Program-made: the position numbers and the translations under genes | The notes under the pieces: model-generated | What the model saw: the letters and a program-made list of their open reading frames with translations, nothing else | Told to the model about the DNA's origin: nothing | The model's database searches: none | From: SAR86 cluster bacterium | Lineage (GTDB): Bacteria; Pseudomonadota; Gammaproteobacteria; Magnimaribacterales; Magnimaribacteraceae | NCBI GenBank assembly: GCA_023703575.1 | Contig: CP097969.1 | Location: 1,025,517 to 1,089,516 of the forward strand | Direction of reading: 5' to 3' | DNA: 64,000 nt | Shown: positions 1 to 64,000 of the stretch, in pieces | Layout of the letters: every line of letters starts with the position of its first letter | Numbering within the stretch: the first letter of the stretch is position 1

Positions 1-1427
1 GCAATCGGTACACCCCAAGACCTTTGTCTAGAAATACACCAATCTGGACGTTCTTCCAACATTGAATTCATTCTGGCCTGACCCCAAGTTGGTGCCCAGT
101 TTATTGAATCTATAGAATTTTGAGATTGTTTCAAGAGATCTTTTTCCTCCATAGAAATAAACCATTGTGGTGTTGCTCTAAACATGACAGGACTTTTATG
201 CCTCCAACAATGGGGATAGCTATGTTCATAAGACGATTTCGATAATAAAACTCCTCTTTCTTTAAGGAGTGTTGTTATATTTTCATTTGCTTTGAAAACA
301 AATTGCCCTGCAAAATGCTCCACATCTTCATTATAAGTTCCATTCCCTTTTACTGGATTCAGAACATCAATACCATTTTGGATGCTTACAGTATAATCTT
401 CTAATCCATGACCTGGTGCGGTATGTACTATTCCCGTTCCTGCATCGGTTGTAACATGATCTCCAGATATTATTAACGAATTTCTATCAAGATATGGGTG
501 AGTAGCCTCAAAACCGAGTAGATCAGAGCCTTTACAAGTTCCTAGGGAAATAAACTTTTCTACCTCAATTCTTTCTAAGGTCGAATCTATTAAATCTTCA
601 GCGATAATTATATTTATTTTTCTTGTTTCATGAATTATCTCGATCAAAGCATAGGTAAATGATTCATTTATCGTCAAAGCCATGTTGCCGGGCAATGTCC
701 ATGGAGTAGTCGTCCAACTTGCTACATAGGATGGGTTCTTTAATGAGCATGAGAAAATCTTTGACACAATCTTATTATCTATGGGAAAAATAAAATCTAT
801 GGAAGTTGATATCTTGTCTTGATACTCTACTTCAGCTTCAGCTAGGGCTGAACCACAATCAACACACCAGTGAACAGGCTTATCTCCTCTTCGAAGATGT
901 CCCTTTTTGATTATTTTGCCTAACGATCTGATTATGTTTGCTTCAAAAGTAAAGTCCATAGTTACATATGGATTTTCCCAATCTCCAATAATTCCCAATC
1001 GCTTAAAATCTTTCTTTTGCATATCAATCTGGGATTGAGCATATTCTCTACAAGCTTGTCTAAACTCGGATAGTGGAATCTTATGACCTGCTTTGCCCTT
1101 CTTCTTTTCAACGTTTAATTCAATAGGCAGTCCATGACAATCCCATCCAGGGACATAAGGAGCATATTTCCCACTAAGAGTTTGAGATTTAATCACTATA
1201 TCTTTGAGAACTTTTTGCGCAGCATGTCCAATATGAATTTGTCCATTAGCATATGGCGGGCCATCATGAAGAATAAACTTTTCCCTACCTTGCCTTGCAT
1301 TAGCTACTTCCTTGCGTAGATCTATTTCTTCCCAAAATTCGATCATTTTGGGCTCTTTTGAAGGCAAATTGGCCTTCATAGCAAATCCAGTATTGGGTAA
1401 ATTCAGTGTATCTTTGTAATCAGACAT
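1..1427 (-). CDS. ileS: Isoleucyl-tRNA synthetase, N-terminal ~475 residues (3' end outside window)
   Basis: Charges tRNA-Ile with isoleucine in the cytoplasm. The reading frame starts at an ATG at 1427 and stays open to the left edge. The class I HIGH signature (HIGH, residues about 65-68, inside PPYANGQ..HIGH) is visible, followed by the WDCHGLPIE stretch and the CP1 editing region with GTGIVHTAPGHG. The frame reaches a tryptophan-rich RSWGVPI segment before the edge; the KMSKS loop and zinc ribbon must lie outside. ribF lies 18 bp upstream on the same strand, giving the murJ-ribF-ileS order common in gammaproteobacteria (lspA normally follows). Family assignment is secure; only completeness cannot be judged. 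Confidence 0.97.
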   Translation of the reverse strand, partial: MSDYKDTLNLPNTGFAMKANLPSKEPKMIEFWEEIDLRKEVANARQGREKFILHDGPPYANGQIHIGHAAQKVLKDIVIKSQTLSGKYAPYVPGWDCHGLPIELNVEKKKGKAGHKIPLSEFRQACREYAQSQIDMQKKDFKRLGIIGDWENPYVTMDFTFEANIIRSLGKIIKKGHLRRGDKPVHWCVDCGSALAEAEVEYQDKISTSIDFIFPIDNKIVSKIFSCSLKNPSYVASWTTTPWTLPGNMALTINESFTYALIEIIHETRKINIIIAEDLIDSTLERIEVEKFISLGTCKGSDLLGFEATHPYLDRNSLIISGDHVTTDAGTGIVHTAPGHGLEDYTVSIQNGIDVLNPVKGNGTYNEDVEHFAGQFVFKANENITTLLKERGVLLSKSSYEHSYPHCWRHKSPVMFRATPQWFISMEEKDLLKQSQNSIDSINWAPTWGQARMNSMLEERPDWCISRQRSWGVPI

Positions 1428-1445
1428 GTTTTAAATTTTGGCACT

Positions 1446-2393
1446 TTAACTTAAAAATTCCTGCGCGTAAGAAATATCTTTAAAAATTTGCTCTTTCAAG
1501 GCATCCAATCCATCAAATTTCTTCTCCTCTCTTACTTTTTTTAAGAACTCAACCGTGATCTTTTCTCCGTACAAGTGACCTGAAAATTCAAAAATATGAA
1601 CCTCTAAAACTGGATTCTGTCCATTGACTGTTGGCCTTGTGCCCATATTCGCAATGCCACCATAATGCTTACCTCCTAAATATACTTTAACAACATAGAC
1701 TCCTGCTATTGGAAGCTTATTTTTTGGTAGCCATAAGTTTGCTGTAGGTACACCTAATTGAGTTCCAAGTTGTTGACCGTAAACTACATTTCCACTGAAA
1801 GTATAGGGCCTTCCCAAAAGTTCTTTTGCCTCTATAAAGTTTCCTGCGATAAGAGAATTTCTAATTCTTGTGCTACTTACTCTTTCTCCACTTACTTCGA
1901 AAGTTTCTGTATTTTCTACTAAAATATCATTTTCACTACCCCAGCTCTTTAAGAAATTAAAGTCACCCTCCCTATTGGCACCAAACCTAAAGTCATCCCC
2001 AATAACAATCTTCTTTATTGATAATCTTGATAAAACCTCTCTTATGAAAACTTCAGGAGTCATTTTTCTTAGCTGGTTGTTAAAGTTTAGGAAAAATGAA
2101 AACTCAACACCTAATTCTTTTAATCTTTTAACTTTTTCAGGCCAAGGAAAAATTCTAGGCGGTTTTTCTTCTTCGGTTCCTAAGGCCTCAGCAAAAAACT
2201 CTTTTGCATGTGGCTCAGTAAAAATTACAAGAGTCTGCCAATTATTCTGAGCAGCATCTTTTTTCATATTCTTAATGATGTGCTGATGGCCAAGATGAAG
2301 TCCATCAAAATTACCAATAGTTGCTATAAGATCAACTTCTTTATATTTAGAAAGATAAAGATCTATATTCTGTATTCCTCTTATTAGATACAT
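1446..2393 (-). CDS. ribF: Bifunctional riboflavin kinase / FAD synthetase
   Basis: Converts riboflavin to FMN and then FAD. The 315 residues match the usual bacterial RibF length. The N-terminal nucleotidyltransferase domain (about 1-185) has GNFDGLHLGHQ (27-37, the HxGH adenylylation motif), GDDFRFG and STRIRN. The C-terminal riboflavin kinase domain (about 190-315) has GTQLGVPTAN, GVYVV and GIANMGTRPTV, then the LEVHIF strand. It lies 1 bp after murJ and 18 bp before ileS on the same strand, so it is probably cotranscribed with both. No key motif is missing. Confidence 0.96.
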   Translation of the reverse strand: MYLIRGIQNIDLYLSKYKEVDLIATIGNFDGLHLGHQHIIKNMKKDAAQNNWQTLVIFTEPHAKEFFAEALGTEEEKPPRIFPWPEKVKRLKELGVEFSFFLNFNNQLRKMTPEVFIREVLSRLSIKKIVIGDDFRFGANREGDFNFLKSWGSENDILVENTETFEVSGERVSSTRIRNSLIAGNFIEAKELLGRPYTFSGNVVYGQQLGTQLGVPTANLWLPKNKLPIAGVYVVKVYLGGKHYGGIANMGTRPTVNGQNPVLEVHIFEFSGHLYGEKITVEFLKKVREEKKFDGLDALKEQIFKDISYAQEFLS

Positions 2394-2394
2394 G

Positions 2395-4008
2395 CTAATT
2401 CACAAAGCTCTTAATTTTTAATCCTGTTAATCTTAAAGCAATCAAATATAAACCTATACCAATGATGATCATCTTTAAAAGATAGAGTATTTGTTCAAAA
2501 TCACTTGAGTTTCTTAAATAGGCAACTTCTTGACCAAAAAAATTTAAAAATAGAACTAGCAGCAGAGAGGCAAAAACCAATCTTAACCAAAATAAAAGCC
2601 ACCCTTCTGAAGGCCTGTAAACATCATCGCGTTTAAGAAGAATTAATAAGGTTAATACAGTGAAAAAGGCTGATATGGAGCTTGCTAATGCAAGACCTAC
2701 ATGACCGTAGCTAAGATTAAAGCCTAAAAACCAGGCTAGAAATGCATTCAAAATCATTGAAGCCAAAGCGACATACATCGGTTTTTTAGGCTCTTGTCGA
2801 GCAAAAAAACTCGGTGTCAGGATTTTAATGAGCATAAATGCAACTAAACCAAATGCTAAAGCAATCAAGCTATATGAAGCTTGTAAAGTATCTTGAGAAT
2901 TAAAAGCACCTCGTTCAAATAAAGTTAAGATTATCGGCTCTGCAAGCATAATTAAGCCTACAACTGCCGGTATCCCTATGAGCAATATTAATCTTATAGA
3001 CCAATCTAAAGTATTAGAGAATGATGTTTTGTCTTCTGTCACAAACAATGATGATAGTCTAGGCAGAATCACTGTGCCTATAGCAATAGCAAATATTCCC
3101 AAAGGCAATTGCATTAGCCTATCAGAAACATAAAGCCAACTTGGGCTTCCTGTAGGTAGTAGTGAAGCCAGTATTGTGTCGACGAGCATATTTATTTGAC
3201 TTACTCCTCCAGCAATTATTCCTGGAATCATCAAATACATCACCTTCCTTACACCCGGATGACTCATATTTAATTTGAATTTAGGCAATAAACCCATACT
3301 TACTAATGCAGGTATTTGAATGAAGACTTGAATGATACCCGCAGCAAATACTCCCCATGCAATAGCATAGATTGGAAGTTCAAATTTAGGCGCGAACCAA
3401 ACGGTAGCTGCAATAAGACTGAGGTTATAAAATAAAGGTGTGAGCGCTGGTAGAGAAAATTTCTGATAAGAATTTAATATTGAGCCGGAAAAAGCTACTA
3501 AAGAAACCAAAAATAAATAAGGGAAAGTAATCTGAAGTATATCTATGGCCAAATCCTTTTTTAAAGGCTCCATATAAAAACCAGGTGCAAAGATCATTAC
3601 AAAAATTGGTGCAAATAAAAGAGCTAAAGTTGTTACTAATAATAAAATGGCAGATAAAGCACCAAAGGTATTATCTATGAGGTTTTTGATCTGGCTGGGA
3701 TTATCTTCTTTATATTCTGCAAGCACTGGAACAAATGCTTGATTAAAAGCTCCCTCAGCAAATAATCTCCTGAAAACACTTGGTATTTTCATGATGACCA
3801 CAAAGGTGTCTAATGCCACTCCTGCTCCAAGCAAGCCGGTAATGACTATATCTCGAATCAATCCGAGTATTCTTGATACAAAAGTCCAGAATGAAACTAG
3901 TCCGCTGCTTGCTAAGAGCTTTAAAGATTTCTTTTGAGATGGGTCGTCTTGGCTCAGGCCTAATCCTCTTCGGAAGGTGTAAAATCCATTGAGACCGAAT
4001 TGATACAA
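2395..4008 (-). CDS. murJ: Lipid II flippase MurJ (MviN family)
   Basis: Moves lipid II across the inner membrane for peptidoglycan synthesis. The protein is almost wholly hydrophobic (about 14 predicted membrane helices) and carries the MOP-superfamily N-terminal hallmark SRILGLIRD and the DTFVV..KIP..FRRLFAEGAFNQAF-type segment (quoted in part). The start is unresolved: there is no ATG near the conserved N-terminus. Coordinates use a TTG at 4008 that overlaps msrB by 49 bp. A CTG at 3957 with GAGG a few bases upstream, just past the msrB stop, would give an N-terminus of the usual family length and fits better biologically. A TTG at 4068 is also open. ribF follows after 1 bp. Confidence 0.93.
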   Translation of the reverse strand: MYQFGLNGFYTFRRGLGLSQDDPSQKKSLKLLASSGLVSFWTFVSRILGLIRDIVITGLLGAGVALDTFVVIMKIPSVFRRLFAEGAFNQAFVPVLAEYKEDNPSQIKNLIDNTFGALSAILLLVTTLALLFAPIFVMIFAPGFYMEPLKKDLAIDILQITFPYLFLVSLVAFSGSILNSYQKFSLPALTPLFYNLSLIAATVWFAPKFELPIYAIAWGVFAAGIIQVFIQIPALVSMGLLPKFKLNMSHPGVRKVMYLMIPGIIAGGVSQINMLVDTILASLLPTGSPSWLYVSDRLMQLPLGIFAIAIGTVILPRLSSLFVTEDKTSFSNTLDWSIRLILLIGIPAVVGLIMLAEPIILTLFERGAFNSQDTLQASYSLIALAFGLVAFMLIKILTPSFFARQEPKKPMYVALASMILNAFLAWFLGFNLSYGHVGLALASSISAFFTVLTLLILLKRDDVYRPSEGWLLFWLRLVFASLLLVLFLNFFGQEVAYLRNSSDFEQILYLLKMIIIGIGLYLIALRLTGLKIKSFVN

Positions 4009-4352
4009 TATCTTAGTCCTGTAGGCTGAGGCCCATCGGGAAAAACATGTCCAAGATGGGCCTTGCAATTATTGCAATGAACTTCTGTTCTAATCATCCC
4101 AGCTGAGCGGTCTTCTTGAGTTTCAATATTACTCTCAACCGAAGGCTGAAAAAAACTCGGCCAACCTGATCCAGAATCATATTTTTCTTTGGAACTGAAG
4201 ATTTCTGCTCCGCATACCACGCAGTGATATGTACCGGGCATTTTATTAGAGTCATATTTTCCACTAAATGCAGGTTCAGTCCCATGATTTTGGGTTACGT
4301 AATACTCTTCAGGTGTTAGCTTATCTTTAAGATTATCTTTATTTTGACTCAT
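3960..4352 (-). CDS. msrB: Peptide-methionine (R)-S-oxide reductase
   Basis: Reduces methionine-R-sulfoxide in proteins, a repair step after oxidative damage. I chose the ATG at 4352 (MSQNKDNLK) rather than an upstream start inside the desaturase gene, because the upstream TAA is only 2 bp away and 130 residues match the family length. Two zinc-binding CxxC pairs (CVVCG and CNNCK) are present, with the SGSGWPSF block, the HLGHVFPDGP block and the catalytic cysteine in RYCINS. It is cytoplasmic, with no signal peptide. It sits between the desaturase and murJ on the same strand. Confidence 0.95.
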   Translation of the reverse strand: MSQNKDNLKDKLTPEEYYVTQNHGTEPAFSGKYDSNKMPGTYHCVVCGAEIFSSKEKYDSGSGWPSFFQPSVESNIETQEDRSAGMIRTEVHCNNCKAHLGHVFPDGPQPTGLRYCINSVSMDFTPSEED

Positions 4353-4354
4353 AG

Positions 4355-5281
4355 TTAGGCACTCACTGCTTTCATTAAAACACTTCTGTAAGAATTTGCG
4401 ATACACATTCTATCTTCATATCCATTTTCAATCATCATGGAATGTGCCTTCGGTAAGTTATACCAAGGACACATCATGAATAAGTGATGTTCAAGATGAT
4501 AATTCACCCTATGCGGAGCCATTAAAAACCTCACCAAAGGGTTTGTTAATGTTGTTCTTGTATTATCAAAGTTATTATTACCAGGCGTTACGGAGTGTTC
4601 CGCGATATTTCTAATCCTGATTATTAAACTATAGTATGTAAATGCTGGAAGCCACCATAGTAAAAAAAATAAAGACCAGTGAAAGAAGATAGAAATCATG
4701 AAAAATATGATCGTGTTTGTAATCAAAAAACCATGTATTTTATGCCATACTCTATTTAGTTTTTCCTTAGAATTTTTAGCTTCAGTGTTCAAGATTGAAT
4801 TCAGAGCTTGAGAGTATCTTTTGTATCCTGTTATTCCTGTTAAATCTCTAAAAATTTTTCTGTAGAAACTGTCTTTTTTTATCGGAAAAGGTGCGCTCAA
4901 TGATAAATCTGGGTCATCTTTTGTTTCCGTAAACCTATGGTGCTTCAAATGATATGGCCTATAAACTCTATTATCTTGGAAAATGGGGTATGCACAAAAC
5001 CATTGAGAAATGAAATCATTTACTTTTGGATCTGAGAATAAAAGATTATGTGCTCCATCATGGACAAGTACTGCTAAAGCAAACTGTCTCGAACCAATTA
5101 TGATCAGGCTCACGATAAAAGTGATAAAGCCGGGGTATAAGTAAAAGAAAGCAAGAGAAGATACAATTAATCCCCAATCAAAAATTAGGGCGAAAACATT
5201 CTTCAGATCACTTTTTGATCTAATGATGGCTAACTGTTGTTCGTTAAGAAGATCAGAAGGCTTAATTCTGGAACTATCCAT
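4355..5281 (-). CDS. Membrane fatty acid desaturase family protein
   Basis: Probable di-iron, oxygen-dependent acyl desaturase or hydroxylase of the inner membrane. The three histidine clusters of the family are visible in order: HDGAH (about 74-78), HLKHHRFT followed by DDPD (about 111-122), and YHLEHHLF near the C-terminus, with an extra NIAEHS. Hydrophobic segments at about 30-65 and 185-225 would form paired membrane hairpins. At 308 residues it is normal length. The substrate cannot be read from sequence: phospholipid acyl chains are most likely, but carotenoid hydroxylation or alkane hydroxylation use similar scaffolds. Upstream is a 142 bp gap containing the terminator of the neighbouring operon. 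Confidence 0.86.
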   Translation of the reverse strand: MDSSRIKPSDLLNEQQLAIIRSKSDLKNVFALIFDWGLIVSSLAFFYLYPGFITFIVSLIIIGSRQFALAVLVHDGAHNLLFSDPKVNDFISQWFCAYPIFQDNRVYRPYHLKHHRFTETKDDPDLSLSAPFPIKKDSFYRKIFRDLTGITGYKRYSQALNSILNTEAKNSKEKLNRVWHKIHGFLITNTIIFFMISIFFHWSLFFLLWWLPAFTYYSLIIRIRNIAEHSVTPGNNNFDNTRTTLTNPLVRFLMAPHRVNYHLEHHLFMMCPWYNLPKAHSMMIENGYEDRMCIANSYRSVLMKAVSA

Positions 5282-5379
5282 CTTCTAATTATAACTAAGG
5301 CTAGCGAGTCTTAGAAATATTTATACAAAGATAAATATCTGATAATTATGAATTTTCTAAATAATAGATTAAATTTAAT

Positions 5380-5410
5380 AAAAAAACGGCCACCAAAGTG
5401 ACCGTTTTAT
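5380..5410 (-). terminator. Rho-independent terminator of the five-paralog unit
   Basis: Read on the minus strand, 15 bp after the stop of the last paralog, the sequence forms AAAACGG-T-CAC / GTG-G-CCGTTTT around a short TTTG-type loop (one T/G wobble at the mismatch position) and continues into a run of seven Ts. The stem plus T-run on this strand only makes it a good intrinsic terminator for the paralog array. The rest of the 5282-5423 gap is AT-rich and should hold the desaturase promoter (a TATAAT lies about 10 bp before its ATG). Confidence 0.8.
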
Positions 5411-5423
5411 TCAATAAAAAGTA

Positions 5424-6164
5424 TTAGTTCATTACTTTTATATTATTTGCTGCATAAACCCTAGGAGCATCACAATCAGCAATCTGTTCTGGTAAAGAAC
5501 CATCAGACATAGCTTGTTTTCGAGCATCTCTGTATTTTCCATACTCATTCATGCTGCTAAAAGAGATATTGATATAGAAGTCGTTAGTAGCTGAAGTGTC
5601 TGATCCACCTGCAGCCCACCATCTCCAAGCTCCTCCTGAATGCCCAATACTATCAAAAAATGCATTCCATTCTTTATCATTATCTCTGAAGTCAGAAACA
5701 CCTTTTCTTTTCTTGAAATTACAGCTATGAAAAGCCCAAATGTTTGTGTCCCCTTCTTCAAAAGTTGATGAAGGTTCTCTTGCTTCCCAGATGTCCCAAT
5801 GACTCCAAGAGGCACATTCAACTAAATTCTCCCATTTACTGAAAACTTCTGTTCCATTTTCAAAAAACCAATCAAGAGAGGTGCCCATATCGGCATTATC
5901 TGCCGTAAATCCAACCCAAAATAAGTCATATCCACCGTCATTATCAGCAAATAATGTCGGAGTAGTAACCCAGCCATCGTATGGAATAGGATAATCTAAC
6001 TCATACCAGTCTGTCCTGACCATATTCATTACATCCTCAACACTCTTTCCGTCCTTCAGATTACACTGTAGAACTTCTCCTGTATAAGTTGTCCATTCAT
6101 GATCATCAGCAAAACTCATAAGGCTAAAAGAACTTAAGACAAAAATTTGTAGAATTTTTTTCAT
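5424..6164 (-). CDS. Exported four-cysteine two-domain protein, paralog 1 (function unknown)
   Basis: I do not recognise a named family. The 246-residue protein starts with a clear signal peptide (about 1-19, cleavage before DDH). Domain A runs from C34 to C117 (LKDGKSVEDV, DGWVTTP, YDLFWVGF, MGTSLDWFF). Domain B runs from C148 to C231 (WNAFFD, GGAWRWW, DFYINISFSS, MNEYGKYRDA), followed by a DAPRVYAANN tail. The paired cysteines could form one disulfide per domain in the periplasm. It is the last gene of the array and is followed by the terminator. Its second domain has KKRKG where the others have the acidic EGK block, so it is a slightly diverged copy. Confidence 0.82.
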   Translation of the reverse strand: MKKILQIFVLSSFSLMSFADDHEWTTYTGEVLQCNLKDGKSVEDVMNMVRTDWYELDYPIPYDGWVTTPTLFADNDGGYDLFWVGFTADNADMGTSLDWFFENGTEVFSKWENLVECASWSHWDIWEAREPSSTFEEGDTNIWAFHSCNFKKRKGVSDFRDNDKEWNAFFDSIGHSGGAWRWWAAGGSDTSATNDFYINISFSSMNEYGKYRDARKQAMSDGSLPEQIADCDAPRVYAANNIKVMN

Positions 6165-6180
6165 AATTTATCCTTTTAAT

Positions 6181-6933
6181 TTATTCAACTAATCTTAGTC
6201 TTACATTAGTTGACTCATAAAGCCTCGGTGTATTGCAGTTATGCACTTCCTCTGGTCTCGTATTATTCATCATAGCTACCAGCCTGTTGTCTCTTGAAGC
6301 TCCATATTGCTCAATACTCGAAAAACTTACAGCAACTAAATAATCATAATCTGTCTCTGTTGGAGATCCAGTTTCGGGCCACCATCTCCAATAACCACCT
6401 TCAAATCCTGAGTCATCTAAATATTTATTCCAAACCTTATCATTAGATTCTAAGTCATCAACTGACTTGCCTTCTTTGAAAGAGCAAGATTGAATCATAG
6501 TATAACCAGTCGCACCTTCAACCCATTCGTTTTTGGGAGTTCTTCCTTCTACATTAAGATTAAGTGACATTCCAGAACAGTTAGTTACCCTTTCCCATTT
6601 TTCAGCAATCTTTTGGCCACCAGCCCTGAATTCATCTTCAGCTTTGCCAACACTAGCAAGAGTCTCAGCAAATCCTAGAAAAACAAAATCTAGATCAAAA
6701 TCTGTATTTGACATGTATACCGGAGTCATAACCCAAGCACTAAAGGGTTCTGTAAAGTATTCATCACCATATTCATTCCATTCATCAAGCACTTTCATGA
6801 CATCATCCATATCTTTACCATCTGTAAATTGACACTGTAATGCTGCCATACCACCTATCTCAACATGATCATCTGCATTAGCAAAGTTCAAAAAAGATAA
6901 GCATATTGATATTAAAATAATTTTAATTTTCAT
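6181..6933 (-). CDS. Exported four-cysteine two-domain protein, paralog 2 (function unknown)
   Basis: Same family as its neighbours, 250 residues. The start at 6933 is chosen over in-frame starts at 6945 and 6975 because GAGG lies 7 bases upstream of it and the longer versions run into the next gene. A signal peptide (MKIKII..., cleavage before DDH) precedes domain A (DGKDMDDVMK, DEWNEYGDE, AWVMTP, LDFVFLGF, SVGKAEDEF) and domain B (KEGKSVDDLE, VWNKYLDDSG, GGYWRWWPE, DYDYLVAVSFSS, QYGASRDNR), ending in NTPRLYES. The four domain cysteines are conserved; one further cysteine lies in the signal peptide. The role is unknown; export to the periplasm is inferred from the signal. Confidence 0.84.
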   Translation of the reverse strand: MKIKIILISICLSFLNFANADDHVEIGGMAALQCQFTDGKDMDDVMKVLDEWNEYGDEYFTEPFSAWVMTPVYMSNTDFDLDFVFLGFAETLASVGKAEDEFRAGGQKIAEKWERVTNCSGMSLNLNVEGRTPKNEWVEGATGYTMIQSCSFKEGKSVDDLESNDKVWNKYLDDSGFEGGYWRWWPETGSPTETDYDYLVAVSFSSIEQYGASRDNRLVAMMNNTRPEEVHNCNTPRLYESTNVRLRLVE

Positions 6934-6949
6934 TTTTTTCCTCATTGGT

Positions 6950-7702
6950 TTAGTTAAAAGGTCTGTTTCTAGCATTCATTGCAGTATAAACTCGTGGTGT
7001 GTCGCAACTTAAAATGCTTTCTGGTTGAGATGCACTATTCCAAAATCTGTCATCTAATGATTCTCCGTACTCTTCCCATGTGTTGTAAGTAACATTTAGT
7101 AAGAAATCTATGTCCAAAGAATTGGAAGTTCCTGGACCCGGCCACCAGCGCCATACGCCTCCGGTGAATCCTCTCTTATCATTGTAATCATTCCAAGCTT
7201 CATCACTTGCTTTTAAATCTTCTACTGATTTACCTTCAATGAAAGAGCAACTTCTGATTTCCCAAAAAGTGGTTCCCCCTTCTTCAAAGGGGATTGTTGG
7301 AGCTCTAGCTTCAACAGCCATATAATATCCTTGAGAACCACAGTCAGAAATTGAATCCCATTTTGCAAATGTGCTAGCCGCTTCATCTGAGAACCATGAA
7401 TCTTGAACAATGCCCATATCTTTATGAGAATTAGTGAAGCCAACCCATCCAAAATCAAAGTTAGATTCATTAGCAGATCTCAGAAATGGTGTTAATACAA
7501 ATCCGCTGTAAGCAGCTTTCCAGCTCTTATCAGCATAGGGATTCAAATCTTCAGAAATGAAATCAATCACATCATCCATGTTCATGTCTTCTTCAAAATT
7601 ACATTGGTAACCTTCCATTCCATAACTCACCGGCATGTGGTCATCGGCCAGAAGATTATTCAATCCAAAAAATATCAGCGATATTAGTAAATACTTATTC
7701 AT
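6950..7702 (-). CDS. Exported four-cysteine two-domain protein, paralog 3 (function unknown)
   Basis: 250 residues from the ATG at 7702; a TTG at 7720 would only add six charged residues before the signal peptide. The signal (MNKYLLISLIFFGLNNLLA) ends before DDH. Domain A has MNMDDVIDF, GFVLTP, NFDFGWVGFTNS and MGIVQDSWF. Domain B has IEGKSVEDLK, WNDYNDKRGF, GGVWRWWPGPG, DIDFLLNV and EYGESLDDR, ending in CDTPRVYTAMNAR. All four cysteines are kept. This copy is the closest to the array consensus. The gene lies 16 bp upstream of paralog 2 and 21 bp downstream of paralog 4. Confidence 0.84.
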   Translation of the reverse strand: MNKYLLISLIFFGLNNLLADDHMPVSYGMEGYQCNFEEDMNMDDVIDFISEDLNPYADKSWKAAYSGFVLTPFLRSANESNFDFGWVGFTNSHKDMGIVQDSWFSDEAASTFAKWDSISDCGSQGYYMAVEARAPTIPFEEGGTTFWEIRSCSFIEGKSVEDLKASDEAWNDYNDKRGFTGGVWRWWPGPGTSNSLDIDFLLNVTYNTWEEYGESLDDRFWNSASQPESILSCDTPRVYTAMNARNRPFN

Positions 7703-7723
7703 ATTTCTTCTCGTTCTCAAAAA

Positions 7724-8485
7724 TTAGTTACTTGGAGATCTAACATTATTGATCTGATAGAGTCTTGGTGAATCACATGAGAGCATTTCGCCATATATCT
7801 CTAATTGCGCTAGCAAGCCTCCTTCATTGATGATTGATCCCATTCCATCACCCCATTCATTCATTGAAGAGGCAGTAAATACATTTTTAAAATCATAATC
7901 GGCCTCAATTGAATCACCAACAGCCGGATACCATCTAAATATGCTTCCTTTCCCCTCATTTGAATCAAGATAGGCATTCCATTTAGCATCAGCCATAGCA
8001 AGATCAACCGGAGTAATTCCTTCAGATACCGAGCAATTACTTACCATCATTACACCTTCTGAATCTTGATCAGGAATTGATTGTCTTATTACTTGAGCAG
8101 CAAATATTGTTTGCGTATTGCAAGTTCTAATTTTGTCAAACTTTGCACCCAGAGCAGCAGCTTCTTCAAACCAGATATCATAAATTTTTCCAAAGCTCGA
8201 CCAGGAGTTTGATCCACCTAGCCATCCAAAATCAAAAGAATTATCACTTGCTGATCTGTAGTGAGGTGTAACAACCCAACCTGCGTAAGGATATTCACTG
8301 TGTTCATTCAGGAAGTCGTTCCATTCATCAATATGCCTCATGAAATCTTCCATGTCATTGTTGCCATTGAAATTACATTGCTGAATTTCAATGGGGAAAA
8401 AATTAGGCATTTCAGGAGTATGATCATCAGAATATAGCCAGAAAGATGCCGAAAGTGCAAAAAGTAAAGTTAAAGTTTTATTCAT
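7724..8485 (-). CDS. Exported four-cysteine two-domain protein, paralog 4 (function unknown)
   Basis: 253 residues. The start ATG at 8485 has AGGA eight bases upstream. The signal peptide ends before DDH (SDDHTPE). Domain A contains NNDMEDFMR, DEWNDF, AGWVVTP, SFDFGWLGGSNS and FGKIYDIWF; domain B contains SEGITPVDL, KWNAYLDS, FRWYPAVG, DYDFKNVF and NEWGDGMGS, then a longer insertion (about 10 residues) before CDSPRLYQINNVR. The RWW of other copies is RWY here. Four cysteines are kept. Together with paralog 5 it forms the more diverged, longer-tailed pair of the array. Confidence 0.83.
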   Translation of the reverse strand: MNKTLTLLFALSASFWLYSDDHTPEMPNFFPIEIQQCNFNGNNDMEDFMRHIDEWNDFLNEHSEYPYAGWVVTPHYRSASDNSFDFGWLGGSNSWSSFGKIYDIWFEEAAALGAKFDKIRTCNTQTIFAAQVIRQSIPDQDSEGVMMVSNCSVSEGITPVDLAMADAKWNAYLDSNEGKGSIFRWYPAVGDSIEADYDFKNVFTASSMNEWGDGMGSIINEGGLLAQLEIYGEMLSCDSPRLYQINNVRSPSN

Positions 8486-8493
8486 AATATTTC

Positions 8494-9255
8494 CTAATTA
8501 TTTGACCTGACCTGAAGAACGTCATAAACAGCTCTGTTATCACAAGTCATAAGATCTCCGTAAATTGATTGCATGGCTTGATTGCCACCACCGTTGACAG
8601 CCATGTCAACTGCTTTACCCCACTCTACGAGGTTATCTGCAGTTTGACTCCACAAGAAATCAGCCGTGAAACGAGAAGGCAAACCAGATCCAGGCCACCA
8701 GCGTCCAGCTCCTCCTGTCATGCCCTGAGAATCTGAATAATCATTGTATTTTTTGTCAGCAGCTAAGACCTGATCATAAGTTGTCCCTTCTGTAAGAGTA
8801 CACCAAACAATAGTTGATACTCCTGTATCATCACCATCACTTGATTCAGATTGTCTAACACTTTCGTAACCCCAATTTACATGATCAAAGCAAGGCGTTA
8901 CTCTATCAAACTTAGAGTTTATTTTTACTCCTTCAGGTTCTCTCATTAATTGTTGTGCCTTTCCGAGCTCCTCCCAAGTTGGTGAAGCTCCTACCCAGAA
9001 AAAATCAGCTTCTTCTTCGTCGCTGTAAAAATTTACTGAAAAAATCCAAGCACTGTATTGGAAATCAGTCTCATCGGCATATTCATTCCACTCTTCAGTA
9101 ACCTTTAATAAGTCTTCCATATCTTTGCCATCTGCGTAATTACAAGCAAAACTCTCAACTGGAATAAAAGTAGGCTGGATATGATCATCTGAAAGAATAT
9201 TAAAAGAAAATAATATTGATACAGCAGATATAGCTGCGCTTAATTTGAGTTGCAT
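8494..9255 (-). CDS. Exported four-cysteine two-domain protein, paralog 5, first gene of the array (function unknown)
   Basis: 253 residues from the ATG at 9255, chosen because GGAG lies six bases before it; an ATG at 9267 would place four more residues ahead of the signal peptide. The signal ends before DDH. Domain A has DGKDMEDLL, EEWNEYADE, SAWIFSV, DFFWVGA and ELGKAQ; domain B has TEGTTYDQV, YNDYSDSQGM, GGAGRWWPGSG, ADFLWSQ and EWGKAVDM, then a 10-residue insertion shared with paralog 4 and CDNRAVYDV. WN has become YN in domain B. It is promoter-proximal and preceded by a ~78 nt leader. Confidence 0.83.
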   Translation of the reverse strand: MQLKLSAAISAVSILFSFNILSDDHIQPTFIPVESFACNYADGKDMEDLLKVTEEWNEYADETDFQYSAWIFSVNFYSDEEEADFFWVGASPTWEELGKAQQLMREPEGVKINSKFDRVTPCFDHVNWGYESVRQSESSDGDDTGVSTIVWCTLTEGTTYDQVLAADKKYNDYSDSQGMTGGAGRWWPGSGLPSRFTADFLWSQTADNLVEWGKAVDMAVNGGGNQAMQSIYGDLMTCDNRAVYDVLQVRSNN

Positions 9256-9339
9256 TAACCTCTCCATTTAACACAAGGTTTATTCCTTGAGTTCTTAGCC
9301 ATGTGAGAATGCTCCCCAACTATCTCCGACCGGACAAAT

Positions 9340-9368
9340 ACAGTATTTGGTTTTTGAGTTCTCGTCAA
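9340..9368 (-). promoter_or_regulatory. Sigma70-type promoter of the paralog array
   Basis: On the minus strand TTGACG (9363-9368) is separated by exactly 17 bp from TACTGT (9340-9345), about 85 bp before the first paralog start. The -35 matches consensus at five of six positions; the -10 keeps the three most conserved bases. The implied leader of ~78 nt contains a small hairpin (CAAGG/CCTTG, 9274-9289) shortly before the ribosome binding site. Motif-based call only. Confidence 0.55.
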
Positions 9369-9377
9369 TATGTTTAT

Positions 9378-10148
9378 TTAATGTTTCCTGCCTCTCCAAA
9401 ATTTACTCTTTAGAAAATTTAAAAGCGTATTATTTTTTAATGTATAGATATCTATTTGGTCATAAAGATCTCTTAATCCCTCTGGATCTTCAAAAAGTTT
9501 GATCCGTGTAACTCCATCAATAGTTGGATCAAGTTCTTTAATGATATTTGCAGGGTTTCCTCCAACTATTACATTATCTGGAACATCCTTTACAACAACA
9601 GCTCCTGCAGCAACTATGCTATTTTTTCCTATAGTCACCCCCTTTCCTATCATGGCCCTATCTCCAATCCATACATTATCTTCTAGAGTTACAGGAGATG
9701 ATTTACCGACAGGTGTTGCTCGATCGTATATGCCGTGCCAATCTGCATCTGAGATATAAGCACTATTAGCAAACATACAGCCATCCCCTATTGTTATCTT
9801 TGATGCTGAAGCAATCCTAACCCCTGGAGTTAATAAGCAATATTTCCCTATAGATATTTCTCCTTCATGATCTTCCAAGCTCCATGTGGTTAGGTGAATA
9901 TAGTTATCAGGAGAAGCTACCATAGTAGGATAATCATCAATTGATATATTGCTTCCATATACATCAAAATATCGAGCTCCCATAATATTGTGACCCTTTC
10001 CGAAATACTCAAATTGGGGAGCTAAATAGTTATCTACATAAAAATTATTGTATTTAGCAAATAGCTTTTTTAGCCAATATGGTCTGTGATCTTTTCTGAT
10101 GTCTTGCCTCTTGCGTACATGATAAGATAGGCACCTTCTATGGAACAA
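9378..10148 (-). CDS. Hexapeptide-repeat acyltransferase (maltose/colanic-acid O-acetyltransferase type)
   Basis: Probable acetyl-CoA-dependent O-acetyltransferase acting on a sugar or surface glycan. The C-terminal half is a left-handed beta-helix with isoleucine/valine hexapeptide turns ([42 protein letters not shown]) and the GNPA ending typical of the LacA/WbbJ group; a conserved DADWHG carries the probable catalytic histidine. The start is doubtful: no ATG exists before residue ~56, so the call uses a TTG at 10148 that overlaps the divergent MATE gene by 9 bp, and has no good ribosome binding site. A more internal non-ATG start is possible. The acceptor is unknown. Confidence 0.8.
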
Positions 10149-11525
10149 CCCTTGGACTCAAAAAAGAGCTTTTTTTCTGAAAGATCTCTTACAGAAGCTA
10201 GTAGTTTTTTTAAGCTAGCCATACCTATGTTCCTTACTCAGCTAGCCCTTCAATTTATTCAAGTTAACTCAGTTATACAAAGTGGAAACTACTCTACTGA
10301 TGTGCAAGCTGGAATTATGTTAGCTGGTAATATCTGGTTTCCAATTATGGTAGGAATTGGCGGAGTGCTTTTCTTCGTAACACCCATGGTAGCTCAATTC
10401 TATGGCGCAAGAAATCTTAAAGATATAGGGCCCTTAGCAAGGCAGGCGATATGGTTGTCAATTCCAATAATTTTAGTAGGAATGTTTATTCTATCTCAGG
10501 CCTCTTTCATATTGACAGTTGCAAAAGTTGATCCATCGATTATCAAGTACTCAGAAGAATACTTGGATTATTTTATGTTCGCTCTCCCAGCCATTCTCTT
10601 GAGTCAACCTCTGCGTTCTTTGTGTGAAGGCGTAACCAGGCCCTTACCAATAACTTTATTGAATATTTTGATGTTAATCATCGCCATAATTGGAAATTAT
10701 ACTTTCATCTATGGAAATTTCGGCTTCCCTGAAATGGGAGCTAAAGGAGCTGGTCTTTCGGCTATTATCGGAACCTGGACTACTTTTTTACTGCTAATCA
10801 TTTATCTCAAATTTAAATCAGGCTTTGGTACTGAACTTTTCTCCCGATTTGATCTGCCAAATATAAAAATTCTTGGAGAAATACTTAGAGGCGGTATTCC
10901 GGTTGGGTTTGGAAATTTCATCGAACTAAGCATGTTTAGTGGAGCAGGAATCATCCTTGGACGATTTGGCAGTGAAGTTATTGCTGCTAACGGCATAGCA
11001 ATGACTATCGGTGGGCTCTTTTTTATGATTCCCTTATCTATTGGAAATGCAGCTGCAGTTAGAGTGGGAAATAATGTCGGTGCCAATGACATGAAAGGAG
11101 CCAAATACAGTTCTTATTTCTCTCTTAGACTAGCAACAGTCAGTGCTCTCATAATGAGTTTAATTATTATCCTAAATGCTGAGTTCATGTCGAGTTTGTT
11201 AAATAATAATTCTGAGGTGATAGCTTTGGCAGTAATATTGTTGAGCTTTGCTGCATTCTTTCAACTCGCTGATGGTTTAGCTATGGCTAGTATCGGAAGT
11301 ATGAGGGGTTACAAAGACACTTTTGGACCAATGAAGATTATGGCTATTTCATATTGGGGTGTCGGATTGCCTCTAGGTATTATCCTTTCTATTACAGATA
11401 TTGTGACTACTCAAATGGGCGCTGTGGGCATGTGGACAGGCATGGCCTCAGGCTTATTAGTTGCCGCCGTATTGATGGTAAGAAGGGTACGAATAATATC
11501 TACAAAATTTATTAATGAAAATTGA
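10140..11525 (+). CDS. MATE family efflux transporter
   Basis: Inner-membrane Na+- or H+-coupled exporter of the multidrug and toxin extrusion type. 461 residues with about twelve hydrophobic helices in two similar halves; the region around [14 protein letters not shown] and the mirror segment around [13 protein letters not shown] are the paired MATE signatures. Normal length for NorM-like proteins. The ATG at 10140 overlaps the 5' end of the divergent acyltransferase, so its promoter must lie within that gene. tusA starts inside its last codons, suggesting cotranscription. The substrate cannot be deduced. Confidence 0.9.
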
Positions 11526-11751
11526 AGTAAATGCGCTGGGTTTAATATGTCCTGAACCTATTATGCTCTTGCATAAAGCTATCAGAGATTCAGACTCTGG
11601 AGACTTAATTGAGTTAGTTGCCTCTGATAAGAGTACCGAAAGAGACGTTGAAAAATTTTGCGAATTTCTGGGTCACAAACTTGTAGAAAAAAAAGTTACA
11701 AAGGATAGTCTTTATTTTGTTGTTCAAAAGAGAGATAAGAATATAATTTAA
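11515..11751 (+). CDS. tusA: TusA-family sulfur carrier protein
   Basis: Small sulfur-relay protein that carries persulfide sulfur to acceptors such as the tRNA 2-thiouridine pathway. 78 residues, matching family length. The signature CPEP with its sulfur-accepting cysteine is at residues 12-15 (LICPEPIM), followed by the two-helix, four-strand fold pattern. It overlaps the end of the MATE gene by 11 bp, so it is probably translationally coupled to it. The partner Tus proteins are not in this window. Other TusA-like paralogs (YedF, YeeD) have related sequence, so the exact pathway is inferred. Confidence 0.9.
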   Translation: MKIEVNALGLICPEPIMLLHKAIRDSDSGDLIELVASDKSTERDVEKFCEFLGHKLVEKKVTKDSLYFVVQKRDKNII

Positions 11752-11764
11752 AGAGGAGGGTTAA

Positions 11765-12787
11765 ATGACATATATAAATAAACAATGGTTACTTGATCAA
11801 AGACCTAAAGGAATGCCTGGGGATGAGTGCTGGAAACTTAATGAAGAAGAAGTCCGTCCTTTAGAAAAAGGAGAAGTGTTAATAAAAATTCTATATCTCT
11901 CAATTGATCCTTATATGAGAGGAAGAATGAATGATGGAGAGTCCTACGCTGATCCAGCAGCACTAGGAGAGCCTATGACAGGTGAATCAGTTGGAGTTGT
12001 AGTTGAAAGTGAATCAGACAAGTTTATGAAAGGTGATTACCTTTGCGTTCATAAAGGTTGGCAAACTTATATTATTGCAAACGATGAAGAACCTGCTTTA
12101 TTTAAAGCTGATCCTTCTATTGTACCTCTGCAAACTTATCTTGGCACTGTTGGAATGCCAGGAAGAACAGCATATTTTGGACTCTTGAGAGTTGGTTTAC
12201 CAAAATCAGGTGAAACAATAGTAGTTTCAGCAGCATCGGGAGCTGTTGGAACAGTGGTTGGGCAGATGGGTAAAATACTCGGATGCAGAGTTGTAGGAGT
12301 TGCTGGCGGGGAGAAGAAATGTGCTTATGTAAAAGATGAGCTAGGCTTTGATGAATGCATAGATTATAAAGCAGGAAATATTCAAGAAGAGCTATCTAAA
12401 GCTTGTCCTGATGGAATTGATATTTATTTTGAGAACGTAGGAGGTCCTGTCAGTAAAGCAGTAGCGACTCTTTTAAATGAAGGATCTCGTGTTCCTATTT
12501 GTGGTTTTATATCAGCTTATAACTCTGAAGATATGACAAAAGAAGAAACACCTTTTCATATTTTTGGAGCATTAGATCCTGCTCCTGAACATAGATTCTT
12601 TGTTGTAACAGAATGGTTCAAGGAATGGAGAGAAGCAACGGAAGAGTTATCTAAGTGGATATCCGAAGGTAAAATCAAATATGAAGAGACGATTACTGAA
12701 GGTTTCGAAAATGCTCCTCAAGGTCTTAGGGATGTTTTAAGTGGAAAGAATTTTGGTAAGCAACTTATTAAAGTTGCAGAAGAGTAA
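11765..12787 (+). CDS. Zinc-independent medium-chain NADP-dependent alkenal/one oxidoreductase (CurA-like)
   Basis: Likely reduces the double bond of alpha,beta-unsaturated aldehydes or ketones with NADPH, like CurA or prostaglandin reductase. 340 residues. The N-terminal catalytic domain shows YLSIDPYMRGRM and the Rossmann domain shows AASGAVGTVVGQ (dinucleotide-binding loop), CRVVGVAGG and FENVGG. No zinc-ligand cysteines of true alcohol dehydrogenases are present, as expected for this branch. It has a strong ribosome binding site (AGGAGG 8 bp before the ATG). It ends exactly where the convergent enoyl-CoA hydratase ends, with no gap. Confidence 0.92.
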   Translation: MTYINKQWLLDQRPKGMPGDECWKLNEEEVRPLEKGEVLIKILYLSIDPYMRGRMNDGESYADPAALGEPMTGESVGVVVESESDKFMKGDYLCVHKGWQTYIIANDEEPALFKADPSIVPLQTYLGTVGMPGRTAYFGLLRVGLPKSGETIVVSAASGAVGTVVGQMGKILGCRVVGVAGGEKKCAYVKDELGFDECIDYKAGNIQEELSKACPDGIDIYFENVGGPVSKAVATLLNEGSRVPICGFISAYNSEDMTKEETPFHIFGALDPAPEHRFFVVTEWFKEWREATEELSKWISEGKIKYEETITEGFENAPQGLRDVLSGKNFGKQLIKVAEE

Positions 12788-13621
12788 TTATTCCCCTTTC
12801 CATTCAAATTTTATTTCGTTTTCGATGTTTTCCTGAGCATTAAGTAGGGACCTCATTGCTCTAGCTGCATCTTTAGAATTCATAGTTACATCGAAAGCTT
12901 TCTGCTCTAGAAGTAGACTATCTTCTAAAGACATTTCTAGTCCTTGGTGAATGATTTTCTTTACCTGGCTCAATGCTATCGGTGCTCTATTAACAAGATC
13001 CTCGCAATACTCATCGAGCTCTTCTTTAAATTTTTTCTCAGTTAAAAGTTTATTAATTATTCCCAAATTATGAGCCTCTAAAGGTTTCAAGAGTTTCGCA
13101 TGTAAAATTAAGTCTAATGCCCTTGAAGAACCAATGAGTCTGGATAGTCTTTGCGTCCCACCTCCTCCAGGAAGGATACCTACTGATGTTTCCGGAAGGC
13201 CAATTAAAAAGTCTCCATCCGCCATTACTCTCAAATCACAACCCAAAGAAAATTCGCACCCACCTCCTGCTGTATTTCCGTTGATTCCAGCCACTACTAT
13301 TGCGTCTAACTCTCTCAGTCTTAAGAGCATTCTATGGAATGCATGAAGCTCTTTAGGATTTCTAGCTTCTTTATTCGATTCAATATTCTTTTCCGCTGAG
13401 TCAGCTAGCTCTCCGACTTCATAATGTCTTATGAATACATTTTCTCCTTCTCCTGTAAAAGCCAGAACACGTAAGTCATCTTTTTTTTCAATGATGTCTA
13501 AAAATTTATGGATTTCTTGGACTCCAGATGAGTTTAATGTATGTGAAGGCGGATTAGAGAGATAGCAAATCATGTAATGGCCTCTATCCTCAATCCGTAA
13601 ATGATCAAAATTATCTACCAT
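12788..13621 (-). CDS. Enoyl-CoA hydratase/isomerase family protein
   Basis: Crotonase-fold enzyme acting on an acyl-CoA. 277 residues. The oxyanion-hole segment and both catalytic acids of hydratases are present: [12 protein letters not shown] (first Glu) and [18 protein letters not shown] (second Glu), so hydratase activity is plausible rather than a divergent crotonase. The ATG at 13621 overlaps the sucD stop by 7 bp, making it the last gene of the sucCD unit, an unusual partner for succinyl-CoA synthetase. The true acyl-CoA substrate is unknown. Confidence 0.9.
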
Positions 13622-14487
13622 CCTGTAACCTCAGCTACTCCTTTTCCTATTTCTGCAGGACTCTTTACAGTATAAACACCTGCCAATTCTAACGCTTTAA
13701 ATTTTTCCTCTGCTGTTCCTTTTCCACCAGCGATTATAGCCCCTGCATGCCCCATTCTTTTACCGGGAGGAGCTGTTACACCTGCTATATAAGATACGAC
13801 AGGCTTAGTCACATTAGATTGTATAAACTCTGCTGCTGCTTCTTCAGCTGTTCCTCCGATCTCGCCCACCATTACAATAGCCTCAGTTGACTTATCTTTT
13901 TCGAATAAATCCAGAACATCTATAAAACTGGTTCCAGGTATAGGATCACCTCCTATTCCGACACAACTTGTTTGTCCAAAGCCAAGATCTGTTGTCTGCT
14001 TTACCGCTTCATAAGTTAAAGTCCCTGATCTAGATATAATTCCAACCTTACCAGGTAAATGTATATCTCCAGGCATAATGCCCATCTTAGCTTCACCAGG
14101 TGTGATTATGCCAGGGCAATTTGGTCCTATTAAGCGGGCACCAAGTTCATCACATCGTACCTTTACCTCTAACATATCTATAGTAGGAATGCCTTCAGTA
14201 ATGCAAACTATTAAAGAAATACCAGATTCAGCAGCCTCAAGAATTGAGGCCTTACAGAATTTTGCAGGGACAAAAATTATACTTGCTGATGCACCTGTAG
14301 CGTCTACGGCTTCTTTTACCGAATTAAAGACAGGAAGATCGAGATGAATTTGGCCGCCTTTTCCAGGTGTCACCCCTCCTACAAGCTGCGTGCCGTAGTC
14401 AATACATTGAATACAGTGTTGTGTGGCCTGTCCTCCAGTAAATCCTTGACAAATAACCTTAGTACTTTCATTGATAAGAATACTCAC
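13615..14487 (-). CDS. sucD: Succinyl-CoA ligase [ADP-forming] subunit alpha
   Basis: With SucC converts succinyl-CoA to succinate with nucleotide triphosphate formation in the TCA cycle. The start is a GTG at 14487, giving [17 protein letters not shown], the standard family N-terminus, and 290 residues, against 289 in E. coli. The GTG overlaps the sucC TGA by 4 bp and has GGGAG seven bases upstream, so translation is coupled. The CoA-binding Rossmann region, GPNCPG block and the phosphorylated histidine in MGHAGAI (about residue 246) are all visible. Confidence 0.97.
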
Positions 14488-15656
14488 CCTATATCTCCCT
14501 TTGATGCTCTTACAGCTAAACTTGCTGCCTCCTCTAAATTTGATGCAGGGATGATATTCAGGTCGCATTCGTCAAGTATCTTCAATCCTTTGTGAGCATT
14601 ATTTCCTTCTAATCTAACTATGACAGGGACTGAAACTCCCGTTACTGTTAAGGCCTCTACTATCCCGTCAGCAATAACATCACAACGAACAATCCCACCA
14701 AAGATATTTATCAATACCGTATTAACATTTTCATCTGAGAGGATTATCTTAAACGCCTCAGCAACTCTTTTTGAATCAGCTGTACCACCGACATCCAAAA
14801 AATTAGCAGGCTCGCCACCGTGTAACTTGATGATATCCATGGTACCCATTGCCAAACCTGCACCATTGACCATACAGCCAATACTTCCTTCTAAAGCAAC
14901 GTAACTTAGATCCCACTCTGCTGCACTTGCCTCTCTGGGATCTTCTTGAGAGGGATCTCTTAATTCCAGGATTTGTTCCTGTCTGTAAAGAGCATTTGAA
15001 TCTACATTTATTTTTGCATCCAAACAAATTAGATCTCCTGAGGATGTAATCACTAAAGGATTCACCTCAACTAGGGATAAATCTTTATCTATAAACAATC
15101 TCACTAGACCATTAAAAATCTCAATAAATTGTAAAGTTTGTACTTCATTTAAGTTCAAGCTATTAGCTAATTGTTCTGCTTGCGGTTGATTTGGACCTTG
15201 AATAGGATCTATTTCAGCTTTATGTATTTTTTCTGGTGTCTCCTCGGCAACCTCTTCGATATTCACTCCCCCCTCCGTCGATGCCATAACAACGAGCCTT
15301 TGGGAAGCTCTATCAATCACAGCACCTAAATAAAGCTCTTTATCAATATCTGTTACTGTTTCTATTAGGATTTGGTTTACAGGTTGACCTTTCTCATCTG
15401 TTTGGAAAGTTACTAAATTTTTTCCAAGCCATTTATCAGCAAAAGCTTTAACTTTCTCAATGCTATCAACTAATTCAACTCCTCCAGACTTACCTCTTCC
15501 TCCAGCATGGACTTGTGCTTTTACTACCCACTTATCAACATTTAGAGATAAAGCTATCTTTTCAGCCTCTTGGCTAGAGGAAGCCGGCAAGCCTTCTGAA
15601 ACGGATATGTCATAATCCTTAAATAACTTCTTAGCTTGATATTCGTGTAGATTCAT
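14484..15656 (-). CDS. sucC: Succinyl-CoA ligase [ADP-forming] subunit beta
   Basis: Nucleotide-binding subunit of succinyl-CoA synthetase. 390 residues, the usual length. It begins MNLHEYQAK and shows the ATP-grasp features ([15 protein letters not shown], then EVNPLV, and the glycine-rich [11 protein letters not shown] and [10 protein letters not shown] blocks). A strong GGGAG precedes the ATG. The 111 bp gap to sdhB contains a TATAAA-like box and a CAATGCATTG palindrome, so sucCD may have its own promoter besides readthrough from sdh. sucA and sucB, which normally sit in this gap in gammaproteobacteria, are absent. Confidence 0.97.
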
Positions 15657-15767
15657 CTTTTCTCCCTTAAATTCAATCTATAGAATTTTTATACATAGCA
15701 TCTCCGCAATGCATTGTAGAGGATAAATGAAGAACTTAGGAGTATGTTATTAAGAAAGAAATTTTTC

Positions 15768-16514
15768 TTAAGCTTTTTTTCGTGTAAGAAGTTTATTTCT
15801 GATATTAGAGATAGCTTCTGTAGGATTTAACCCTTTTGGACAGACAGATACGCAATTCATAATTCCATGACACCTATAGAGGCTGAAGGCATCTTCCAAG
15901 TCATCTAATCTTTCATCAGTAGCTTCATCTCTAGTGTCAGCAATGAATCTCCATGATTGTAATAAAGCTGCGGGTCCTAAAAATTTATCAGGATTCCACC
16001 AAAAAGAAGGGCATGAAGTTGAACAACAACCACAAAGAATACACTCGTACAGACCATCCAGTTGTTCTCTTTCTTCAGGTGATTGCGTCCTTTCAATTTC
16101 GGGTGAATCACTCTTGGTAATTAAATAAGGTCTAACCTTTTCTAGCTGATCATAGAATTGTTTCATATCGACTATCAGATCTCTTACAACAGGAAGTCCA
16201 GGCATTGGACGCAAAGTGATCTTATTCCTCTTAACCACTTCGGATAAAGGAGTGACACATGCAAGTCCATTTTTCCCATTTATATTCATGCCATCTGAAC
16301 CACATACTCCCTCTCTGCATGATCTTCTATAAGATAAGGAAGGTTCTTGTGCTTTTGCGAGATGCAAGGCATCTAGTACCATAATATCTTTATCAGTTGG
16401 CACCTCTACAATGATATCTTGCATGTAAGGTTTCTTGTCCAAAGTTGGATCATAACGATAAATACTCATCGTTATGGTTTTAATTTGAGCGACGGGTATT
16501 GATGCCGCACTCAT
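15768..16514 (-). CDS. sdhB: Succinate dehydrogenase iron-sulfur subunit
   Basis: Passes electrons from FAD in SdhA to ubiquinone. 248 residues, slightly longer than E. coli SdhB. The 2Fe-2S ligands are in SCREGVCGSDG and the following GLAC; the 4Fe-4S cluster is in CILCGCCSTSCP; the 3Fe-4S cluster and last ligand are in CHGIMNCVSVCPKGLNP. The ATG at 16514 overlaps the sdhA stop by one base (TAATG), so translation is probably coupled. The extra residues are at the N-terminus before MSIYRYDP. Confidence 0.97.
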   Translation of the reverse strand: MSAASIPVAQIKTITMSIYRYDPTLDKKPYMQDIIVEVPTDKDIMVLDALHLAKAQEPSLSYRRSCREGVCGSDGMNINGKNGLACVTPLSEVVKRNKITLRPMPGLPVVRDLIVDMKQFYDQLEKVRPYLITKSDSPEIERTQSPEEREQLDGLYECILCGCCSTSCPSFWWNPDKFLGPAALLQSWRFIADTRDEATDERLDDLEDAFSLYRCHGIMNCVSVCPKGLNPTEAISNIRNKLLTRKKA

Positions 16515-18307
16515 TAATAACTCCTAACCATTGGTTGAAAAGCTTGAACTGTTTTAGGTCTGTAGTTCACATCTCTTTTGCTAACTTCCTTTGTATCAGC
16601 GTAGTAAATTGAATGTTTTAGCCAATTTTCATCATCACGTTCAGTGAAGTCATCTCTCGCATGAGCGCCGCGGCTTTCTTTTCTCTCATTAGCGGTTATC
16701 GCTGTAGCTTCTGCTACTTCAAAAAGATTTTGCATCTCTAAAGCTTCTATCCTGGCTGTATTAAAAGCCGCAGACTTATCTTGAAGAAAAATGTCATTTA
16801 CTTCTTCCCTAGTCTTAGCTAATTCCTCGATGCCTTTTTCCATCAAATCCCCTCTTCTAAACACACCAAAATTATTCTGCATATTTTGTTGCATTTTCTC
16901 TTTAAGAACAGCTACTTGATCACCTTCTTTTGAAGCGTTTAATTTGTTTAGTCTTTCAAGTGCTTTTTCAATGTCGTCATTTGATGCGTCTTTCAACTCG
17001 ACACCTTGCTTCATAGTCTCTTCTATATATAAACCAGCAGCTCTTCCAAAGACAACAAGATCTAAAAGAGAATTTCCACCTAATCTATTTCCTCCATGAA
17101 CTGATACGCACGCTACTTCACCGGCTGCATATAAACCATTGACTATTTTGTCTTCACCATGCTCTACCGAAATAACCTGTCCATTTATATTAGTTGGTAT
17201 TCCTCCCATCATATAATGACATGTAGGCACCACTGGTATTGGTTGAACTGCAGGGTCAACACCTGCAAAAGTCTTAGAGAGTTCTGTTATTCCCGGTAAT
17301 CTCTTATGAACCACTTCAGGTCCGAGATGATCTAGTCTTAGGAAAATATGATCAGCGTTAGGTCCACAGCCTCTTCCCTCTAAAATTTCCAATGCCATAG
17401 ATCTTGCAACGACATCTCTACTGGCTAAATCTTTTGCATTTGGAGCGTACCTTTCCATGAATCTTTCACCATCTTTGTTTAAAAGATATCCACCTTCTCC
17501 CCTGCATCCCTCGGTAACTAAAGTTCCTGCTCCGTGTATTCCTGTAGGATGAAACTGCCACATTTCTATATCTTGGACAGGCATGCCGGCCCTTAAAGCC
17601 ATTCCAATGCCATCACCTGAATTAATTAAAGCATTGGTAGTAGATGAATAAATTCTACCTGCTCCTCCTGTTGCTAGAACAGTTGCCTTTGATTTTATGT
17701 AATAGATTTCACCTGTTTCAATTTTAAAGGCAATAACCCCTACAACCGCTTTATCAGCATTAAGAACTAGATCTACTGCAAACCATTCATTGAGGAAGTT
17801 GGTACCAGCCTTAAGATTAGCTTGAAAGAGAGTATGAAGCAGGCTGTGTCCTGTTCGATCAGCTGCTGCACATGTTCTAGTTGCTTGACCGCCCTTACCA
17901 TAATCCTTAGATTGTCCTCCGAAAGGTCTTTGATAAATTCGTCCTTCTTCTGTTCTAGAAAAAGGTAAACCCATATGCTCTAGTTCAAAAACAGCTTTAG
18001 GGCCTTCACTACACATATATTCTATAGCTTCCTGATCACCTATATAGTCAGACCCTTTTACAGTGTCGAACATGTGCCATCTCCAATCATCATCCGGATC
18101 ATCACTCTGTATTGCACAGGTAATACCGCCTTGGGCTGAGACAGTATGTGACCTAGTAGGAAACACTTTAGATATTACTGCAGTATTTAGTCCTGACTCA
18201 GCAAGTTGAAGAGAAGCCCTCATGCCTGCCCCGCCACCACCGACAATAATTCCATCAAACTCCATCACAGGAAGATCTTTTGCATTTATAACTTCATTAA
18301 CTAACAT
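16514..18307 (-). CDS. sdhA: Succinate dehydrogenase flavoprotein subunit
   Basis: Catalytic subunit of complex II, oxidising succinate to fumarate. 597 residues, normal length. It shows the FAD-binding glycine loop [11 protein letters not shown], the covalent-flavin histidine in [10 protein letters not shown], the GQATRTC segment, the active-site HPTGIHGAG and RGEGG stretches, and the [13 protein letters not shown] block. Four bp follow sdhD and one base overlaps sdhB. Cytoplasmic face of the inner membrane. Confidence 0.98.
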
Positions 18308-18311
18308 ATAT

Positions 18312-18662
18312 TCACCAGATTATTATTATGGCCCAAGTCAACACGAGGGCTATTATGCCAGCAACAATACCTCTAAAAATAACATATAAAGCTCTGCCTA
18401 AATTCCCAAATATTCTTGGTGTAAGGTAATCACTTGCTACAGCCCAAGTACCCAACCAAGTATGAACTGCAAAAGCCATAAAGAATAGCGATGTAAGTAT
18501 TTTATTTATTGTATTGCCAAAAAATGCTGACCATTGATTAAAATTCACTTCATCTGTAATTAAAATAAAACCGCTCAGATAAAGAGTAAAGAGTAGAAGA
18601 AAAACAGCACATATTCTTACAGTTAGAAATTCTATAGATCCATGTCCAAGTCTTCTAAACAT
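18312..18662 (-). CDS. sdhD: Succinate dehydrogenase membrane anchor subunit
   Basis: Membrane anchor that binds heme b and ubiquinone with SdhC. The ATG at 18662 ([12 protein letters not shown]) is chosen because it lies 2 bp after the sdhC stop and gives 116 residues; longer versions would overlap sdhC. There are three hydrophobic helices. AVHTWLG carries the probable heme-ligand histidine, and the SDY that follows eleven residues later matches the quinone-site Asp-Tyr pair of E. coli SdhD. Sequence identity in this family is low, so the call also rests on position. Confidence 0.92.
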
Positions 18663-18664
18663 AT

Positions 18665-19051
18665 CTAAAAGATATTGAAAATAAATAAAATTGCTAAAAG
18701 GAAGGTCGCGCCAAAAACTACCCAAGACAAGATTCTTCCAGACTCTAAGGTTTCACCTATTCCAAAAGCATCGCTCAGAAGTTTCTTTAAACCTGCGAGC
18801 AGATGATAACTAAATCCTACTAAAAAAAGATAAATCATAATCTTCAAAATAATAGAAGTTTGGTAAAGACTGGAAAGTAATGAAAAACTCTCCTCTGACT
18901 TTAGAGAAATGCTAAGCATCCATACAATTAGTGGAAAACTAAAAAAAATTGCCACACCAGATATTCGGTGGAGTATAGAAGAAACTCCTATAATGGGCAG
19001 GCTAATGGTTAGTAAATTGAGATTTACTGGTCGATTATCGTTTTCAGTCAC
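18665..19051 (-). CDS. sdhC: Succinate dehydrogenase cytochrome b556 subunit
   Basis: Second membrane anchor of complex II. 128 residues with three helices. RPVNLNL near the N-terminus, followed by SSILHRISG, is the SdhC signature including quinone-site Ser and Arg; YHLLAGLKKL carries the heme-ligand histidine. It starts with GTG at 19051 and has only a weak ribosome binding site. First gene of the sdhCDAB unit, about 40 nt downstream of a consensus -10 box. gltA, the usual divergent neighbour, is not here. Confidence 0.93.
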   Translation of the reverse strand: MTENDNRPVNLNLLTISLPIIGVSSILHRISGVAIFFSFPLIVWMLSISLKSEESFSLLSSLYQTSIILKIMIYLFLVGFSYHLLAGLKKLLSDAFGIGETLESGRILSWVVFGATFLLAILFIFNIF

Positions 19052-19096
19052 TTGTCTATTTAAGAATCTGCTTTCTGAGCGCGTAAAAGCTTGGCT

Positions 19097-19126
19097 ATTA
19101 TAGTTATTTGGAGTGGCAAATACCAG
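19097..19126 (-). promoter_or_regulatory. Probable promoter of sdhCDAB
   Basis: A perfect TATAAT (19097-19102, minus strand) lies 46 bp before the sdhC GTG. The -35 position at 17 bp spacing reads TGGTAT, a weak match, so expression may need an activator or rely on the strong -10. No other consensus -10 occurs in the 83 bp gap. Confidence 0.5.
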
Positions 19127-19134
19127 ATTCCTGA

Positions 19135-20370
19135 TTAAATTAATTGTTCTAATTTTTTTATTAAAATTGCTAAGATTATAAAAAGCGGAAGTATAAAAAT
19201 AAATGGTAAATTCATTGAGATGCTGTAAAGAAATCCACTTATAAAAGGCCCAAGAGCAAATCCAATGCCTGGCGCAATCATTGCCAGACCAACAGCCGCT
19301 CCTTGGTTGTCTTTATCTGCATTCAAAGAAGCTGCAGATGTATATCCTGGGGAAGCAAGACCCATTCCAAGACCCATTAGAGCCATTCCTAAGTAAAGAA
19401 ACAAGAAATTCGGTGACAAAATGATGGATAAACAACTTAATATGAAAAGAGGAAGTGAGAATTTTATTAAGTTTAAAGGATTGCCTTTGTATTTTTGGAC
19501 AAATGTTAATTGAGAAACGATAGCCATAAATGCCATAGTTCCTAATAGCAATGCTGTAGTTTGCGCTGTCTCATCCAGGCTTACATCAAATCTATCCTGA
19601 ACATAATAGGCAGTAATTGATTGCACTAAAGCAAAAGCCGTAAAAATAATCACGCCAATTGAAATAAGTATCTTTAAGTTTCTGTCAAAGACAACCTTTT
19701 GTCTTACAACGGCTGTATTTAACGATACTGGCTTGTTTGGTAGGAATAAATACACAAGAAATGTCGCAATTGCCATGACGAAAGACATCACAATAAGTGG
19801 AGTCAGAAGCCCAAATTCAGGTATCTGAACATTAAAAATATTAATACCTACCAAAGAACCTACCATGACAGGACCTAATATAGTTCCGATATTATTTGCC
19901 GCTCCGAACTTCCCCATTCCAGATGACCTTTCTTCTTCTGAAGTAACATCAGCGACGTAGGCTCCAGAGGCTGGCCTTGAAGCAGCTCCAATTGCAGAAT
20001 TAACTATACGAGCCATCAACAAAATTAATAGTAAAGATAAGCCTGTAAAAGTACCTATCAAGCCTAATGATGCAGAATAAAGGAATAGAATATTTGATAA
20101 TACATAACCAAACAAGCCAATAAGAAGGACTGCCTTTCTACCTATTCTGTCACTTAGTTTTCCCCAAAAAGGGGTAAATACGATAAACATTGCAGCAGAA
20201 ATAGATACCACCGTATTAATCTCCACCTCGGTGAAGTTAAACTCTCTGCCGATAATAGGCATCGTTTGCCAATACACTGATTGCCCCATGCTCACAAATA
20301 AAATTATAAGCATGAGTATGGAGAGAATCTTTGCGTTATTTTCTTCTTGGGACGCTCTGTTGAGTTCCAT
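19135..20370 (-). CDS. MFS transporter (drug:H+ antiporter-1 like)
   Basis: Inner-membrane secondary transporter. 411 residues with about twelve helices. The MFS loop 2-3 motif is present as GKLSDRIGRKAVL (about 67-79), and a second-half counterpart is weaker. The helix 5 region (GTILGPVMVG) resembles the antiporter motif C, which suggests export. The ATG overlaps the oligopeptidase stop by one base (TAATG). Substrate unknown; a peptide or drug exporter are both possible given the neighbour. Confidence 0.87.
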   Translation of the reverse strand: MELNRASQEENNAKILSILMLIILFVSMGQSVYWQTMPIIGREFNFTEVEINTVVSISAAMFIVFTPFWGKLSDRIGRKAVLLIGLFGYVLSNILFLYSASLGLIGTFTGLSLLLILLMARIVNSAIGAASRPASGAYVADVTSEEERSSGMGKFGAANNIGTILGPVMVGSLVGINIFNVQIPEFGLLTPLIVMSFVMAIATFLVYLFLPNKPVSLNTAVVRQKVVFDRNLKILISIGVIIFTAFALVQSITAYYVQDRFDVSLDETAQTTALLLGTMAFMAIVSQLTFVQKYKGNPLNLIKFSLPLFILSCLSIILSPNFLFLYLGMALMGLGMGLASPGYTSAASLNADKDNQGAAVGLAMIAPGIGFALGPFISGFLYSISMNLPFIFILPLFIILAILIKKLEQLI

Positions 20371-22499
20371 TAATTAGAATCCAGCCTTAGAAGGAAAGCA
20401 TATTCCATAGCTAACTCTTTTAGACTTTCAAATCTACCACTTACACCACTGTGTCCTGCTGTCATATTAACCTTCATCAAAATGGGGTTTTTACCTTTGT
20501 TGTAATCTCTTAACTTAGCAACATATTTAGCTGGTTCATAATACTGAACTTGAGAGTCCCATAAACCAGCAGTCACTAAAATGCTGGGGTATTCATGTTC
20601 AGAAATATTATCATAAGGCGAATACTGCAAGATGTATTCAAATTCTTCTTTAATGTCTGGATTACCCCATTCGCTATATTCTCCAGTTGTTAGAGGAATA
20701 CTTGGATCAGACATAGTAGTGATAACATCAACAAAAGGAACATTAGAAATAATGCCTTTGTAGAGGTTAGGTTCCATGTTCACAATGGCACCCATCAATA
20801 ATCCGCCAGCACTGCCTCCGCCAGCATAGATTCTGTCTTTATTTCCATAACCTTTATTGACCAGTCCTTTCGTTACATCAATGAAGTCATAAAAAGTATT
20901 CAATTTGTTGAAGATTTTTCCTTCTTCATACCAAGACCTTCCTAATTCTTGACCACCTCTAACGTGCGCAATTGCAAAAATAAATCCTCTATCGAGCAAC
21001 GAAAGTCTTGAAGAACTAAATCCTGCGTCAATGGAATTTCCATAGGAGCCATAACCGTAAAGAAAAATAGGATTCTCATTTTTTTTAAATTTATTTTTTT
21101 TATAAACGATAGAAACGGGAACTTTAGTGCCATCCCTTGCGGTAATGAACTCTCTTTCTACCTTGTAATCGCTACTTGAAAAAACTCCTTTAACTTCTGC
21201 CTGTTTGAGAAGTCTTTTGCGACCATTTGATAACACTACAGAAAATAAACTGTCAGGCGTTCGCATACTTGAATAACCAAAATAGAATCTATCGACGTAA
21301 TATTCTGGATTCGAAGCTAAATAAGCTGTGTAGGTAGGATCATTAAAGTTAATTTCTTTAACTGCTTTTGATTCTTTATGTAGAATTTTAAGCTTTCTCA
21401 GACCATTTTCTCTTTCCATGATGATTAGGTGATTTGGAAATGGTATTACTGATTGAAGTAAAACTTGTTCTCTGTGTGGAATTAACTCTTTCCATTTATT
21501 TTTATCGGAAGAATTATTTAAATCAGTTTCAAGCAAACGGAAGTTTAAAGCTTTCCAATTTGACTCTATCAGAAATCTTGTGCTAGCTGGATCATGATCT
21601 ATAGAATAAAGATGATCTTGTTCCCTAGGCAAAAAGATTTGTGGAGTCATATATGGACTATCTGACTTTATTAGACGAACTTCTGAACTAGTTGTAGAAG
21701 AAATATTTATTTCTATGTATTCCATTGATCGCGTATTACCAACCGAAAGATAGAATGTAGTATCTTTTTCTTCGTAAATGGCTACATCTTTATCTTGAGA
21801 CGTTCCTATCTCGTGTCTAAATAACTTATAAGGCAGAAGAGTTTCCTCATCTCTGATCACATAAAAAAGGTATTTTCCATCTGAAGACCAAGCCATATCT
21901 CCAGAAGTATTTTCAATGAAAAAACTTGAGATTTCTTCATTTTCTAGATCTTTAAATTTTATTCTGTATTGCCGCCTACCACTTGTATCTTCAGCATAAG
22001 CTATCAGATTTTCTTTAGGAGAAATACTCCAATTGGCTAACTGATAAAAATCCTTATTTTTGGCTAGTTCATTTACATCAAGTAAAATTTTTTCTTCAGA
22101 ATTTTTATCTTTTCTTCTAATGTAGATGCCGTGCTCATTCCCTTGTTTGTAACGTCTAAAATATTCGTAATTTTTTAATCTAACTGGAACAGAATCTTCA
22201 TTCTTAGGGATACGATCAGTTATTTCTTCAAAAAGAGCTTTCCTATTGTCATTTCCTGAAACAAACCAATTTTCAAGGTAACTATTTTCTTCATTTAGAT
22301 GAGCAATGATCTCGGGATCTTTTCTAGAATCATCCCGCATCCAATAATAGTTATCGACCCTTTTGACTCCATGAGCTTCAAAGGTTACAGGTAGTTTTTT
22401 TGGAGAGGGTTTTAAATCTTTCAAGGTTTCAATCTTGTTTTCACTAGTAAATAGCAAGGTCGTGAAGATTAACAGAAAAGTAAGAAGATACTTAATCAT
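20370..22499 (-). CDS. Oligopeptidase B-type serine peptidase (S9A), with signal peptide
   Basis: Prolyl-oligopeptidase family enzyme, closest to oligopeptidase B, which cleaves small peptides after basic residues. 709 residues: a hydrophobic leader (about 1-18), a beta-propeller region to about 430, then an alpha/beta hydrolase. The catalytic triad is readable at about S563 (GGGSAGG), D648 (LWDSQV) and H683 (AGHSG), with the same inter-residue spacing as E. coli PtrB. Unlike cytoplasmic PtrB it has a cleavable-looking signal, so it may act in the periplasm on peptides. It is coupled to the downstream MFS gene and lies 4 bp after der. Confidence 0.9.
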   Translation of the reverse strand: MIKYLLTFLLIFTTLLFTSENKIETLKDLKPSPKKLPVTFEAHGVKRVDNYYWMRDDSRKDPEIIAHLNEENSYLENWFVSGNDNRKALFEEITDRIPKNEDSVPVRLKNYEYFRRYKQGNEHGIYIRRKDKNSEEKILLDVNELAKNKDFYQLANWSISPKENLIAYAEDTSGRRQYRIKFKDLENEEISSFFIENTSGDMAWSSDGKYLFYVIRDEETLLPYKLFRHEIGTSQDKDVAIYEEKDTTFYLSVGNTRSMEYIEINISSTTSSEVRLIKSDSPYMTPQIFLPREQDHLYSIDHDPASTRFLIESNWKALNFRLLETDLNNSSDKNKWKELIPHREQVLLQSVIPFPNHLIIMERENGLRKLKILHKESKAVKEINFNDPTYTAYLASNPEYYVDRFYFGYSSMRTPDSLFSVVLSNGRKRLLKQAEVKGVFSSSDYKVEREFITARDGTKVPVSIVYKKNKFKKNENPIFLYGYGSYGNSIDAGFSSSRLSLLDRGFIFAIAHVRGGQELGRSWYEEGKIFNKLNTFYDFIDVTKGLVNKGYGNKDRIYAGGGSAGGLLMGAIVNMEPNLYKGIISNVPFVDVITTMSDPSIPLTTGEYSEWGNPDIKEEFEYILQYSPYDNISEHEYPSILVTAGLWDSQVQYYEPAKYVAKLRDYNKGKNPILMKVNMTAGHSGVSGRFESLKELAMEYAFLLRLDSN

Positions 22500-22503
22500 T
22501 ATT

Positions 22504-23883
22504 TTATTTTTTTCTCCGCTTTATCATCCTTTTTCTCTTTTTTAATTGTCGTTCGTTTAATTGATTAGGTTTATTTTTGAAAGGATTTGCTTGGTCTTTA
22601 TAGACTACTTCAAGTGGAGTAGATCCTAATTCAAGTTCATTCCTAAAATAGTTTTCCAAATATCGTGTATAGCTATCTTGGATTTGCTTAAGGTTATTAC
22701 CATGAATGATAATTCTTGGAGGATTCTTCCCGCCAGAATGCGCATATCTTAATTTAGGTCTAAATCTCCCCGACATGGCAGGTTGTTGATTATAAATTGC
22801 AGACTTCAGTATTTTATTAATAATGGATGTATCTAAATCTCTTAGTGATTCTTTATAAATAGTATCTGTCAATTTAAGGAGTTTTTTCAGACCTCTTTTA
22901 TTTTTTGCTGAAATGTAATGCAATTTTATATAACTAGCGAATTTTAGTTTTCGATTAATCTTGCTTTCAAGATTTTCTCTATCCTGCTTACTCAGAAGAT
23001 CAATTTTATTGGCGACCACAAGAACAGGTCGACCTATGGCCAATGTTAGTCCTAACAAATGTATATCTTGATCAACAATATTTTCGGAAGCATCTATTAG
23101 AATAACGACTAGATCTGCCCTTTTTATTGAATCGACTGATTTTGACACAGAAAATTTTTCTGTCTCTTCTTTGATAGACCGCTTTCGCCTCATTCCGGCT
23201 GTGTCAATCAAGGTAAATTTTTTACTCCCAGTTTCCAGCGGTACATCAATAGAATCTCTAGTAGTACCCGATTGCGAAGAGACAACTAACCTCTCTTTCC
23301 CGATTAAAGCATTTACTAGAGTTGATTTACCAGCATTTGGTCTTCCAATTATTGAAATTTTTATTGAGTTATCTTGATTGATAGAATCTTCAGTTATATA
23401 TATTTCGTCATAAGCGCTCAATAAATCACGTAAATCTCCAAATCCTTTATTATGAGATGCAGATAAAAAAATTGATTTTTTAAATCCTAAACTATTGAAT
23501 TCTGCTGAAGACTCTTCAAGCCTTGAATTGTCGGCTTTATTTATCAATAAAGTAATTTCTTTATTTTGCTTTCTAAGAGACTTGGCAATTTCTTTATCTG
23601 TTGGCAAAAGGCCATCGATTGCATCAACAACGAACAGAAGATAGTCCGCCTCCTCAATAGCTAAATCTGTCTGTTCTTTAATAGCTTGAGACATATCATC
23701 GGTATCCTCATTCAAGCCTCCGGTGTCGATTAGAGTTAACTGGCTATCTTTTAGACGACCATATTTTCTGTCTCTAGTTAACCCTGAAAAATCTGCAACA
23801 ATAGCTGACTTTGAGGCCGTTAAGATATTAAAAATTGTCGATTTCCCCACATTAGGGCGACCAACAATTGCTACAACAGACAT
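22504..23883 (-). CDS. der: GTPase Der (EngA), ribosome assembly
   Basis: Double-GTPase needed for 50S subunit maturation. 459 residues: G domain 1 with GRPNVGKST (8-16), DTGGLN and NKAD; G domain 2 with GRPNAGKST, DTAGMRRK and NKIDLL; a C-terminal KH-like domain ending in a very basic KKRKRMIKRRKK tail. The switch motifs are intact. Upstream on the same strand, 24 bp away, is the tail end of bamB, the normal neighbour of der in gammaproteobacteria. The bulk of bamB and any promoter are cut off by the breakpoint near 24000. Confidence 0.97.
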   Translation of the reverse strand: MSVVAIVGRPNVGKSTIFNILTASKSAIVADFSGLTRDRKYGRLKDSQLTLIDTGGLNEDTDDMSQAIKEQTDLAIEEADYLLFVVDAIDGLLPTDKEIAKSLRKQNKEITLLINKADNSRLEESSAEFNSLGFKKSIFLSASHNKGFGDLRDLLSAYDEIYITEDSINQDNSIKISIIGRPNAGKSTLVNALIGKERLVVSSQSGTTRDSIDVPLETGSKKFTLIDTAGMRRKRSIKEETEKFSVSKSVDSIKRADLVVILIDASENIVDQDIHLLGLTLAIGRPVLVVANKIDLLSKQDRENLESKINRKLKFASYIKLHYISAKNKRGLKKLLKLTDTIYKESLRDLDTSIINKILKSAIYNQQPAMSGRFRPKLRYAHSGGKNPPRIIIHGNNLKQIQDSYTRYLENYFRNELELGSTPLEVVYKDQANPFKNKPNQLNERQLKKRKRMIKRRKK

Positions 23884-23907
23884 GACTAATTAAATACCTT
23901 TGAATCT

Positions 23908-24006
23908 TCATTTAATGGATAGCTTTTGAACACGTCCGGAGGTATCAACTATTAAAAGGTTATTTCCTACTGACTCAATTTCACGGGTTATACCGAAGAT
24001 GGGGTT
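23908..24006 (-). pseudogene. bamB: C-terminal remnant of BamB (outer-membrane assembly lipoprotein)
   Basis: Reading the minus strand up from a TGA at 23908, about 32 codons look coding: NPIFGITREIESVG, then NNLLIVDTSGRVQKLSIK. This resembles the last blade of a PQQ-type beta-propeller, as in BamB, whose gene normally sits directly upstream of der. Beyond about 24006 the frame turns into the antisense of the korA fragment. About 350 residues of BamB are therefore missing. The name rests on position and a short propeller-like tail, so it is probable rather than certain. Confidence 0.6.
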
Positions 24007-24010
24007 AAAA
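23971..24010. other. Head-to-head breakpoint joining bamB and korA fragments
   Basis: Left of this interval the minus strand codes for the end of bamB; right of it the plus strand codes for the end of a 2-oxoacid:acceptor oxidoreductase alpha subunit. Both genes are truncated at their 5' sides at the same place, in opposite orientations. The two open frames overlap over roughly 23986-24006, so the exact junction cannot be set by eye. No insertion sequence or direct repeat is visible here. Confidence 0.65.
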
Positions 24011-24438
24011 ATGCTGAAATGCTTACTAGACTGGTAAAGAAATTTCAAACAGCATCTTCTTTAGTTCCTAGTCCAGTATTTAATCAAGAAAAGAATACTA
24101 GTTCGATGGGAATTATTTATTTCGGAAGTACTGATTGCTCTATGCAAGAGGCTTTAGATGTCCTGGATGAACAGAATTTAAGTATTGATGCAATGAGAAT
24201 TAGAGCTTTCCCATTTAATCTTGAAGTTTGGGAATTTATTGAGGATCATGATCTTCTTTTTATAGTTGAACAAAATAGAGACGGTCAAATGAGAACATTA
24301 ATTATGGCAGAAGGTGGAATAATTCCTGACAAGCTTGTATCGATACTTTGTTTTGATGGCCAACCTATAACCGCTGAACATATTATAAATAAAATAAATG
24401 CCCATATATCGGGTAAACCGGCATTAGCTGTATCTTAA
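23986..24438 (+). pseudogene. korA: 2-oxoacid:acceptor oxidoreductase alpha subunit, C-terminal fragment
   Basis: Coding sequence recognisable from GYTEDG (23986) through MLTRLVKKFQTA, LVPSPVF, GIIYFGST, MRIRAFPF, VVEQNRDGQ-like (here IVEQNRDGQMRTLI) and FDGQPITAEHI. This is the end of the ~600-residue KorA of aerobic bacteria, so about 450 residues (gamma domain and pyruvate-binding part) are missing. In-frame TGA at 23971 and TAA at 23953 block the frame upstream, and the other two frames show no KorA-like sequence. An ATG at 24019 would give 139 residues, but such a fragment is unlikely to work alone. korB follows after 9 bp. Confidence 0.8.
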
Positions 24439-24447
24439 GGAAATTAA

Positions 24448-25503
24448 ATGACTTATATAGTAAAACCAAAAAATCACCATCCTCTTCTTGAAAAAAATGA
24501 TTTGGGCCTAACACGTAGAGACTATGAAGGTGCCGTTTCTACACTTTGCGCTGGATGTGGGCATGACTCAATAAGCTCAGCAATAGTTGAGGCTTGCTTC
24601 CAACTCAGTATAGAATCTTATAAGGTTGCAAAATTGTCAGGTATAGGTTGTTCATCTAAAGCTCCTGCATACTTTTTGAATCAATCTCATGGATTCAATT
24701 CAGTGCATGGGAGAATGCCATCAATCGCCACCGGTGCAGCTATGGCTAATCATGAGCTGCTATATTTAGGAATTTCTGGAGATGGAGACAGCGCATCAAT
24801 AGGTATTGGTCAATTTATTCACTGTGCCAGAAGGCAGCTTAATATGACATATATAGTCGAAAATAATGGTACTTACGGACTTACAAAAGGTCAATTCTCA
24901 GCTACAAATGATTTGGAGTCTAAAAGTAAGTATGGAGATGACAACTTATTTCCTTCAATAGATTTGCCTTCCATGGCCATTCAGTTAGGCGCAAGTTTTG
25001 TAGCAAGAAGCTTTTCGGGAGACAAAGATCAATTAGTACCTCTGCTAAAAGCTGCCCTTTCCCATAAAGGTTTCTCTTTTTTAGACATAATTTCTCCTTG
25101 TGTAACCTTCAATAATCATAATTCTTCAACTAAGAGTTATGACTACATCAGAGAACATAATGATGCCTTGTCTAGACCTGACTTTGTACCTTCAGGAAGG
25201 GAAATACTCACTGATTATCCAAGAGGGTCTTCGGTGGATGTTCCTTTGCATGATGGTTCATTACTTACTCTTGAAAAAATCTCCGAGAACTACGACCCTG
25301 CAGACAAAATCAAAGCTATTCAAAATATTCAAGAGTCTCAAAGAGATGGAAAGGTTCTAACAGGTCTTCTTTACGCTGATCCAGAAGCGAAGGACTTAAA
25401 AGAAATTTTAAATGTCTCTGATAAACCTTTAAATGAGATGAATCTTAATGATCTATGTCCTGGTTCAGAAAAATTAAAGGATATAAATTCTGGTCTCAAA
25501 TAG
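24448..25503 (+). CDS. korB: 2-oxoacid (2-oxoglutarate) : ferredoxin oxidoreductase subunit beta
   Basis: Thiamine-diphosphate-binding subunit of a CoA-acylating 2-oxoacid oxidoreductase, most likely making succinyl-CoA from 2-oxoglutarate. 351 residues, full length. CAGCGHDSI carries cysteine ligands near the 4Fe-4S cluster, and GDGDSASIG with NNGTYGLTKGQ is the TPP/Mg signature. AGGA precedes the ATG by 7 bp. The alpha partner immediately upstream is truncated. 2-oxoglutarate rather than pyruvate preference is inferred from the similarity to KorB and from the missing sucAB; it is not proven by a motif. Confidence 0.9.
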   Translation: MTYIVKPKNHHPLLEKNDLGLTRRDYEGAVSTLCAGCGHDSISSAIVEACFQLSIESYKVAKLSGIGCSSKAPAYFLNQSHGFNSVHGRMPSIATGAAMANHELLYLGISGDGDSASIGIGQFIHCARRQLNMTYIVENNGTYGLTKGQFSATNDLESKSKYGDDNLFPSIDLPSMAIQLGASFVARSFSGDKDQLVPLLKAALSHKGFSFLDIISPCVTFNNHNSSTKSYDYIREHNDALSRPDFVPSGREILTDYPRGSSVDVPLHDGSLLTLEKISENYDPADKIKAIQNIQESQRDGKVLTGLLYADPEAKDLKEILNVSDKPLNEMNLNDLCPGSEKLKDINSGLK

Positions 25504-25505
25504 AT

Positions 25506-26222
25506 CTAGATGACTCCCAGTCTCTTTGCCATTATTTGATAAGACTCAACAACATCACCCAGTCCTTGTCTGAATCTGTCTTTATCAAGTTTCTCTCTAG
25601 TTTCTTCATCCCAAACTCTGCAACCATCTGGAGTAAATTCATCTCCTAATAGAAGCTCACCTTTGAAATCTCCAAACTCTAATTTGTAATCAACTAAAAT
25701 CATCCCAGCTTCGGAAAATAACTTCTTCAACGCATTATTAACTTGAAAAGTCTTTGTTTGCATTTGAGTCACTTGATCTTCAGTAGCCCAACCAAAAGAT
25801 TTAATATGGTATTCATTTATCATTGGATCGCCAAGTTCGTCATCTTTATAAAAGAATTCAAATGTAGGAGGATTTAAGTCCACCCCCTCCTCCAAACCTA
25901 GTCTTTTACAAATACTTCCAGCAGCTACATTTCTTACAACACACTCTACAGGTGCCATTTCAAGTCTTTTAACCAGACTATCTGTTTCACTTATGAGTTT
26001 TTCAAAGTGAGTAGGAATTCCTTCCCCTTCAAGATACTCCATTATGAAGGCATTAAATTTGTTATTAATGGTCCCTTTCCCATCTAAACTTTCAATCTTC
26101 TTGCCATCGAATGCAGAGGTATCATCTCGATAATGCATAATGAGGTAATCTGATTCACTAGACTCATACAAAGATTTAGCCTTTCCGGTAGTAATGAGTT
26201 CGCCTTTTTCAATATTTTCCAT
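25506..26222 (-). CDS. purC: Phosphoribosylaminoimidazole-succinocarboxamide synthase
   Basis: Joins aspartate to CAIR in purine synthesis. 238 residues, the usual length. Recognisable blocks are GKAKSLYES near the N-terminus, [25 protein letters not shown] and [10 protein letters not shown]. It ends 2 bp from the convergent korB. dapA-bamC-purC is the standard gammaproteobacterial order, with 5 bp between bamC and purC here in transcription order. Confidence 0.97.
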
Positions 26223-26227
26223 AAAAT

Positions 26228-27205
26228 TTAAGATAATGATTGGTTTATCTCTGAAAGAAGCTCGCGCTCATAAGCTTGAGCTTCCTCCGCATCTGTACTT
26301 ATTGTAACTCTACATGTGTTTTCATCAATTTTTGTAACTAAGATTCTAAAGTCTCCATTAAATGAATTTCCAGAAAAGATTCTTCTAATAAAACCCTTTT
26401 GATCTTCTCTAGAAAAGTTTACGTAAAAAACTCCTTCATCTCTGTCAAGGTCATTTACATTGATTAAAGCTTCCTTTAATGCTCTATCAACAGCTGCCCA
26501 AGCACGCGCATACTCTAGGTTGAGCTCTATAAAACTCTCTTGACTGTCATCTTGAATGAGGGCAGCTTTCTGGCCATAATTCAAGTTTAAGGCTACCAAT
26601 GAGGTACCTCCGCTTGGCGGAGTAGTAGCGAAGTAATCCAATACCTTTCGCATAGTTTCTTCCTCAAGATTATTGTCCCCCACTACTCGCACCCATTGAC
26701 CATCAATTTCTTCTAAATGAGAAACAAAAATTTCGGAGCTAGCTTGTCTAATTCCATGTTCAACTTTCATAACAAGTTTGGACTTTATTTCGCTATCTCC
26801 GATATTAGTAATCTCAATAATTCCTGATGTAGGATCTGATTTTGCCAGGTTATAACCACTTGTAATCCAAAAATCATTCATCATTGGCCATGCACTACTG
26901 GGCAAAGTTTCAACATAGACCCATCTAATTTCACCTAATTTATGCATCCTTACCTCATTAGAGGTACCTGAAGAAAATACTTGTTGTGGCATTGGGATGT
27001 TATATTCATTTCCAACAGTCTCAGGGTTTGAAGAATTAATGGGGTAGTAATCAATGATCGGTCTAGTGGTCAAATTTTCTGGTAACTTTAATGACTTTTC
27101 TTGTCTTTCTTTCAGGTAGTCATTCTTGTGATCAGTTAAAAGGTAACTACAAGAACTTAAAAAGACAGAAACCATCAGTACGTATGTAAATTTATTCATA
27201 TTCAC
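26228..27205 (-). CDS. bamC: Outer membrane assembly lipoprotein BamC
   Basis: Accessory lipoprotein of the Bam complex that inserts outer-membrane beta-barrels. 325 residues. A signal peptide with lipobox (FLSSC, acylated cysteine about residue 19) begins the protein, followed by the unstructured N-terminal stretch and two helix-grip domains ([19 protein letters not shown] marks the first). A GTG at 27205 overlapping the dapA TAG by one base, or an ATG at 27199, are equally possible starts. Family similarity is modest, but position between dapA and purC makes the call firm. Confidence 0.9.
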
Positions 27206-28101
27206 TAATTTAATAAGTTTAATTCGGACAAAACTTCCTCGGCTTTATCATGGAACTTTGCGTCTAAATGAGACAAAGGTAATCTTATGCCGTCAGTTAT
27301 TCTTCCTATTCGATTAAGCATCCATTTTACGGGAATTGGGTTAGATTCTATAAATAGAATTTGATTAAGCCTGACCAGCGTTGTATCTAAGTCTCTAGCT
27401 GCCTTGGCTTCTCCGCTCAGAGCATGATCACATATATTAGATATTATTTTGGGAACAATGTTGGAAGTTACAGAAATTGTTCCCGTTCCACCATTTATCA
27501 TAAATTCAGTAGCAGTTGGATCGTCTCCGGAATATAAAGCAAAATTATCTTTTTGTTCTGAATCTAAATTGGTCACAAAATCTTCTAAGCGACCAAGATC
27601 GCCAGTAGCATCCTTCAGACCAACGATATTTTGATGATCCACTAACCTCATAACAGTGTCATTCAAAAGATCACATCCTGTCCTTGAAGGCACATTATAA
27701 AGAATTTGAGGGAAGTCAACTTCATCTGCAATTAATTGATAATGTAAATATAAGCCTTCTTGTGTCGGCTTGTTATAATAAGGTGTAACTAAAAGTGCAG
27801 CATCAGCACCGGCAGATTTGGCTGAAGAAGTAAGATATATAGCTTCTTTTGTAGAATTAGCTCCAGTTCCGGCTATAACTTTTATTCTGCCATTTGAAAT
27901 ATCTACAGCTCTTTCTATAAGTTGTACATGTTCTGAAACATCTAAGGTAGCTGACTCTCCAGTTGTTCCAACCACTACTAGTCCTGATGTATTAGAACTA
28001 ATGTGCCACTCAATAAGATCTTTTAATCCTTCCCAATTTATCTCCCCATCCGATTCCATCGGAGTAACCAGAGCTGTAATAGAACCTTTTAGATTAAACA
28101 T
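27205..28101 (-). CDS. dapA: 4-hydroxy-tetrahydrodipicolinate synthase
   Basis: Condenses pyruvate with aspartate semialdehyde in lysine and diaminopimelate synthesis. 298 residues. The GTTGESATL substrate loop, the YNVPSRTG catalytic tyrosine segment and the Schiff-base lysine in IVGLKDATGD are all present. Divergent from bcp across a 62 bp gap. First gene of the dapA-bamC-purC unit. Confidence 0.97.
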   Translation of the reverse strand: MFNLKGSITALVTPMESDGEINWEGLKDLIEWHISSNTSGLVVVGTTGESATLDVSEHVQLIERAVDISNGRIKVIAGTGANSTKEAIYLTSSAKSAGADAALLVTPYYNKPTQEGLYLHYQLIADEVDFPQILYNVPSRTGCDLLNDTVMRLVDHQNIVGLKDATGDLGRLEDFVTNLDSEQKDNFALYSGDDPTATEFMINGGTGTISVTSNIVPKIISNICDHALSGEAKAARDLDTTLVRLNQILFIESNPIPVKWMLNRIGRITDGIRLPLSHLDAKFHDKAEEVLSELNLLN

Positions 28102-28111
28102 TAATTATTTT

Positions 28112-28140
28112 TTAACTCAATGTTAGAATCTTAATATTAT
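28112..28140 (+). promoter_or_regulatory. Promoter of bcp
   Basis: TTAACT (28112-28117), 17 bp spacer, TATTAT (28135-28140), ending 23 bp before the bcp ATG. The only plus-strand pair of this quality in the 62 bp divergent gap. A strong ribosome binding site GGAGGAG follows just before the ATG at 28164. Confidence 0.55.
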
Positions 28141-28163
28141 AGAATGTTTCTAACGGAGGAGAT

Positions 28164-28637
28164 ATGCCAACACCTAAAATAAATAATAAAGCGCCGATTT
28201 TTAAAGGCGAATGCACTGGAAATAAGAATATAAGCCTTTCTGATTTTAGAGGTAAGAATGTGGTATTATATTTCTATCCTAAAGATAGCACTCCTGGCTG
28301 CACTACAGAGGGTCAAGACTTCAGAGACTTAAAATCTCAATTTACTAGAGCAAATACTGTAATTTTTGGCCTATCTAGAGAATCAATAAAATCCCATGAA
28401 AAATTTAAAAAGAATGAGAAGTTTAATTTCGAACTGATATCCGACCCTGATGAAAAAATATGCAAACAATATGATGTCATTAAGGAAAAGAGCATGTATG
28501 GTAAAAAATACATGGGAATAGAGAGGAGTACATTTTTGATTGATTCAAAAGGGAAGTTAGTCAATGAATGGAGAAAAGTTAAAGTTACTGGTCATGCCAA
28601 GGAAGTTCTTGAAGCAGCAAAACTTCTTAAGAGTTAA
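28164..28637 (+). CDS. bcp: Thioredoxin-dependent thiol peroxidase (BCP/PrxQ-type peroxiredoxin)
   Basis: Reduces hydroperoxides in the cytoplasm. 157 residues. The peroxidatic cysteine lies in DSTPGCTTEGQDF (about residue 46). The second cysteine that E. coli BCP has five residues later is replaced by glutamine/aspartate region here; the remaining candidate resolving cysteine is in EKICKQYD, so the catalytic cycle may be 1-Cys or atypical. An excellent ribosome binding site (GGAGGAG) precedes the ATG. Its stop overlaps the end of convergent perM. Confidence 0.94.
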   Translation: MPTPKINNKAPIFKGECTGNKNISLSDFRGKNVVLYFYPKDSTPGCTTEGQDFRDLKSQFTRANTVIFGLSRESIKSHEKFKKNEKFNFELISDPDEKICKQYDVIKEKSMYGKKYMGIERSTFLIDSKGKLVNEWRKVKVTGHAKEVLEAAKLLKS

Positions 28638-29671
28638 TCAATCGGATCTGGCCAGGAATTAATAATTGCTTTTATGAATGTTGCCAAAGGAATGGCAAAA
28701 AATAGCCCCCAAAAACCCCAAATTCCTCCGAAAAATAGAATTGCAATAATTATAACTGCAGGGTGAAGATTATTTCTAGTTGAAAATAGTATAGGAACAA
28801 GAACATTACCATCTAAAATTTGTATTAATAGATAGAATCCCAGTAGCCAGTAGAAATTCTCAGATACACCCCACTCATAAAGACCAATCAAAACAACTGG
28901 GACGGTCACTAAAATAGCGCCAAATATTGGGATAATTACTGAAAGACCAACAAGTATTGCAATTAGCACAGCATAAGGAAGTCCAAGTGCAGCAAATAAG
29001 ATATATGAGGCACTGGCAACAATAATCATTTCCAAAAATTTACCAGTAACATAATTAAAGAGTTGATTATTCATTTCTGAAAAAACAGATTGCATAAATC
29101 CATTTTCTTTAGGTAGTAAAAATGAAGCAATTGGTAGTAATTCATTTTTATCCTTCAGGAAAAAGAAGACCATCAAAGGGATCATTATTGCGTATAAAAT
29201 AGCATTAAACATTAAAGAAATTGTCCCTGCTAATTGGCCCAAGGCTGAGCTTAATAAACTATTAATCTGATTGCTCAAATTAGCGAAAATCAAATCGATA
29301 TCTTCTTTTGAAAAATAATTATTCATCTCTACTAGAGTTTGTTGAAAAGAGCTCACAATTATCGGAAGATTTTGCAATAAATTATTAATTTCTGTGCCAA
29401 TTGAAGGAAGAGCAAAAAATAAACTCATATAACAGCCGAAAAAGACTATAAGGGTTATGGTCAATGATAGTTGTTGAGAAATATCCATCTTTAGCAAGGC
29501 ATTCATTAACCCATTTAAAAGAAAAGCTATTACTACACTGATAATTACTGGTAATAAGATGTCGCCAAAGAAAATTATAAAAAGGAAAGAAAATATCAAT
29601 AGGACGGCAAAATATACAGATTCCTCATTGGAAAAAAACCTTTTTATAAATTTATCTAATAAACTCTGCAT
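28634..29671 (-). CDS. perM: AI-2E family transporter / PerM-like permease
   Basis: Inner-membrane protein of the PF01594-type family; actual cargo in most members is unknown, and Na+/H+ antiport or signal export have been proposed for relatives. 345 residues with paired hydrophobic helices at the N-terminus (about 20-50, 60-85), a soluble middle (about 90-150) and a helix-rich C-terminal half with GLPYAVLIAILVGL and IFFGGIWGFWGLFFAIPLATF-type segments (quoted in part). The perM/bepA divergent pair near bcp and dapA matches E. coli gene order. Confidence 0.88.
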   Translation of the reverse strand: MQSLLDKFIKRFFSNEESVYFAVLLIFSFLFIIFFGDILLPVIISVVIAFLLNGLMNALLKMDISQQLSLTITLIVFFGCYMSLFFALPSIGTEINNLLQNLPIIVSSFQQTLVEMNNYFSKEDIDLIFANLSNQINSLLSSALGQLAGTISLMFNAILYAIMIPLMVFFFLKDKNELLPIASFLLPKENGFMQSVFSEMNNQLFNYVTGKFLEMIIVASASYILFAALGLPYAVLIAILVGLSVIIPIFGAILVTVPVVLIGLYEWGVSENFYWLLGFYLLIQILDGNVLVPILFSTRNNLHPAVIIIAILFFGGIWGFWGLFFAIPLATFIKAIINSWPDPID

Positions 29672-29745
29672 TATAATTGTGGAATTAATAATATTTTAGG
29701 AAATCTTATTCTTTAACTAAATATAATTAGCGTTATAAAAATTAT

Positions 29746-31188
29746 ATGTATAGCATTATAGCGAAATTCATAATCTATTTGTTGATCTTGGTATCTAGCA
29801 ACTTGTCTTCTTCTGAGGAGGACCTCCCTGTTATAGGAGATAGCTCGTCTTCGGTAATATCTATTGCATCTGAATATAATCTAGGAAGGCTATATATGGC
29901 CCAACTTCGAAGAACTTTACCGGAATATATCGATCCAGTTTCTCAGGATTATACCGAACATTTAGTTTACAGATTATCCGAATTTAGTGAATTAACTGAT
30001 AGAAGATTGGAGATTGCACTAATAGACGAAAAGTCTGTAAATGCTTTTGCTGCCCCTGGCGGTATTATCGGTATCAATGCTGGTCTTATTTTCCACGCGG
30101 ACACTGAAGGTCAACTTGCTTCTGTTCTATCACATGAATTAGCTCATTTAAGTCAAAGACACTTCGCAAGGCGAATGCAGAGGCAAAAAGATAGGAGTTT
30201 AGCCAATTCCCTAATGATATTAGGAAGTATAGCCCTTGCTGGGGCAACTAGTAATCCAAATGCTCTCCTAGTAGGCCAACAAGCAATTACTCAGCAGAAT
30301 CTCTCCTTTAGTCGAGGTGATGAGCAGGAAGCTGACAGAATTGGATTTAAAAATATGGTATCGGCAGGTTTCGATCCAAAAAGTACTTCTTATATGTTTG
30401 AAAAGTTACAATCGTTAAGTAGGCTTTCTGGTTCGAATGAACTTGAGTTTTTAAGGTCTCACCCACTTACTAAAAATAGAATCGCGGATGCTCAAGCAAG
30501 GGCACAGGGTTTTGAAAAGAAAAATTATAGAAATTCACTTGATTATGATCTTGTTAGGAATAGGACAATAGTACATTTTTCCGAAATGCCTCGACAAGCT
30601 GTAACAATATTTCAAAAAGAGCTCACAAATTCATCTGATGAAAGAGATAAATTAGAAGCGCACTATGGACTTGCCCTAGCATATTCTAGGGACAACAAAC
30701 ATTCCCAAGCATTAAATAGCATGAGGCAAGCATTGGAGATGGATAGTGAAAATCTCATACTTCAAATAGGTCTCTTAGAACTCCATATTGAAGCAGAAAA
30801 TTATTTTGAGGCTGAAGCATTGGCATCGTCTTTGTTAAGCACTAATCCTTACAATTATCCTGTATCTATGCTTTACAACAGAGTGTTGATGAATAAAGGT
30901 GACTATAAATTGGGAGAAAAGATACTAAAGGATCTTACATTGAAAAGACCTAAAGATCCTCAGGTTTGGTATTGGTTAGCAGAGGTACAAGGGCTTGATA
31001 AAAATTTAATAGGATTGCATCTATCCAGAGCAGAATATTTTTTCTTAACTGGGTCTTACGAAACATCAATAAAACATCTAAGGATGGCTCTGGATTTAAC
31101 TGGAAATAATTTTCAACTTACAGAGTCTATCCATAATAAGATTGAAAGATCCCATAAATCAATTGAAGCACTCAAGTCCTTCTCTTAA
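29746..31188 (+). CDS. bepA: Periplasmic M48 metalloprotease with TPR repeats (BepA)
   Basis: Quality-control protease and chaperone for outer-membrane assembly (LptD maturation). 480 residues: signal peptide (about 1-23), M48 domain with the zinc motif HELAH (130-134) and the third ligand in DEQEADRIG, then tetratricopeptide repeats from about residue 270 to the end. The active site is intact. A TATAAT/TATAAA-rich stretch lies 20 bp upstream of the ATG in the 74 bp divergent gap to perM. Its stop overlaps the end of convergent hinT. Confidence 0.94.
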   Translation: MYSIIAKFIIYLLILVSSNLSSSEEDLPVIGDSSSSVISIASEYNLGRLYMAQLRRTLPEYIDPVSQDYTEHLVYRLSEFSELTDRRLEIALIDEKSVNAFAAPGGIIGINAGLIFHADTEGQLASVLSHELAHLSQRHFARRMQRQKDRSLANSLMILGSIALAGATSNPNALLVGQQAITQQNLSFSRGDEQEADRIGFKNMVSAGFDPKSTSYMFEKLQSLSRLSGSNELEFLRSHPLTKNRIADAQARAQGFEKKNYRNSLDYDLVRNRTIVHFSEMPRQAVTIFQKELTNSSDERDKLEAHYGLALAYSRDNKHSQALNSMRQALEMDSENLILQIGLLELHIEAENYFEAEALASSLLSTNPYNYPVSMLYNRVLMNKGDYKLGEKILKDLTLKRPKDPQVWYWLAEVQGLDKNLIGLHLSRAEYFFLTGSYETSIKHLRMALDLTGNNFQLTESIHNKIERSHKSIEALKSFS

Positions 31189-31526
31189 CCAGGAGGCCAG
31201 GAAAATTCTCTTTCAGCTATAAGATGTATATGGAGATGAAAAACAGTTTGTTGTGCTCCTGCGCCATTATTCACAACAAGTCTAAAAGCATCTTGTATTC
31301 CTAATAGTCTTGCTACTTCTCCTGCAACAAGAAACAAATGTCCAAGAAGATCCTGATCATCTTTTTGTGCATCAGATATTTTTTCTATTTGTTTTTTTGG
31401 AATTATTAATAGATGAGTGGGTGCAACAGGATTGATGTCTCTAAAAACTAAAGATTTATCATCTTCATAAATTATATCTGCTGGTAATTCCCTATCGATG
31501 ATCTTTTGAAAAATTGTATCGCTCAC
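31185..31526 (-). CDS. hinT: HIT family purine nucleoside phosphoramidase
   Basis: Histidine-triad hydrolase of AMP-lysine and related phosphoramidates. 113 residues, the HinT length. The triad HLHIHL is near the C-terminus, preceded by VVNNGAGAQQ, the standard HinT block, and DINPVAPTHLLIIPK. It overlaps the end of bepA by 4 bp on the opposite strand. The upstream DUF1543 gene ends 2 bp before its start, so the three small genes to 32157 form a unit. Confidence 0.96.
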   Translation of the reverse strand: MSDTIFQKIIDRELPADIIYEDDKSLVFRDINPVAPTHLLIIPKKQIEKISDAQKDDQDLLGHLFLVAGEVARLLGIQDAFRLVVNNGAGAQQTVFHLHIHLIAEREFSWPPG

Positions 31527-31528
31527 TA

Positions 31529-31798
31529 TTACAACTCCTTTGCCTCATCATATGAAATGACCTCACCTTGCTCTAATTCGGATCCTTCCTTCAAAATAAC
31601 TTCATAGCCTTGAACATTTGAAATCTCTTTAATCCCATCAATGTGCATCGATTTTGCCTGAAATTCCTCTAAGGAATGTGCCTTAGTTTTAGCTTCTTTA
31701 GCATTTTCAGCGGCTATAAAATAATTCAAGTGGGTCTCGTAAAGCCCCTCCCCAATAGATCTGTCATAAAATCCAACATGTACCATAAATAATTTCAT
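31529..31798 (-). CDS. DUF1543 domain-containing protein
   Basis: Small protein of 89 residues beginning MKLFMVHVG, with IDGIKEI and NVQGYEVILKEG, which resembles the uncharacterised DUF1543 family. No membrane helix or catalytic motif is evident. It lies between DUF3147 and hinT on one strand with gaps of 8 and 2 bp, which implies cotranscription. No function can be assigned. Confidence 0.78.
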   Translation of the reverse strand: MKLFMVHVGFYDRSIGEGLYETHLNYFIAAENAKEAKTKAHSLEEFQAKSMHIDGIKEISNVQGYEVILKEGSELEQGEVISYDEAKEL

Positions 31799-31806
31799 AC
31801 TATTTC

Positions 31807-32157
31807 TTATTTTAAATTAATTCCAAAGAATCCTAATATAATGAAATATATCCAATACACAAAGGCTGTAAGCAAAATTGATAGAGATAGACTTGAATAG
31901 AAAGATATATCCCATCCTATTAAGCTGTATAAAGCGATAAAGAATGTTAAAGAAGGAGGTATCATTAAAAGTATATTTCTAGATAAGTCTCTTATGGAGT
32001 TAGGGTCGTGTGTATCAAGGTATAGCCACATAAAAGCTAACAAGGACGTTAATGGAATAGAAGCTACAATACCCGCAATAAGTGTTGACCTCTTAGCTAT
32101 TTCAGAAATGATTACTATCACTAAGGCAGTAAAAATAATCTTAATTATTGTGTACAT
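31807..32157 (-). CDS. DUF3147-like small integral membrane protein
   Basis: 116 residues forming about four hydrophobic helices. The pattern SEIAKRSTLIAGIVASIPLTS, followed by WLYLDT and a C-terminal Y-rich helix, resembles the uncharacterised DUF3147 membrane family (segment quoted below the length limit in parts). First gene of a three-gene unit with DUF1543 and hinT. It diverges from the hypothetical gene at 32183 with only 25 bp between starts, so the promoters must overlap. Function unknown. Confidence 0.75.
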   Translation of the reverse strand: MYTIIKIIFTALVIVIISEIAKRSTLIAGIVASIPLTSLLAFMWLYLDTHDPNSIRDLSRNILLMIPPSLTFFIALYSLIGWDISFYSSLSLSILLTAFVYWIYFIILGFFGINLK

Positions 32158-32182
32158 AAAGGTATTTAATAATTAAACAACA

Positions 32183-32767
32183 ATGGTTAAGATAAAAAAA
32201 TATATGAAATCTAAAGAATCACATCTAGATATTTCTTTAACTCAACTTCAAGAGGCAGTTGAAGATCTTGATCCAAAAAAGAACTTACAAAATATTGCCG
32301 CCGCTGCAGCTGAAATTTTAGCTGAATCTGATTTTTCTACCAAATGGGATGATGTAATTTCTATGTTAGATAGTGAAAATATATCGGAGAGGTTAAGGTT
32401 AGCAGCCCATATAATTTTTAGGGCAAAACTTGTACTTGATGAAGTGGATAGAAATCCAATATCAAAAACCATTGTATACAATACTATGTTGATGATGGAT
32501 GCACTTGAAGTCTCAAATTTAAAAGGTTACATGACTGATAAGTGCTCTCCCAAATACAAAGAGCTCAATAATAGTAGTCTTTCAATGGAATCAGCTCTAA
32601 AAAAAGAAAGGGTTGTGAACGTCATAAAGGAATTACAAACAGATAATCCTGGAAAAGGAATAACTTGGCTTCGCAAGGAGGCATCAAAACTTTTAACCTC
32701 TGAAGGTTATAGAGGATATAGTTATAGGCAAATAATGAGGGATACTAGAGGACTAAAAGTTAACTAA
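32183..32767 (+). CDS. Hypothetical protein with C-terminal helix-rich domain
   Basis: I do not recognise this 194-residue protein. It is soluble and mostly helical, with alanine-rich IAAAAAEIL early on and a basic C-terminal segment ITWLRKEASKLL followed by GYRGYSYRQIMRDT that could be a DNA- or RNA-binding helix-turn-helix. No signal peptide or membrane helix. Start is at the ATG 32183; a second ATG at 32204 is possible since neither has a good ribosome binding site. It overlaps the end of convergent crcB by 8 bp. Codon use looks like its neighbours. Confidence 0.7.
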   Translation: MVKIKKYMKSKESHLDISLTQLQEAVEDLDPKKNLQNIAAAAAEILAESDFSTKWDDVISMLDSENISERLRLAAHIIFRAKLVLDEVDRNPISKTIVYNTMLMMDALEVSNLKGYMTDKCSPKYKELNNSSLSMESALKKERVVNVIKELQTDNPGKGITWLRKEASKLLTSEGYRGYSYRQIMRDTRGLKVN

Positions 32768-33125
32768 CTCTTGTAAGGTACATTCCTAGCCATGTTGCCC
32801 CTAAGCATGTTGATACTGACAATATTATATATAAAAGGGCCATTAAAAAATTACCTTGATATAACAACTCTAAAGACTCCTTTGAAAAAGCAGAAAAGGT
32901 TGTAAATGCACCCAAGAATCCGATGAAAAGGAATGGTGTCAGGTATCTTTCTAGATTAGAATCCATTAAGTGGTAAAACAGACCCAATAAGAAACAACCT
33001 GATATATTTACAATTAAAATTCCTAAGGGTATTTCAAAATTCTCTGACTTTTCAAATAGAATGGATAAATAAAACCTGCTCAGAGCCCCTATAGAACCTC
33101 CTAAACAAATTAAAAAGATATTCAT
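32760..33125 (-). CDS. crcB: Fluoride efflux channel CrcB (Fluc)
   Basis: Dimeric inner-membrane fluoride channel. 121 residues with four helices. GGSIGALSRFYLS at the N-terminus, VNISGCFLLG and the central GAFTTFSAFSKE block containing the pore phenylalanines and TTFS are the Fluc signatures. No fluoride riboswitch is recognisable: only 7 bp separate the start from the tRNA gene upstream, so it is probably transcribed with that tRNA. Confidence 0.94.
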   Translation of the reverse strand: MNIFLICLGGSIGALSRFYLSILFEKSENFEIPLGILIVNISGCFLLGLFYHLMDSNLERYLTPFLFIGFLGAFTTFSAFSKESLELLYQGNFLMALLYIILSVSTCLGATWLGMYLTRVS

Positions 33126-33132
33126 CTTGGGT

Positions 33133-33208
33133 TGGTGGGCCGTCTGCGACTCGAACGCAGGACCAATTCGTTAAAAGCGAACTGCTCTACCGACTGAGCT
33201 AACGGCCC
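33133..33208 (-). tRNA. tRNA-Lys (anticodon TTT)
   Basis: 76 nt with CCA encoded. Acceptor stem GGGCCGT pairs with ACGGCCC; D arm TAGCTCAGTCGGTAGAGCA; anticodon stem GTTCG/CGAAT with loop CTTTTAA (anticodon at 33173-33175); T arm CTGCG-TTCGAGT-CGCAG. Closely follows the E. coli tRNA-Lys pattern. It sits directly after cpoB, as the lysine tRNAs do in E. coli. Confidence 0.97.
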
Positions 33209-33230
33209 GAAAATTGCGTATTTTAAAGGT

Positions 33231-33902
33231 TTACTCAAGTAAATTCGACTCTTCTTTTAAAATTTCTTGTGATTTTTTTGATAGTTGAGAAGCTCCTGAA
33301 TCAGGAAAATCTTCATTGACCCTATTATAAAATCCTAATGATCCAGCAATATCACCTTCTATTCTATAAATTTCACCTAATTTAAACAAAGAATCTGGTG
33401 CTCTAGAATGTTGATAAAAATTGTCTACTACATTTTTAAAGCTTAGTTTGGCATCTTCGTACATCTCTTGAGCCAAAAATAATTCACCAGACCAGAAATA
33501 TGCATCAGCGGTAAAAGCTCCATTAGGGAAAGTAATTATAATTTGAGAGAAAATTTCTAGGGCCTCAGCGAATCTTGATTCTTCAAATAAAATTAACGCT
33601 GACTTAAATAACTCTTTTTCTTCAGAATCTGAATACTGGCCCTCCTCATCAACTGAGCTTAGCTTTTCTGATGAGATTTTCGATATTTCTAATATTCTTG
33701 AATCTAAGTCTAAATATCTCTGCTGTTGAAGTTCAAGAGACCTATCAACCAGAGTGGAATTTTCCTCAAGTATATTTCTTAAATCTCTAATTTCCTCTTC
33801 AAGTACTTCTATCTTTTTATAGAGAAGTTCTAAACTTTCATTTTCTTCAGAAAAAATCGTAAAGGTAGATAGAAGAAAAAAACTAAAAAAAATATTTTTC
33901 AA
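33231..33902 (-). CDS. cpoB: Cell division coordinator CpoB (YbgF), Tol-Pal accessory
   Basis: Periplasmic protein coordinating peptidoglycan synthesis with outer-membrane constriction. 223 residues: signal peptide (about 1-18), coiled coil (about 25-80; heptads in LYKKIEVLEEEIRDLRN and following), then TPR repeats of the YbgF type from about 95 (FKSALILFEESRF, FPNGAFTADAYFW, YEDAKLSFKNVVDNF). It starts with TTG at 33902, six bp after pal. Last protein gene of the tol-pal unit; tRNA-Lys follows after 22 bp. Confidence 0.92.
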   Translation of the reverse strand: MKNIFFSFFLLSTFTIFSEENESLELLYKKIEVLEEEIRDLRNILEENSTLVDRSLELQQQRYLDLDSRILEISKISSEKLSSVDEEGQYSDSEEKELFKSALILFEESRFAEALEIFSQIIITFPNGAFTADAYFWSGELFLAQEMYEDAKLSFKNVVDNFYQHSRAPDSLFKLGEIYRIEGDIAGSLGFYNRVNEDFPDSGASQLSKKSQEILKEESNLLE

Positions 33903-33907
33903 ATTAA

Positions 33908-34372
33908 TCAGAATGTTTTAACTAGTGCCCTTCTATTCTTTGACCAAGAGCTCTCATTAGAGCCAGATACGGCTGGTTTTTCCTCACCATAACTTACAGT
34001 AGAAATTTTTTCTGAAGAAACTCCATTGATAATTAATAATTCAGCGACTGTTTTAGCTCTTTGTTCTCCAAGGGCTAAATTATATTCACGAGTACCTCTC
34101 TCATCACAATGTCCCTCAACCCTTACACTTAAATTATTTTCTTTTATAACATTAGCTAGAGATCTAATTTTCGCCCTGCCTTCAGAATTGATATCTGATC
34201 TATCATATGCAAAGTAAAGAATATTGTTAGATGTAAGACCGCTATCGGAGTAAGCACCTGATGCAGATGCGGATATGGCTGTTGAATCGCTTGTCCTATC
34301 CATTGAGACAGAACTGCATGAAGCTACAGTAATTACGAGAAAAGTTATTAAAGATTTTTGTATGATGTTCAT
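33908..34372 (-). CDS. pal: Peptidoglycan-associated lipoprotein Pal
   Basis: Outer-membrane lipoprotein that anchors the envelope to peptidoglycan and works with TolB. 154 residues: signal with lipobox VASC (cysteine about residue 19), a Ser/Ala-rich linker, and an OmpA-type domain with FAYDRSDIN, VEGHCDERGTREYN, LGEQRAKTV and NRRALV. The peptidoglycan-binding Asp and Arg positions are present. AGGAGG lies 6 bp upstream of the ATG. Confidence 0.96.
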   Translation of the reverse strand: MNIIQKSLITFLVITVASCSSVSMDRTSDSTAISASASGAYSDSGLTSNNILYFAYDRSDINSEGRAKIRSLANVIKENNLSVRVEGHCDERGTREYNLALGEQRAKTVAELLIINGVSSEKISTVSYGEEKPAVSGSNESSWSKNRRALVKTF

Positions 34373-34409
34373 TTAAGCCTCCTGTTTCTATTATACTTCT
34401 ATTTTGATT

Positions 34410-35702
34410 CTAATCTATCAAAGGAGACCAGGACGGTTCTCTCGCCTCTCCCTTCAATGAAGGCATAATAAATTTTGTCTTACCATCTAGAGTAATACCA
34501 GCCAATATATCCTTATCACCATCCTTAGTTGCATAAATAACCACATTTCCATTAGGTGAAACTGTTGGAGATTCATCTAATGAAGTATCGGTTAATATAT
34601 TTATATTTCCAGATCTAAGGTTTTGCTTGGCTATGTGGAAGATACCATTTCTTCTATGAACAAAGACAATATCCTTTCCGTTGGGTAGATACCTACCCCT
34701 CGCATTATAAGTTCCATCGAACGTAATTCTTTTTATTCTCTTCGTTTTTACATTTGCTTCATATATTTGCGGTGAACCGGATCTATTTGAGGTAAATAAA
34801 ATTTTTCTAGAATCAGGTGACCAATCTGGTTCAGTATCAATTCCAAAGTGATTTGTAACTTGGATCCAGTTAGAAAGTTTAAGATCGTAAATAAAAATAT
34901 CCGGATTACCTGTCCTGGATAGAACAGCAGATAATTTATCACCATTTGGTGACCAATTTGGTGAGCTATTAATACCTCTTTCTAGTTTAAGACCAAACCT
35001 TTCGGCATTAGAAAGCTGCTGTATGAAGATACGCGATGTTCCTTCTTCAAAAGATACATATGCAATTTTTTTCCTGTCCGGAGACCAACTTGGAGACATC
35101 AAAGGTTGAGGAGAAGAAAAAAGAGATAAACTCTGAAATCCATCTAGATCTGAAATCATTAAGTTATAGTTAGGATCACTGACAGACGGCTTATCTATAT
35201 AGGCTATTTGAGTTGAAAAAATACCTGGTATTCCATGTATTTTTGAATAAATGTTATCACTGATTTTATGACTGATTCTTCTCAAAGATCTTTTGGTACC
35301 AAATACTACCCCTCTATGTATTAATCTTTCTTTCACAACATCAAAAATGATAAATGAAACTTTTATTTCATTCTCTACCTCCGAAGGACCTACATTTCCT
35401 ATCACCAAGAAATCTGTTCCTAATATTCTCCAGTCTTTAAAAAAAACTTCTTCTTTAGAACTAGGTAGGCTCAACATATTCTTAGGAGGCAATACATCGA
35501 ATTCTCCGAATGATTCTAGATCAGACTTTATTACCTCATGAATAAATAAATCTTGAGGGGTATCTAAATTCCATTTCATAGGAACTACCGCCACATTAAT
35601 TGGGTCCTCTAGTCCACCTTTGATCTCTATTCTAAGCTGTCCAGAAAGTGTTGAAAGAAAAAATAATGATGCAGTTATTAAAATGATATTTTTGTAAAAC
35701 AT
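34410..35702 (-). CDS. tolB: Tol-Pal system beta-propeller protein TolB
   Basis: Periplasmic protein that binds Pal and outer-membrane components. From the ATG at 35702 it is 430 residues, the same as E. coli TolB; a TTG four codons upstream is the alternative. Signal peptide about 1-22, N-terminal alpha/beta domain to about 165, then a six-bladed propeller with repeated SPSWSPDRKKIAY, SPNWSPNGDKL, EPDWSPDSRKI-type WSPDG blades. The last blade closes with REPSWSP. Confidence 0.96.
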   Translation of the reverse strand: MFYKNIILITASLFFLSTLSGQLRIEIKGGLEDPINVAVVPMKWNLDTPQDLFIHEVIKSDLESFGEFDVLPPKNMLSLPSSKEEVFFKDWRILGTDFLVIGNVGPSEVENEIKVSFIIFDVVKERLIHRGVVFGTKRSLRRISHKISDNIYSKIHGIPGIFSTQIAYIDKPSVSDPNYNLMISDLDGFQSLSLFSSPQPLMSPSWSPDRKKIAYVSFEEGTSRIFIQQLSNAERFGLKLERGINSSPNWSPNGDKLSAVLSRTGNPDIFIYDLKLSNWIQVTNHFGIDTEPDWSPDSRKILFTSNRSGSPQIYEANVKTKRIKRITFDGTYNARGRYLPNGKDIVFVHRRNGIFHIAKQNLRSGNINILTDTSLDESPTVSPNGNVVIYATKDGDKDILAGITLDGKTKFIMPSLKGEAREPSWSPLID

Positions 35703-35715
35703 TGCGTCATTCAAA

Positions 35716-36321
35716 TTAATTAGGGCTAAATATTAAAATAAATTCTCTAAAGTGCTGATCAAATAGATTCATCTGCATGTTTAAACCTTCAAAAGATCTA
35801 ACCTTTAAAACTGCAGACAAAGCTGAATCATCAAAAATTTTGTTGCCACTCCCTTTTATTATTGTTGAAGATATAATCTCACCCGTAGGCACAAGATTAA
35901 TTTGGATTTCAGTCTTTAAATTAGAATTTAAATTTTTAGGTCTTTTCCAGTTAGCCATGACTTGTTTTTTTATTACATAAGAGTATTTCTCAACATCGGA
36001 TTGAGATACTTCCACTCTTTCTCGATTATCGGAAGTTTTAATATTTTTCAGAGCTTCAATTGCTTCTATGACTGAAGTACTGCTAGTGATCTCTATCTTT
36101 TCGGCCTCAACTTCCAAGATAGTCTTATTTGGAAGATCTTGTGTAATTTTGATGGGTTCTTTTTGGGTCTTTTTATTTTCAGCAAAGATAATATATGCAG
36201 TAATAGGTTTTTCCGCTTCAATATTAAATTTATCAAAGTCTATGGTGAAAAAATTTGAAAAGGATAAAACTATACCAAAATGAATAAATACTGATAAAAA
36301 GAGTGGAGCAAAATAGTTCAC
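35716..36321 (-). CDS. tolA: TolA-like energy-transducing protein (short form)
   Basis: Links the TolQR proton channel to Pal/TolB across the periplasm. 201 residues, about half of E. coli TolA (421). One N-terminal helix (about 7-27), a short linker with none of the long Lys/Ala helical domain II, and a C-terminal TonB/TolA-type domain with SYVIKKQVMANWKRP, GEIISSTIIKGSGN and FDDSALSAV. The position between tolR and tolB identifies it. It overlaps tolR by 4 bp. Confidence 0.9.
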   Translation of the reverse strand: MNYFAPLFLSVFIHFGIVLSFSNFFTIDFDKFNIEAEKPITAYIIFAENKKTQKEPIKITQDLPNKTILEVEAEKIEITSSTSVIEAIEALKNIKTSDNRERVEVSQSDVEKYSYVIKKQVMANWKRPKNLNSNLKTEIQINLVPTGEIISSTIIKGSGNKIFDDSALSAVLKVRSFEGLNMQMNLFDQHFREFILIFSPN

Positions 36322-36734
36322 TTAGATGTTATAGGTTGTGAGATTAATCCTATGTCACTAGCTCCGGCTATTTGTAACTCAGCCATAACAGTCATGACTC
36401 TATCGTACTTCACTTCACGATCACCTCTTATGACGACTTGTAAACCGGGACTAGCTTCAAAAATCTTCGACACAAAATTGTTCATCTCCTCAAGACTTAG
36501 AGATCTGTCTTTGGTGGATTCAGTTTCTAGAAAGATAGCACCATCTTTTTTAATGGAAATAATGAGAGGTTCATTATTCTTGACTGGTAGAGCCTCTGAG
36601 GACGATTCGGGAAGGTTTATTTGAATTCCTTGAACCATCAAAGGTGCAGATATCATAAAGATAACTAACAAAACCAGCATAACATCGATATAAGGAACAA
36701 CATTAATATCAGATATTAGATTTCTTCGTTTCAT
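36318..36734 (-). CDS. tolR: Proton channel subunit TolR (ExbD/TolR family)
   Basis: 138 residues with a single N-terminal helix carrying the essential aspartate in YIDVMLVLLVIFM (about residue 17), then a periplasmic domain ending SDIGLIS. Works with TolQ to couple proton flow to TolA. ATG overlaps the tolQ stop by 4 bp (ATGA), and its own stop overlaps tolA in the same way. Confidence 0.95.
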   Translation of the reverse strand: MKRRNLISDINVVPYIDVMLVLLVIFMISAPLMVQGIQINLPESSSEALPVKNNEPLIISIKKDGAIFLETESTKDRSLSLEEMNNFVSKIFEASPGLQVVIRGDREVKYDRVMTVMAELQIAGASDIGLISQPITSK

Positions 36735-37405
36735 TTTTTATCAGACTGCATATCTCGATGAAGAACCGATGAAAATTCCTCTTTAAATCCTTCAAAACTT
36801 GAAATGAGTCTATCAGAATCAGATATATACTTGTTGTAGGCGATTAAAGCAGGTATCGCTGCAAAAAGTCCTATCGCAGTTGCAATAAGAGCTTCAGAAA
36901 TACCAGGAGCTACTGCAGATAATGTTGCTTGAGATGAACCGGCTAACCCTCTGAACGAGTTCATTATGCCCCAAACCGTTCCAAACAAACCTATGTAAGG
37001 ACTCACAGAAGCAATAGTGGCTAAAAAAGGTAAATGTTTTTCAAGCAATGATTGCTCTTTTGTCAACGCAGCCTGCATATTTCTCTGCACACTTAATATG
37101 ATAGTATCAGAATCAATTTTTTCTGCAATGAGACGTTTGTAGTCAAGATATCCAACTTGAAAAATATATTCAGCCCCAATTGGTTCATGCTCCCCTTCTT
37201 GACTTGTTAAAAGTAAAGCTTCTAGTCCTGAATCTGACCAGAATCTAGTTTCAAAATCGAAGAATTCCTGATTTACTTTTTTTATGTAAATCCAACGCTC
37301 GAAAATTATCATCCATGAGACAAGAGATGCAAGAATTAGAATCACTATGACAGATTTAACTACAATGCTTGCATTTAAAAATAATTCTAAAATTGAGAGA
37401 TCCAT
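36731..37405 (-). CDS. tolQ: Proton channel subunit TolQ (MotA/TolQ/ExbB family)
   Basis: 224 residues with three membrane helices: about 12-34, and the conserved pair containing ATIASVSPYIGLFGTVWGI and APGISEALIATAIGLFAAIPA (each quoted in part), which line the channel. Inner-membrane motor for Tol-Pal. It follows ybgC by 4 bp, and is first of the tolQRAB-pal-cpoB set. Confidence 0.96.
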   Translation of the reverse strand: MDLSILELFLNASIVVKSVIVILILASLVSWMIIFERWIYIKKVNQEFFDFETRFWSDSGLEALLLTSQEGEHEPIGAEYIFQVGYLDYKRLIAEKIDSDTIILSVQRNMQAALTKEQSLLEKHLPFLATIASVSPYIGLFGTVWGIMNSFRGLAGSSQATLSAVAPGISEALIATAIGLFAAIPALIAYNKYISDSDRLISSFEGFKEEFSSVLHRDMQSDKK

Positions 37406-37409
37406 ATAA

Positions 37410-37808
37410 TTATAAAAGTAATTTTTTCATTCCTTTGTATAAATATTCAGGAAGTGCTGAAGGAGTAAAAGTTATAGGATCTAAGCTACCGCATTTAATA
37501 TTCGCTTCAGTAATCAAGGAATCATTTACATATGCGGTTTGTTTAAAATCAAAACTTACTTTTCCAAGCTTTGACAATTCAGTTCTCACTTTAACAGAGT
37601 CATCTAACTTTGCTGGCTTTATAAGTTTTAGCTCGAGACTCCTGACAATAAATATAATACCTTCCTGCATAAGCTTCATTTGTTCGTAACCAACTTCTCT
37701 TAAATACTCGGTTCTGGCTCTTTCAAAAAATTTCAGATAGTTAGCATAATATACAACACCTTGTGCATCTGTATCTTCGTAATAAATTCTTAAGTGATAA
37801 TCCTTCAT
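37410..37808 (-). CDS. ybgC: Tol-Pal-associated acyl-CoA thioesterase YbgC
   Basis: Hot-dog-fold thioesterase. 132 residues. YYEDTDAQGVVYYANYLKF near the N-terminus is the family signature with the catalytic Asp (about residue 14), followed by FFERARTEYLRE. Genomic position upstream of tolQ is standard. ATG overlaps the stop of the upstream nuclease gene by one base. Confidence 0.95.
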   Translation of the reverse strand: MKDYHLRIYYEDTDAQGVVYYANYLKFFERARTEYLREVGYEQMKLMQEGIIFIVRSLELKLIKPAKLDDSVKVRTELSKLGKVSFDFKQTAYVNDSLITEANIKCGSLDPITFTPSALPEYLYKGMKKLLL

Positions 37809-38224
37809 TAGTCTATTTGTTCATGATCAGCTATATCGTTAGCATAAAGTTCTTTTAGGAGAAAAATAAAGTCATCCCATAATAGATCTGCTGTAAAAGG
37901 TGAATCTAAATGAAGTGAAGGATTAATGGCTCCTAGAGGCACTCTAACTTTAATTGGCCTTCTATCGAATTTGTATACTAAAGCAGGGATTCCTTTATTT
38001 TTTGTAGCCTCTAAGACTTGCTTCCACCAAGCATCTAATGGTTCAGCTCCAGATCCATATCTCTTACATTCGAGATACCACCTTCCCAATATTAAATCAG
38101 GTAAATGCTTCTCTCTGGTTTGCTCGAGTACTCTTCTAATACTATTTCTCAAATTCAAATCATTAGTCAACAAATTAGCCACTTCTCTTTCGAAAGAAGC
38201 CCCTTTATTTCTAGAATTTGTCAT
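37808..38224 (-). CDS. PD-(D/E)XK nuclease, Holliday-junction-resolvase-like, at the ruvC position
   Basis: Probable endonuclease of the PD-(D/E)XK fold. From the ATG at 38224 (1 bp after the yebC stop) it has 138 residues. Conserved acidic N-terminal helix with E12 (SFEREV), then D43 (LPDLIL), E52 and K54 (LECKRY): the E...D...ExK active site of archaeal Hjc and related phage resolvases. A FDRRP segment follows. In most gammaproteobacteria yebC is followed by ruvC-ruvA-ruvB and then ybgC/tolQ; here this gene alone fills that gap. Resolvase activity is inference. Confidence 0.75.
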   Translation of the reverse strand: MTNSRNKGASFEREVANLLTNDLNLRNSIRRVLEQTREKHLPDLILGRWYLECKRYGSGAEPLDAWWKQVLEATKNKGIPALVYKFDRRPIKVRVPLGAINPSLHLDSPFTADLLWDDFIFLLKELYANDIADHEQID

Positions 38225-38225
38225 A

Positions 38226-38972
38226 TTAATCCAATTGATCCAGCATGCCTTCAGCAAACTCTATATTGGAGGTAACATTTTGAGTATCGTCAAGGTCTTC
38301 AAGCATTTCAAGCAGCTTAAACACCTTCAAAGAGGTATCTAAATCGGCTTTGACAGTTGTCTCTGGAATTAAGGCTACATCAGAATCAATAAGATCAATT
38401 TCCTTCTCCAACAGAGCTTTTTTTATATTTTCAAAATCTTCTGGTGAGGAGCTCACTGTTATACTATCGTCTTCATTTACTTCAATATCTTCAGCTCCAG
38501 CTTCAATTGAAATCTCCATTACCTGGTCTGCATCTTGATCAGGGGCAGTATTTATTAAGCCTTTTTTTTCAAACAGGTAAGATACGGACCCGTTAGTTCC
38601 TAGATTACCACCTGATTTTGTGAATGCATGTCTTACTTCAGCTACTGTGCGATTATTATTATCTGTCATAGATTCTACAATTATTGCTATTCCGCCTGGT
38701 CCATATCCTTCAAAACTTACTTCCTCTAAATTTTCACCTTCTAAGCCACCAGCTCCTCTTTGAATAGCTCTTTCAATAGTATCTTTAGTCATATTTGCAG
38801 CTAAAGCCTTATCAACTGCAGTACGCAGTCTTGGATTATCATCTGTTACCCCACCACCAAGCTTTGCCGCAACTGTAAGTTCTCTGATTAATACAGAAAA
38901 AATCTTGCCTCTCTTAGCATCCTGTCTCCCTTTTCGATGCTTAATATTTGCCCACTTTGAATGACCAGCCAC
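38226..38972 (-). CDS. yebC: YebC/PmpR family protein (TACO1 family)
   Basis: Ribosome-associated or DNA-binding regulator; relatives relieve stalling at proline stretches or act as transcription factors. 248 residues, starting with GTG as MAGHSKWANIKHRKGRQDAKRGK (quoted in part), the invariant family N-terminus. GPGGIAIIVE and NGSVSYLFEKKG follow. aspS ends immediately before its start and the ruvC-site nuclease follows, consistent with the aspS-yebC-ruv neighbourhood. Confidence 0.96.
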   Translation of the reverse strand: MAGHSKWANIKHRKGRQDAKRGKIFSVLIRELTVAAKLGGGVTDDNPRLRTAVDKALAANMTKDTIERAIQRGAGGLEGENLEEVSFEGYGPGGIAIIVESMTDNNNRTVAEVRHAFTKSGGNLGTNGSVSYLFEKKGLINTAPDQDADQVMEISIEAGAEDIEVNEDDSITVSSSPEDFENIKKALLEKEIDLIDSDVALIPETTVKADLDTSLKVFKLLEMLEDLDDTQNVTSNIEFAEGMLDQLD

Positions 38973-40748
38973 TTAATCCTCCTTTTCTAGTCCATGGAAC
39001 CTAATATGTAATTCTTCAAGTTGTTCCTGCGCAGCTTGTCCTGGTGCCTCAGTAAGTAAACAAGATGCTGTTTGAGTTTTAGGAAAGGCGATTACATCCC
39101 TTATAGAATCCGAACCAGTCATAAGCATAATCATTCTATCAAAACCAATTGCCAGTCCTGCATGCGGCGGACAGCCGTGCTGTAATGCTGCAATTAAGAA
39201 ACCAAATTTCTCTTCTGCCTCTTTCTCATTAATACTGAGAAGCTTCAAAACAGTCTCTTGCATCAATCTATCATGTATTCTTACAGAACCGCCTCCAAGC
39301 TCAGTACCATTTAAAACAATATCATATGCCTCTGTTAAAGCGCCAAGCGGGTTGTTTTTTAGTTCATCTGCAGTACATTTCGGAGCAGTAAATGGATGAT
39401 GTAATGGCGTTAAATCTCCACTTTTATTTTTCTCAAACATTGGAAAATCTACTACCCAGCATGGTGCCCATTCACAAGTAAGTAAATCAAGATCTTTTGC
39501 GATGAGATCCCGCAACGCAGCCAATGAATCATTCACAATATTTCTTTTTCCTGCTCCAAAGAAAATAATATCTCCTTCCTGAACTTCTAAAGATGATACT
39601 AAAGACTCTATGATGGAATCCTCTATAAATTTTATAATTGGCGACTGAAGTCCCTCTTTTCCTTTCGAGGGATCTTCTACCCTTATGTAGGCTAGTCCTT
39701 TTGCACCATAGTTTCCAACAAACTCTGTATAGTCATCTATTTGTTTCCTAGTTAATAACCTACCATTAGGTACTTTAATCGCTGCAATTCTCGAATCTTT
39801 GTCATTCGCTGGTTCATTAAAAACCTTAAAATCACATTCTTTAAACAATTCTTTTACTTCAATTAACTCTAGAGGATTTCTTAGGTCTGGTTTATCAATA
39901 CCATATTTCTCAATAGCTTCACGGTATGTGATCTCTATAAACTCTCCTAAATCAACTGACAATGATTCTTTAAATACTTGCTTAATCATCTTGGTTATTA
40001 AGCTCATAACCTCTTTAGAATCTACGAAGGACATTTCTATGTCTAATTGTGTAAATTCTGGCTGTCGATCAGCCCTTAAATCCTCATCTCTGAAACATTT
40101 AGCAAATTGAAAATACTTTTCAAAACCGGAAGCCATTAATGTTTGCTTAAATAATTGTGGAGACTGAGGTAAAGCAAAGAATTGACCTGGAAATGTTCTG
40201 CTGGGAACTAAATAATCTCGTGCACCTTCCGGCGTTGCTTTAGTTAAAAGAGGTGTTTCTATTTCAATAAAATCTTCATTATCTAGGTAGCTTCTGAGTG
40301 AGGTTGATACTTTTGATCTTAGTCTGAGATTATCTTGCATTTCAGTCCGTCTCAAATCCAAGAATCTAAATTTTAAGCGTGTCTCTTCTCCAACCGATGA
40401 ATATTCATCTAATTGAAAAGGTATTGGCAAAGATGGGTTTAGAATCTCAAGATCAGAAGCAATAATCTCTACCTCTCCCGTTACTAAATTATCATTAGCC
40501 GTGCCGACTGGCCTCTCTCTTACTACCCCTTTTGAGAATATTACAAATTCATTTCTACAAGTCTCTGCCAAGGAAAATGTGTCTTTAGATTCTGGGTTAT
40601 AGACAACTTGAACCAATCCGTCTTCATCTCTTATATCAAAAAAGATTACACCGCCATGATCCCGCCTTCTCTGAATCCAGCCCGAAATTGCAATCTCTTG
40701 GCCTATTAAGTCTGCAGTAACTTGGTTACATTTATGCGTTCTTTTCAT
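38973..40748 (-). CDS. aspS: Aspartyl-tRNA synthetase
   Basis: Class II synthetase. 591 residues, bacterial length. OB-fold anticodon domain at the N-terminus (GWIQRRRDHGGVIFFDIRD), class II motif 2 FRDEDLRADRQPEFTQLD, bacterial GAD insertion in the middle, and motif 3 GLAIGFDRMIMLMTG. ATG overlaps the FmdB-like gene by 4 bp (ATGA). Discriminating versus non-discriminating activity toward tRNA-Asn cannot be judged here. Confidence 0.97.
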   Translation of the reverse strand: MKRTHKCNQVTADLIGQEIAISGWIQRRRDHGGVIFFDIRDEDGLVQVVYNPESKDTFSLAETCRNEFVIFSKGVVRERPVGTANDNLVTGEVEIIASDLEILNPSLPIPFQLDEYSSVGEETRLKFRFLDLRRTEMQDNLRLRSKVSTSLRSYLDNEDFIEIETPLLTKATPEGARDYLVPSRTFPGQFFALPQSPQLFKQTLMASGFEKYFQFAKCFRDEDLRADRQPEFTQLDIEMSFVDSKEVMSLITKMIKQVFKESLSVDLGEFIEITYREAIEKYGIDKPDLRNPLELIEVKELFKECDFKVFNEPANDKDSRIAAIKVPNGRLLTRKQIDDYTEFVGNYGAKGLAYIRVEDPSKGKEGLQSPIIKFIEDSIIESLVSSLEVQEGDIIFFGAGKRNIVNDSLAALRDLIAKDLDLLTCEWAPCWVVDFPMFEKNKSGDLTPLHHPFTAPKCTADELKNNPLGALTEAYDIVLNGTELGGGSVRIHDRLMQETVLKLLSINEKEAEEKFGFLIAALQHGCPPHAGLAIGFDRMIMLMTGSDSIRDVIAFPKTQTASCLLTEAPGQAAQEQLEELHIRFHGLEKED

Positions 40749-41023
40749 TTCTTTTCAGATGATACTTTTTTTGTCGATGAATCTTTTTTTTCTTTAGGCT
40801 TTGGAGATGACTGAGTTTCGTTATCGCTTTTAGCAATATTTTTTTTATTTCCTGTTTTAAAGTCTGTTTCATACCATCCTGTTCCTTTAAGTCTAAATGA
40901 TGGAGCTGTAGGCATCTGAATCAGATCAGGATTTTCTTTCTTAAATTGGTCTAGCTCTGAAATTCGCATTTGTTTCTCAAAAACCTCATCGGTTTTTGTA
41001 TTCTTAAATATATATGTCGGCAT
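40745..41023 (-). CDS. FmdB-like protein lacking its zinc-ribbon cysteines
   Basis: 92 residues. MPTYIFKNTKTDEVFEKQM and FRLKGTGWYETDFK match the FmdB/CxxC zinc-ribbon family, which normally sits upstream of aspS, as here. Family members usually have two CxxC pairs (YxCxxCG and CPxCG); this protein contains no cysteine at all, so it cannot bind zinc in that way. A lysine/serine-rich tail follows residue 62. Its function is unknown; the gene overlaps aspS by 4 bp. Confidence 0.82.
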   Translation of the reverse strand: MPTYIFKNTKTDEVFEKQMRISELDQFKKENPDLIQMPTAPSFRLKGTGWYETDFKTGNKKNIAKSDNETQSSPKPKEKKDSSTKKVSSEKK

Positions 41024-41062
41024 AAACGATAATTAAATAAATAATGTTGAATCTCAGTTCAA

Positions 41063-41091
41063 TTGGTAATTATAGCAATTTTAATTATATA
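41063..41091 (+). promoter_or_regulatory. Probable promoter of proS
   Basis: TTGGTA (41063-41068), 17 bp, TATATA (41086-41091), about 45 bp before the preferred proS ATG. A minus-strand TATAAT (41069-41074) for the fmdB-aspS unit lies inside the same stretch, so the two divergent promoters overlap. Motif-based. Confidence 0.45.
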
Positions 41092-41135
41092 GATTCTCGA
41101 AAACTAGCTATATGTTAGTATTACCAAGCTACTTT

Positions 41136-42410
41136 ATGAAAGCTTCACACTTAATCTTAGGCACTCAAAGAGAAAATCCTGCTGATGCAGAGATAATTAG
41201 CCATCAACTCATGATTAGGGCTGGTCTGATTAGACAAGTTTCATCTGGAATATATAACTGGCTTCCATTAGGAAAAAAAGTACTTCAAAAAGTAGAGAAT
41301 ATCATCAGAAAAGGTATGAACGATTCAGGAGCCCAGGAAATCTTGATGCCTATGGTCCAGCCAGCTTCGCTGTGGGAAGAATCTGGAAGAATTGATAAGT
41401 ATGGACAAGAGCTTTTAGTATTTTTTGACCGACACGAGAATAAATTCTGCCTTGGGCCAACCCACGAGGAAATAATTACTGATTTATGTAAAAATCTCAT
41501 AACCAGTTATAAACAACTTCCTTTAAATTTATATCAAATTCAAACCAAATTTCGGGATGAAATAAGACCTAGATTCGGAGTTATGAGATCCAGAGAATTC
41601 ATTATGAAAGATGCGTATTCTTTTGATCTTGATAAAGAAGGTATGGATAAAAGTTACTCTATTATGAAGGAAGCATACATACAAATATTCGATGCCTTAG
41701 GATTAGATTACAGAATTGTCAAAGCAGATAGTGGCGCTATAGGTGGCTCTGATTCAGAAGAATTTCACGTTCTTGCAGATTCGGGGGAAGACCTTCTAGC
41801 TTTCAGTGACAAAAGTGATTACGCAATTAATGCAGAGCTTTTGGCGGAACTTCAAGAAGGCCAAGACCCTGCTTCACTAGAGGGTATGCTCAGTCCAGAT
41901 GGTAAAGGATTGCTAAAGTTAAAAAGAGGAATTGAAGTTGGACATATATTCAAACTTGGAAGTAAGTACTCTGAGGTTCTAAACCTGAGGATTCAAGGTG
42001 AAGATAAAGATATATATCCTGAAATGGGATGTTACGGAATCGGAGCTTCAAGAATAGTGGCAGCTTCGATTGAACAAAACTATGATGATAGAGGAATTAT
42101 ATGGCCAAAATCTCTAGCTCCTTTTGAAGTAGCTATAGTTGAAGTTAATCAAAAGAATAAAGAGGAAATAAAACTAAAATGCTCAGAAATATATCAATTA
42201 CTAATAGATAATGAGATTGACGTGCTTTGGGATGATAGAGATAAAAGGCCCGGAGTAAAGTTTGCAGACATGGAAGTTATAGGAATTCCTGTCATAATAA
42301 TTATCGGTGAAAGAACTATAGAAACCGGTGAAATTGAATTGAAGGGGAGACTTGATGAGAAGCCTAGGTTAGTTTCTCATCAAGATCTTGTTTCAATTAT
42401 TAAAAGCTAG
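41136..42410 (+). CDS. proS: Prolyl-tRNA synthetase lacking the INS editing domain
   Basis: Class II synthetase charging tRNA-Pro. The ATG at 41136 (MKASHLILGTQRENPADAE) aligns position for position with E. coli ProS; an ATG at 41112 is the longer option. The protein has 424 residues against 572 in E. coli. Motif 2 (FRDEIRPRFGVMRSREF) and motif 3 (GCYGIGASRIVAA) are intact. Between SDYAINAELLAE and SPDGKGLLKLKRG only about 17 residues remain where the ~180-residue editing insertion (INS) normally sits, so misacylated Ala-tRNA-Pro could not be cleared in cis. Its stop overlaps convergent thiolase. Confidence 0.95.
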   Translation: MKASHLILGTQRENPADAEIISHQLMIRAGLIRQVSSGIYNWLPLGKKVLQKVENIIRKGMNDSGAQEILMPMVQPASLWEESGRIDKYGQELLVFFDRHENKFCLGPTHEEIITDLCKNLITSYKQLPLNLYQIQTKFRDEIRPRFGVMRSREFIMKDAYSFDLDKEGMDKSYSIMKEAYIQIFDALGLDYRIVKADSGAIGGSDSEEFHVLADSGEDLLAFSDKSDYAINAELLAELQEGQDPASLEGMLSPDGKGLLKLKRGIEVGHIFKLGSKYSEVLNLRIQGEDKDIYPEMGCYGIGASRIVAASIEQNYDDRGIIWPKSLAPFEVAIVEVNQKNKEEIKLKCSEIYQLLIDNEIDVLWDDRDKRPGVKFADMEVIGIPVIIIIGERTIETGEIELKGRLDEKPRLVSHQDLVSIIKS

Positions 42411-43585
42411 CTGATTCTTTCAATTATCATTGCGTTGGCAGTGCCTCCGCCTTCACAAATCGCTTGTAAACCAAACCTAGCTTCCCTTCTTTCTAATTCA
42501 TGTAACAAGGTAGTCATAAGTTTTGCTCCTGTTCCTCCTAATGGATGACCAAGAGCCATTGCTCCGCCGTTAACATTTAATTTGCCTAAATCAGCATTTA
42601 ATTCTTTTGCCCAAGCCAACGGAACTGGAGCAAAAGCCTCATTCACTTCATACAAATCTATATCTTCGATAGACATAGATGCCTTTTCTAATACATTTTT
42701 TGAAGCAGGTATCGGTCCAGTCAACATAATTACTGGATCATCGCCTGCTAAAGCTAAAGCTACTACCTTTGCCCTTGGTTTAAGTCCAAGCTTTTTAAGA
42801 CCAGCATCATTTACAAGCATAACTGCAGCTGCTCCGTCACAAATTTGGCTTGATGTTCCGGCTGTTAAAACTCCTTCATCAGTTAGAGTATTCAAACCAG
42901 AAAGACTTTCTTTACTTGCATCAAATCTAATGCCTTCATCCACAGTGACCATCTCCTTCTCACCATTAGGAAGATCTCCCTCTACAGGAACTATTTCTCT
43001 ATCAAAAAAGCCACTTTCTGTTGCATTAATAGCTTTTTGGTGACTCGCCAAAGCAAAGCTATCCAATTCTTCTCTTGGCATTTTCCATCTTTCAGCCATC
43101 ATTTCAGCCCCAGTGAATTGGCTAAATTGCACGCCAGGATATCTCTTACTAGTACCCTTGCCTCCAAAAGGTTGACCATGCCCTGCATTAAAGCTATCAA
43201 TGATTGCTGCCCCAATGGGCACTTGACTCATTACCTCTACTCCGCCAGCTATAACTATATCCTGCGTTTCAGACATGACTGCCTGTGCAGCAAAGTGAAT
43301 TGCTTGTTGAGAAGAACCACATTGCCTATCAACTGTTGTACCTGGAACTGATTCAGGTAAAGAAGAGGCTAATACAGCTGTTCTTGCTATATTTCCTGAT
43401 TGCGCACCAGACTGACTGACACACCCAAAAATTACATCATCAATCATTTCGGGCTGAGCTCCGGTTCTTTCTACTATTTCATCCAGAACGAGTGCTCCTA
43501 GATCAGCAGGATGCCACTGACTAAGCTTTCCATTTTTCCTACCGCCTGGTGTTCTTACTGCACCGACTATATATGCATTCCCCAT
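42407..43585 (-). CDS. Acetyl-CoA C-acyltransferase (thiolase)
   Basis: Condenses or cleaves beta-ketoacyl-CoA. 392 residues. The acyl-binding cysteine is in VDRQCGSSQQ (about residue 88), the NEAFAPVP and GHPLGGTGAK blocks hold the catalytic histidine, and the second cysteine is in CEGGGTANAM. AAGGAG lies ahead of the ATG. Whether it is biosynthetic or beta-oxidative is unclear. A monocistronic gene between proS and the recA terminator; no hydratase/dehydrogenase partner is beside it. Confidence 0.93.
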   Translation of the reverse strand: MGNAYIVGAVRTPGGRKNGKLSQWHPADLGALVLDEIVERTGAQPEMIDDVIFGCVSQSGAQSGNIARTAVLASSLPESVPGTTVDRQCGSSQQAIHFAAQAVMSETQDIVIAGGVEVMSQVPIGAAIIDSFNAGHGQPFGGKGTSKRYPGVQFSQFTGAEMMAERWKMPREELDSFALASHQKAINATESGFFDREIVPVEGDLPNGEKEMVTVDEGIRFDASKESLSGLNTLTDEGVLTAGTSSQICDGAAAVMLVNDAGLKKLGLKPRAKVVALALAGDDPVIMLTGPIPASKNVLEKASMSIEDIDLYEVNEAFAPVPLAWAKELNADLGKLNVNGGAMALGHPLGGTGAKLMTTLLHELERREARFGLQAICEGGGTANAMIIERIS

Positions 43586-43604
43586 AATATCTCCTTAATT
43601 TTCA

Positions 43605-43632
43605 TAAAAGTGGCGACTCAATTGGTCGCCAC
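43605..43632 (-). terminator. Rho-independent terminator after recA
   Basis: Perfect 8 bp stem GTGGCGAC / GTCGCCAC with a 7 nt loop (arms 43625-43632 and 43610-43617), followed on the minus strand by TTTTAT. It lies about 40 bp downstream of the recA stop and upstream of the thiolase start. The T-run is on the minus strand only, so it serves recA. Confidence 0.85.
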
Positions 43633-43674
43633 ATTTGAATCCTATAACAAAATAGGTATTTTGAGAAAGAGTAA

Positions 43675-44694
43675 TTAATCCTCCTTGTTAATGGAATCCA
43701 TTACACGCTTTTCTATCGTCTTCAGTAATTTAGGATTTTGTTCAAGAAACTCGATGGAGTTAGCCTTGCCTTGTCCTATTTTCTCACCTTCGTAACTATA
43801 CCAAGCACCTGCCTTTTCTATGATATCTAGATCAGCTCCTTTATCAATTAGCTCTCCCAATCTATTTATCCCTTTGTTGTAAAGTATCTGAAATTCTGCC
43901 TGTTTAAAAGGTGGTGATACTTTATTTTTGACGACCTTCACTCGAGTTTCATTGCCTACAGCCTCATCACCATCTTTAACAGTGCCGATTCTTCTTATAT
44001 CCATTCTCACAGAGGAATAAAACTTGAGAGCATTTCCTCCTGCAGTCGTTTCCGGACTTCCAAACATGACTCCTATTTTGTGTCTTATTTGATTTATAAA
44101 TATGACCAAGGTATCAGACTTCTGAACATTTCCAGTAATCTTCCTAAGAGCTTGTGACATTAATCTTGCTTGCAGACCAACATGATGGTCTCCCATCTCT
44201 CCTTCTATTTCAGCTTTAGGAACTAATGCTGCTACAGAATCAATAACCAATATATCGATCCCGCCAGATGAAACCATAATATCTGCAACTTCTAAAGCTT
44301 GCTCACCGGTATCAGGTTGCGAAACTAACAATTCATCAACGTTTACTCCCAGTTTTTCAGCATAAATGGGATCTAATGCATGCTCAGCATCTATAAATGC
44401 CGCAGTACCACCTAATTTTTGGCATTGTGCTATCACTTCAAGAGTAAGTGTTGTTTTACCAGAAGACTCCGGGCCATAAATCTCAACGATTCTTCCTCTG
44501 GGAAGTCCACCTATGCCCAATGCAATATCTAGCCCTAATGATCCAGTTGGAATAGCAGGAACTTTTTCATGCCTCTTTTCTCCCATACGCATGACAGTCC
44601 CTGAACCAAACTGTCTCTCAATTTGGCCTAATGCGCTATCTAGCTGCTTGGATTTATCTACTTCTTTTATGTCAGTCACCTTTTTATGAGCCAT
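43675..44694 (-). CDS. recA: RecA recombinase
   Basis: Strand-exchange ATPase and LexA co-protease. 339 residues. Walker [10 protein letters not shown] (74-82), Walker [10 protein letters not shown], the MAW-type [12 protein letters not shown] segment (loop L1/L2 with [17 protein letters not shown]) and a C-terminal acidic end (NKED). ACGGAG precedes the ATG by 7 bp. A near-perfect LexA box lies 40 bp upstream, so SOS control is likely. Followed by an intrinsic terminator, so it is transcribed alone; recX is not next to it. Confidence 0.98.
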
Positions 44695-44722
44695 AATATT
44701 TCTCCGTTTAGAATATTATTGC

Positions 44723-44751
44723 ATTATACAAAATACTGTATAAATGAACAG
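44723..44751 (-). promoter_or_regulatory. recA promoter
   Basis: Minus-strand TATAAT at 44723-44728. The -35 region at 16-17 bp spacing (around TGTTCA) is embedded in the LexA box, so bound LexA would block RNA polymerase. Distance from -10 to the recA ATG is about 28 bp. Confidence 0.6.
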
Positions 44752-44753
44752 TA
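44734..44753 (-). promoter_or_regulatory. LexA (SOS) box upstream of recA
   Basis: TACTGTATAAATGAACAGTA, palindromic 20-mer with CTGT-N8-ACAG core, matching the gammaproteobacterial LexA consensus (TACTGTATATATATACAGTA) at all outer positions. It overlaps the recA -35/spacer region. Implies a LexA of the E. coli type elsewhere in the genome. Confidence 0.9.
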
Positions 44754-44764
44754 TTATTTAAATT

Positions 44765-45253
44765 TTACTTTAATAAGTCTATAGCCCCCTCTAAAGCTTT
44801 TAAAACAGTTCTGTATCTTACTTCGTTTCTATTACCATGAAATAGGAATGTTTCTTTAATTTCTGCTCCTTCATTGAGTTTCCAGGCTATACATACAGTT
44901 CCTACAGGTCTTTCAGGAGAGCCTCCACCTGGTCCCGCTATACCGCTTATTGCAATACCAAGATTTGCTCTGCTTTCACTTAGAGCTCCATTAACCATTT
45001 CTCCGACTACTTCTTCGCTTACAGCTCCATACGACTTAAGTGAATCCTTTGAGACACCAAGCATCTTATGCTTAGAGTAGTTTGAATATGTAATAAAACT
45101 ACACCCAAACCAAGCTGAACTTCCAGACACAGAAACTATAGATTGAGATAATAATCCACCTGTGCATGACTCTGCGCATGTAAAAAACATCTTCTTTTCA
45201 AGAAGAAGAGCTCCTAATTTTGAGCTAAGATTTTCTAGATCAGTTAATTCCAA
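44765..45253 (-). CDS. pncC: Nicotinamide-nucleotide amidohydrolase PncC (CinA C-terminal family)
   Basis: Deamidates nicotinamide mononucleotide in pyridine-nucleotide salvage. 162 residues, the stand-alone PncC length. AESCTGGLLSQ near residue 30 and GISGIAGPGGGSPERPVGTV are the family signature. It begins with TTG at 45253. It precedes recA, the classical order, separated by the recA promoter and LexA box. Confidence 0.94.
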   Translation of the reverse strand: MELTDLENLSSKLGALLLEKKMFFTCAESCTGGLLSQSIVSVSGSSAWFGCSFITYSNYSKHKMLGVSKDSLKSYGAVSEEVVGEMVNGALSESRANLGIAISGIAGPGGGSPERPVGTVCIAWKLNEGAEIKETFLFHGNRNEVRYRTVLKALEGAIDLLK

Positions 45254-45349
45254 TTTACTAATTAGTGTTTTTTGTTATTAGAACAGAAATCATATCTTTG
45301 TCTAGGAGGTGGTTACTCAAATATTGGTTAGCTGGTAAAATGTTGCTTA

Positions 45350-45673
45350 ATGGCTTTTATTGTTGGAGATGCATGTGTCAAATGCAAGTTAACAGACTGT
45401 GTAGAAGTTTGTCCTGTAGACTGTTTCTACGAAGGTCCCAATATGTTAGTTATTAATCCAGATGAATGTATCGACTGCGCATTATGTGAACCTGAATGTC
45501 CGATAGATGCTATTTATTCAGAAGATGAAGTTCCAGAAGATCAAATAAGATATATAGAACTGAATGCAGAGTTCTGCATGGAATGGCCCAATATAGTTGA
45601 GCAAAAAGATCCTCTTCCTGACTCAGAACAATGGAAAAAAGTAAAAGATAAATTTGATATGATCGAACGCTAA
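45350..45673 (+). CDS. fdxA: 7Fe ferredoxin (FdxA / FdI type)
   Basis: Small electron carrier with one 3Fe-4S and one 4Fe-4S cluster. 107 residues. [17 protein letters not shown] is the 3Fe/4Fe motif typical of Azotobacter FdI-like proteins, and [12 protein letters not shown] the second motif; the acidic C-terminal extension (to residue 107) is family-normal. A plausible redox partner for the KorAB-type oxidoreductase at 24448. In pseudomonads fdxA lies beside mutS-pncC-recA; mutS is absent here. No strong ribosome binding site is visible before the ATG. Confidence 0.95.
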
Positions 45674-46512
45674 TTTCTCGTAATCTTTTTAAATAAAAAG
45701 ATTAAGAGAAAACCAAGCGCACCTCCAATTGCGACAGATAAAAATTTAAAGTCAGTAGTTGAATTACTGGTTTCATTGATCCAAATAAGTGGTATGCAAA
45801 AAATCACTAAACCAAAGAAAATTGAAAGGAGTAAGTGTCTTTCCTTTTCATATAGAAACTTGATAAATCTGACTGTAACAAATAAACCAATTATTGATCC
45901 TAATAGAAAGATAAAAATTAGATAGAAATTTAAATCCCTTACAGCCATTAACATGGTGGTATATGTGCCAAGTAAGAGAAGAATAAAACTACCAGATATA
46001 CCTGGAATTATTAATGCTGTAACGGCAATGAAACCTGAAAAGAATAAGTACAAAAGGTTTATATCCACGAATTCTCTAGAAGGTAAAAGATACAGAAAAC
46101 TGCAAATACAAATTGAAAGGGTTAATCCTAATAAAAATCGTGCTGACATTTTGGGTTTCAGTGGCTCTAAAAAAGCTGAATAGAGCAAAATGCTCGACAA
46201 AAAGGACTTGAAAAAAAAAGGATATTCTTCCATGAAGAATAATATGAGAGAAGAAAAGATGAAAATCGAGGTTAACATACCAATGACAAGCAATGTTATA
46301 AAAGTTCCATCAACTTGATCCCAAGCTTCAAATATTCTTTTATCCTTGAGCAAACTAATAAGGTCTAGATTAAAAGAGCTGATAGCGTTTATAAGTCTCT
46401 CGTATATACCCAAGATAAGGGCTAGAGTGCCTCCAGAAATACCCGGAATAACCTCTGCTACTCCCATTGCAATTCCTTTGCAGAATAGAGAGAATTTACC
46501 TTCTTTATTTAT
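45670..46512 (-). CDS. DUF368 family membrane protein, probable ATA start
   Basis: Polytopic membrane protein of the DUF368 family; relatives have been proposed to transport undecaprenyl-linked substrates, but none is established for this protein. The hallmark [20 protein letters not shown] and the second-half repeat [13 protein letters not shown] are visible, with about eight helices. An ATG start (46467) would cut off the conserved N-terminus; the frame is open upstream to an ATA at 46512 that has a perfect AAGGAG seven bases ahead and overlaps the pcm stop as ATAA, like a normal ATGA overlap. I use the ATA start (280 residues). Gene ends 4 bp inside fdxA. Confidence 0.82.
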
Positions 46513-47192
46513 GAAACTACTCCTTTGAGCAAAGGAACGAACATAACCTCTTCAAGTTTTTCTTCTAAAAATTTATCTTCTGAAATTCTTTTTACCAAGG
46601 TAAGAACTTGTTGTTCATTATTGCCCACAGGTAAAATTAATTTACCACCAATAGTAAGACGCTCTTTAAGGTTATGTGGAACTTCTAAAGGAGCTGCTGC
46701 TGAAAGAATGGCATCGTAGTGTTTCTGACCTAAGTTGTTACCATCACCAAACTTAAAAGATACATTATTAACCTTTAGATTCTTAAGAATATTCTTAGCT
46801 TTAATTTGAAGAGGCTCAATTCTTTCAATAGTTGTAACCTTTTTTGAAAAAATAGACAAAAGATATGTTTGATAACCGCAACCTGTTCCAATTTCTAGAG
46901 TATTTTCAAGTGGAATTTCTGATAAACGCTCATCTGAAATCAGACATTCTGTCATCCTAGCTACGATGTAGGGCTGAGAGATTGTCTGCTGATAACCAAT
47001 TGGTAAGGACAAATCTTCATATGCCCTTGTTGCGAGAGCTTCATCTAAGAATAAATGCCTAGGGCTATCTCTCATTGCCTCTAATATTCTTACATCTGAT
47101 ATACCTTTCTCAGTCAGTCTTTCAATTAGTCTTTGCCTTGTTCTTAAGGAGGTCATGCCCTGACCTTGCAAATTTTCATTATCTAGGCTCAT
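46509..47192 (-). CDS. pcm: Protein-L-isoaspartate O-methyltransferase
   Basis: Repairs damaged aspartyl residues using S-adenosylmethionine. 227 residues, slightly longer than E. coli Pcm. SAM-binding LEIGTGCGYQTYLL (about residue 95), catalytic-loop YQQTISQPYIVARM, and GGKLILPVG. Its ATG overlaps the surE stop by 4 bp (ATGA), and its stop overlaps the next gene. surE-pcm order is standard. Confidence 0.96.
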   Translation of the reverse strand: MSLDNENLQGQGMTSLRTRQRLIERLTEKGISDVRILEAMRDSPRHLFLDEALATRAYEDLSLPIGYQQTISQPYIVARMTECLISDERLSEIPLENTLEIGTGCGYQTYLLSIFSKKVTTIERIEPLQIKAKNILKNLKVNNVSFKFGDGNNLGQKHYDAILSAAAPLEVPHNLKERLTIGGKLILPVGNNEQQVLTLVKRISEDKFLEEKLEEVMFVPLLKGVVS

Positions 47193-47956
47193 TTCATTTT
47201 CAAATTGAAGTTTCCATTCGATTCTTCGTCAAGAGTGAAACTGGGATTAATTGGGGAAATAGAAACTTTACTATCTTGTAATGTTGCTATATCGGAATTC
47301 TTTATATTCTCTGGAAATTTATCCCTATGAGTGGTCCAGTAAGTTTGATTACCTTTTAAATCTCTCTCTACACTAGGAGGATTTCTTGCTCCCCATGTCC
47401 CTACTGAGGTAATTACGTATCCAAGATCCTTTGAAAATTCAACATTAGGTGTATTGATATTTAAAACTAGAGATGGATCAATTTTAGCTAATTCATAATT
47501 TTGAAGGAGATCTAGAATTACATTTGCAGAAGTTTGATAATTAGGTTCCATGAAATCTTCAGAGCCTGGTTGATGAAACGCAGCGGCAGATATAGCTATT
47601 GAAGGATACTCTAAGCCCCTAGCTTCTAATGCAGCACCTACTGTTCCAGAATAAAGTAGGTCTTCTCCCATATTTGCACCAAGGTTTATACCACTAATCA
47701 CAATATCTGGTTTCCACGGAGCTAACTCATTTATTCCAAGATAAACGCAGTCTGCGGGTCTGCCACTAACAGAGAAAAAACCATTTTTTTGTTTGGTTAC
47801 ATGCATAGGTTTATTAGTTGTTATGGAACATCCTGCTCCGCTGTTATTTTCTTCCGGAGCTACGACACAAAGTTCTGCAAAATCCTTGAGCGTCTCAAAA
47901 AGCACTTCTAGTCCTGGAGCATCATATCCATCATCATTTGAAAGTAGAATTTTCAT
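47189..47956 (-). CDS. surE: 5'/3'-nucleotidase SurE
   Basis: Stationary-phase survival nucleotidase. 255 residues. MKILLSNDDGYDAPGL holds the metal ligands Asp8-Asp9; NNSGAGCSIT, then SGRPADCVYLGINEL and VSGINLGANMGEDLLYSGTVGAA (both quoted in part) complete the site. Upstream ispF ends 9 bp before. truD, often between ispF and surE, is absent. Confidence 0.97.
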   Translation of the reverse strand: MKILLSNDDGYDAPGLEVLFETLKDFAELCVVAPEENNSGAGCSITTNKPMHVTKQKNGFFSVSGRPADCVYLGINELAPWKPDIVISGINLGANMGEDLLYSGTVGAALEARGLEYPSIAISAAAFHQPGSEDFMEPNYQTSANVILDLLQNYELAKIDPSLVLNINTPNVEFSKDLGYVITSVGTWGARNPPSVERDLKGNQTYWTTHRDKFPENIKNSDIATLQDSKVSISPINPSFTLDEESNGNFNLKMK

Positions 47957-47965
47957 TTTTTATCT

Positions 47966-48439
47966 TTATTGACGTTCTATTAACACAACACAGTGACAAG
48001 ATATTCCTTCCAGTTTTCCTTCAAATCCTAAATGATCGGTTGTTGTAGCTTTACAACTTATATTTTCGATGTCCATGTTAATGAAGGTAGACAAATTTTG
48101 TCTAATTTGTTTACTGTAAGATAATATTTTAGGCACTTGCCCCACATAAGTGAGGTCAATATTAGAAATCTTGTAACCATCTGAATTAAGTTTCTCTAAA
48201 ACTGTAGATAACATAGATAGGCTAGAAATATTCTTAAGTGACTGATCTTCAGAAGGAAAATAAGTTCCGAGATCACCGTAAGCTGCTGCTCCCAGTAAAG
48301 CATCAATCAAAGCATGTACTAAAATATCTCCGTCAGAATGAGCTTCAAGAGAGTAATCGCATTTAATTTCAATGCCTCCCAAAGTCATTCCACTGCCTTG
48401 AACCAGCTTATGGGCATCATATCCATGTCCAATACGCAT
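47966..48439 (-). CDS. ispF: 2-C-methyl-D-erythritol 2,4-cyclodiphosphate synthase
   Basis: Fifth step of the MEP isoprenoid pathway. 157 residues. Starts RIGHGYDAHKL, with zinc ligands in GYDAHKL and the EAHSDGDILVHALIDALLGA block; C-terminal TTDHLGFEGKLEGI. Four bp after ispD; the two usually act in sequence around IspE. Confidence 0.97.
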   Translation of the reverse strand: MRIGHGYDAHKLVQGSGMTLGGIEIKCDYSLEAHSDGDILVHALIDALLGAAAYGDLGTYFPSEDQSLKNISSLSMLSTVLEKLNSDGYKISNIDLTYVGQVPKILSYSKQIRQNLSTFINMDIENISCKATTTDHLGFEGKLEGISCHCVVLIERQ

Positions 48440-48443
48440 ATAT

Positions 48444-49136
48444 CTATTCCTGAAAACTCCTTATTAAATGCTCTGCTAATTGTAAATCGCCTGGGTTAGT
48501 TATTTTCATATTATTGGAAGGGCTTTTGAATAAAAGTATATTCTCTTTTTTGTTATCGAAAAGAGATGATTCGTCTGTAACCTTACTTAAATCTCCAACG
48601 TAAGAATGATAAGCTTCAGATAATTTCTGGGAATTGAAAATTTGGGGTGTTTGTGCCTCCCAAAATAACGATCTATCGACCGTATTATCAATGACTTTAC
48701 CATCTTTTGAAGACTTTAATGTATCTGTACTAGGTTTTGCAAAAATCATCCCATCTGCTTTTGAAGATGAAAAAATATTCAAAAAACTTTGGACGTCGGC
48801 CAACTTTAGACAAGGTCTAGCAACATCATGAATCAATATATGCTGTTTATGTCCTAACGACATCAACATGTTAAAACCTTCCCTTACAGAGTCTGCCCTA
48901 GAATCTCCTCCTTCAATAATTCTTATTCTCTCATCTTTTTTAAATTTTTCATCCAATGAATGTATATCAGGCAAGGCTATGATTATTCTTTTACATTCAT
49001 TAAAAGTTAAAAAAAGATCTATGGAATAGTCAATAACTAACTTTCCTTCTATTCTTTGAAATTGCTTTGGGGTATCTGAGTCAAAACGCAATCCTAATCC
49101 TGCGCCGGGTAATATTACTACGAATGGTTCTATCAA
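48444..49136 (-). CDS. ispD: 2-C-methyl-D-erythritol 4-phosphate cytidylyltransferase
   Basis: Third step of the MEP pathway, making CDP-methylerythritol. 230 residues, TTG start (MIEPFVV). Nucleotide-binding PGAGLGLRFDSDTPKQF near the start, HDVARPCL at about 105, and TPQIFN and DESSLFD towards the C-terminus. In the pyrG-kdsA-eno-ftsB-ispD-ispF unit, one bp after ftsB. Confidence 0.95.
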   Translation of the reverse strand: MIEPFVVILPGAGLGLRFDSDTPKQFQRIEGKLVIDYSIDLFLTFNECKRIIIALPDIHSLDEKFKKDERIRIIEGGDSRADSVREGFNMLMSLGHKQHILIHDVARPCLKLADVQSFLNIFSSSKADGMIFAKPSTDTLKSSKDGKVIDNTVDRSLFWEAQTPQIFNSQKLSEAYHSYVGDLSKVTDESSLFDNKKENILLFKSPSNNMKITNPGDLQLAEHLIRSFQE

Positions 49137-49137
49137 T

Positions 49138-49479
49138 TTAATTTTCTTTTAATGAGTCAACAGAAGCCTCTTCTTTAAAAACATAAAACTTTTCACCTTG
49201 TTTTATCATTCCAAGCTCTATTCTAGCTGCTCCTTCTAGGGCTTCCTTTCCAGAGCTTAATTTTTGTTTTTCTATTAGCAATTCTTGATTTTGTTCCTTT
49301 ATCAAATTAGTCTCTGATTCGACTAAAGCAATATCTTCTTTGAGAATTTGTAGGTCGCTCCTACTAAAATCTCCAAACCAAAATTGATATTGAGTTAGTC
49401 CGATTATAAAACTTAATATGATAAATGAAGCAAAGAAAATAGGTTGCACCTTTAAGATTAGGATTACTTTTTTTATCAT
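49138..49479 (-). CDS. ftsB: Cell division protein FtsB
   Basis: Bitopic septum protein that forms the FtsQLB complex. 113 residues: cytoplasmic N-terminus, one helix (about 14-32), YQFWFGDFS just after it (a conserved FtsB element), then a coiled coil (about 40-85) and a C-terminal region with EGAARIELGMIKQGE. Overlaps eno by 4 bp. ftsQ itself is not in the window. Confidence 0.92.
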   Translation of the reverse strand: MIKKVILILKVQPIFFASFIILSFIIGLTQYQFWFGDFSRSDLQILKEDIALVESETNLIKEQNQELLIEKQKLSSGKEALEGAARIELGMIKQGEKFYVFKEEASVDSLKEN

Positions 49480-50747
49480 CTAATATATATTTTAGAATCC
49501 GACTCTATCATCAATAGTCTATTGTATTTAGCTACCCTGTCTGATCTTGATGGTGCTCCTGTCTTTATCTGACCTGAAGCCACTGCTACAGCTAAATCTG
49601 CAATAAATGTATCTTCAGTTTCACCAGATCTATGAGAAATAACAGTAGTAAAATTATTATCCAAAGAAGTTTTAACGGATTCAAAAGTTTCTAGAAGTGT
49701 TCCAATCTGATTTACCTTAACTAGAACTGAATTGGCAGAATTACTTTTAATGCCTTTCTTAATTCTCTCTGGGTTGGTAACAAACAAGTCATCACCGACT
49801 AGTTGAATTTGTGAACCTAACAATTCAGTCAGTTTTGTCCATCCGTCCCAATCATCTTCATCAAGCCCATCTTCAACTGAGCTTATAGGATATTTTTTAC
49901 ACAATTCTTGAATGTATCCTATCATGTCAGCAGAGCTAAAATCTTTATTCATGCCTACGAGGCTATAAACTGAATCCGAATAAAATTCAGTTGCAGCTAT
50001 ATCCAGACATAACGCAACTTGTTCGCCTGGAACATATCCTGCCTTTTCTATTGCCATCATAATTAGGTCAAGAGCCTCTTCAGGTGATTTTATGTTTGGA
50101 GCAAAACCTCCTTCATCACCTACTGATGTATTTAGACCTTTTGTAGAGAGGATATTTTTTAGAGTATGAAATATCTCCACTCCGGCTCTTAACGTTTCAG
50201 AAAAAGAATTGAACCCTCTTGGTTGAATCATGAATTCTTGAAAATCGATTGGATTATCTGCATGGGCTCCGCCGTTAAGAATATTCATCATGGGAATTGG
50301 AAGAGAGGGTGAAATATCTGTATTACAGAATTCTGAATATTTATTATTTAAAAAGGTATAAAGAGGAATATTATTTGCTATCGAAGCAGCTTTTGCAGAC
50401 GCCATTGAAACAGCCAGGATTGCATTTGCTCCAAGATTACTTTTATTGGAAGTGCCGTCTGCATCTATCATCAGCTTGTCATTAGCTAGCAGGTCAAATA
50501 TACCCTTACCTTTTAGTAAGGAGGATATCTCTGTATTGATTGCATTAACCGCACCTAAGACACCCTTGCCAAGATATCTGTTTGCATCTTTATCACGTTT
50601 CTCATTTGCTTCATGCTGACCAGTCGAAGCTCCAGAGGGTACCATCGCTAAAGCAGATATTGAGCCTTCAAGGTTAACTCTTGCTGCTACTGTTGGATTG
50701 CCTCTTGAGTCTATAACTTCAAAACCTTCTATGTTTTGTATTTTCAT
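49476..50747 (-). CDS. eno: Enolase
   Basis: 2-phosphoglycerate to phosphoenolpyruvate. 423 residues. VPSGASTGQHEA near the N-terminus, metal ligands in LCLDIAATEFY, SVEDGLDEDDWDGW and VGDDLFVTN, catalytic lysine in VLVKVNQIGTL, and SHRSGETED near the end. It sits between kdsA and ftsB, as usual; it may also join the RNA degradosome in relatives with RNase E. Confidence 0.97.
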   Translation of the reverse strand: MKIQNIEGFEVIDSRGNPTVAARVNLEGSISALAMVPSGASTGQHEANEKRDKDANRYLGKGVLGAVNAINTEISSLLKGKGIFDLLANDKLMIDADGTSNKSNLGANAILAVSMASAKAASIANNIPLYTFLNNKYSEFCNTDISPSLPIPMMNILNGGAHADNPIDFQEFMIQPRGFNSFSETLRAGVEIFHTLKNILSTKGLNTSVGDEGGFAPNIKSPEEALDLIMMAIEKAGYVPGEQVALCLDIAATEFYSDSVYSLVGMNKDFSSADMIGYIQELCKKYPISSVEDGLDEDDWDGWTKLTELLGSQIQLVGDDLFVTNPERIKKGIKSNSANSVLVKVNQIGTLLETFESVKTSLDNNFTTVISHRSGETEDTFIADLAVAVASGQIKTGAPSRSDRVAKYNRLLMIESDSKIYIR

Positions 50748-50756
50748 AGAAAACCC

Positions 50757-53221
<2,465 letters not shown>

Positions 53222-53315
53222 CTAAGACACATTAGAAGCGTAATGATTAATTGCTTCACAACGATGGGATTACAGGTTAACAAAATCCTGTCTGAGGAAC
53301 AATAGAAATATAATA

Positions 53316-54392
53316 TTAGGCAGATAAATCGAGAGGTTTCTCTAACTCAGCCCAAGAGATATCACCATCAGGATCATGACTTTCGAATTCGAGTACCCCT
53401 AGTTTATCGTATAGAGGTCTTACCTTGTCTGTGAGCAAACCTATCCTTGAGAGGTTAGGTACGACTCTAGAGAATAAAAGCCTCTGAAATTCAGAAGCAA
53501 AACCTGCATTATTTGAAAATTCTCTAGCTTCGTCTTCATCCCAGCCAAATTTTCTAAATACATCCGTAGGAAAAAGTCTCTCCTTACTTATAACACAAGC
53601 TTCGTAAGCGAACATAGCTCTATCTTCCTTTTCTTCATGAGAAAGATTTTCAATAAAGTCTTCGAGGTAATTGACACCGAAAGTTACATGTCTAGCTTCG
53701 TCCCTGATAATCAAATGCAGGATATCCTTCAATACTGGATCTGGAGTAACTGCCTTGGCAGTATTGAAAGCAGCTAAGGCCAAGCCTTCAATAATAATCT
53801 GCATACCTATAAGTTTAAGATCCCATCTTTCGTCTGTCAGGATCTTATCTAGCAGGCTTTTTAAGCCTGATCCAACAGGATACATAAGCTTAGATCTATT
53901 TTGAATATACTTTGTAAAAGCTTCAACGTGCCTAGCCTCATCAAATGCCTGTGAGGCTGCGTAAAGTTTTGCTTGATAGGTAGGCGCGCATGACACCAAC
54001 TGAGAGGCGACTAAAAGTGCCCCCTGTTCTCCATGTAAAAATTGACTAAATTGACTAGCACCTCTGTGTCTTAAGAATTCTCTCTTTTCTTCTTGACTCA
54101 ATTTTTTGTAAGGTGGATATTCATCCCAAAACATAGGTGGTATTTCATCAGATACAACCATGGGTCTATCCCAATCTATATCCATAGAAACATTCCAATT
54201 GAGCTTCTTCCCTAGTTCATAAAGCTTTGCTATGCGGTTATCTTGTACCGTGTAGTCCCAATTATAGGTTCCTGTTAATGGTGTTTTAAATATCTCAGCA
54301 ATATCTTCAACTTCTTCAGAACTTAAAACTGGTTCTATGTCTTCATAATCTCTAATTTTTCTGGGTGTTTCTTCTGTATATTTAATTTTCAT
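53316..54392 (-). CDS. Ferritin-like di-iron oxygenase family protein (function unknown)
   Basis: Four-helix bundle di-iron protein of 358 residues with the carboxylate/His pattern of di-iron oxygenases: HGEQGALL (about 119-126), DEARHVEAF (ExxH, about 150), IIEGLALAAF (about 202) and RDEARHVTFG (ExxH, about 234). This matches a ferritin-like family of marine and other proteobacteria annotated only by fold; AurF-like N-oxygenases share the core. No signal peptide. Monocistronic-looking, with its own TATAAT about 40 bp upstream. Substrate unknown. Confidence 0.8.
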   Translation of the reverse strand: MKIKYTEETPRKIRDYEDIEPVLSSEEVEDIAEIFKTPLTGTYNWDYTVQDNRIAKLYELGKKLNWNVSMDIDWDRPMVVSDEIPPMFWDEYPPYKKLSQEEKREFLRHRGASQFSQFLHGEQGALLVASQLVSCAPTYQAKLYAASQAFDEARHVEAFTKYIQNRSKLMYPVGSGLKSLLDKILTDERWDLKLIGMQIIIEGLALAAFNTAKAVTPDPVLKDILHLIIRDEARHVTFGVNYLEDFIENLSHEEKEDRAMFAYEACVISKERLFPTDVFRKFGWDEDEAREFSNNAGFASEFQRLLFSRVVPNLSRIGLLTDKVRPLYDKLGVLEFESHDPDGDISWAELEKPLDLSA

Positions 54393-54429
54393 CTCAAATA
54401 AAAAATTTAATCAAGGTAATCTTTTTAAG

Positions 54430-54435
54430 ATTATA
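54430..54435 (-). promoter_or_regulatory. -10 box of the ferritin-like gene (tentative)
   Basis: Minus-strand TATAAT in the 98 bp gap before the ferritin-like gene, preceded by TG one base short of the extended -10 pattern and by no convincing -35. It overlaps an AT-rich 7 bp inverted repeat (TAATCTT/AAGATTA). Confidence 0.35.
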
Positions 54436-54490
54436 CATTAACTTTAAAAAGGTATTTTGAAATATCCTCTTAGATACTTATGCTGTCATT

Positions 54491-55897
54491 CTATGAAGGG
54501 AAAGGATCGTCATTCTCATCATAGTATTGAGGTGGAAATCTATCGCTCCTAGCTAAATTTTGAAACGTGGCTGTATTTTCAACGAAAGCTACTTGAACTG
54601 CCTTTGTAGGGCCATTTCTCTGTTTAGCTATATTTACTTCAGCCTTGCCCTTACTCTCTAAGTCAGTTGGATCGTAGTATGAGTGTCTATAAAGAAATGC
54701 AATTACATCAGCATCTTGCTCTATAGCACCTGAGTCTCTCAGATCGGCTAGAATTGGTCGTTTATTTGGTCTAGTTTCAACGGCTCTGTTAAGTTGTGAT
54801 AAAGCTATGACTGGAACATTCAATTCTTTAGCTAATGCCTTTAATGAGCGGCTTATCTCACTAATCTCTGCGACCCTATTATCTCCCCTTCCAGGTATCT
54901 GCATAAGTTGTAGGTAATCAATTACAATCATAGCAAGATCATCATTCTCTCTCTTTACCCTTCTTGCTCTAGCTCTTATTTCAGATGGAGATAGTGCCGG
55001 AGTATCATCTAGCAAAATATGTTTCTGACTCAAGACTGTCAGAGCCTTATCGATTCCCTCCCAATCTTGATCTTCTAGTTGACCCCTCATCAACCTTTGT
55101 AGATCGATATTTGAAATGCTTGAAATAAATCTTCTTACAACTTGCTCAGATGACATTTCCATACTGAATAATAAAACTGTCTGATCAGTTTGGCGGGCAA
55201 CATTCTCAGCGATGTTAAAAGCAAATGCTGTTTTACCCATTGATGGTCGTCCCGCAATGATAATCAAGTCAGACTTTTGAAGGCCAAGAGTTACTTCATC
55301 TATTTCGGTAAAGCCGGTACTAGCTCCTACTAGTGAGTTACCACTCTCGGATGATTCTTGTATATCTGTATAAACTTGCCCGAGGAGCTCTTTAACTTCT
55401 TTAGGGCCAACAGATCGATTTAAGTCATCTCTCAAGCTTAATATCTTTTCCTCTGCCTCATCAATAATCCTATCGCTACCAGATGCATCGGATTCTTTCG
55501 CAATTTTTGAAATATTATCTGCAGCTATTATTAAACGTCTTAAATTTGATCTTTGCTTAATTATGTCTGCGTAGCTTTGAATGTTAGCTACGCTAGGCGT
55601 TTCTCTGGCTAAGAACGTAAGATAATCCTTACCGCCTGAATTTATTAACTTAGGGAGATCTCCATTGCCTTCAATAGCTTCTTGAACTGTTATTACATCT
55701 ACGGGTTTACCTTCGTCTTGAAGATTGTTGATAGTTCTATAAATTAGCTTATGTTCTTCTTTATGAAAATCATCCTCTTTAACTAAGTCAGAAATAATAT
55801 CCCAAGTCTCATTCTTAAGCATGATGCCTCCGAGAACAGCTTTTTCTGCTTCGGTTGAGTATGGTAATTCTCTACTTGGTATATTTTCTGAGGCCAT
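54491..55897 (-). CDS. dnaB: Replicative DNA helicase DnaB
   Basis: Hexameric helicase of the replication fork. The ATG at 55897 (MASENIPSRELPYSTEAEKAVLG) gives 468 residues, close to E. coli; a GTG at 55930 is the alternative. N-terminal domain, then RecA-like domain with GRPSMGKTAFA (Walker A), SMEMSSEQ, and IVIDYLQLM (Walker B); DSGAIEQDADV near the end. No intein. Downstream of rplI, as in most gammaproteobacteria. Confidence 0.97.
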   Translation of the reverse strand: MASENIPSRELPYSTEAEKAVLGGIMLKNETWDIISDLVKEDDFHKEEHKLIYRTINNLQDEGKPVDVITVQEAIEGNGDLPKLINSGGKDYLTFLARETPSVANIQSYADIIKQRSNLRRLIIAADNISKIAKESDASGSDRIIDEAEEKILSLRDDLNRSVGPKEVKELLGQVYTDIQESSESGNSLVGASTGFTEIDEVTLGLQKSDLIIIAGRPSMGKTAFAFNIAENVARQTDQTVLLFSMEMSSEQVVRRFISSISNIDLQRLMRGQLEDQDWEGIDKALTVLSQKHILLDDTPALSPSEIRARARRVKRENDDLAMIVIDYLQLMQIPGRGDNRVAEISEISRSLKALAKELNVPVIALSQLNRAVETRPNKRPILADLRDSGAIEQDADVIAFLYRHSYYDPTDLESKGKAEVNIAKQRNGPTKAVQVAFVENTATFQNLARSDRFPPQYYDENDDPFPS

Positions 55898-55957
55898 ATT
55901 TCTTTTTAGAAAAGGCTTCAATTCTCCCACTGGAAGAGGCCCATGACAAGTTACTTT

Positions 55958-56413
55958 TTAAGTTTCTTGACTTGCAATTATTTTAACTGTGATTGGTGCT
56001 ATCACTTCTGGATGTAATTCGACATCAATTGAATACTCACCAACTTCTTTTAGTACACCCTCGGGCAATCTAACAGCACTTTTTTCAACTTGGTGGCCTT
56101 TCTCAACAAGAGAATCTGCGATCTCTCTTGTGCCAACAGAACCATATAAAGTCCCTTCTTCAGACACTTCCGCAGTTATTTCAATAACTAATGATTCCAT
56201 ACCTGATGCAAGGTTCATAGCTAAATCCTTTCTTTCAGCTTCCGCTGAAAGTAGTGCTTCTTTTCTTTTCTCGTATTCAGCTTTATTCTCTTCATCTGCC
56301 CTTACAGCCTTTCCGTTCGGGATAAGAAAATTTCTTCCATAACCTGCTTTTACATTTACAAGATCACCAGGATCTCCTAGTTGAGCTACTTTTTCTAATA
56401 AAATTACTTCCAT
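55958..56413 (-). CDS. rplI: 50S ribosomal protein L9
   Basis: Structural 50S protein. 151 residues, near E. coli 149. MEVILLEKVAQLGDPGDLVNVKAGYGRNFLIP (quoted in part) is the rRNA-binding N-domain; the long linker helix and C-domain follow. Three bp after rpsR. Confidence 0.97.
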   Translation of the reverse strand: MEVILLEKVAQLGDPGDLVNVKAGYGRNFLIPNGKAVRADEENKAEYEKRKEALLSAEAERKDLAMNLASGMESLVIEITAEVSEEGTLYGSVGTREIADSLVEKGHQVEKSAVRLPEGVLKEVGEYSIDVELHPEVIAPITVKIIASQET

Positions 56414-56416
56414 GAC

Positions 56417-56680
56417 TTAATTATAGTGAGAATCTGTATAAGGAATGAGTGCAAGATGCCTTGCTCTTTTAACGGCTTTGTTAAGTTGTCTTTGATACTT
56501 CGCAGAAGTCCCTGTCATTCTAGCAGGTATAATCTTACCAGTTTCGGTTATGTATTCCTTAAGAAGTTTTATATCTTTAAAGTCTATTTCTTCGATGCCA
56601 AGGGTCGTAAACTTGCAGTACTTAGGTCTATTATCAAAATCACTTTTTCGTTTGAAATTTTTCTTTTGCTTCTTCGCCAT
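56417..56680 (-). CDS. rpsR: 30S ribosomal protein S18
   Basis: 87 residues; the family core is [16 protein letters not shown], and [29 protein letters not shown] (quoted in part). Binds with S6 on 16S rRNA. ATG overlaps the rpsF stop by one base. Confidence 0.97.
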
Positions 56681-57159
56681 TACGCTTCCTCTTCGCTAAC
56701 TTCGGTTGATGTTACGTCTAATTTTTTAGACGTTTCTTTTGGCTCTTCACTTTTATTGGAAGCTGCTCGTGCCTCTTGATCGACAGCATTATTTGCTGCT
56801 TCCCTTGCTTCCTGATAAGAATCTTTCTCATTATCCTCTTTGGTTTGTACAAGTAGGGCAGAAGGTTCACTATGCGCCTTCTTAGTGTTTAAGACGATAT
56901 TTCTTATTATTGAATCATTAAACTTAAACGAGTTCTTTATCTCATCAATTGCTTCTTGATTGCATTCCACATTTAAGAGTCCGTAACTTGCCTTAAATTG
57001 ATCTTGGATAGGATAGGCTAGTTTTCTATTTCCTATATTTTCAGAACGATGAACTTTACCGTTTGAGTCTTTTATAAGCTTTTCAAGCTTGGAGATTATA
57101 GAAGAGGTTTGATCAGACTGATCAGGATGCACTAGGAATACTATTTCGTAATTTCTCAT
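56680..57159 (-). CDS. rpsF: 30S ribosomal protein S6 with long C-terminal extension
   Basis: S6 core from [17 protein letters not shown] (ATG at 57159, GAGGA five bases upstream) to about residue 100 (NYE..., GKVHR, RKLAYPI). The 159-residue protein is longer than E. coli S6 because of an acidic, Ala/Glu/Ser-rich tail from about residue 105 ([20 protein letters not shown]...). First gene of rpsF-rpsR-rplI. A longer start 45 bp upstream is rejected because it leaves no ribosome binding site. Confidence 0.95.
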
Positions 57160-57177
57160 TATTTTCCTCTTGGTTAA

Positions 57178-57213
57178 TAGCTCCCATATTAATATGTGGA
57201 GCAAGGAGGGAGC
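57178..57213 (-). promoter_or_regulatory. Structured leader of rpsF with two mutually exclusive hairpins
   Basis: Between ddl and rpsF the sequence can form GCTCC/GGAGC (57180-57184 with 57198-57202, around CATATTAATATG), or GCTCCC/GGGAGC (57180-57185 with 57208-57213), sharing the same 5' arm. No T-run follows, so it is not a terminator. Position just upstream of the ribosome binding site suggests autogenous control, but the CCG element described for S6:S18 leaders is not visible. Confidence 0.35.
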
Positions 57214-57232
57214 ATTCTATTTAGAAGTAATA

Positions 57233-58186
57233 TTATTTGCAAGACAAATGAAGGACTTTGATAATTAATTCATCGAAGTCTATACCTTCGTAAGATGCAG
57301 CCTTGGGAAAAAGACTTGTTTCGGTTAGTCCGGGAACAGTATTAACTTCTATTATCTGAAAATTACCTTCCTTGTCTTCAATAAAATCAACCCTACCCCA
57401 TTTACTGCAACCAAGCGAGGAAAACGCATGCCACGCATAGTCTTTAATTTCATTCAGTTTCTCGACTGAAAGGTCAGCTTTTATATATTCCGTACCTTTA
57501 TTATTATATTTAGAATCGAAGTCATAAAAATCTCCTGACGGCTTTATATGAATTGGATGAAATACATCGTCTCCAAGTATCGAAACAGTAAGTTCTCTGC
57601 CATCAACAAATGCCTCTACCAGGATTGAGGAATCAAACTTAGAGGCATCAAGCATTGCTTTTTCAAGAGTGCCATTATCCGGTCTAACGATAGTTATACC
57701 AAAGCTGGAGCCTTCATTCGCAGGTTTAACTACATAGGTCTTATCTAATGCAGTTATATCATTTTCTCCCGAAAGATGCGGGGTCAATTTCATCTCAGGT
57801 CTGCCAACATTTAAAATTTCAACAAAATCTGGGGTAGGTAATAACAAGTCTCTCCAAATTTTCTTTGATTCAATCTTGTTTAAAGAAGTTTTACATGAAA
57901 TTGTATCGCTACCTGTGTATCTAATATTCTTTGATTCAAGAATCTCTTGAATAAAGCCATCTTCTCCCCCTCTCCCGTGTAAGGCTATAAAAGCAAGGTC
58001 GTAATCAGTAGATAAAAGTTTAGCGTCTTCTTCAGAGGTTAAATCATACTCTGAAAAACTTATACCATTTCTTTTTAAAGCTCCTGCTACTGCAGTTCCA
58101 GAATTAATTGATATGTTTCTTTCAGCCGACCATCCTCCGTACAATAATAATATTTTTTGTTGTTGAAGAATTGCAATAGGATCCAT
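57233..58186 (-). CDS. ddl: D-alanine--D-alanine ligase
   Basis: ATP-grasp ligase making the D-Ala-D-Ala of the peptidoglycan stem. ATG at 58186 (MDPIAIL) gives 317 residues. YGGWSAERNISINSG near the N-terminus, ALHGRGGEDG, KPANEGSSFGI, and EVNTVPGLTETSL. It lies 1 bp after murC. Usually followed by ftsQAZ; here followed by rpsF. Confidence 0.95.
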   Translation of the reverse strand: MDPIAILQQQKILLLYGGWSAERNISINSGTAVAGALKRNGISFSEYDLTSEEDAKLLSTDYDLAFIALHGRGGEDGFIQEILESKNIRYTGSDTISCKTSLNKIESKKIWRDLLLPTPDFVEILNVGRPEMKLTPHLSGENDITALDKTYVVKPANEGSSFGITIVRPDNGTLEKAMLDASKFDSSILVEAFVDGRELTVSILGDDVFHPIHIKPSGDFYDFDSKYNNKGTEYIKADLSVEKLNEIKDYAWHAFSSLGCSKWGRVDFIEDKEGNFQIIEVNTVPGLTETSLFPKAASYEGIDFDELIIKVLHLSCK

Positions 58187-58187
58187 T

Positions 58188-59576
58188 TTATTTGAATTCC
58201 TCAACTATACTTCGGCTAATGGAAGATATGTCACCAGCACCCTGGAAAACAAATATAGTATCTTTAGTTAAATCTTTATCAAATTCTTTAGCTACTTCTT
58301 TTTTATTCAATAACTTTACATTATCAAAACCAGATCTAATTAAGGAACTTTGTATGTTTGAACTATTGATCCCTTCTATTGAATTTTCTCCAGCAGAATA
58401 AATATCCAAAAGAAATAATTCATCTACATGGCTTAAAACTTCAATAAATTCTTCATATAGGTCTTTAGTTCTTGTAAATCTATGAGGTTGAAAAACCATT
58501 TTCAGCTCAAAGTCAGGAAAAGAATTTCTTATTGCCTGAATTGTTTTTCTAATTTCAGTTGGATGATGTCCGTAATCATCAATGTAAACGCAAGTACTAT
58601 TTCCAATTTTCCTTTCCCCTAAAATTTGCATTCGTCTATCTATGCCCATAAAGTTAGATAGAGAATCCTGAATGACTTCAACTGCTATCCCTTCTTGTAA
58701 ACATAATACAATAGCTGCAGCTGCATTAAGAACATTATGCTTACCAAGCATATTAAGCCTAAAGTCAAATGAATTTGTATCTGAAGATAATTTAAAGTAA
58801 GAGTTCCTCCCATCTGTGCTGTAATTCGATAACACATAGTCATTTGAAGGTTCAAAACCATAACTAATATGAGGTCTTTGAAAGTTGATCTTCAACTCTT
58901 TCACTACAGTGTCGTCACCACAAACAATTGATACTCCATTGAACGGCAGTTTTTTTATGAATTCCAAGAAGGCTTTTTTTAGATTATCAAAACTACCATC
59001 ATAATTAACTAAATGATCTGGCTCTATATTCGTAACTATAGACACAGAAGGTTGCAGGAGCAAAAAAGACTTATCACTTTCATCTGCTTCAGCAATTAAG
59101 TAATCTCCCTCTCCTAACTGTGCATTGGAGTTGAAACTATTTATTATTCCACCATTAATAAAAGTTGGATCTAGATTAGCGTCAGTCATTATTGATGCTA
59201 CTAAACTTGTAGTAGTTGTTTTGCCATGCGTACCTGCAATAGCTATTCCTCTTTTATTATTCATCAAACTTGATAGCATTTCTGCCCTAGCTAACACTGG
59301 AATTAAATGTTCCTTGGCATAGACTAATTCAGGATTATCATCAGATATAGCGCTCGATATAACCACCATTTCAACATTTGTTAAGTTATTTGGATTATGA
59401 TCATAGCTAATACTTATGCCTAACCTCTCAAGCCTATCGGTATTTGATGAAGAGATACTATCTGAGCCCGAAACTTTGTAACCAAGATTGTTCAGCACCT
59501 CAGCTATACCGCTCATACCGCTGCCACCAATACCTATGAAATGGATATTGTTGAGCTTATATTGTGAGGTATTCAT
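58188..59576 (-). CDS. murC: UDP-N-acetylmuramate--L-alanine ligase
   Basis: Adds L-Ala to UDP-MurNAc. ATG at 59576 (MNTSQYKLNNIHFIGIGG) gives 462 residues; a TTG ten codons earlier is possible but lies deeper in murG. IGIGGSGMSGIAEVL, ATP loop AGTHGKTTTTSLVASI and DDYGHHPTEIRKTI match the family. Overlaps murG by 20 bp. No clear ribosome binding site. Confidence 0.96.
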   Translation of the reverse strand: MNTSQYKLNNIHFIGIGGSGMSGIAEVLNNLGYKVSGSDSISSSNTDRLERLGISISYDHNPNNLTNVEMVVISSAISDDNPELVYAKEHLIPVLARAEMLSSLMNNKRGIAIAGTHGKTTTTSLVASIMTDANLDPTFINGGIINSFNSNAQLGEGDYLIAEADESDKSFLLLQPSVSIVTNIEPDHLVNYDGSFDNLKKAFLEFIKKLPFNGVSIVCGDDTVVKELKINFQRPHISYGFEPSNDYVLSNYSTDGRNSYFKLSSDTNSFDFRLNMLGKHNVLNAAAAIVLCLQEGIAVEVIQDSLSNFMGIDRRMQILGERKIGNSTCVYIDDYGHHPTEIRKTIQAIRNSFPDFELKMVFQPHRFTRTKDLYEEFIEVLSHVDELFLLDIYSAGENSIEGINSSNIQSSLIRSGFDNVKLLNKKEVAKEFDKDLTKDTIFVFQGAGDISSISRSIVEEFK

Positions 59577-60621
59577 TAATAGATTTATAAATATTCTTGG
59601 AGGCAAACTGAGGAAAAACTTTAGAAGCAGAATGTGCCATTGTATTTAATCTATTATGGTCGTTTTCCAAATTAATTAATAGTTCCAGTAGTTGAATAGA
59701 ATTGGAGACATCAGAATCGATAATTTCAGCTGCACCCCTATTTTTCAGATATTCGGCATTTGTATATTGATGATTTTCTGAAGACCAAGGAAGAGGTAAA
59801 AGTATAGAAGGTTTTTGAACTGAGCAAATTTCACTAACGGTCATAGCACCAGAGCGAGAAATAATTATATCGCAGAATTGATAGGCTTCAGATATATTTT
59901 CTAAAAACTCCTTAATCACAAATTCATTACCAGATTCAGTATAAGCATGCTTCAATTCATTTGAGATTAACTTACCCGCCTGATGAACAAAAGACCAATG
60001 AGAAGGTATCTTTTTAGTCTGTAAAATATTTATCAAGATATCATTGATTTGTTTTGAACCTTGGCTGCCTCCTAGAATTAAAATATTAAATTTTGCTTCA
60101 TTAGATTTATTTATAGAAGGTGTATTTAATATATCATCACGAATTGGGTTACCGACGCACTTTACCTTATTTTTTAGATTATTAAATGTATCTGGAAAAG
60201 CTTCAAAGGTAATTTTAGATCTTTTGTGTAATATTCTATTAGTAAGTCCTGGGATACTATTCTGCTCATGAATAAATAATGGACAGAACAAAGAACCTAT
60301 CAAACTGGGAGCAAGCGAGAGATAACCCCCTGTTGATATGATAATGTCAGGCTTTATGTTACTCATTAAGAAAAAACTTCTGATTAGGGCCGCAAAAAGA
60401 TAGAAAATAGAACTTATTTTTGCAAAGAAATTTTTGCCAAGAAAACCTAGAGCTTTAATTGGATAAAATGAGAAATCTTCTCTTAAAGCTATGTTTTCTT
60501 CCAAACTATTTTTCTTTCCTATCCAAAAGATAGTATTTCCGTCATCTTGAAATTCGTTGGCAATACTTAAGGCTGGATAAACATGACCACCTGTTCCACC
60601 GGCGATTATAAGAATATTCAT
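59557..60621 (-). CDS. murG: UDP-GlcNAc--lipid I GlcNAc transferase MurG
   Basis: Completes lipid II on the cytoplasmic face. 354 residues, E. coli length. GGTGGHVYPALSIA at the N-terminus, HEQNSIPGLTNRIL, ILGGSQGSKQIN and SRSGAMTVSEI at the C-terminus. Overlaps ftsW by one base. Confidence 0.96.
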   Translation of the reverse strand: MNILIIAGGTGGHVYPALSIANEFQDDGNTIFWIGKKNSLEENIALREDFSFYPIKALGFLGKNFFAKISSIFYLFAALIRSFFLMSNIKPDIIISTGGYLSLAPSLIGSLFCPLFIHEQNSIPGLTNRILHKRSKITFEAFPDTFNNLKNKVKCVGNPIRDDILNTPSINKSNEAKFNILILGGSQGSKQINDILINILQTKKIPSHWSFVHQAGKLISNELKHAYTESGNEFVIKEFLENISEAYQFCDIIISRSGAMTVSEICSVQKPSILLPLPWSSENHQYTNAEYLKNRGAAEIIDSDVSNSIQLLELLINLENDHNRLNTMAHSASKVFPQFASKNIYKSINEYLTI

Positions 60622-61793
60622 CAGAATTGTGCTCGTCGTTTAATCATCGGTATTGGCATTGAATTTTTATTTTCATAGTCTATTCTCAAAATCAGTCCAA
60701 TCATTAGACAAACAATTATTAGACTAGTGCCTCCACCGCTGATTAAAGGTAAGGTTAATCCTTTTGTAGGCAAAAGACCTGAAGAAACTCCTACATTTAT
60801 AAAGGTATGTAATCCTAGTAGTAGAGCTACTCCAAAAGAGAAATAGAAACCAAAGAAGTTCTTTCTTGCTAATGACTCCCTTCCAATAAAAAAGATCCTA
60901 AATGACAATCCGAAAAGTAATGAAATAATAGCAAAACCTCCCAATATTCCCATTTCTTCAACTATTACGGAAAATATAAAGTCTGTATGAGCATCAGGGA
61001 GATAACCCATTTTCATTAAACCTTGTCCCAGTCCAACTCCAAACCAATCCCCCCTTCCGATAGACATAAGTGATAAGGTCAACTGATAACCGCTTCCCCA
61101 AGGATCGCTCCAAGGATCGATGAAAGATATTATTCTTTCCCATCTCCATGGTACAAAAATAATCATCATCGTAATAGCGATAACACCTAGAAGAGCAACA
61201 ACTATGAATTGTTGAATTTTTACTCCAGCTACAAATAAGATTCCTAATACGGATATAAATATTACTGCCGAGGAACCTAAATCAGGCTGAATAAGAATAA
61301 TAGAAATAATACTCACAATGATTACAGCAGGCCTAAAAAATCCTAGCCAGTGCGTTTGTATCTCTTTTATTCTTCTTACTGAGTAGCATGAAATATATAG
61401 GATACTCAGAAATTTCATTATCTCTGAAGGTTGTAGGCCAAATCCAGCAATCCTTATCCACCTATTTGCCCCATTGACTTCAATACCTATCCCAGGAATA
61501 AAAACTAAAAAAAGCAATAAAATACCAAAAGTTATGAATAATCGATCATAAGAGGACCAAAACTTTAGAGGAACAAAAAAACATGCGAAAAGACCGATAA
61601 TGCCAAAGATAAAGTAAAAAAACTGTCTGTTAAAAATAGCAGACGGATTACCGTAAATAGAATCAGAAAAATGTGCCGAGGCTGAAGAAAGTATTAATAA
61701 TCCGAAAAACCCAAGCACTAAGAACAATGTAAGCAAAACAAAATCAAGTTTAGAAAAGTCAAAATCCTTCATAAAATTGAATTTATTCATCAT
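60621..61793 (-). CDS. ftsW: Septal peptidoglycan glycosyltransferase FtsW
   Basis: SEDS-family polymerase of lipid II at the septum. 390 residues with about ten helices. Conserved GIGIEVNGANRWIRI, QPSEIMKF, QPDLGSS and GLLPTKGLTLPLISGGGTS near the C-terminus. Start at 61793; an ATG two bases further in frame (61790) is also possible. Overlaps murD by 11 bp. Confidence 0.94.
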   Translation of the reverse strand: MMNKFNFMKDFDFSKLDFVLLTLFLVLGFFGLLILSSASAHFSDSIYGNPSAIFNRQFFYFIFGIIGLFACFFVPLKFWSSYDRLFITFGILLLFLVFIPGIGIEVNGANRWIRIAGFGLQPSEIMKFLSILYISCYSVRRIKEIQTHWLGFFRPAVIIVSIISIILIQPDLGSSAVIFISVLGILFVAGVKIQQFIVVALLGVIAITMMIIFVPWRWERIISFIDPWSDPWGSGYQLTLSLMSIGRGDWFGVGLGQGLMKMGYLPDAHTDFIFSVIVEEMGILGGFAIISLLFGLSFRIFFIGRESLARKNFFGFYFSFGVALLLGLHTFINVGVSSGLLPTKGLTLPLISGGGTSLIIVCLMIGLILRIDYENKNSMPIPMIKRRAQF

Positions 61794-63087
61794 TTAAGTC
61801 TTTTATTAAGCGTTTAAAGGTATCGCCTCTATCTTTATAATCTTTAAACATATCCAAACTTGAGCAAGCTGGAGAAAATAAAACACAATCATCATGTTTA
61901 CAAAATTTTACCGCCTCTTTTAGAGCCTCCTTTAAATCTTGAACGATCAAGCAATGGGCATATGGTTTTAAAGTATCGAAGATTAACTCTTTATCTTTAC
62001 CAAAGATAAAGACCTTTTTTAGACTTTTTATTTCTTGCAGTTCTTTTGAAGCAATTTCTTGTCCTTTCAAATCACCACCACATATTAAATATATATCCCC
62101 AATCTTTTCCAATTCATTTGCAGCACTTATTGCTTTCAACGTAGCATCTAAATTTGTTGCCTTAGAGTCATTTATAAAATTTAGTCCTCCAACCATCTCT
62201 AAATGCTCAAATCTGTGAGGAAATTTTTTAAATTTGTCGAAAGCTTTTTCTAGTTCTGCTAACAAGTTTATATTTCCTAAAGAGCTTTTTCTGAATCTTT
62301 CTAAAAGAGCCTCTAAAACTGCAACACTTGCCTTTAGATTTTCGATATCATGGCTGGGCCAATCTTTAAATATTGGTGATTCAGCAAGTTCAATAGGCAA
62401 TATGATTGCCTTATAATTTATGAATGTTTTAGAAAAAAGATTTTTATCATTATAAGAAATATTTATTTCAGCTTTTTTTAATACTGAATTTTTTACGGAC
62501 CTATAATCTTCAATATCTAAATGTCTATCTAAATGATCTTCTTCTATGTTCAATAATAAACCTATATCAAACTCAACTTCATTTAAAATTTCTAATTGGA
62601 AGCTCGAAACTTCTATGATTGATACATCAATATCATCCTCAATATAACTAAGTACAGGCTTGCCGATGTTTCCTATGGAGACTATTTTTAAATCCGACAA
62701 AACTGATCTAAGCAAAGTCTCTAAAATCTGGCAGGTAGAGGTCTTACCATTTGTACCTGTAATAAGTATTTTTATACTCTTGTTTGTTTTTAAAAACTCT
62801 TCAATGTCTGAGGAAATATTTATCTTATACTGAGAAGCAAGAGACAAGGCCTTATGTTGAATAGGTATGCCAGGACTGGAATAAACACCTGATACTTTGC
62901 TAAATAATTCGCTGTTTATTTGAGGATTAACATGAACTTTAATTCCAAATCTATCTATCTCACGAAGGCTTGGGTTTTCCTCCCAATCTTCTATTAGATA
63001 AATCTCATTAAATTTTTTTGAAAGATAATTTAATATTGATTGACCTGTCATTCCAAAGCCAAGAACTAAAGGTATCCTTTTCTGCAC
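61783..63087 (-). CDS. murD: UDP-N-acetylmuramoyl-L-alanine--D-glutamate ligase
   Basis: Adds D-Glu to UDP-MurNAc-L-Ala. 434 residues, GTG start at 63087. GFGMTGQSIL in the Rossmann domain, ITGTNGKTSTCQIL (ATP loop), NDSKATNLDATLKAI, and FSPACSSLDMF near the end. Between mraY and ftsW as expected. Confidence 0.96.
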   Translation of the reverse strand: MQKRIPLVLGFGMTGQSILNYLSKKFNEIYLIEDWEENPSLREIDRFGIKVHVNPQINSELFSKVSGVYSSPGIPIQHKALSLASQYKINISSDIEEFLKTNKSIKILITGTNGKTSTCQILETLLRSVLSDLKIVSIGNIGKPVLSYIEDDIDVSIIEVSSFQLEILNEVEFDIGLLLNIEEDHLDRHLDIEDYRSVKNSVLKKAEINISYNDKNLFSKTFINYKAIILPIELAESPIFKDWPSHDIENLKASVAVLEALLERFRKSSLGNINLLAELEKAFDKFKKFPHRFEHLEMVGGLNFINDSKATNLDATLKAISAANELEKIGDIYLICGGDLKGQEIASKELQEIKSLKKVFIFGKDKELIFDTLKPYAHCLIVQDLKEALKEAVKFCKHDDCVLFSPACSSLDMFKDYKDRGDTFKRLIKDLNDE

Positions 63088-63092
63088 TTGAT

Positions 63093-64000
63093 TTATCTTA
63101 GTCTAAGTAAAGCTAAACCTAGCAAGACAAGCATGAACGTAATAATCCAGAACCTAACAATTACTCGTGGCTCGGGCCAACCTTTTAGCTCATAGTGGTG
63201 ATGTAAAGGTGCCATGTTAAAAACTCTCTTACCAGTTAACTTGAATGAAGAGACTTGAACGATAACCGAAAGCGCCTCAATAACAAAAAGTCCACCCATA
63301 ACTAGCAAGACATATTCATGCCTTATAATAACGGTAACTATTCCTAATGCAGCACCAAGCGACAAAGACCCGACATCTCCCATAAATACTTGAGCAGGAT
63401 AAGTATTGAACCAAAGGAATCCAATTCCAGAACCTACTAAAGCACCGCAAAATACAATCATTTCACCCGTACCAGGTAAATAAGGAATATTTAAAAAATC
63501 TGAATATATGGCATTTCCAGCTAAGTAACCAATAATTCCAAGACCTGCTGCAACCATAACGCAAGGAAGAATAGCTAATCCATCCAGTCCATCAGTTAAA
63601 TTTACTGCATTACTAGTCCCTATTACTACAAAATATGACAAAACAATAAAACCAGTACCTAAAGGTATAGAAATATCTTTAAAGAATGGAACTATCAAAC
63701 TGGTTTCAGAAATATTTTCTTGAGTAATATAAAGATAAGAACATGCCAAAATAGTTATAACAGACTGCCAAAAAATTTTATTTAAAGGCGACAAGCCGTC
63801 ACTGGATTGATGTTTTATTTTTGAGCGATCGTCAATCCATCCTAGAATTCCAAAAGATATAGCCGTTAAAAAGGCAACCCATAAATATCGGTTTTCTAGG
63901 TCTCCCCATAAGACTACACTTAAAAATATAGAACTTAGGATCAAAGTACCACCCATTGTAGGTGTGCCCTGTTTTGATAGATGACTATCAGGGCCTTCCT
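63093..64000 (-). CDS. mraY: Phospho-N-acetylmuramoyl-pentapeptide-transferase, C-terminal part (5' end outside window)
   Basis: Makes lipid I at the inner membrane. The frame is open through the right edge and reads [17 protein letters not shown] there, which is the family segment at about residue 60, so the missing N-terminus is roughly 60 residues. Conserved [10 protein letters not shown] and [18 protein letters not shown] carry the catalytic aspartates; [13 protein letters not shown] is near the end. Multiple helices. First gene of the visible dcw segment. Confidence 0.97.

Follow-up and report, generated by a model that had tools for sequence, protein, structure and literature searches.

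Double ferredoxin-like folds are known from enzymes and from proteins described only by their structure. Sulfur oxygenase reductase (SOR) is a cytoplasmic iron enzyme with a two-histidine, one-glutamate iron site, the chlorite dismutase/HemQ/DyP proteins bind haem via histidine, and proteins of this fold are often oligomeric (chlorite dismutase, SOR). CT0912 of Chlorobium tepidum (3GN6), a ferredoxin-like domain repeat, is called an ORFan by its depositors, and 2PGC, the crystal structure of the marine metagenome protein JCVI_PEP_1096685590403, is uncharacterised and listed without a stated function. Exported proteins encoded by tandem paralogous genes are familiar from ABC and TRAP transport, where the genes of classic binding proteins often have an adjacent permease. 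Here we describe an array of exported paralogs with a predicted double ferredoxin-like fold in SAR86, a common ocean bacterium.

An array of five exported paralogs

In the window, i.e. the whole 64,000 nucleotide stretch of SAR86 DNA analysed, five closely spaced genes on the minus strand (9255-5424) encode exported paralogs of 246-254 residues. The genes and the terminator-like site behind them are:

5424-6164, minus strand: array gene 1, last in the operon, two-domain exported protein of 246 aa (open reading frame, stop included)
6181-6945, minus strand: array gene 2, 254 aa, or 250 aa from the alternative ATG at 6933; its protein was modelled (open reading frame)
6950-7702, minus strand: array gene 3, 250 aa (open reading frame, stop included)
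7724-8485, minus strand: array gene 4, 253 aa (open reading frame, stop included)
8494-9255, minus strand: array gene 5, first in the operon, 253 aa (open reading frame, stop included)
5383-5408, minus strand: intrinsic terminator-like site with an 11-pair stem and a T-run (terminator scan)

From gene 1 to gene 5 the intergenic gaps are 16, 4, 21 and 8 bases. All five proteins can be aligned end to end (27-36% identity to gene 1), and gene 3 matched the other four with E-values between 2e-52 and 4e-28. As the original prediction had stated for these five adjacent exported paralogs, all of them share the D-D-H that follows the signal sequence and four invariant cysteines (34, 117, 148 and 231 in gene 1 numbering); signal peptides were assigned by eye. 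The predicted length of 246-253 residues holds for four genes, and for gene 2 if it starts at the ATG at 6933 (250 aa, otherwise 254), and the CDTPRxY-like ending is found as C-x-x-P-R-x-Y in four proteins, gene 5 ending in CDNRAVY. Of the 97 family members, 90 carry the complete set of cysteines; six lack both N-domain cysteines, one is cut by a contig end, and loss of one cysteine alone was never seen.

When positions 5000-9700 were scanned for terminators, five such sites were obtained versus 2.2 in shuffled sequences, two of the five being weaker sites within gene 3. The single terminator and single promoter that had been predicted thus have their counterparts in the site at 5408-5383 and in a promoter recognized by comparison with relatives (see below). 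Upstream of the array lies an acyltransferase-like gene (9378-10148) with the same orientation, so that its transcription may run on into the array. Taken as a whole, the locus is very probably one transcription unit for five exported proteins of the pseudo-dimeric alpha/beta-barrel type described below.

The paralogs are old: in an orthologue grouping each of the five genes fell into its own group, and every group covers at least two genera. Purifying selection acts on four of the five, genes 1, 2, 3 and 5, whose dN/dS values against near orthologues are 0.035-0.070. The survey of related genomes that had been suggested showed that the family is kept, with members in 187 of the 203 genomes of the order; such proteins also occur in a second gammaproteobacterial family, and the same genome has three further members outside the array. 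A search with gene 3 gave no match in 5 of the 18 other genomes of the genus; in these, with assemblies 50-82% complete, the array is missing or was not assembled. One scan of viral contigs found no relative.

In relatives the arrays also hold two other exported families, interspersed with the array genes. Ten arrays with both flanks contain between 1 and 5 family genes each, two of them (L047 and L059) a single one. The flanks consist of desaturase-like, MsrB-like, MurJ-like, acyltransferase-like and divergent MATE-like genes (the acyltransferase checked in Pfam, the rest named by eye). Since the desaturase-like and acyltransferase-like genes are retained where the array between them differs, they are probably outside the array system and were not kept as functional partners. 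A lipoprotein-like member elsewhere (L080) sits between two glnK-amtB-like pairs of the same genome (genes named by eye); a link to ammonium uptake was dropped, the lipoprotein-like members of four other genomes in the order having different neighbours.

Domain duplication and predicted fold

Each array protein consists of two tandem copies of a domain of about 105 residues. The N-terminal half matched the C-terminal half in hhalign with 98.7% probability (E 4e-16), single-domain homologs exist that match the N-terminal half at 99.9%, and the four cysteines, two per domain, occupy equivalent positions in both halves. The AlphaFold model of the gene 2 protein (pLDDT 90.6, pTM 0.82) consists of two beta-alpha-beta-beta-alpha-beta units in one chain, and from this model we are confident that the array proteins are fused pseudo-dimeric alpha/beta barrels, members by predicted structure of the dimeric alpha/beta-barrel group. 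The closest solved structure is 2PGC (Foldseek E 2e-7, TM 0.58/0.68), to which the model can be superimposed with Z 16.0 and an rmsd of 3.0 over 199 aligned residues. The model of one of the two companion families (c11) has this fold too and again has 2PGC as its best match (Z 17.8), which suggests that the scaffold is kept while sequences change; the confidence of the c11 model was middling and its profile showed no internal repeat (6%).

Profile searches gave no name. Nothing above chance was found for the array proteins in Pfam (48 members, E up to 1, ten weak families) or in NCBIfam (five proteins, E up to 10), in keeping with the earlier view that the exported family is expanded and fits no named one; the sole Pfam family of this fold listed, the AsnC ligand-binding domain, was hit by 1 of the 48 members at chance level (E 0.22). 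There was no Pfam match for four other members or for a few further SAR86 exported proteins either. Solved structures were searched by sequence with the array profile, the single-domain profile and five further queries, and none of these had a relative there; a designed repeat protein (E 0.00036) was set aside, its score being the sum of six 22-residue matches of which none counts alone. Compared with 2PGC, the array profile (A5) gave no match and the companion profile (A7) a weak one (E 0.41). No description of the family or the leader was found in literature that was available largely at abstract level, plus parts of PMC9277239 and PMC11582366. The profile and structure searches advised earlier thus yielded a known fold with 2PGC at the top and no family name. 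The internal duplication, the single-domain homologs, the fold, the three extra members in the same genome, the mixed make-up of arrays in relatives and the RNA leader go beyond the original prediction.

Promoter and RNA leader

The region preceding gene 5 contains the following elements:

9340-9368, minus strand: promoter, TTGACG (9368-9363), 17 bases, TACTGT (9345-9340) (comparison with relatives, by eye)
9305-9326, minus strand: leader hairpin 1, GAGA-UA-GUU-GGGG-AGC-AU-UCUC, with a GGGG loop (comparison, folding)
9270-9293, minus strand: leader hairpin 2, AACTCAAGG/CCTTGTGTT, with one mismatch (comparison, covariation)
9259-9265, minus strand: ribosome-binding site GGAGAGG (sequence)

A consensus promoter scan listed none before gene 5. 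In relatives the promoter has the same place and spacing (e.g. TTGACA-17-TAAATT), and promoter and structured 5' leader precede the first gene in all ten same-genus genomes with an array start that were examined. With the arms of hairpin 2 put in register by hand, 40 of its 42 pairs form across six genomes, and both-sided changes occur in 7 of 7 pairs. Judged by sequence comparison, the leader would qualify as a cis-regulatory RNA, since it lies ahead of a gene start and its structure is conserved through compensatory changes. The UUCUC of the 3' arm of hairpin 1 is also complementary to the ribosome-binding site. We infer that the sigma-70 promoter would produce a single mRNA, on which translation might be set or switched by the GGGG-loop hairpin, the pairing of its 3' arm with the ribosome-binding site and the second hairpin.

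There is an appreciable chance that the leader is not a switch, and serves as a 5' stabilising structure or as the DNA site of a regulator. The motif shows almost no sequence variation, which would be expected of a DNA site, the folding energy of the leader is no better than that of shuffled sequences (z -0.55), and when the 99-base leader is folded, its best structure has the pairing to the ribosome-binding site in place of hairpin 1. On the other hand, the motif lies after the -10 box and at differing distances from it, hairpin 1 appears in the best fold of six of nine shorter leaders, the isolated motif forms the hairpin in nine of ten cases (-4.8 to -7.7 kcal/mol; the tenth, L043, only -0.7), and hairpin 2 has compensatory changes.

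Rfam 15 contained no match to the leader; the only hits were to lncRNA models of human type, with scores far short of the gathering cutoffs. A leader search of 35 genomes from the family detected nine with the leader before the array at E below 0.01; of the two non-array matches at that level, one (24.8 bits) falls within a coding region and the other (21.5 bits) is due to a ribosome-binding site. The search gave 74 rows up to E 0.5, and among the three matches whose surrounding genes were examined (the G030 leader and the two non-array places) no leader regulon was found in these 35 genomes. One leader known by eye (G019, L043) was missed, thus the search was not exhaustive.

Proposed role and comparison with known systems

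Each protein would be exported by the Sec pathway, and in the periplasm one disulfide would be closed in each ferredoxin-like half. The two halves would then pack into a barrel enclosing a small, probably hydrophobic or aromatic molecule. If the paralogs have a common scaffold and differing pockets, the array could be a specificity repertoire. We tentatively propose that the proteins bind small, probably hydrophobic compounds in the periplasm or convert them without a cofactor, with one specificity per paralog, and of the two our first choice is that the proteins may be binders or carriers handing compounds on. For SAR86, investment in beta-oxidation is reported in PMC11582366, and breakdown of complex lipids in the periplasm and cleavage of aromatic and steroidal rings are proposed; this connects lipids and steroids with the organism only.

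Two observations count against binders: the conserved D, R, W, N and Y could equally form a catalytic site, and, apart from the divergent MATE-like gene (named by eye), neither the array nor its conserved flanks showed a transporter permease. That the proteins are instead exported cofactor-free enzymes of the oxygenase, isomerase or cyclase type, each with a different substrate, is conceivable, if rather doubtful; the models for this would be antibiotic-biosynthesis-monooxygenase (ABM) and anthrone-oxidase-like proteins. Their fold is common to the anthrone-oxidase-like 5F9P and PenE (Z 11.8 and 11.2; for c11 15.2 and 14.4), and in a 48-row alignment (A5) N169 and R131 are invariant and R183, W184, D173, D197 and Y239 nearly so. 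However, with remote members added the R, N and W columns drop (best R 0.79, best N 0.67, W192 0.62, gene 3 ORF numbering), though D205 (0.93) and Y245 (0.88) are still conserved, and no enzyme family of this fold was matched in Pfam or NCBIfam. A single heteromeric periplasmic or surface assembly with one paralog per position would suit five old paralogs in one operon, the companions of similar architecture in relatives and the frequent oligomers of this fold; we consider it improbable, since the varying gene number (see above) sits uneasily with a constant composition. Enzymes with haem or iron, of the chlorite dismutase/HemQ/DyP or SOR kind, have the same double fold and are nevertheless highly unlikely, because no histidine is conserved among the 97 members (the best column, at the signal-peptide junction, reaches 48% and the next 39%) and no profile match was obtained. 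The earlier choice of binding proteins, subunits or enzymes is thereby narrowed, in that these metalloenzymes are unlikely.

Returning to the preferred binders or carriers, it is a long shot that they are SAR86's own class of periplasmic small-molecule receptors or carriers, a diversified repertoire of exported, disulfide-braced double barrels replacing classic solute-binding proteins, and that in addition the main array is under a new kind of leader RNA sensing one of these compounds, or a protein that signals their presence, by freeing or masking the ribosome-binding site. An exported family without a name in the libraries searched, present in 187 of the 203 genomes of the order and kept as old paralogs in a small genome, is a concrete target, and the leader is an entry point, since whatever it senses would hint at the compounds handled by the proteins. 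A SAR86 isolate is, according to the literature at abstract level, now in culture, therefore ligand and regulation could be tested.

Among known systems, 2PGC is likewise a double ferredoxin-like alpha/beta barrel, with chains of 203-206 residues and about 10% identity to the array protein. SOR is like the array protein in fold over nearly its entire length (Z 13.5-15.1) and differs in its iron site, the array family having no conserved histidine pair. CT0912 has two ferredoxin-like units as here (Z 12.7) at 7% identity. The chlorite dismutase/HemQ/DyP superfamily shares the two repeats per chain (Z about 10), whereas the haem-ligand histidine is not conserved in the array family, which has no profile match to it in Pfam or NCBIfam. 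Duplicated alpha/beta-barrel units are also found in the anthrone-oxidase-like proteins and putative monooxygenases 5F9P, PenE (9KDP), 3F44 and 3MCS (Z 11.2-11.8), which to our knowledge are not exported and do not have the array's cysteine pattern; ABM/anthrone-oxidase-like monooxygenases were not matched by the 48 members in Pfam. Tandem ABC and TRAP solute-binding proteins differ in fold and in the permease, none being seen alongside the array, whereas in being exported, paralogous and possibly devoted to one ligand each they resemble the array proteins.

Distribution of the family

The array is part of a 1.59 Mb genome assembled as a single contig, in which the window spans 1,025,517-1,089,516. 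The features referred to are:

5424-9255, minus strand: array of five genes coding for proteins of 246-254 amino acids
8494-9255, minus strand: gene 5, first in the operon
5424-6164, minus strand: gene 1, last in the operon

The five genes, their spacing, the four cysteines and the terminator were found in the window sequence as originally predicted, with small corrections. Because dN/dS values relative to near orthologues were 0.035-0.070 for genes 1, 2, 3 and 5, these genes encode constrained proteins. The 15 named loci found by sequence were all from SAR86 cluster or Gammaproteobacteria records; in the nearest of them, gene 3 has a counterpart with 91% identity. The survey of relatives, suggested with the original prediction, showed the family in 187 of the 203 genomes of the order and in all 22 genera when a 35-row profile was used; with one window protein as query, it was detected in 22 of 35 genomes at family level and, apart from the genome itself, in 13 of 18 at genus level. 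Five of the 369 genomes sampled across the class matched, four from the same order and one (G368) from another family, in which 67 of 101 genomes had matches. The phylum sample yielded two of 398, the genome itself and another that encodes a single-domain protein (E 4e-7).

In addition to the five array genes, the two-domain profile detected two members elsewhere in the same genome, one at 908 kb and the other, which is lipoprotein-like, at 183 kb; the single-domain profile detected one further member at 672 kb. By eye, the lipoprotein-like gene (L080:4446-5258) is flanked by two glnK-amtB-like pairs, which were not seen around the lipoprotein-like members of four other genomes of the order.

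Other small proteins were noticed as well. At ~785 kb of the same genome two tandem genes (L156:770-1498 and L156:1501-2235) encode exported-looking proteins of 242 and 244 amino acids; the first resembles, by eye, a double ferredoxin-like protein and has a relative (E 4e-16) at 671 kb adjoining the single-domain homolog, and the second matches the profile of c12 (E 4e-23), an exported family found inside arrays of relatives. Diverged members (L079:4307-5050, with L079:5209-5628, and at L039, L040 and L116) adjoin small hydrophobic proteins of ~134-161 amino acids; the one tested, from L079, had no match in Pfam. In other SAR86 families (L115, L118, L120), further small exported-looking proteins lie near family members and resemble, by eye, alpha/beta-barrels of one or two units with no sequence relationship, a hint that the fold has expanded more widely among exported proteins. 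Upstream of another member, a repeated block (L121:235-5466) contains two similar 362-amino-acid ORFs in tandem, each preceded by a similar short gene.

Composition of the arrays

The array is flanked by a desaturase-like gene on one side and an acyltransferase-like gene on the other, and both flanks were present in 10 of the 22 loci examined. These ten arrays contain one to five family genes; c12 and a second exported family, c11, occur in five each, a beta-lactamase-type serine hydrolase in five and an FG-GAP protein in six, the last two being absent from the window. The hydrolase and the FG-GAP repeat protein are on the same strand as the array, at its downstream end (L050, L055, L057, L058, L061). 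Profile comparison of c11 and c12 with the array family gave no clear match (best 44%, E 2e-4; 31%, E 5e-4). An internal repeat was detected in c12 (hhalign 87%) and none by profile in c11 (6%).

In a midpoint-rooted tree of 60 rows, with long branches flagged among the outer rows, the five window genes fell into separate starred groups, each containing sequences from other genomes and reaching at least one other genus. Together with the varying array content, this sequence grouping suggests that the paralogs are older than the genus; the array gains, loses and swaps exported members.

The leader preceding the array

Stretches upstream of the first array gene were compared for 13 loci, L047 and G030, a genome added by the model search. 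Type A leaders (the window, L060, L058, L055, L063) and G030 share a promoter in which 17 bases separate TTGAC(A/G) from a TA...T box. Downstream of it lie hairpin 1, GAGA-nn-GUUGGGGAGC-nn-UCUC, then hairpin 2 and GGAGAGG. All ten loci of the genus contain the core GGGGAGC(A/G)(U/C)UCU. None of the five loci of other genera contained it, and a looser GGGGA variant occurred in three of them. Since the first array gene belongs to different tree groups among leader-bearing genomes, the leader is a property of the operon and not of one paralog.

A covariance model trained on five leaders recovered, among 65 sequence sources, four more (type B; E 4e-7 to 0.009), the next match being at E 0.38, and it revealed the previously unseen G030 leader at E 1e-11, in which hairpin 2 differs in its letters and retains pairing. 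In the inner seven pairs of hairpin 2, 40 of 42 pairs form across six sequences, and each of the seven shows changes in both arms, owed to a single sequence for pair 6 and likewise for pair 7. When the arms were permuted, 2 of 720 arrangements, including the true one, were equally good; the register was placed by hand, which biases it toward pairing, and the six sequences include three that are closely related. The folding energy was not unusual (z -0.55).

An alternative partner for the UUCUC of hairpin 1 is the ribosome-binding site (pairing energy -3.5 kcal/mol in the window and -6.5 kcal/mol in L063). The ribosome-binding site and the 5' GAGA are thus competitors for this segment, a possible switch. 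The leader had no match in Rfam; in a search of 35 genomes it preceded the array in nine and had no other convincing target. The array organisation is unusual, and the leader is a candidate new RNA.

Domain architecture, predicted fold and possible function

From the window and the fetched relatives 61 two-domain and six shorter homologs were collected, the latter being five complete single-domain proteins (127-129 amino acids) and a 97-amino-acid fragment encoded by a gene truncated at the end of its contig. In hhalign, the N half of the two-domain homologs matches their C half at 98.7% (E 4e-16); the alignment of the shorter homologs scores 99.9% against the N half and 97.6% against the C half. 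Each array protein is therefore a fused duplication, with two cysteines per domain at equivalent positions. Allowing one column of slack, all four cysteines were present in 90 of 97 two-domain members; one was truncated, and six lacked the N-domain pair and kept the C-domain pair. These six are mutually related, hence represent few evolutionary events. No member lacked one single cysteine, a pattern that fits one disulfide per domain.

An AlphaFold2 model built from 48 rows of window and related-locus sequences (pLDDT 90.6, pTM 0.82) has the predicted order E-H-E-E-H-(H)-E, twice. Strands 1 and 4 adjoin in a ferredoxin-like unit; in the model one cysteine of each unit is placed close to where strand 1 ends and the other close to where strand 4 begins, the arrangement that a cross-strand disulfide requires.

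We envisage that the array would be transcribed as one mRNA, its translation set by the leader, and that the proteins would be exported via Sec, each half closing one disulfide, to form barrels whose pockets would differ between paralogs. In the enzyme families of this fold, the barrel commonly binds a small hydrophobic or aromatic ligand or substrate. One study (PMC11582366) reports an investment of SAR86 in beta-oxidation, and its authors propose that complex lipids are degraded in the periplasm and that aromatic and steroidal rings are cleaved. Because of these usual ligands and this metabolism, our tentative first choice is that the array proteins are periplasmic binders or carriers; cofactor-free enzymes are ranked second and appear rather unlikely.

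The best PDB match of the model was 2PGC, an uncharacterised marine metagenome protein (Foldseek E 2e-7; Z 16.0, 199 residues, 3.0 A). This is a real, order-wide exported family of known fold, unnamed in the libraries searched. Knowing the fold makes the family less mysterious; interest is added by its repertoire-like array and by the leader. After 2PGC came sulfur oxygenase reductase (SOR; Z 13.5-15.1), CT0912 of Chlorobium (Z 12.7), anthrone-oxidase-like and putative monooxygenase entries (Z 11.2-11.8), and coproheme decarboxylase, DyP and chlorite dismutase (Z near 10). Binding of haem or SOR-type iron is unlikely, because no histidine is conserved among the 97 aligned members (best columns 48% and 39%). 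The c11 model, of middling confidence (8 rows, pLDDT 74.5, pTM 0.73), has the same double arrangement as the array protein, and its best match was again 2PGC (Foldseek E 1e-10, Z 17.8).
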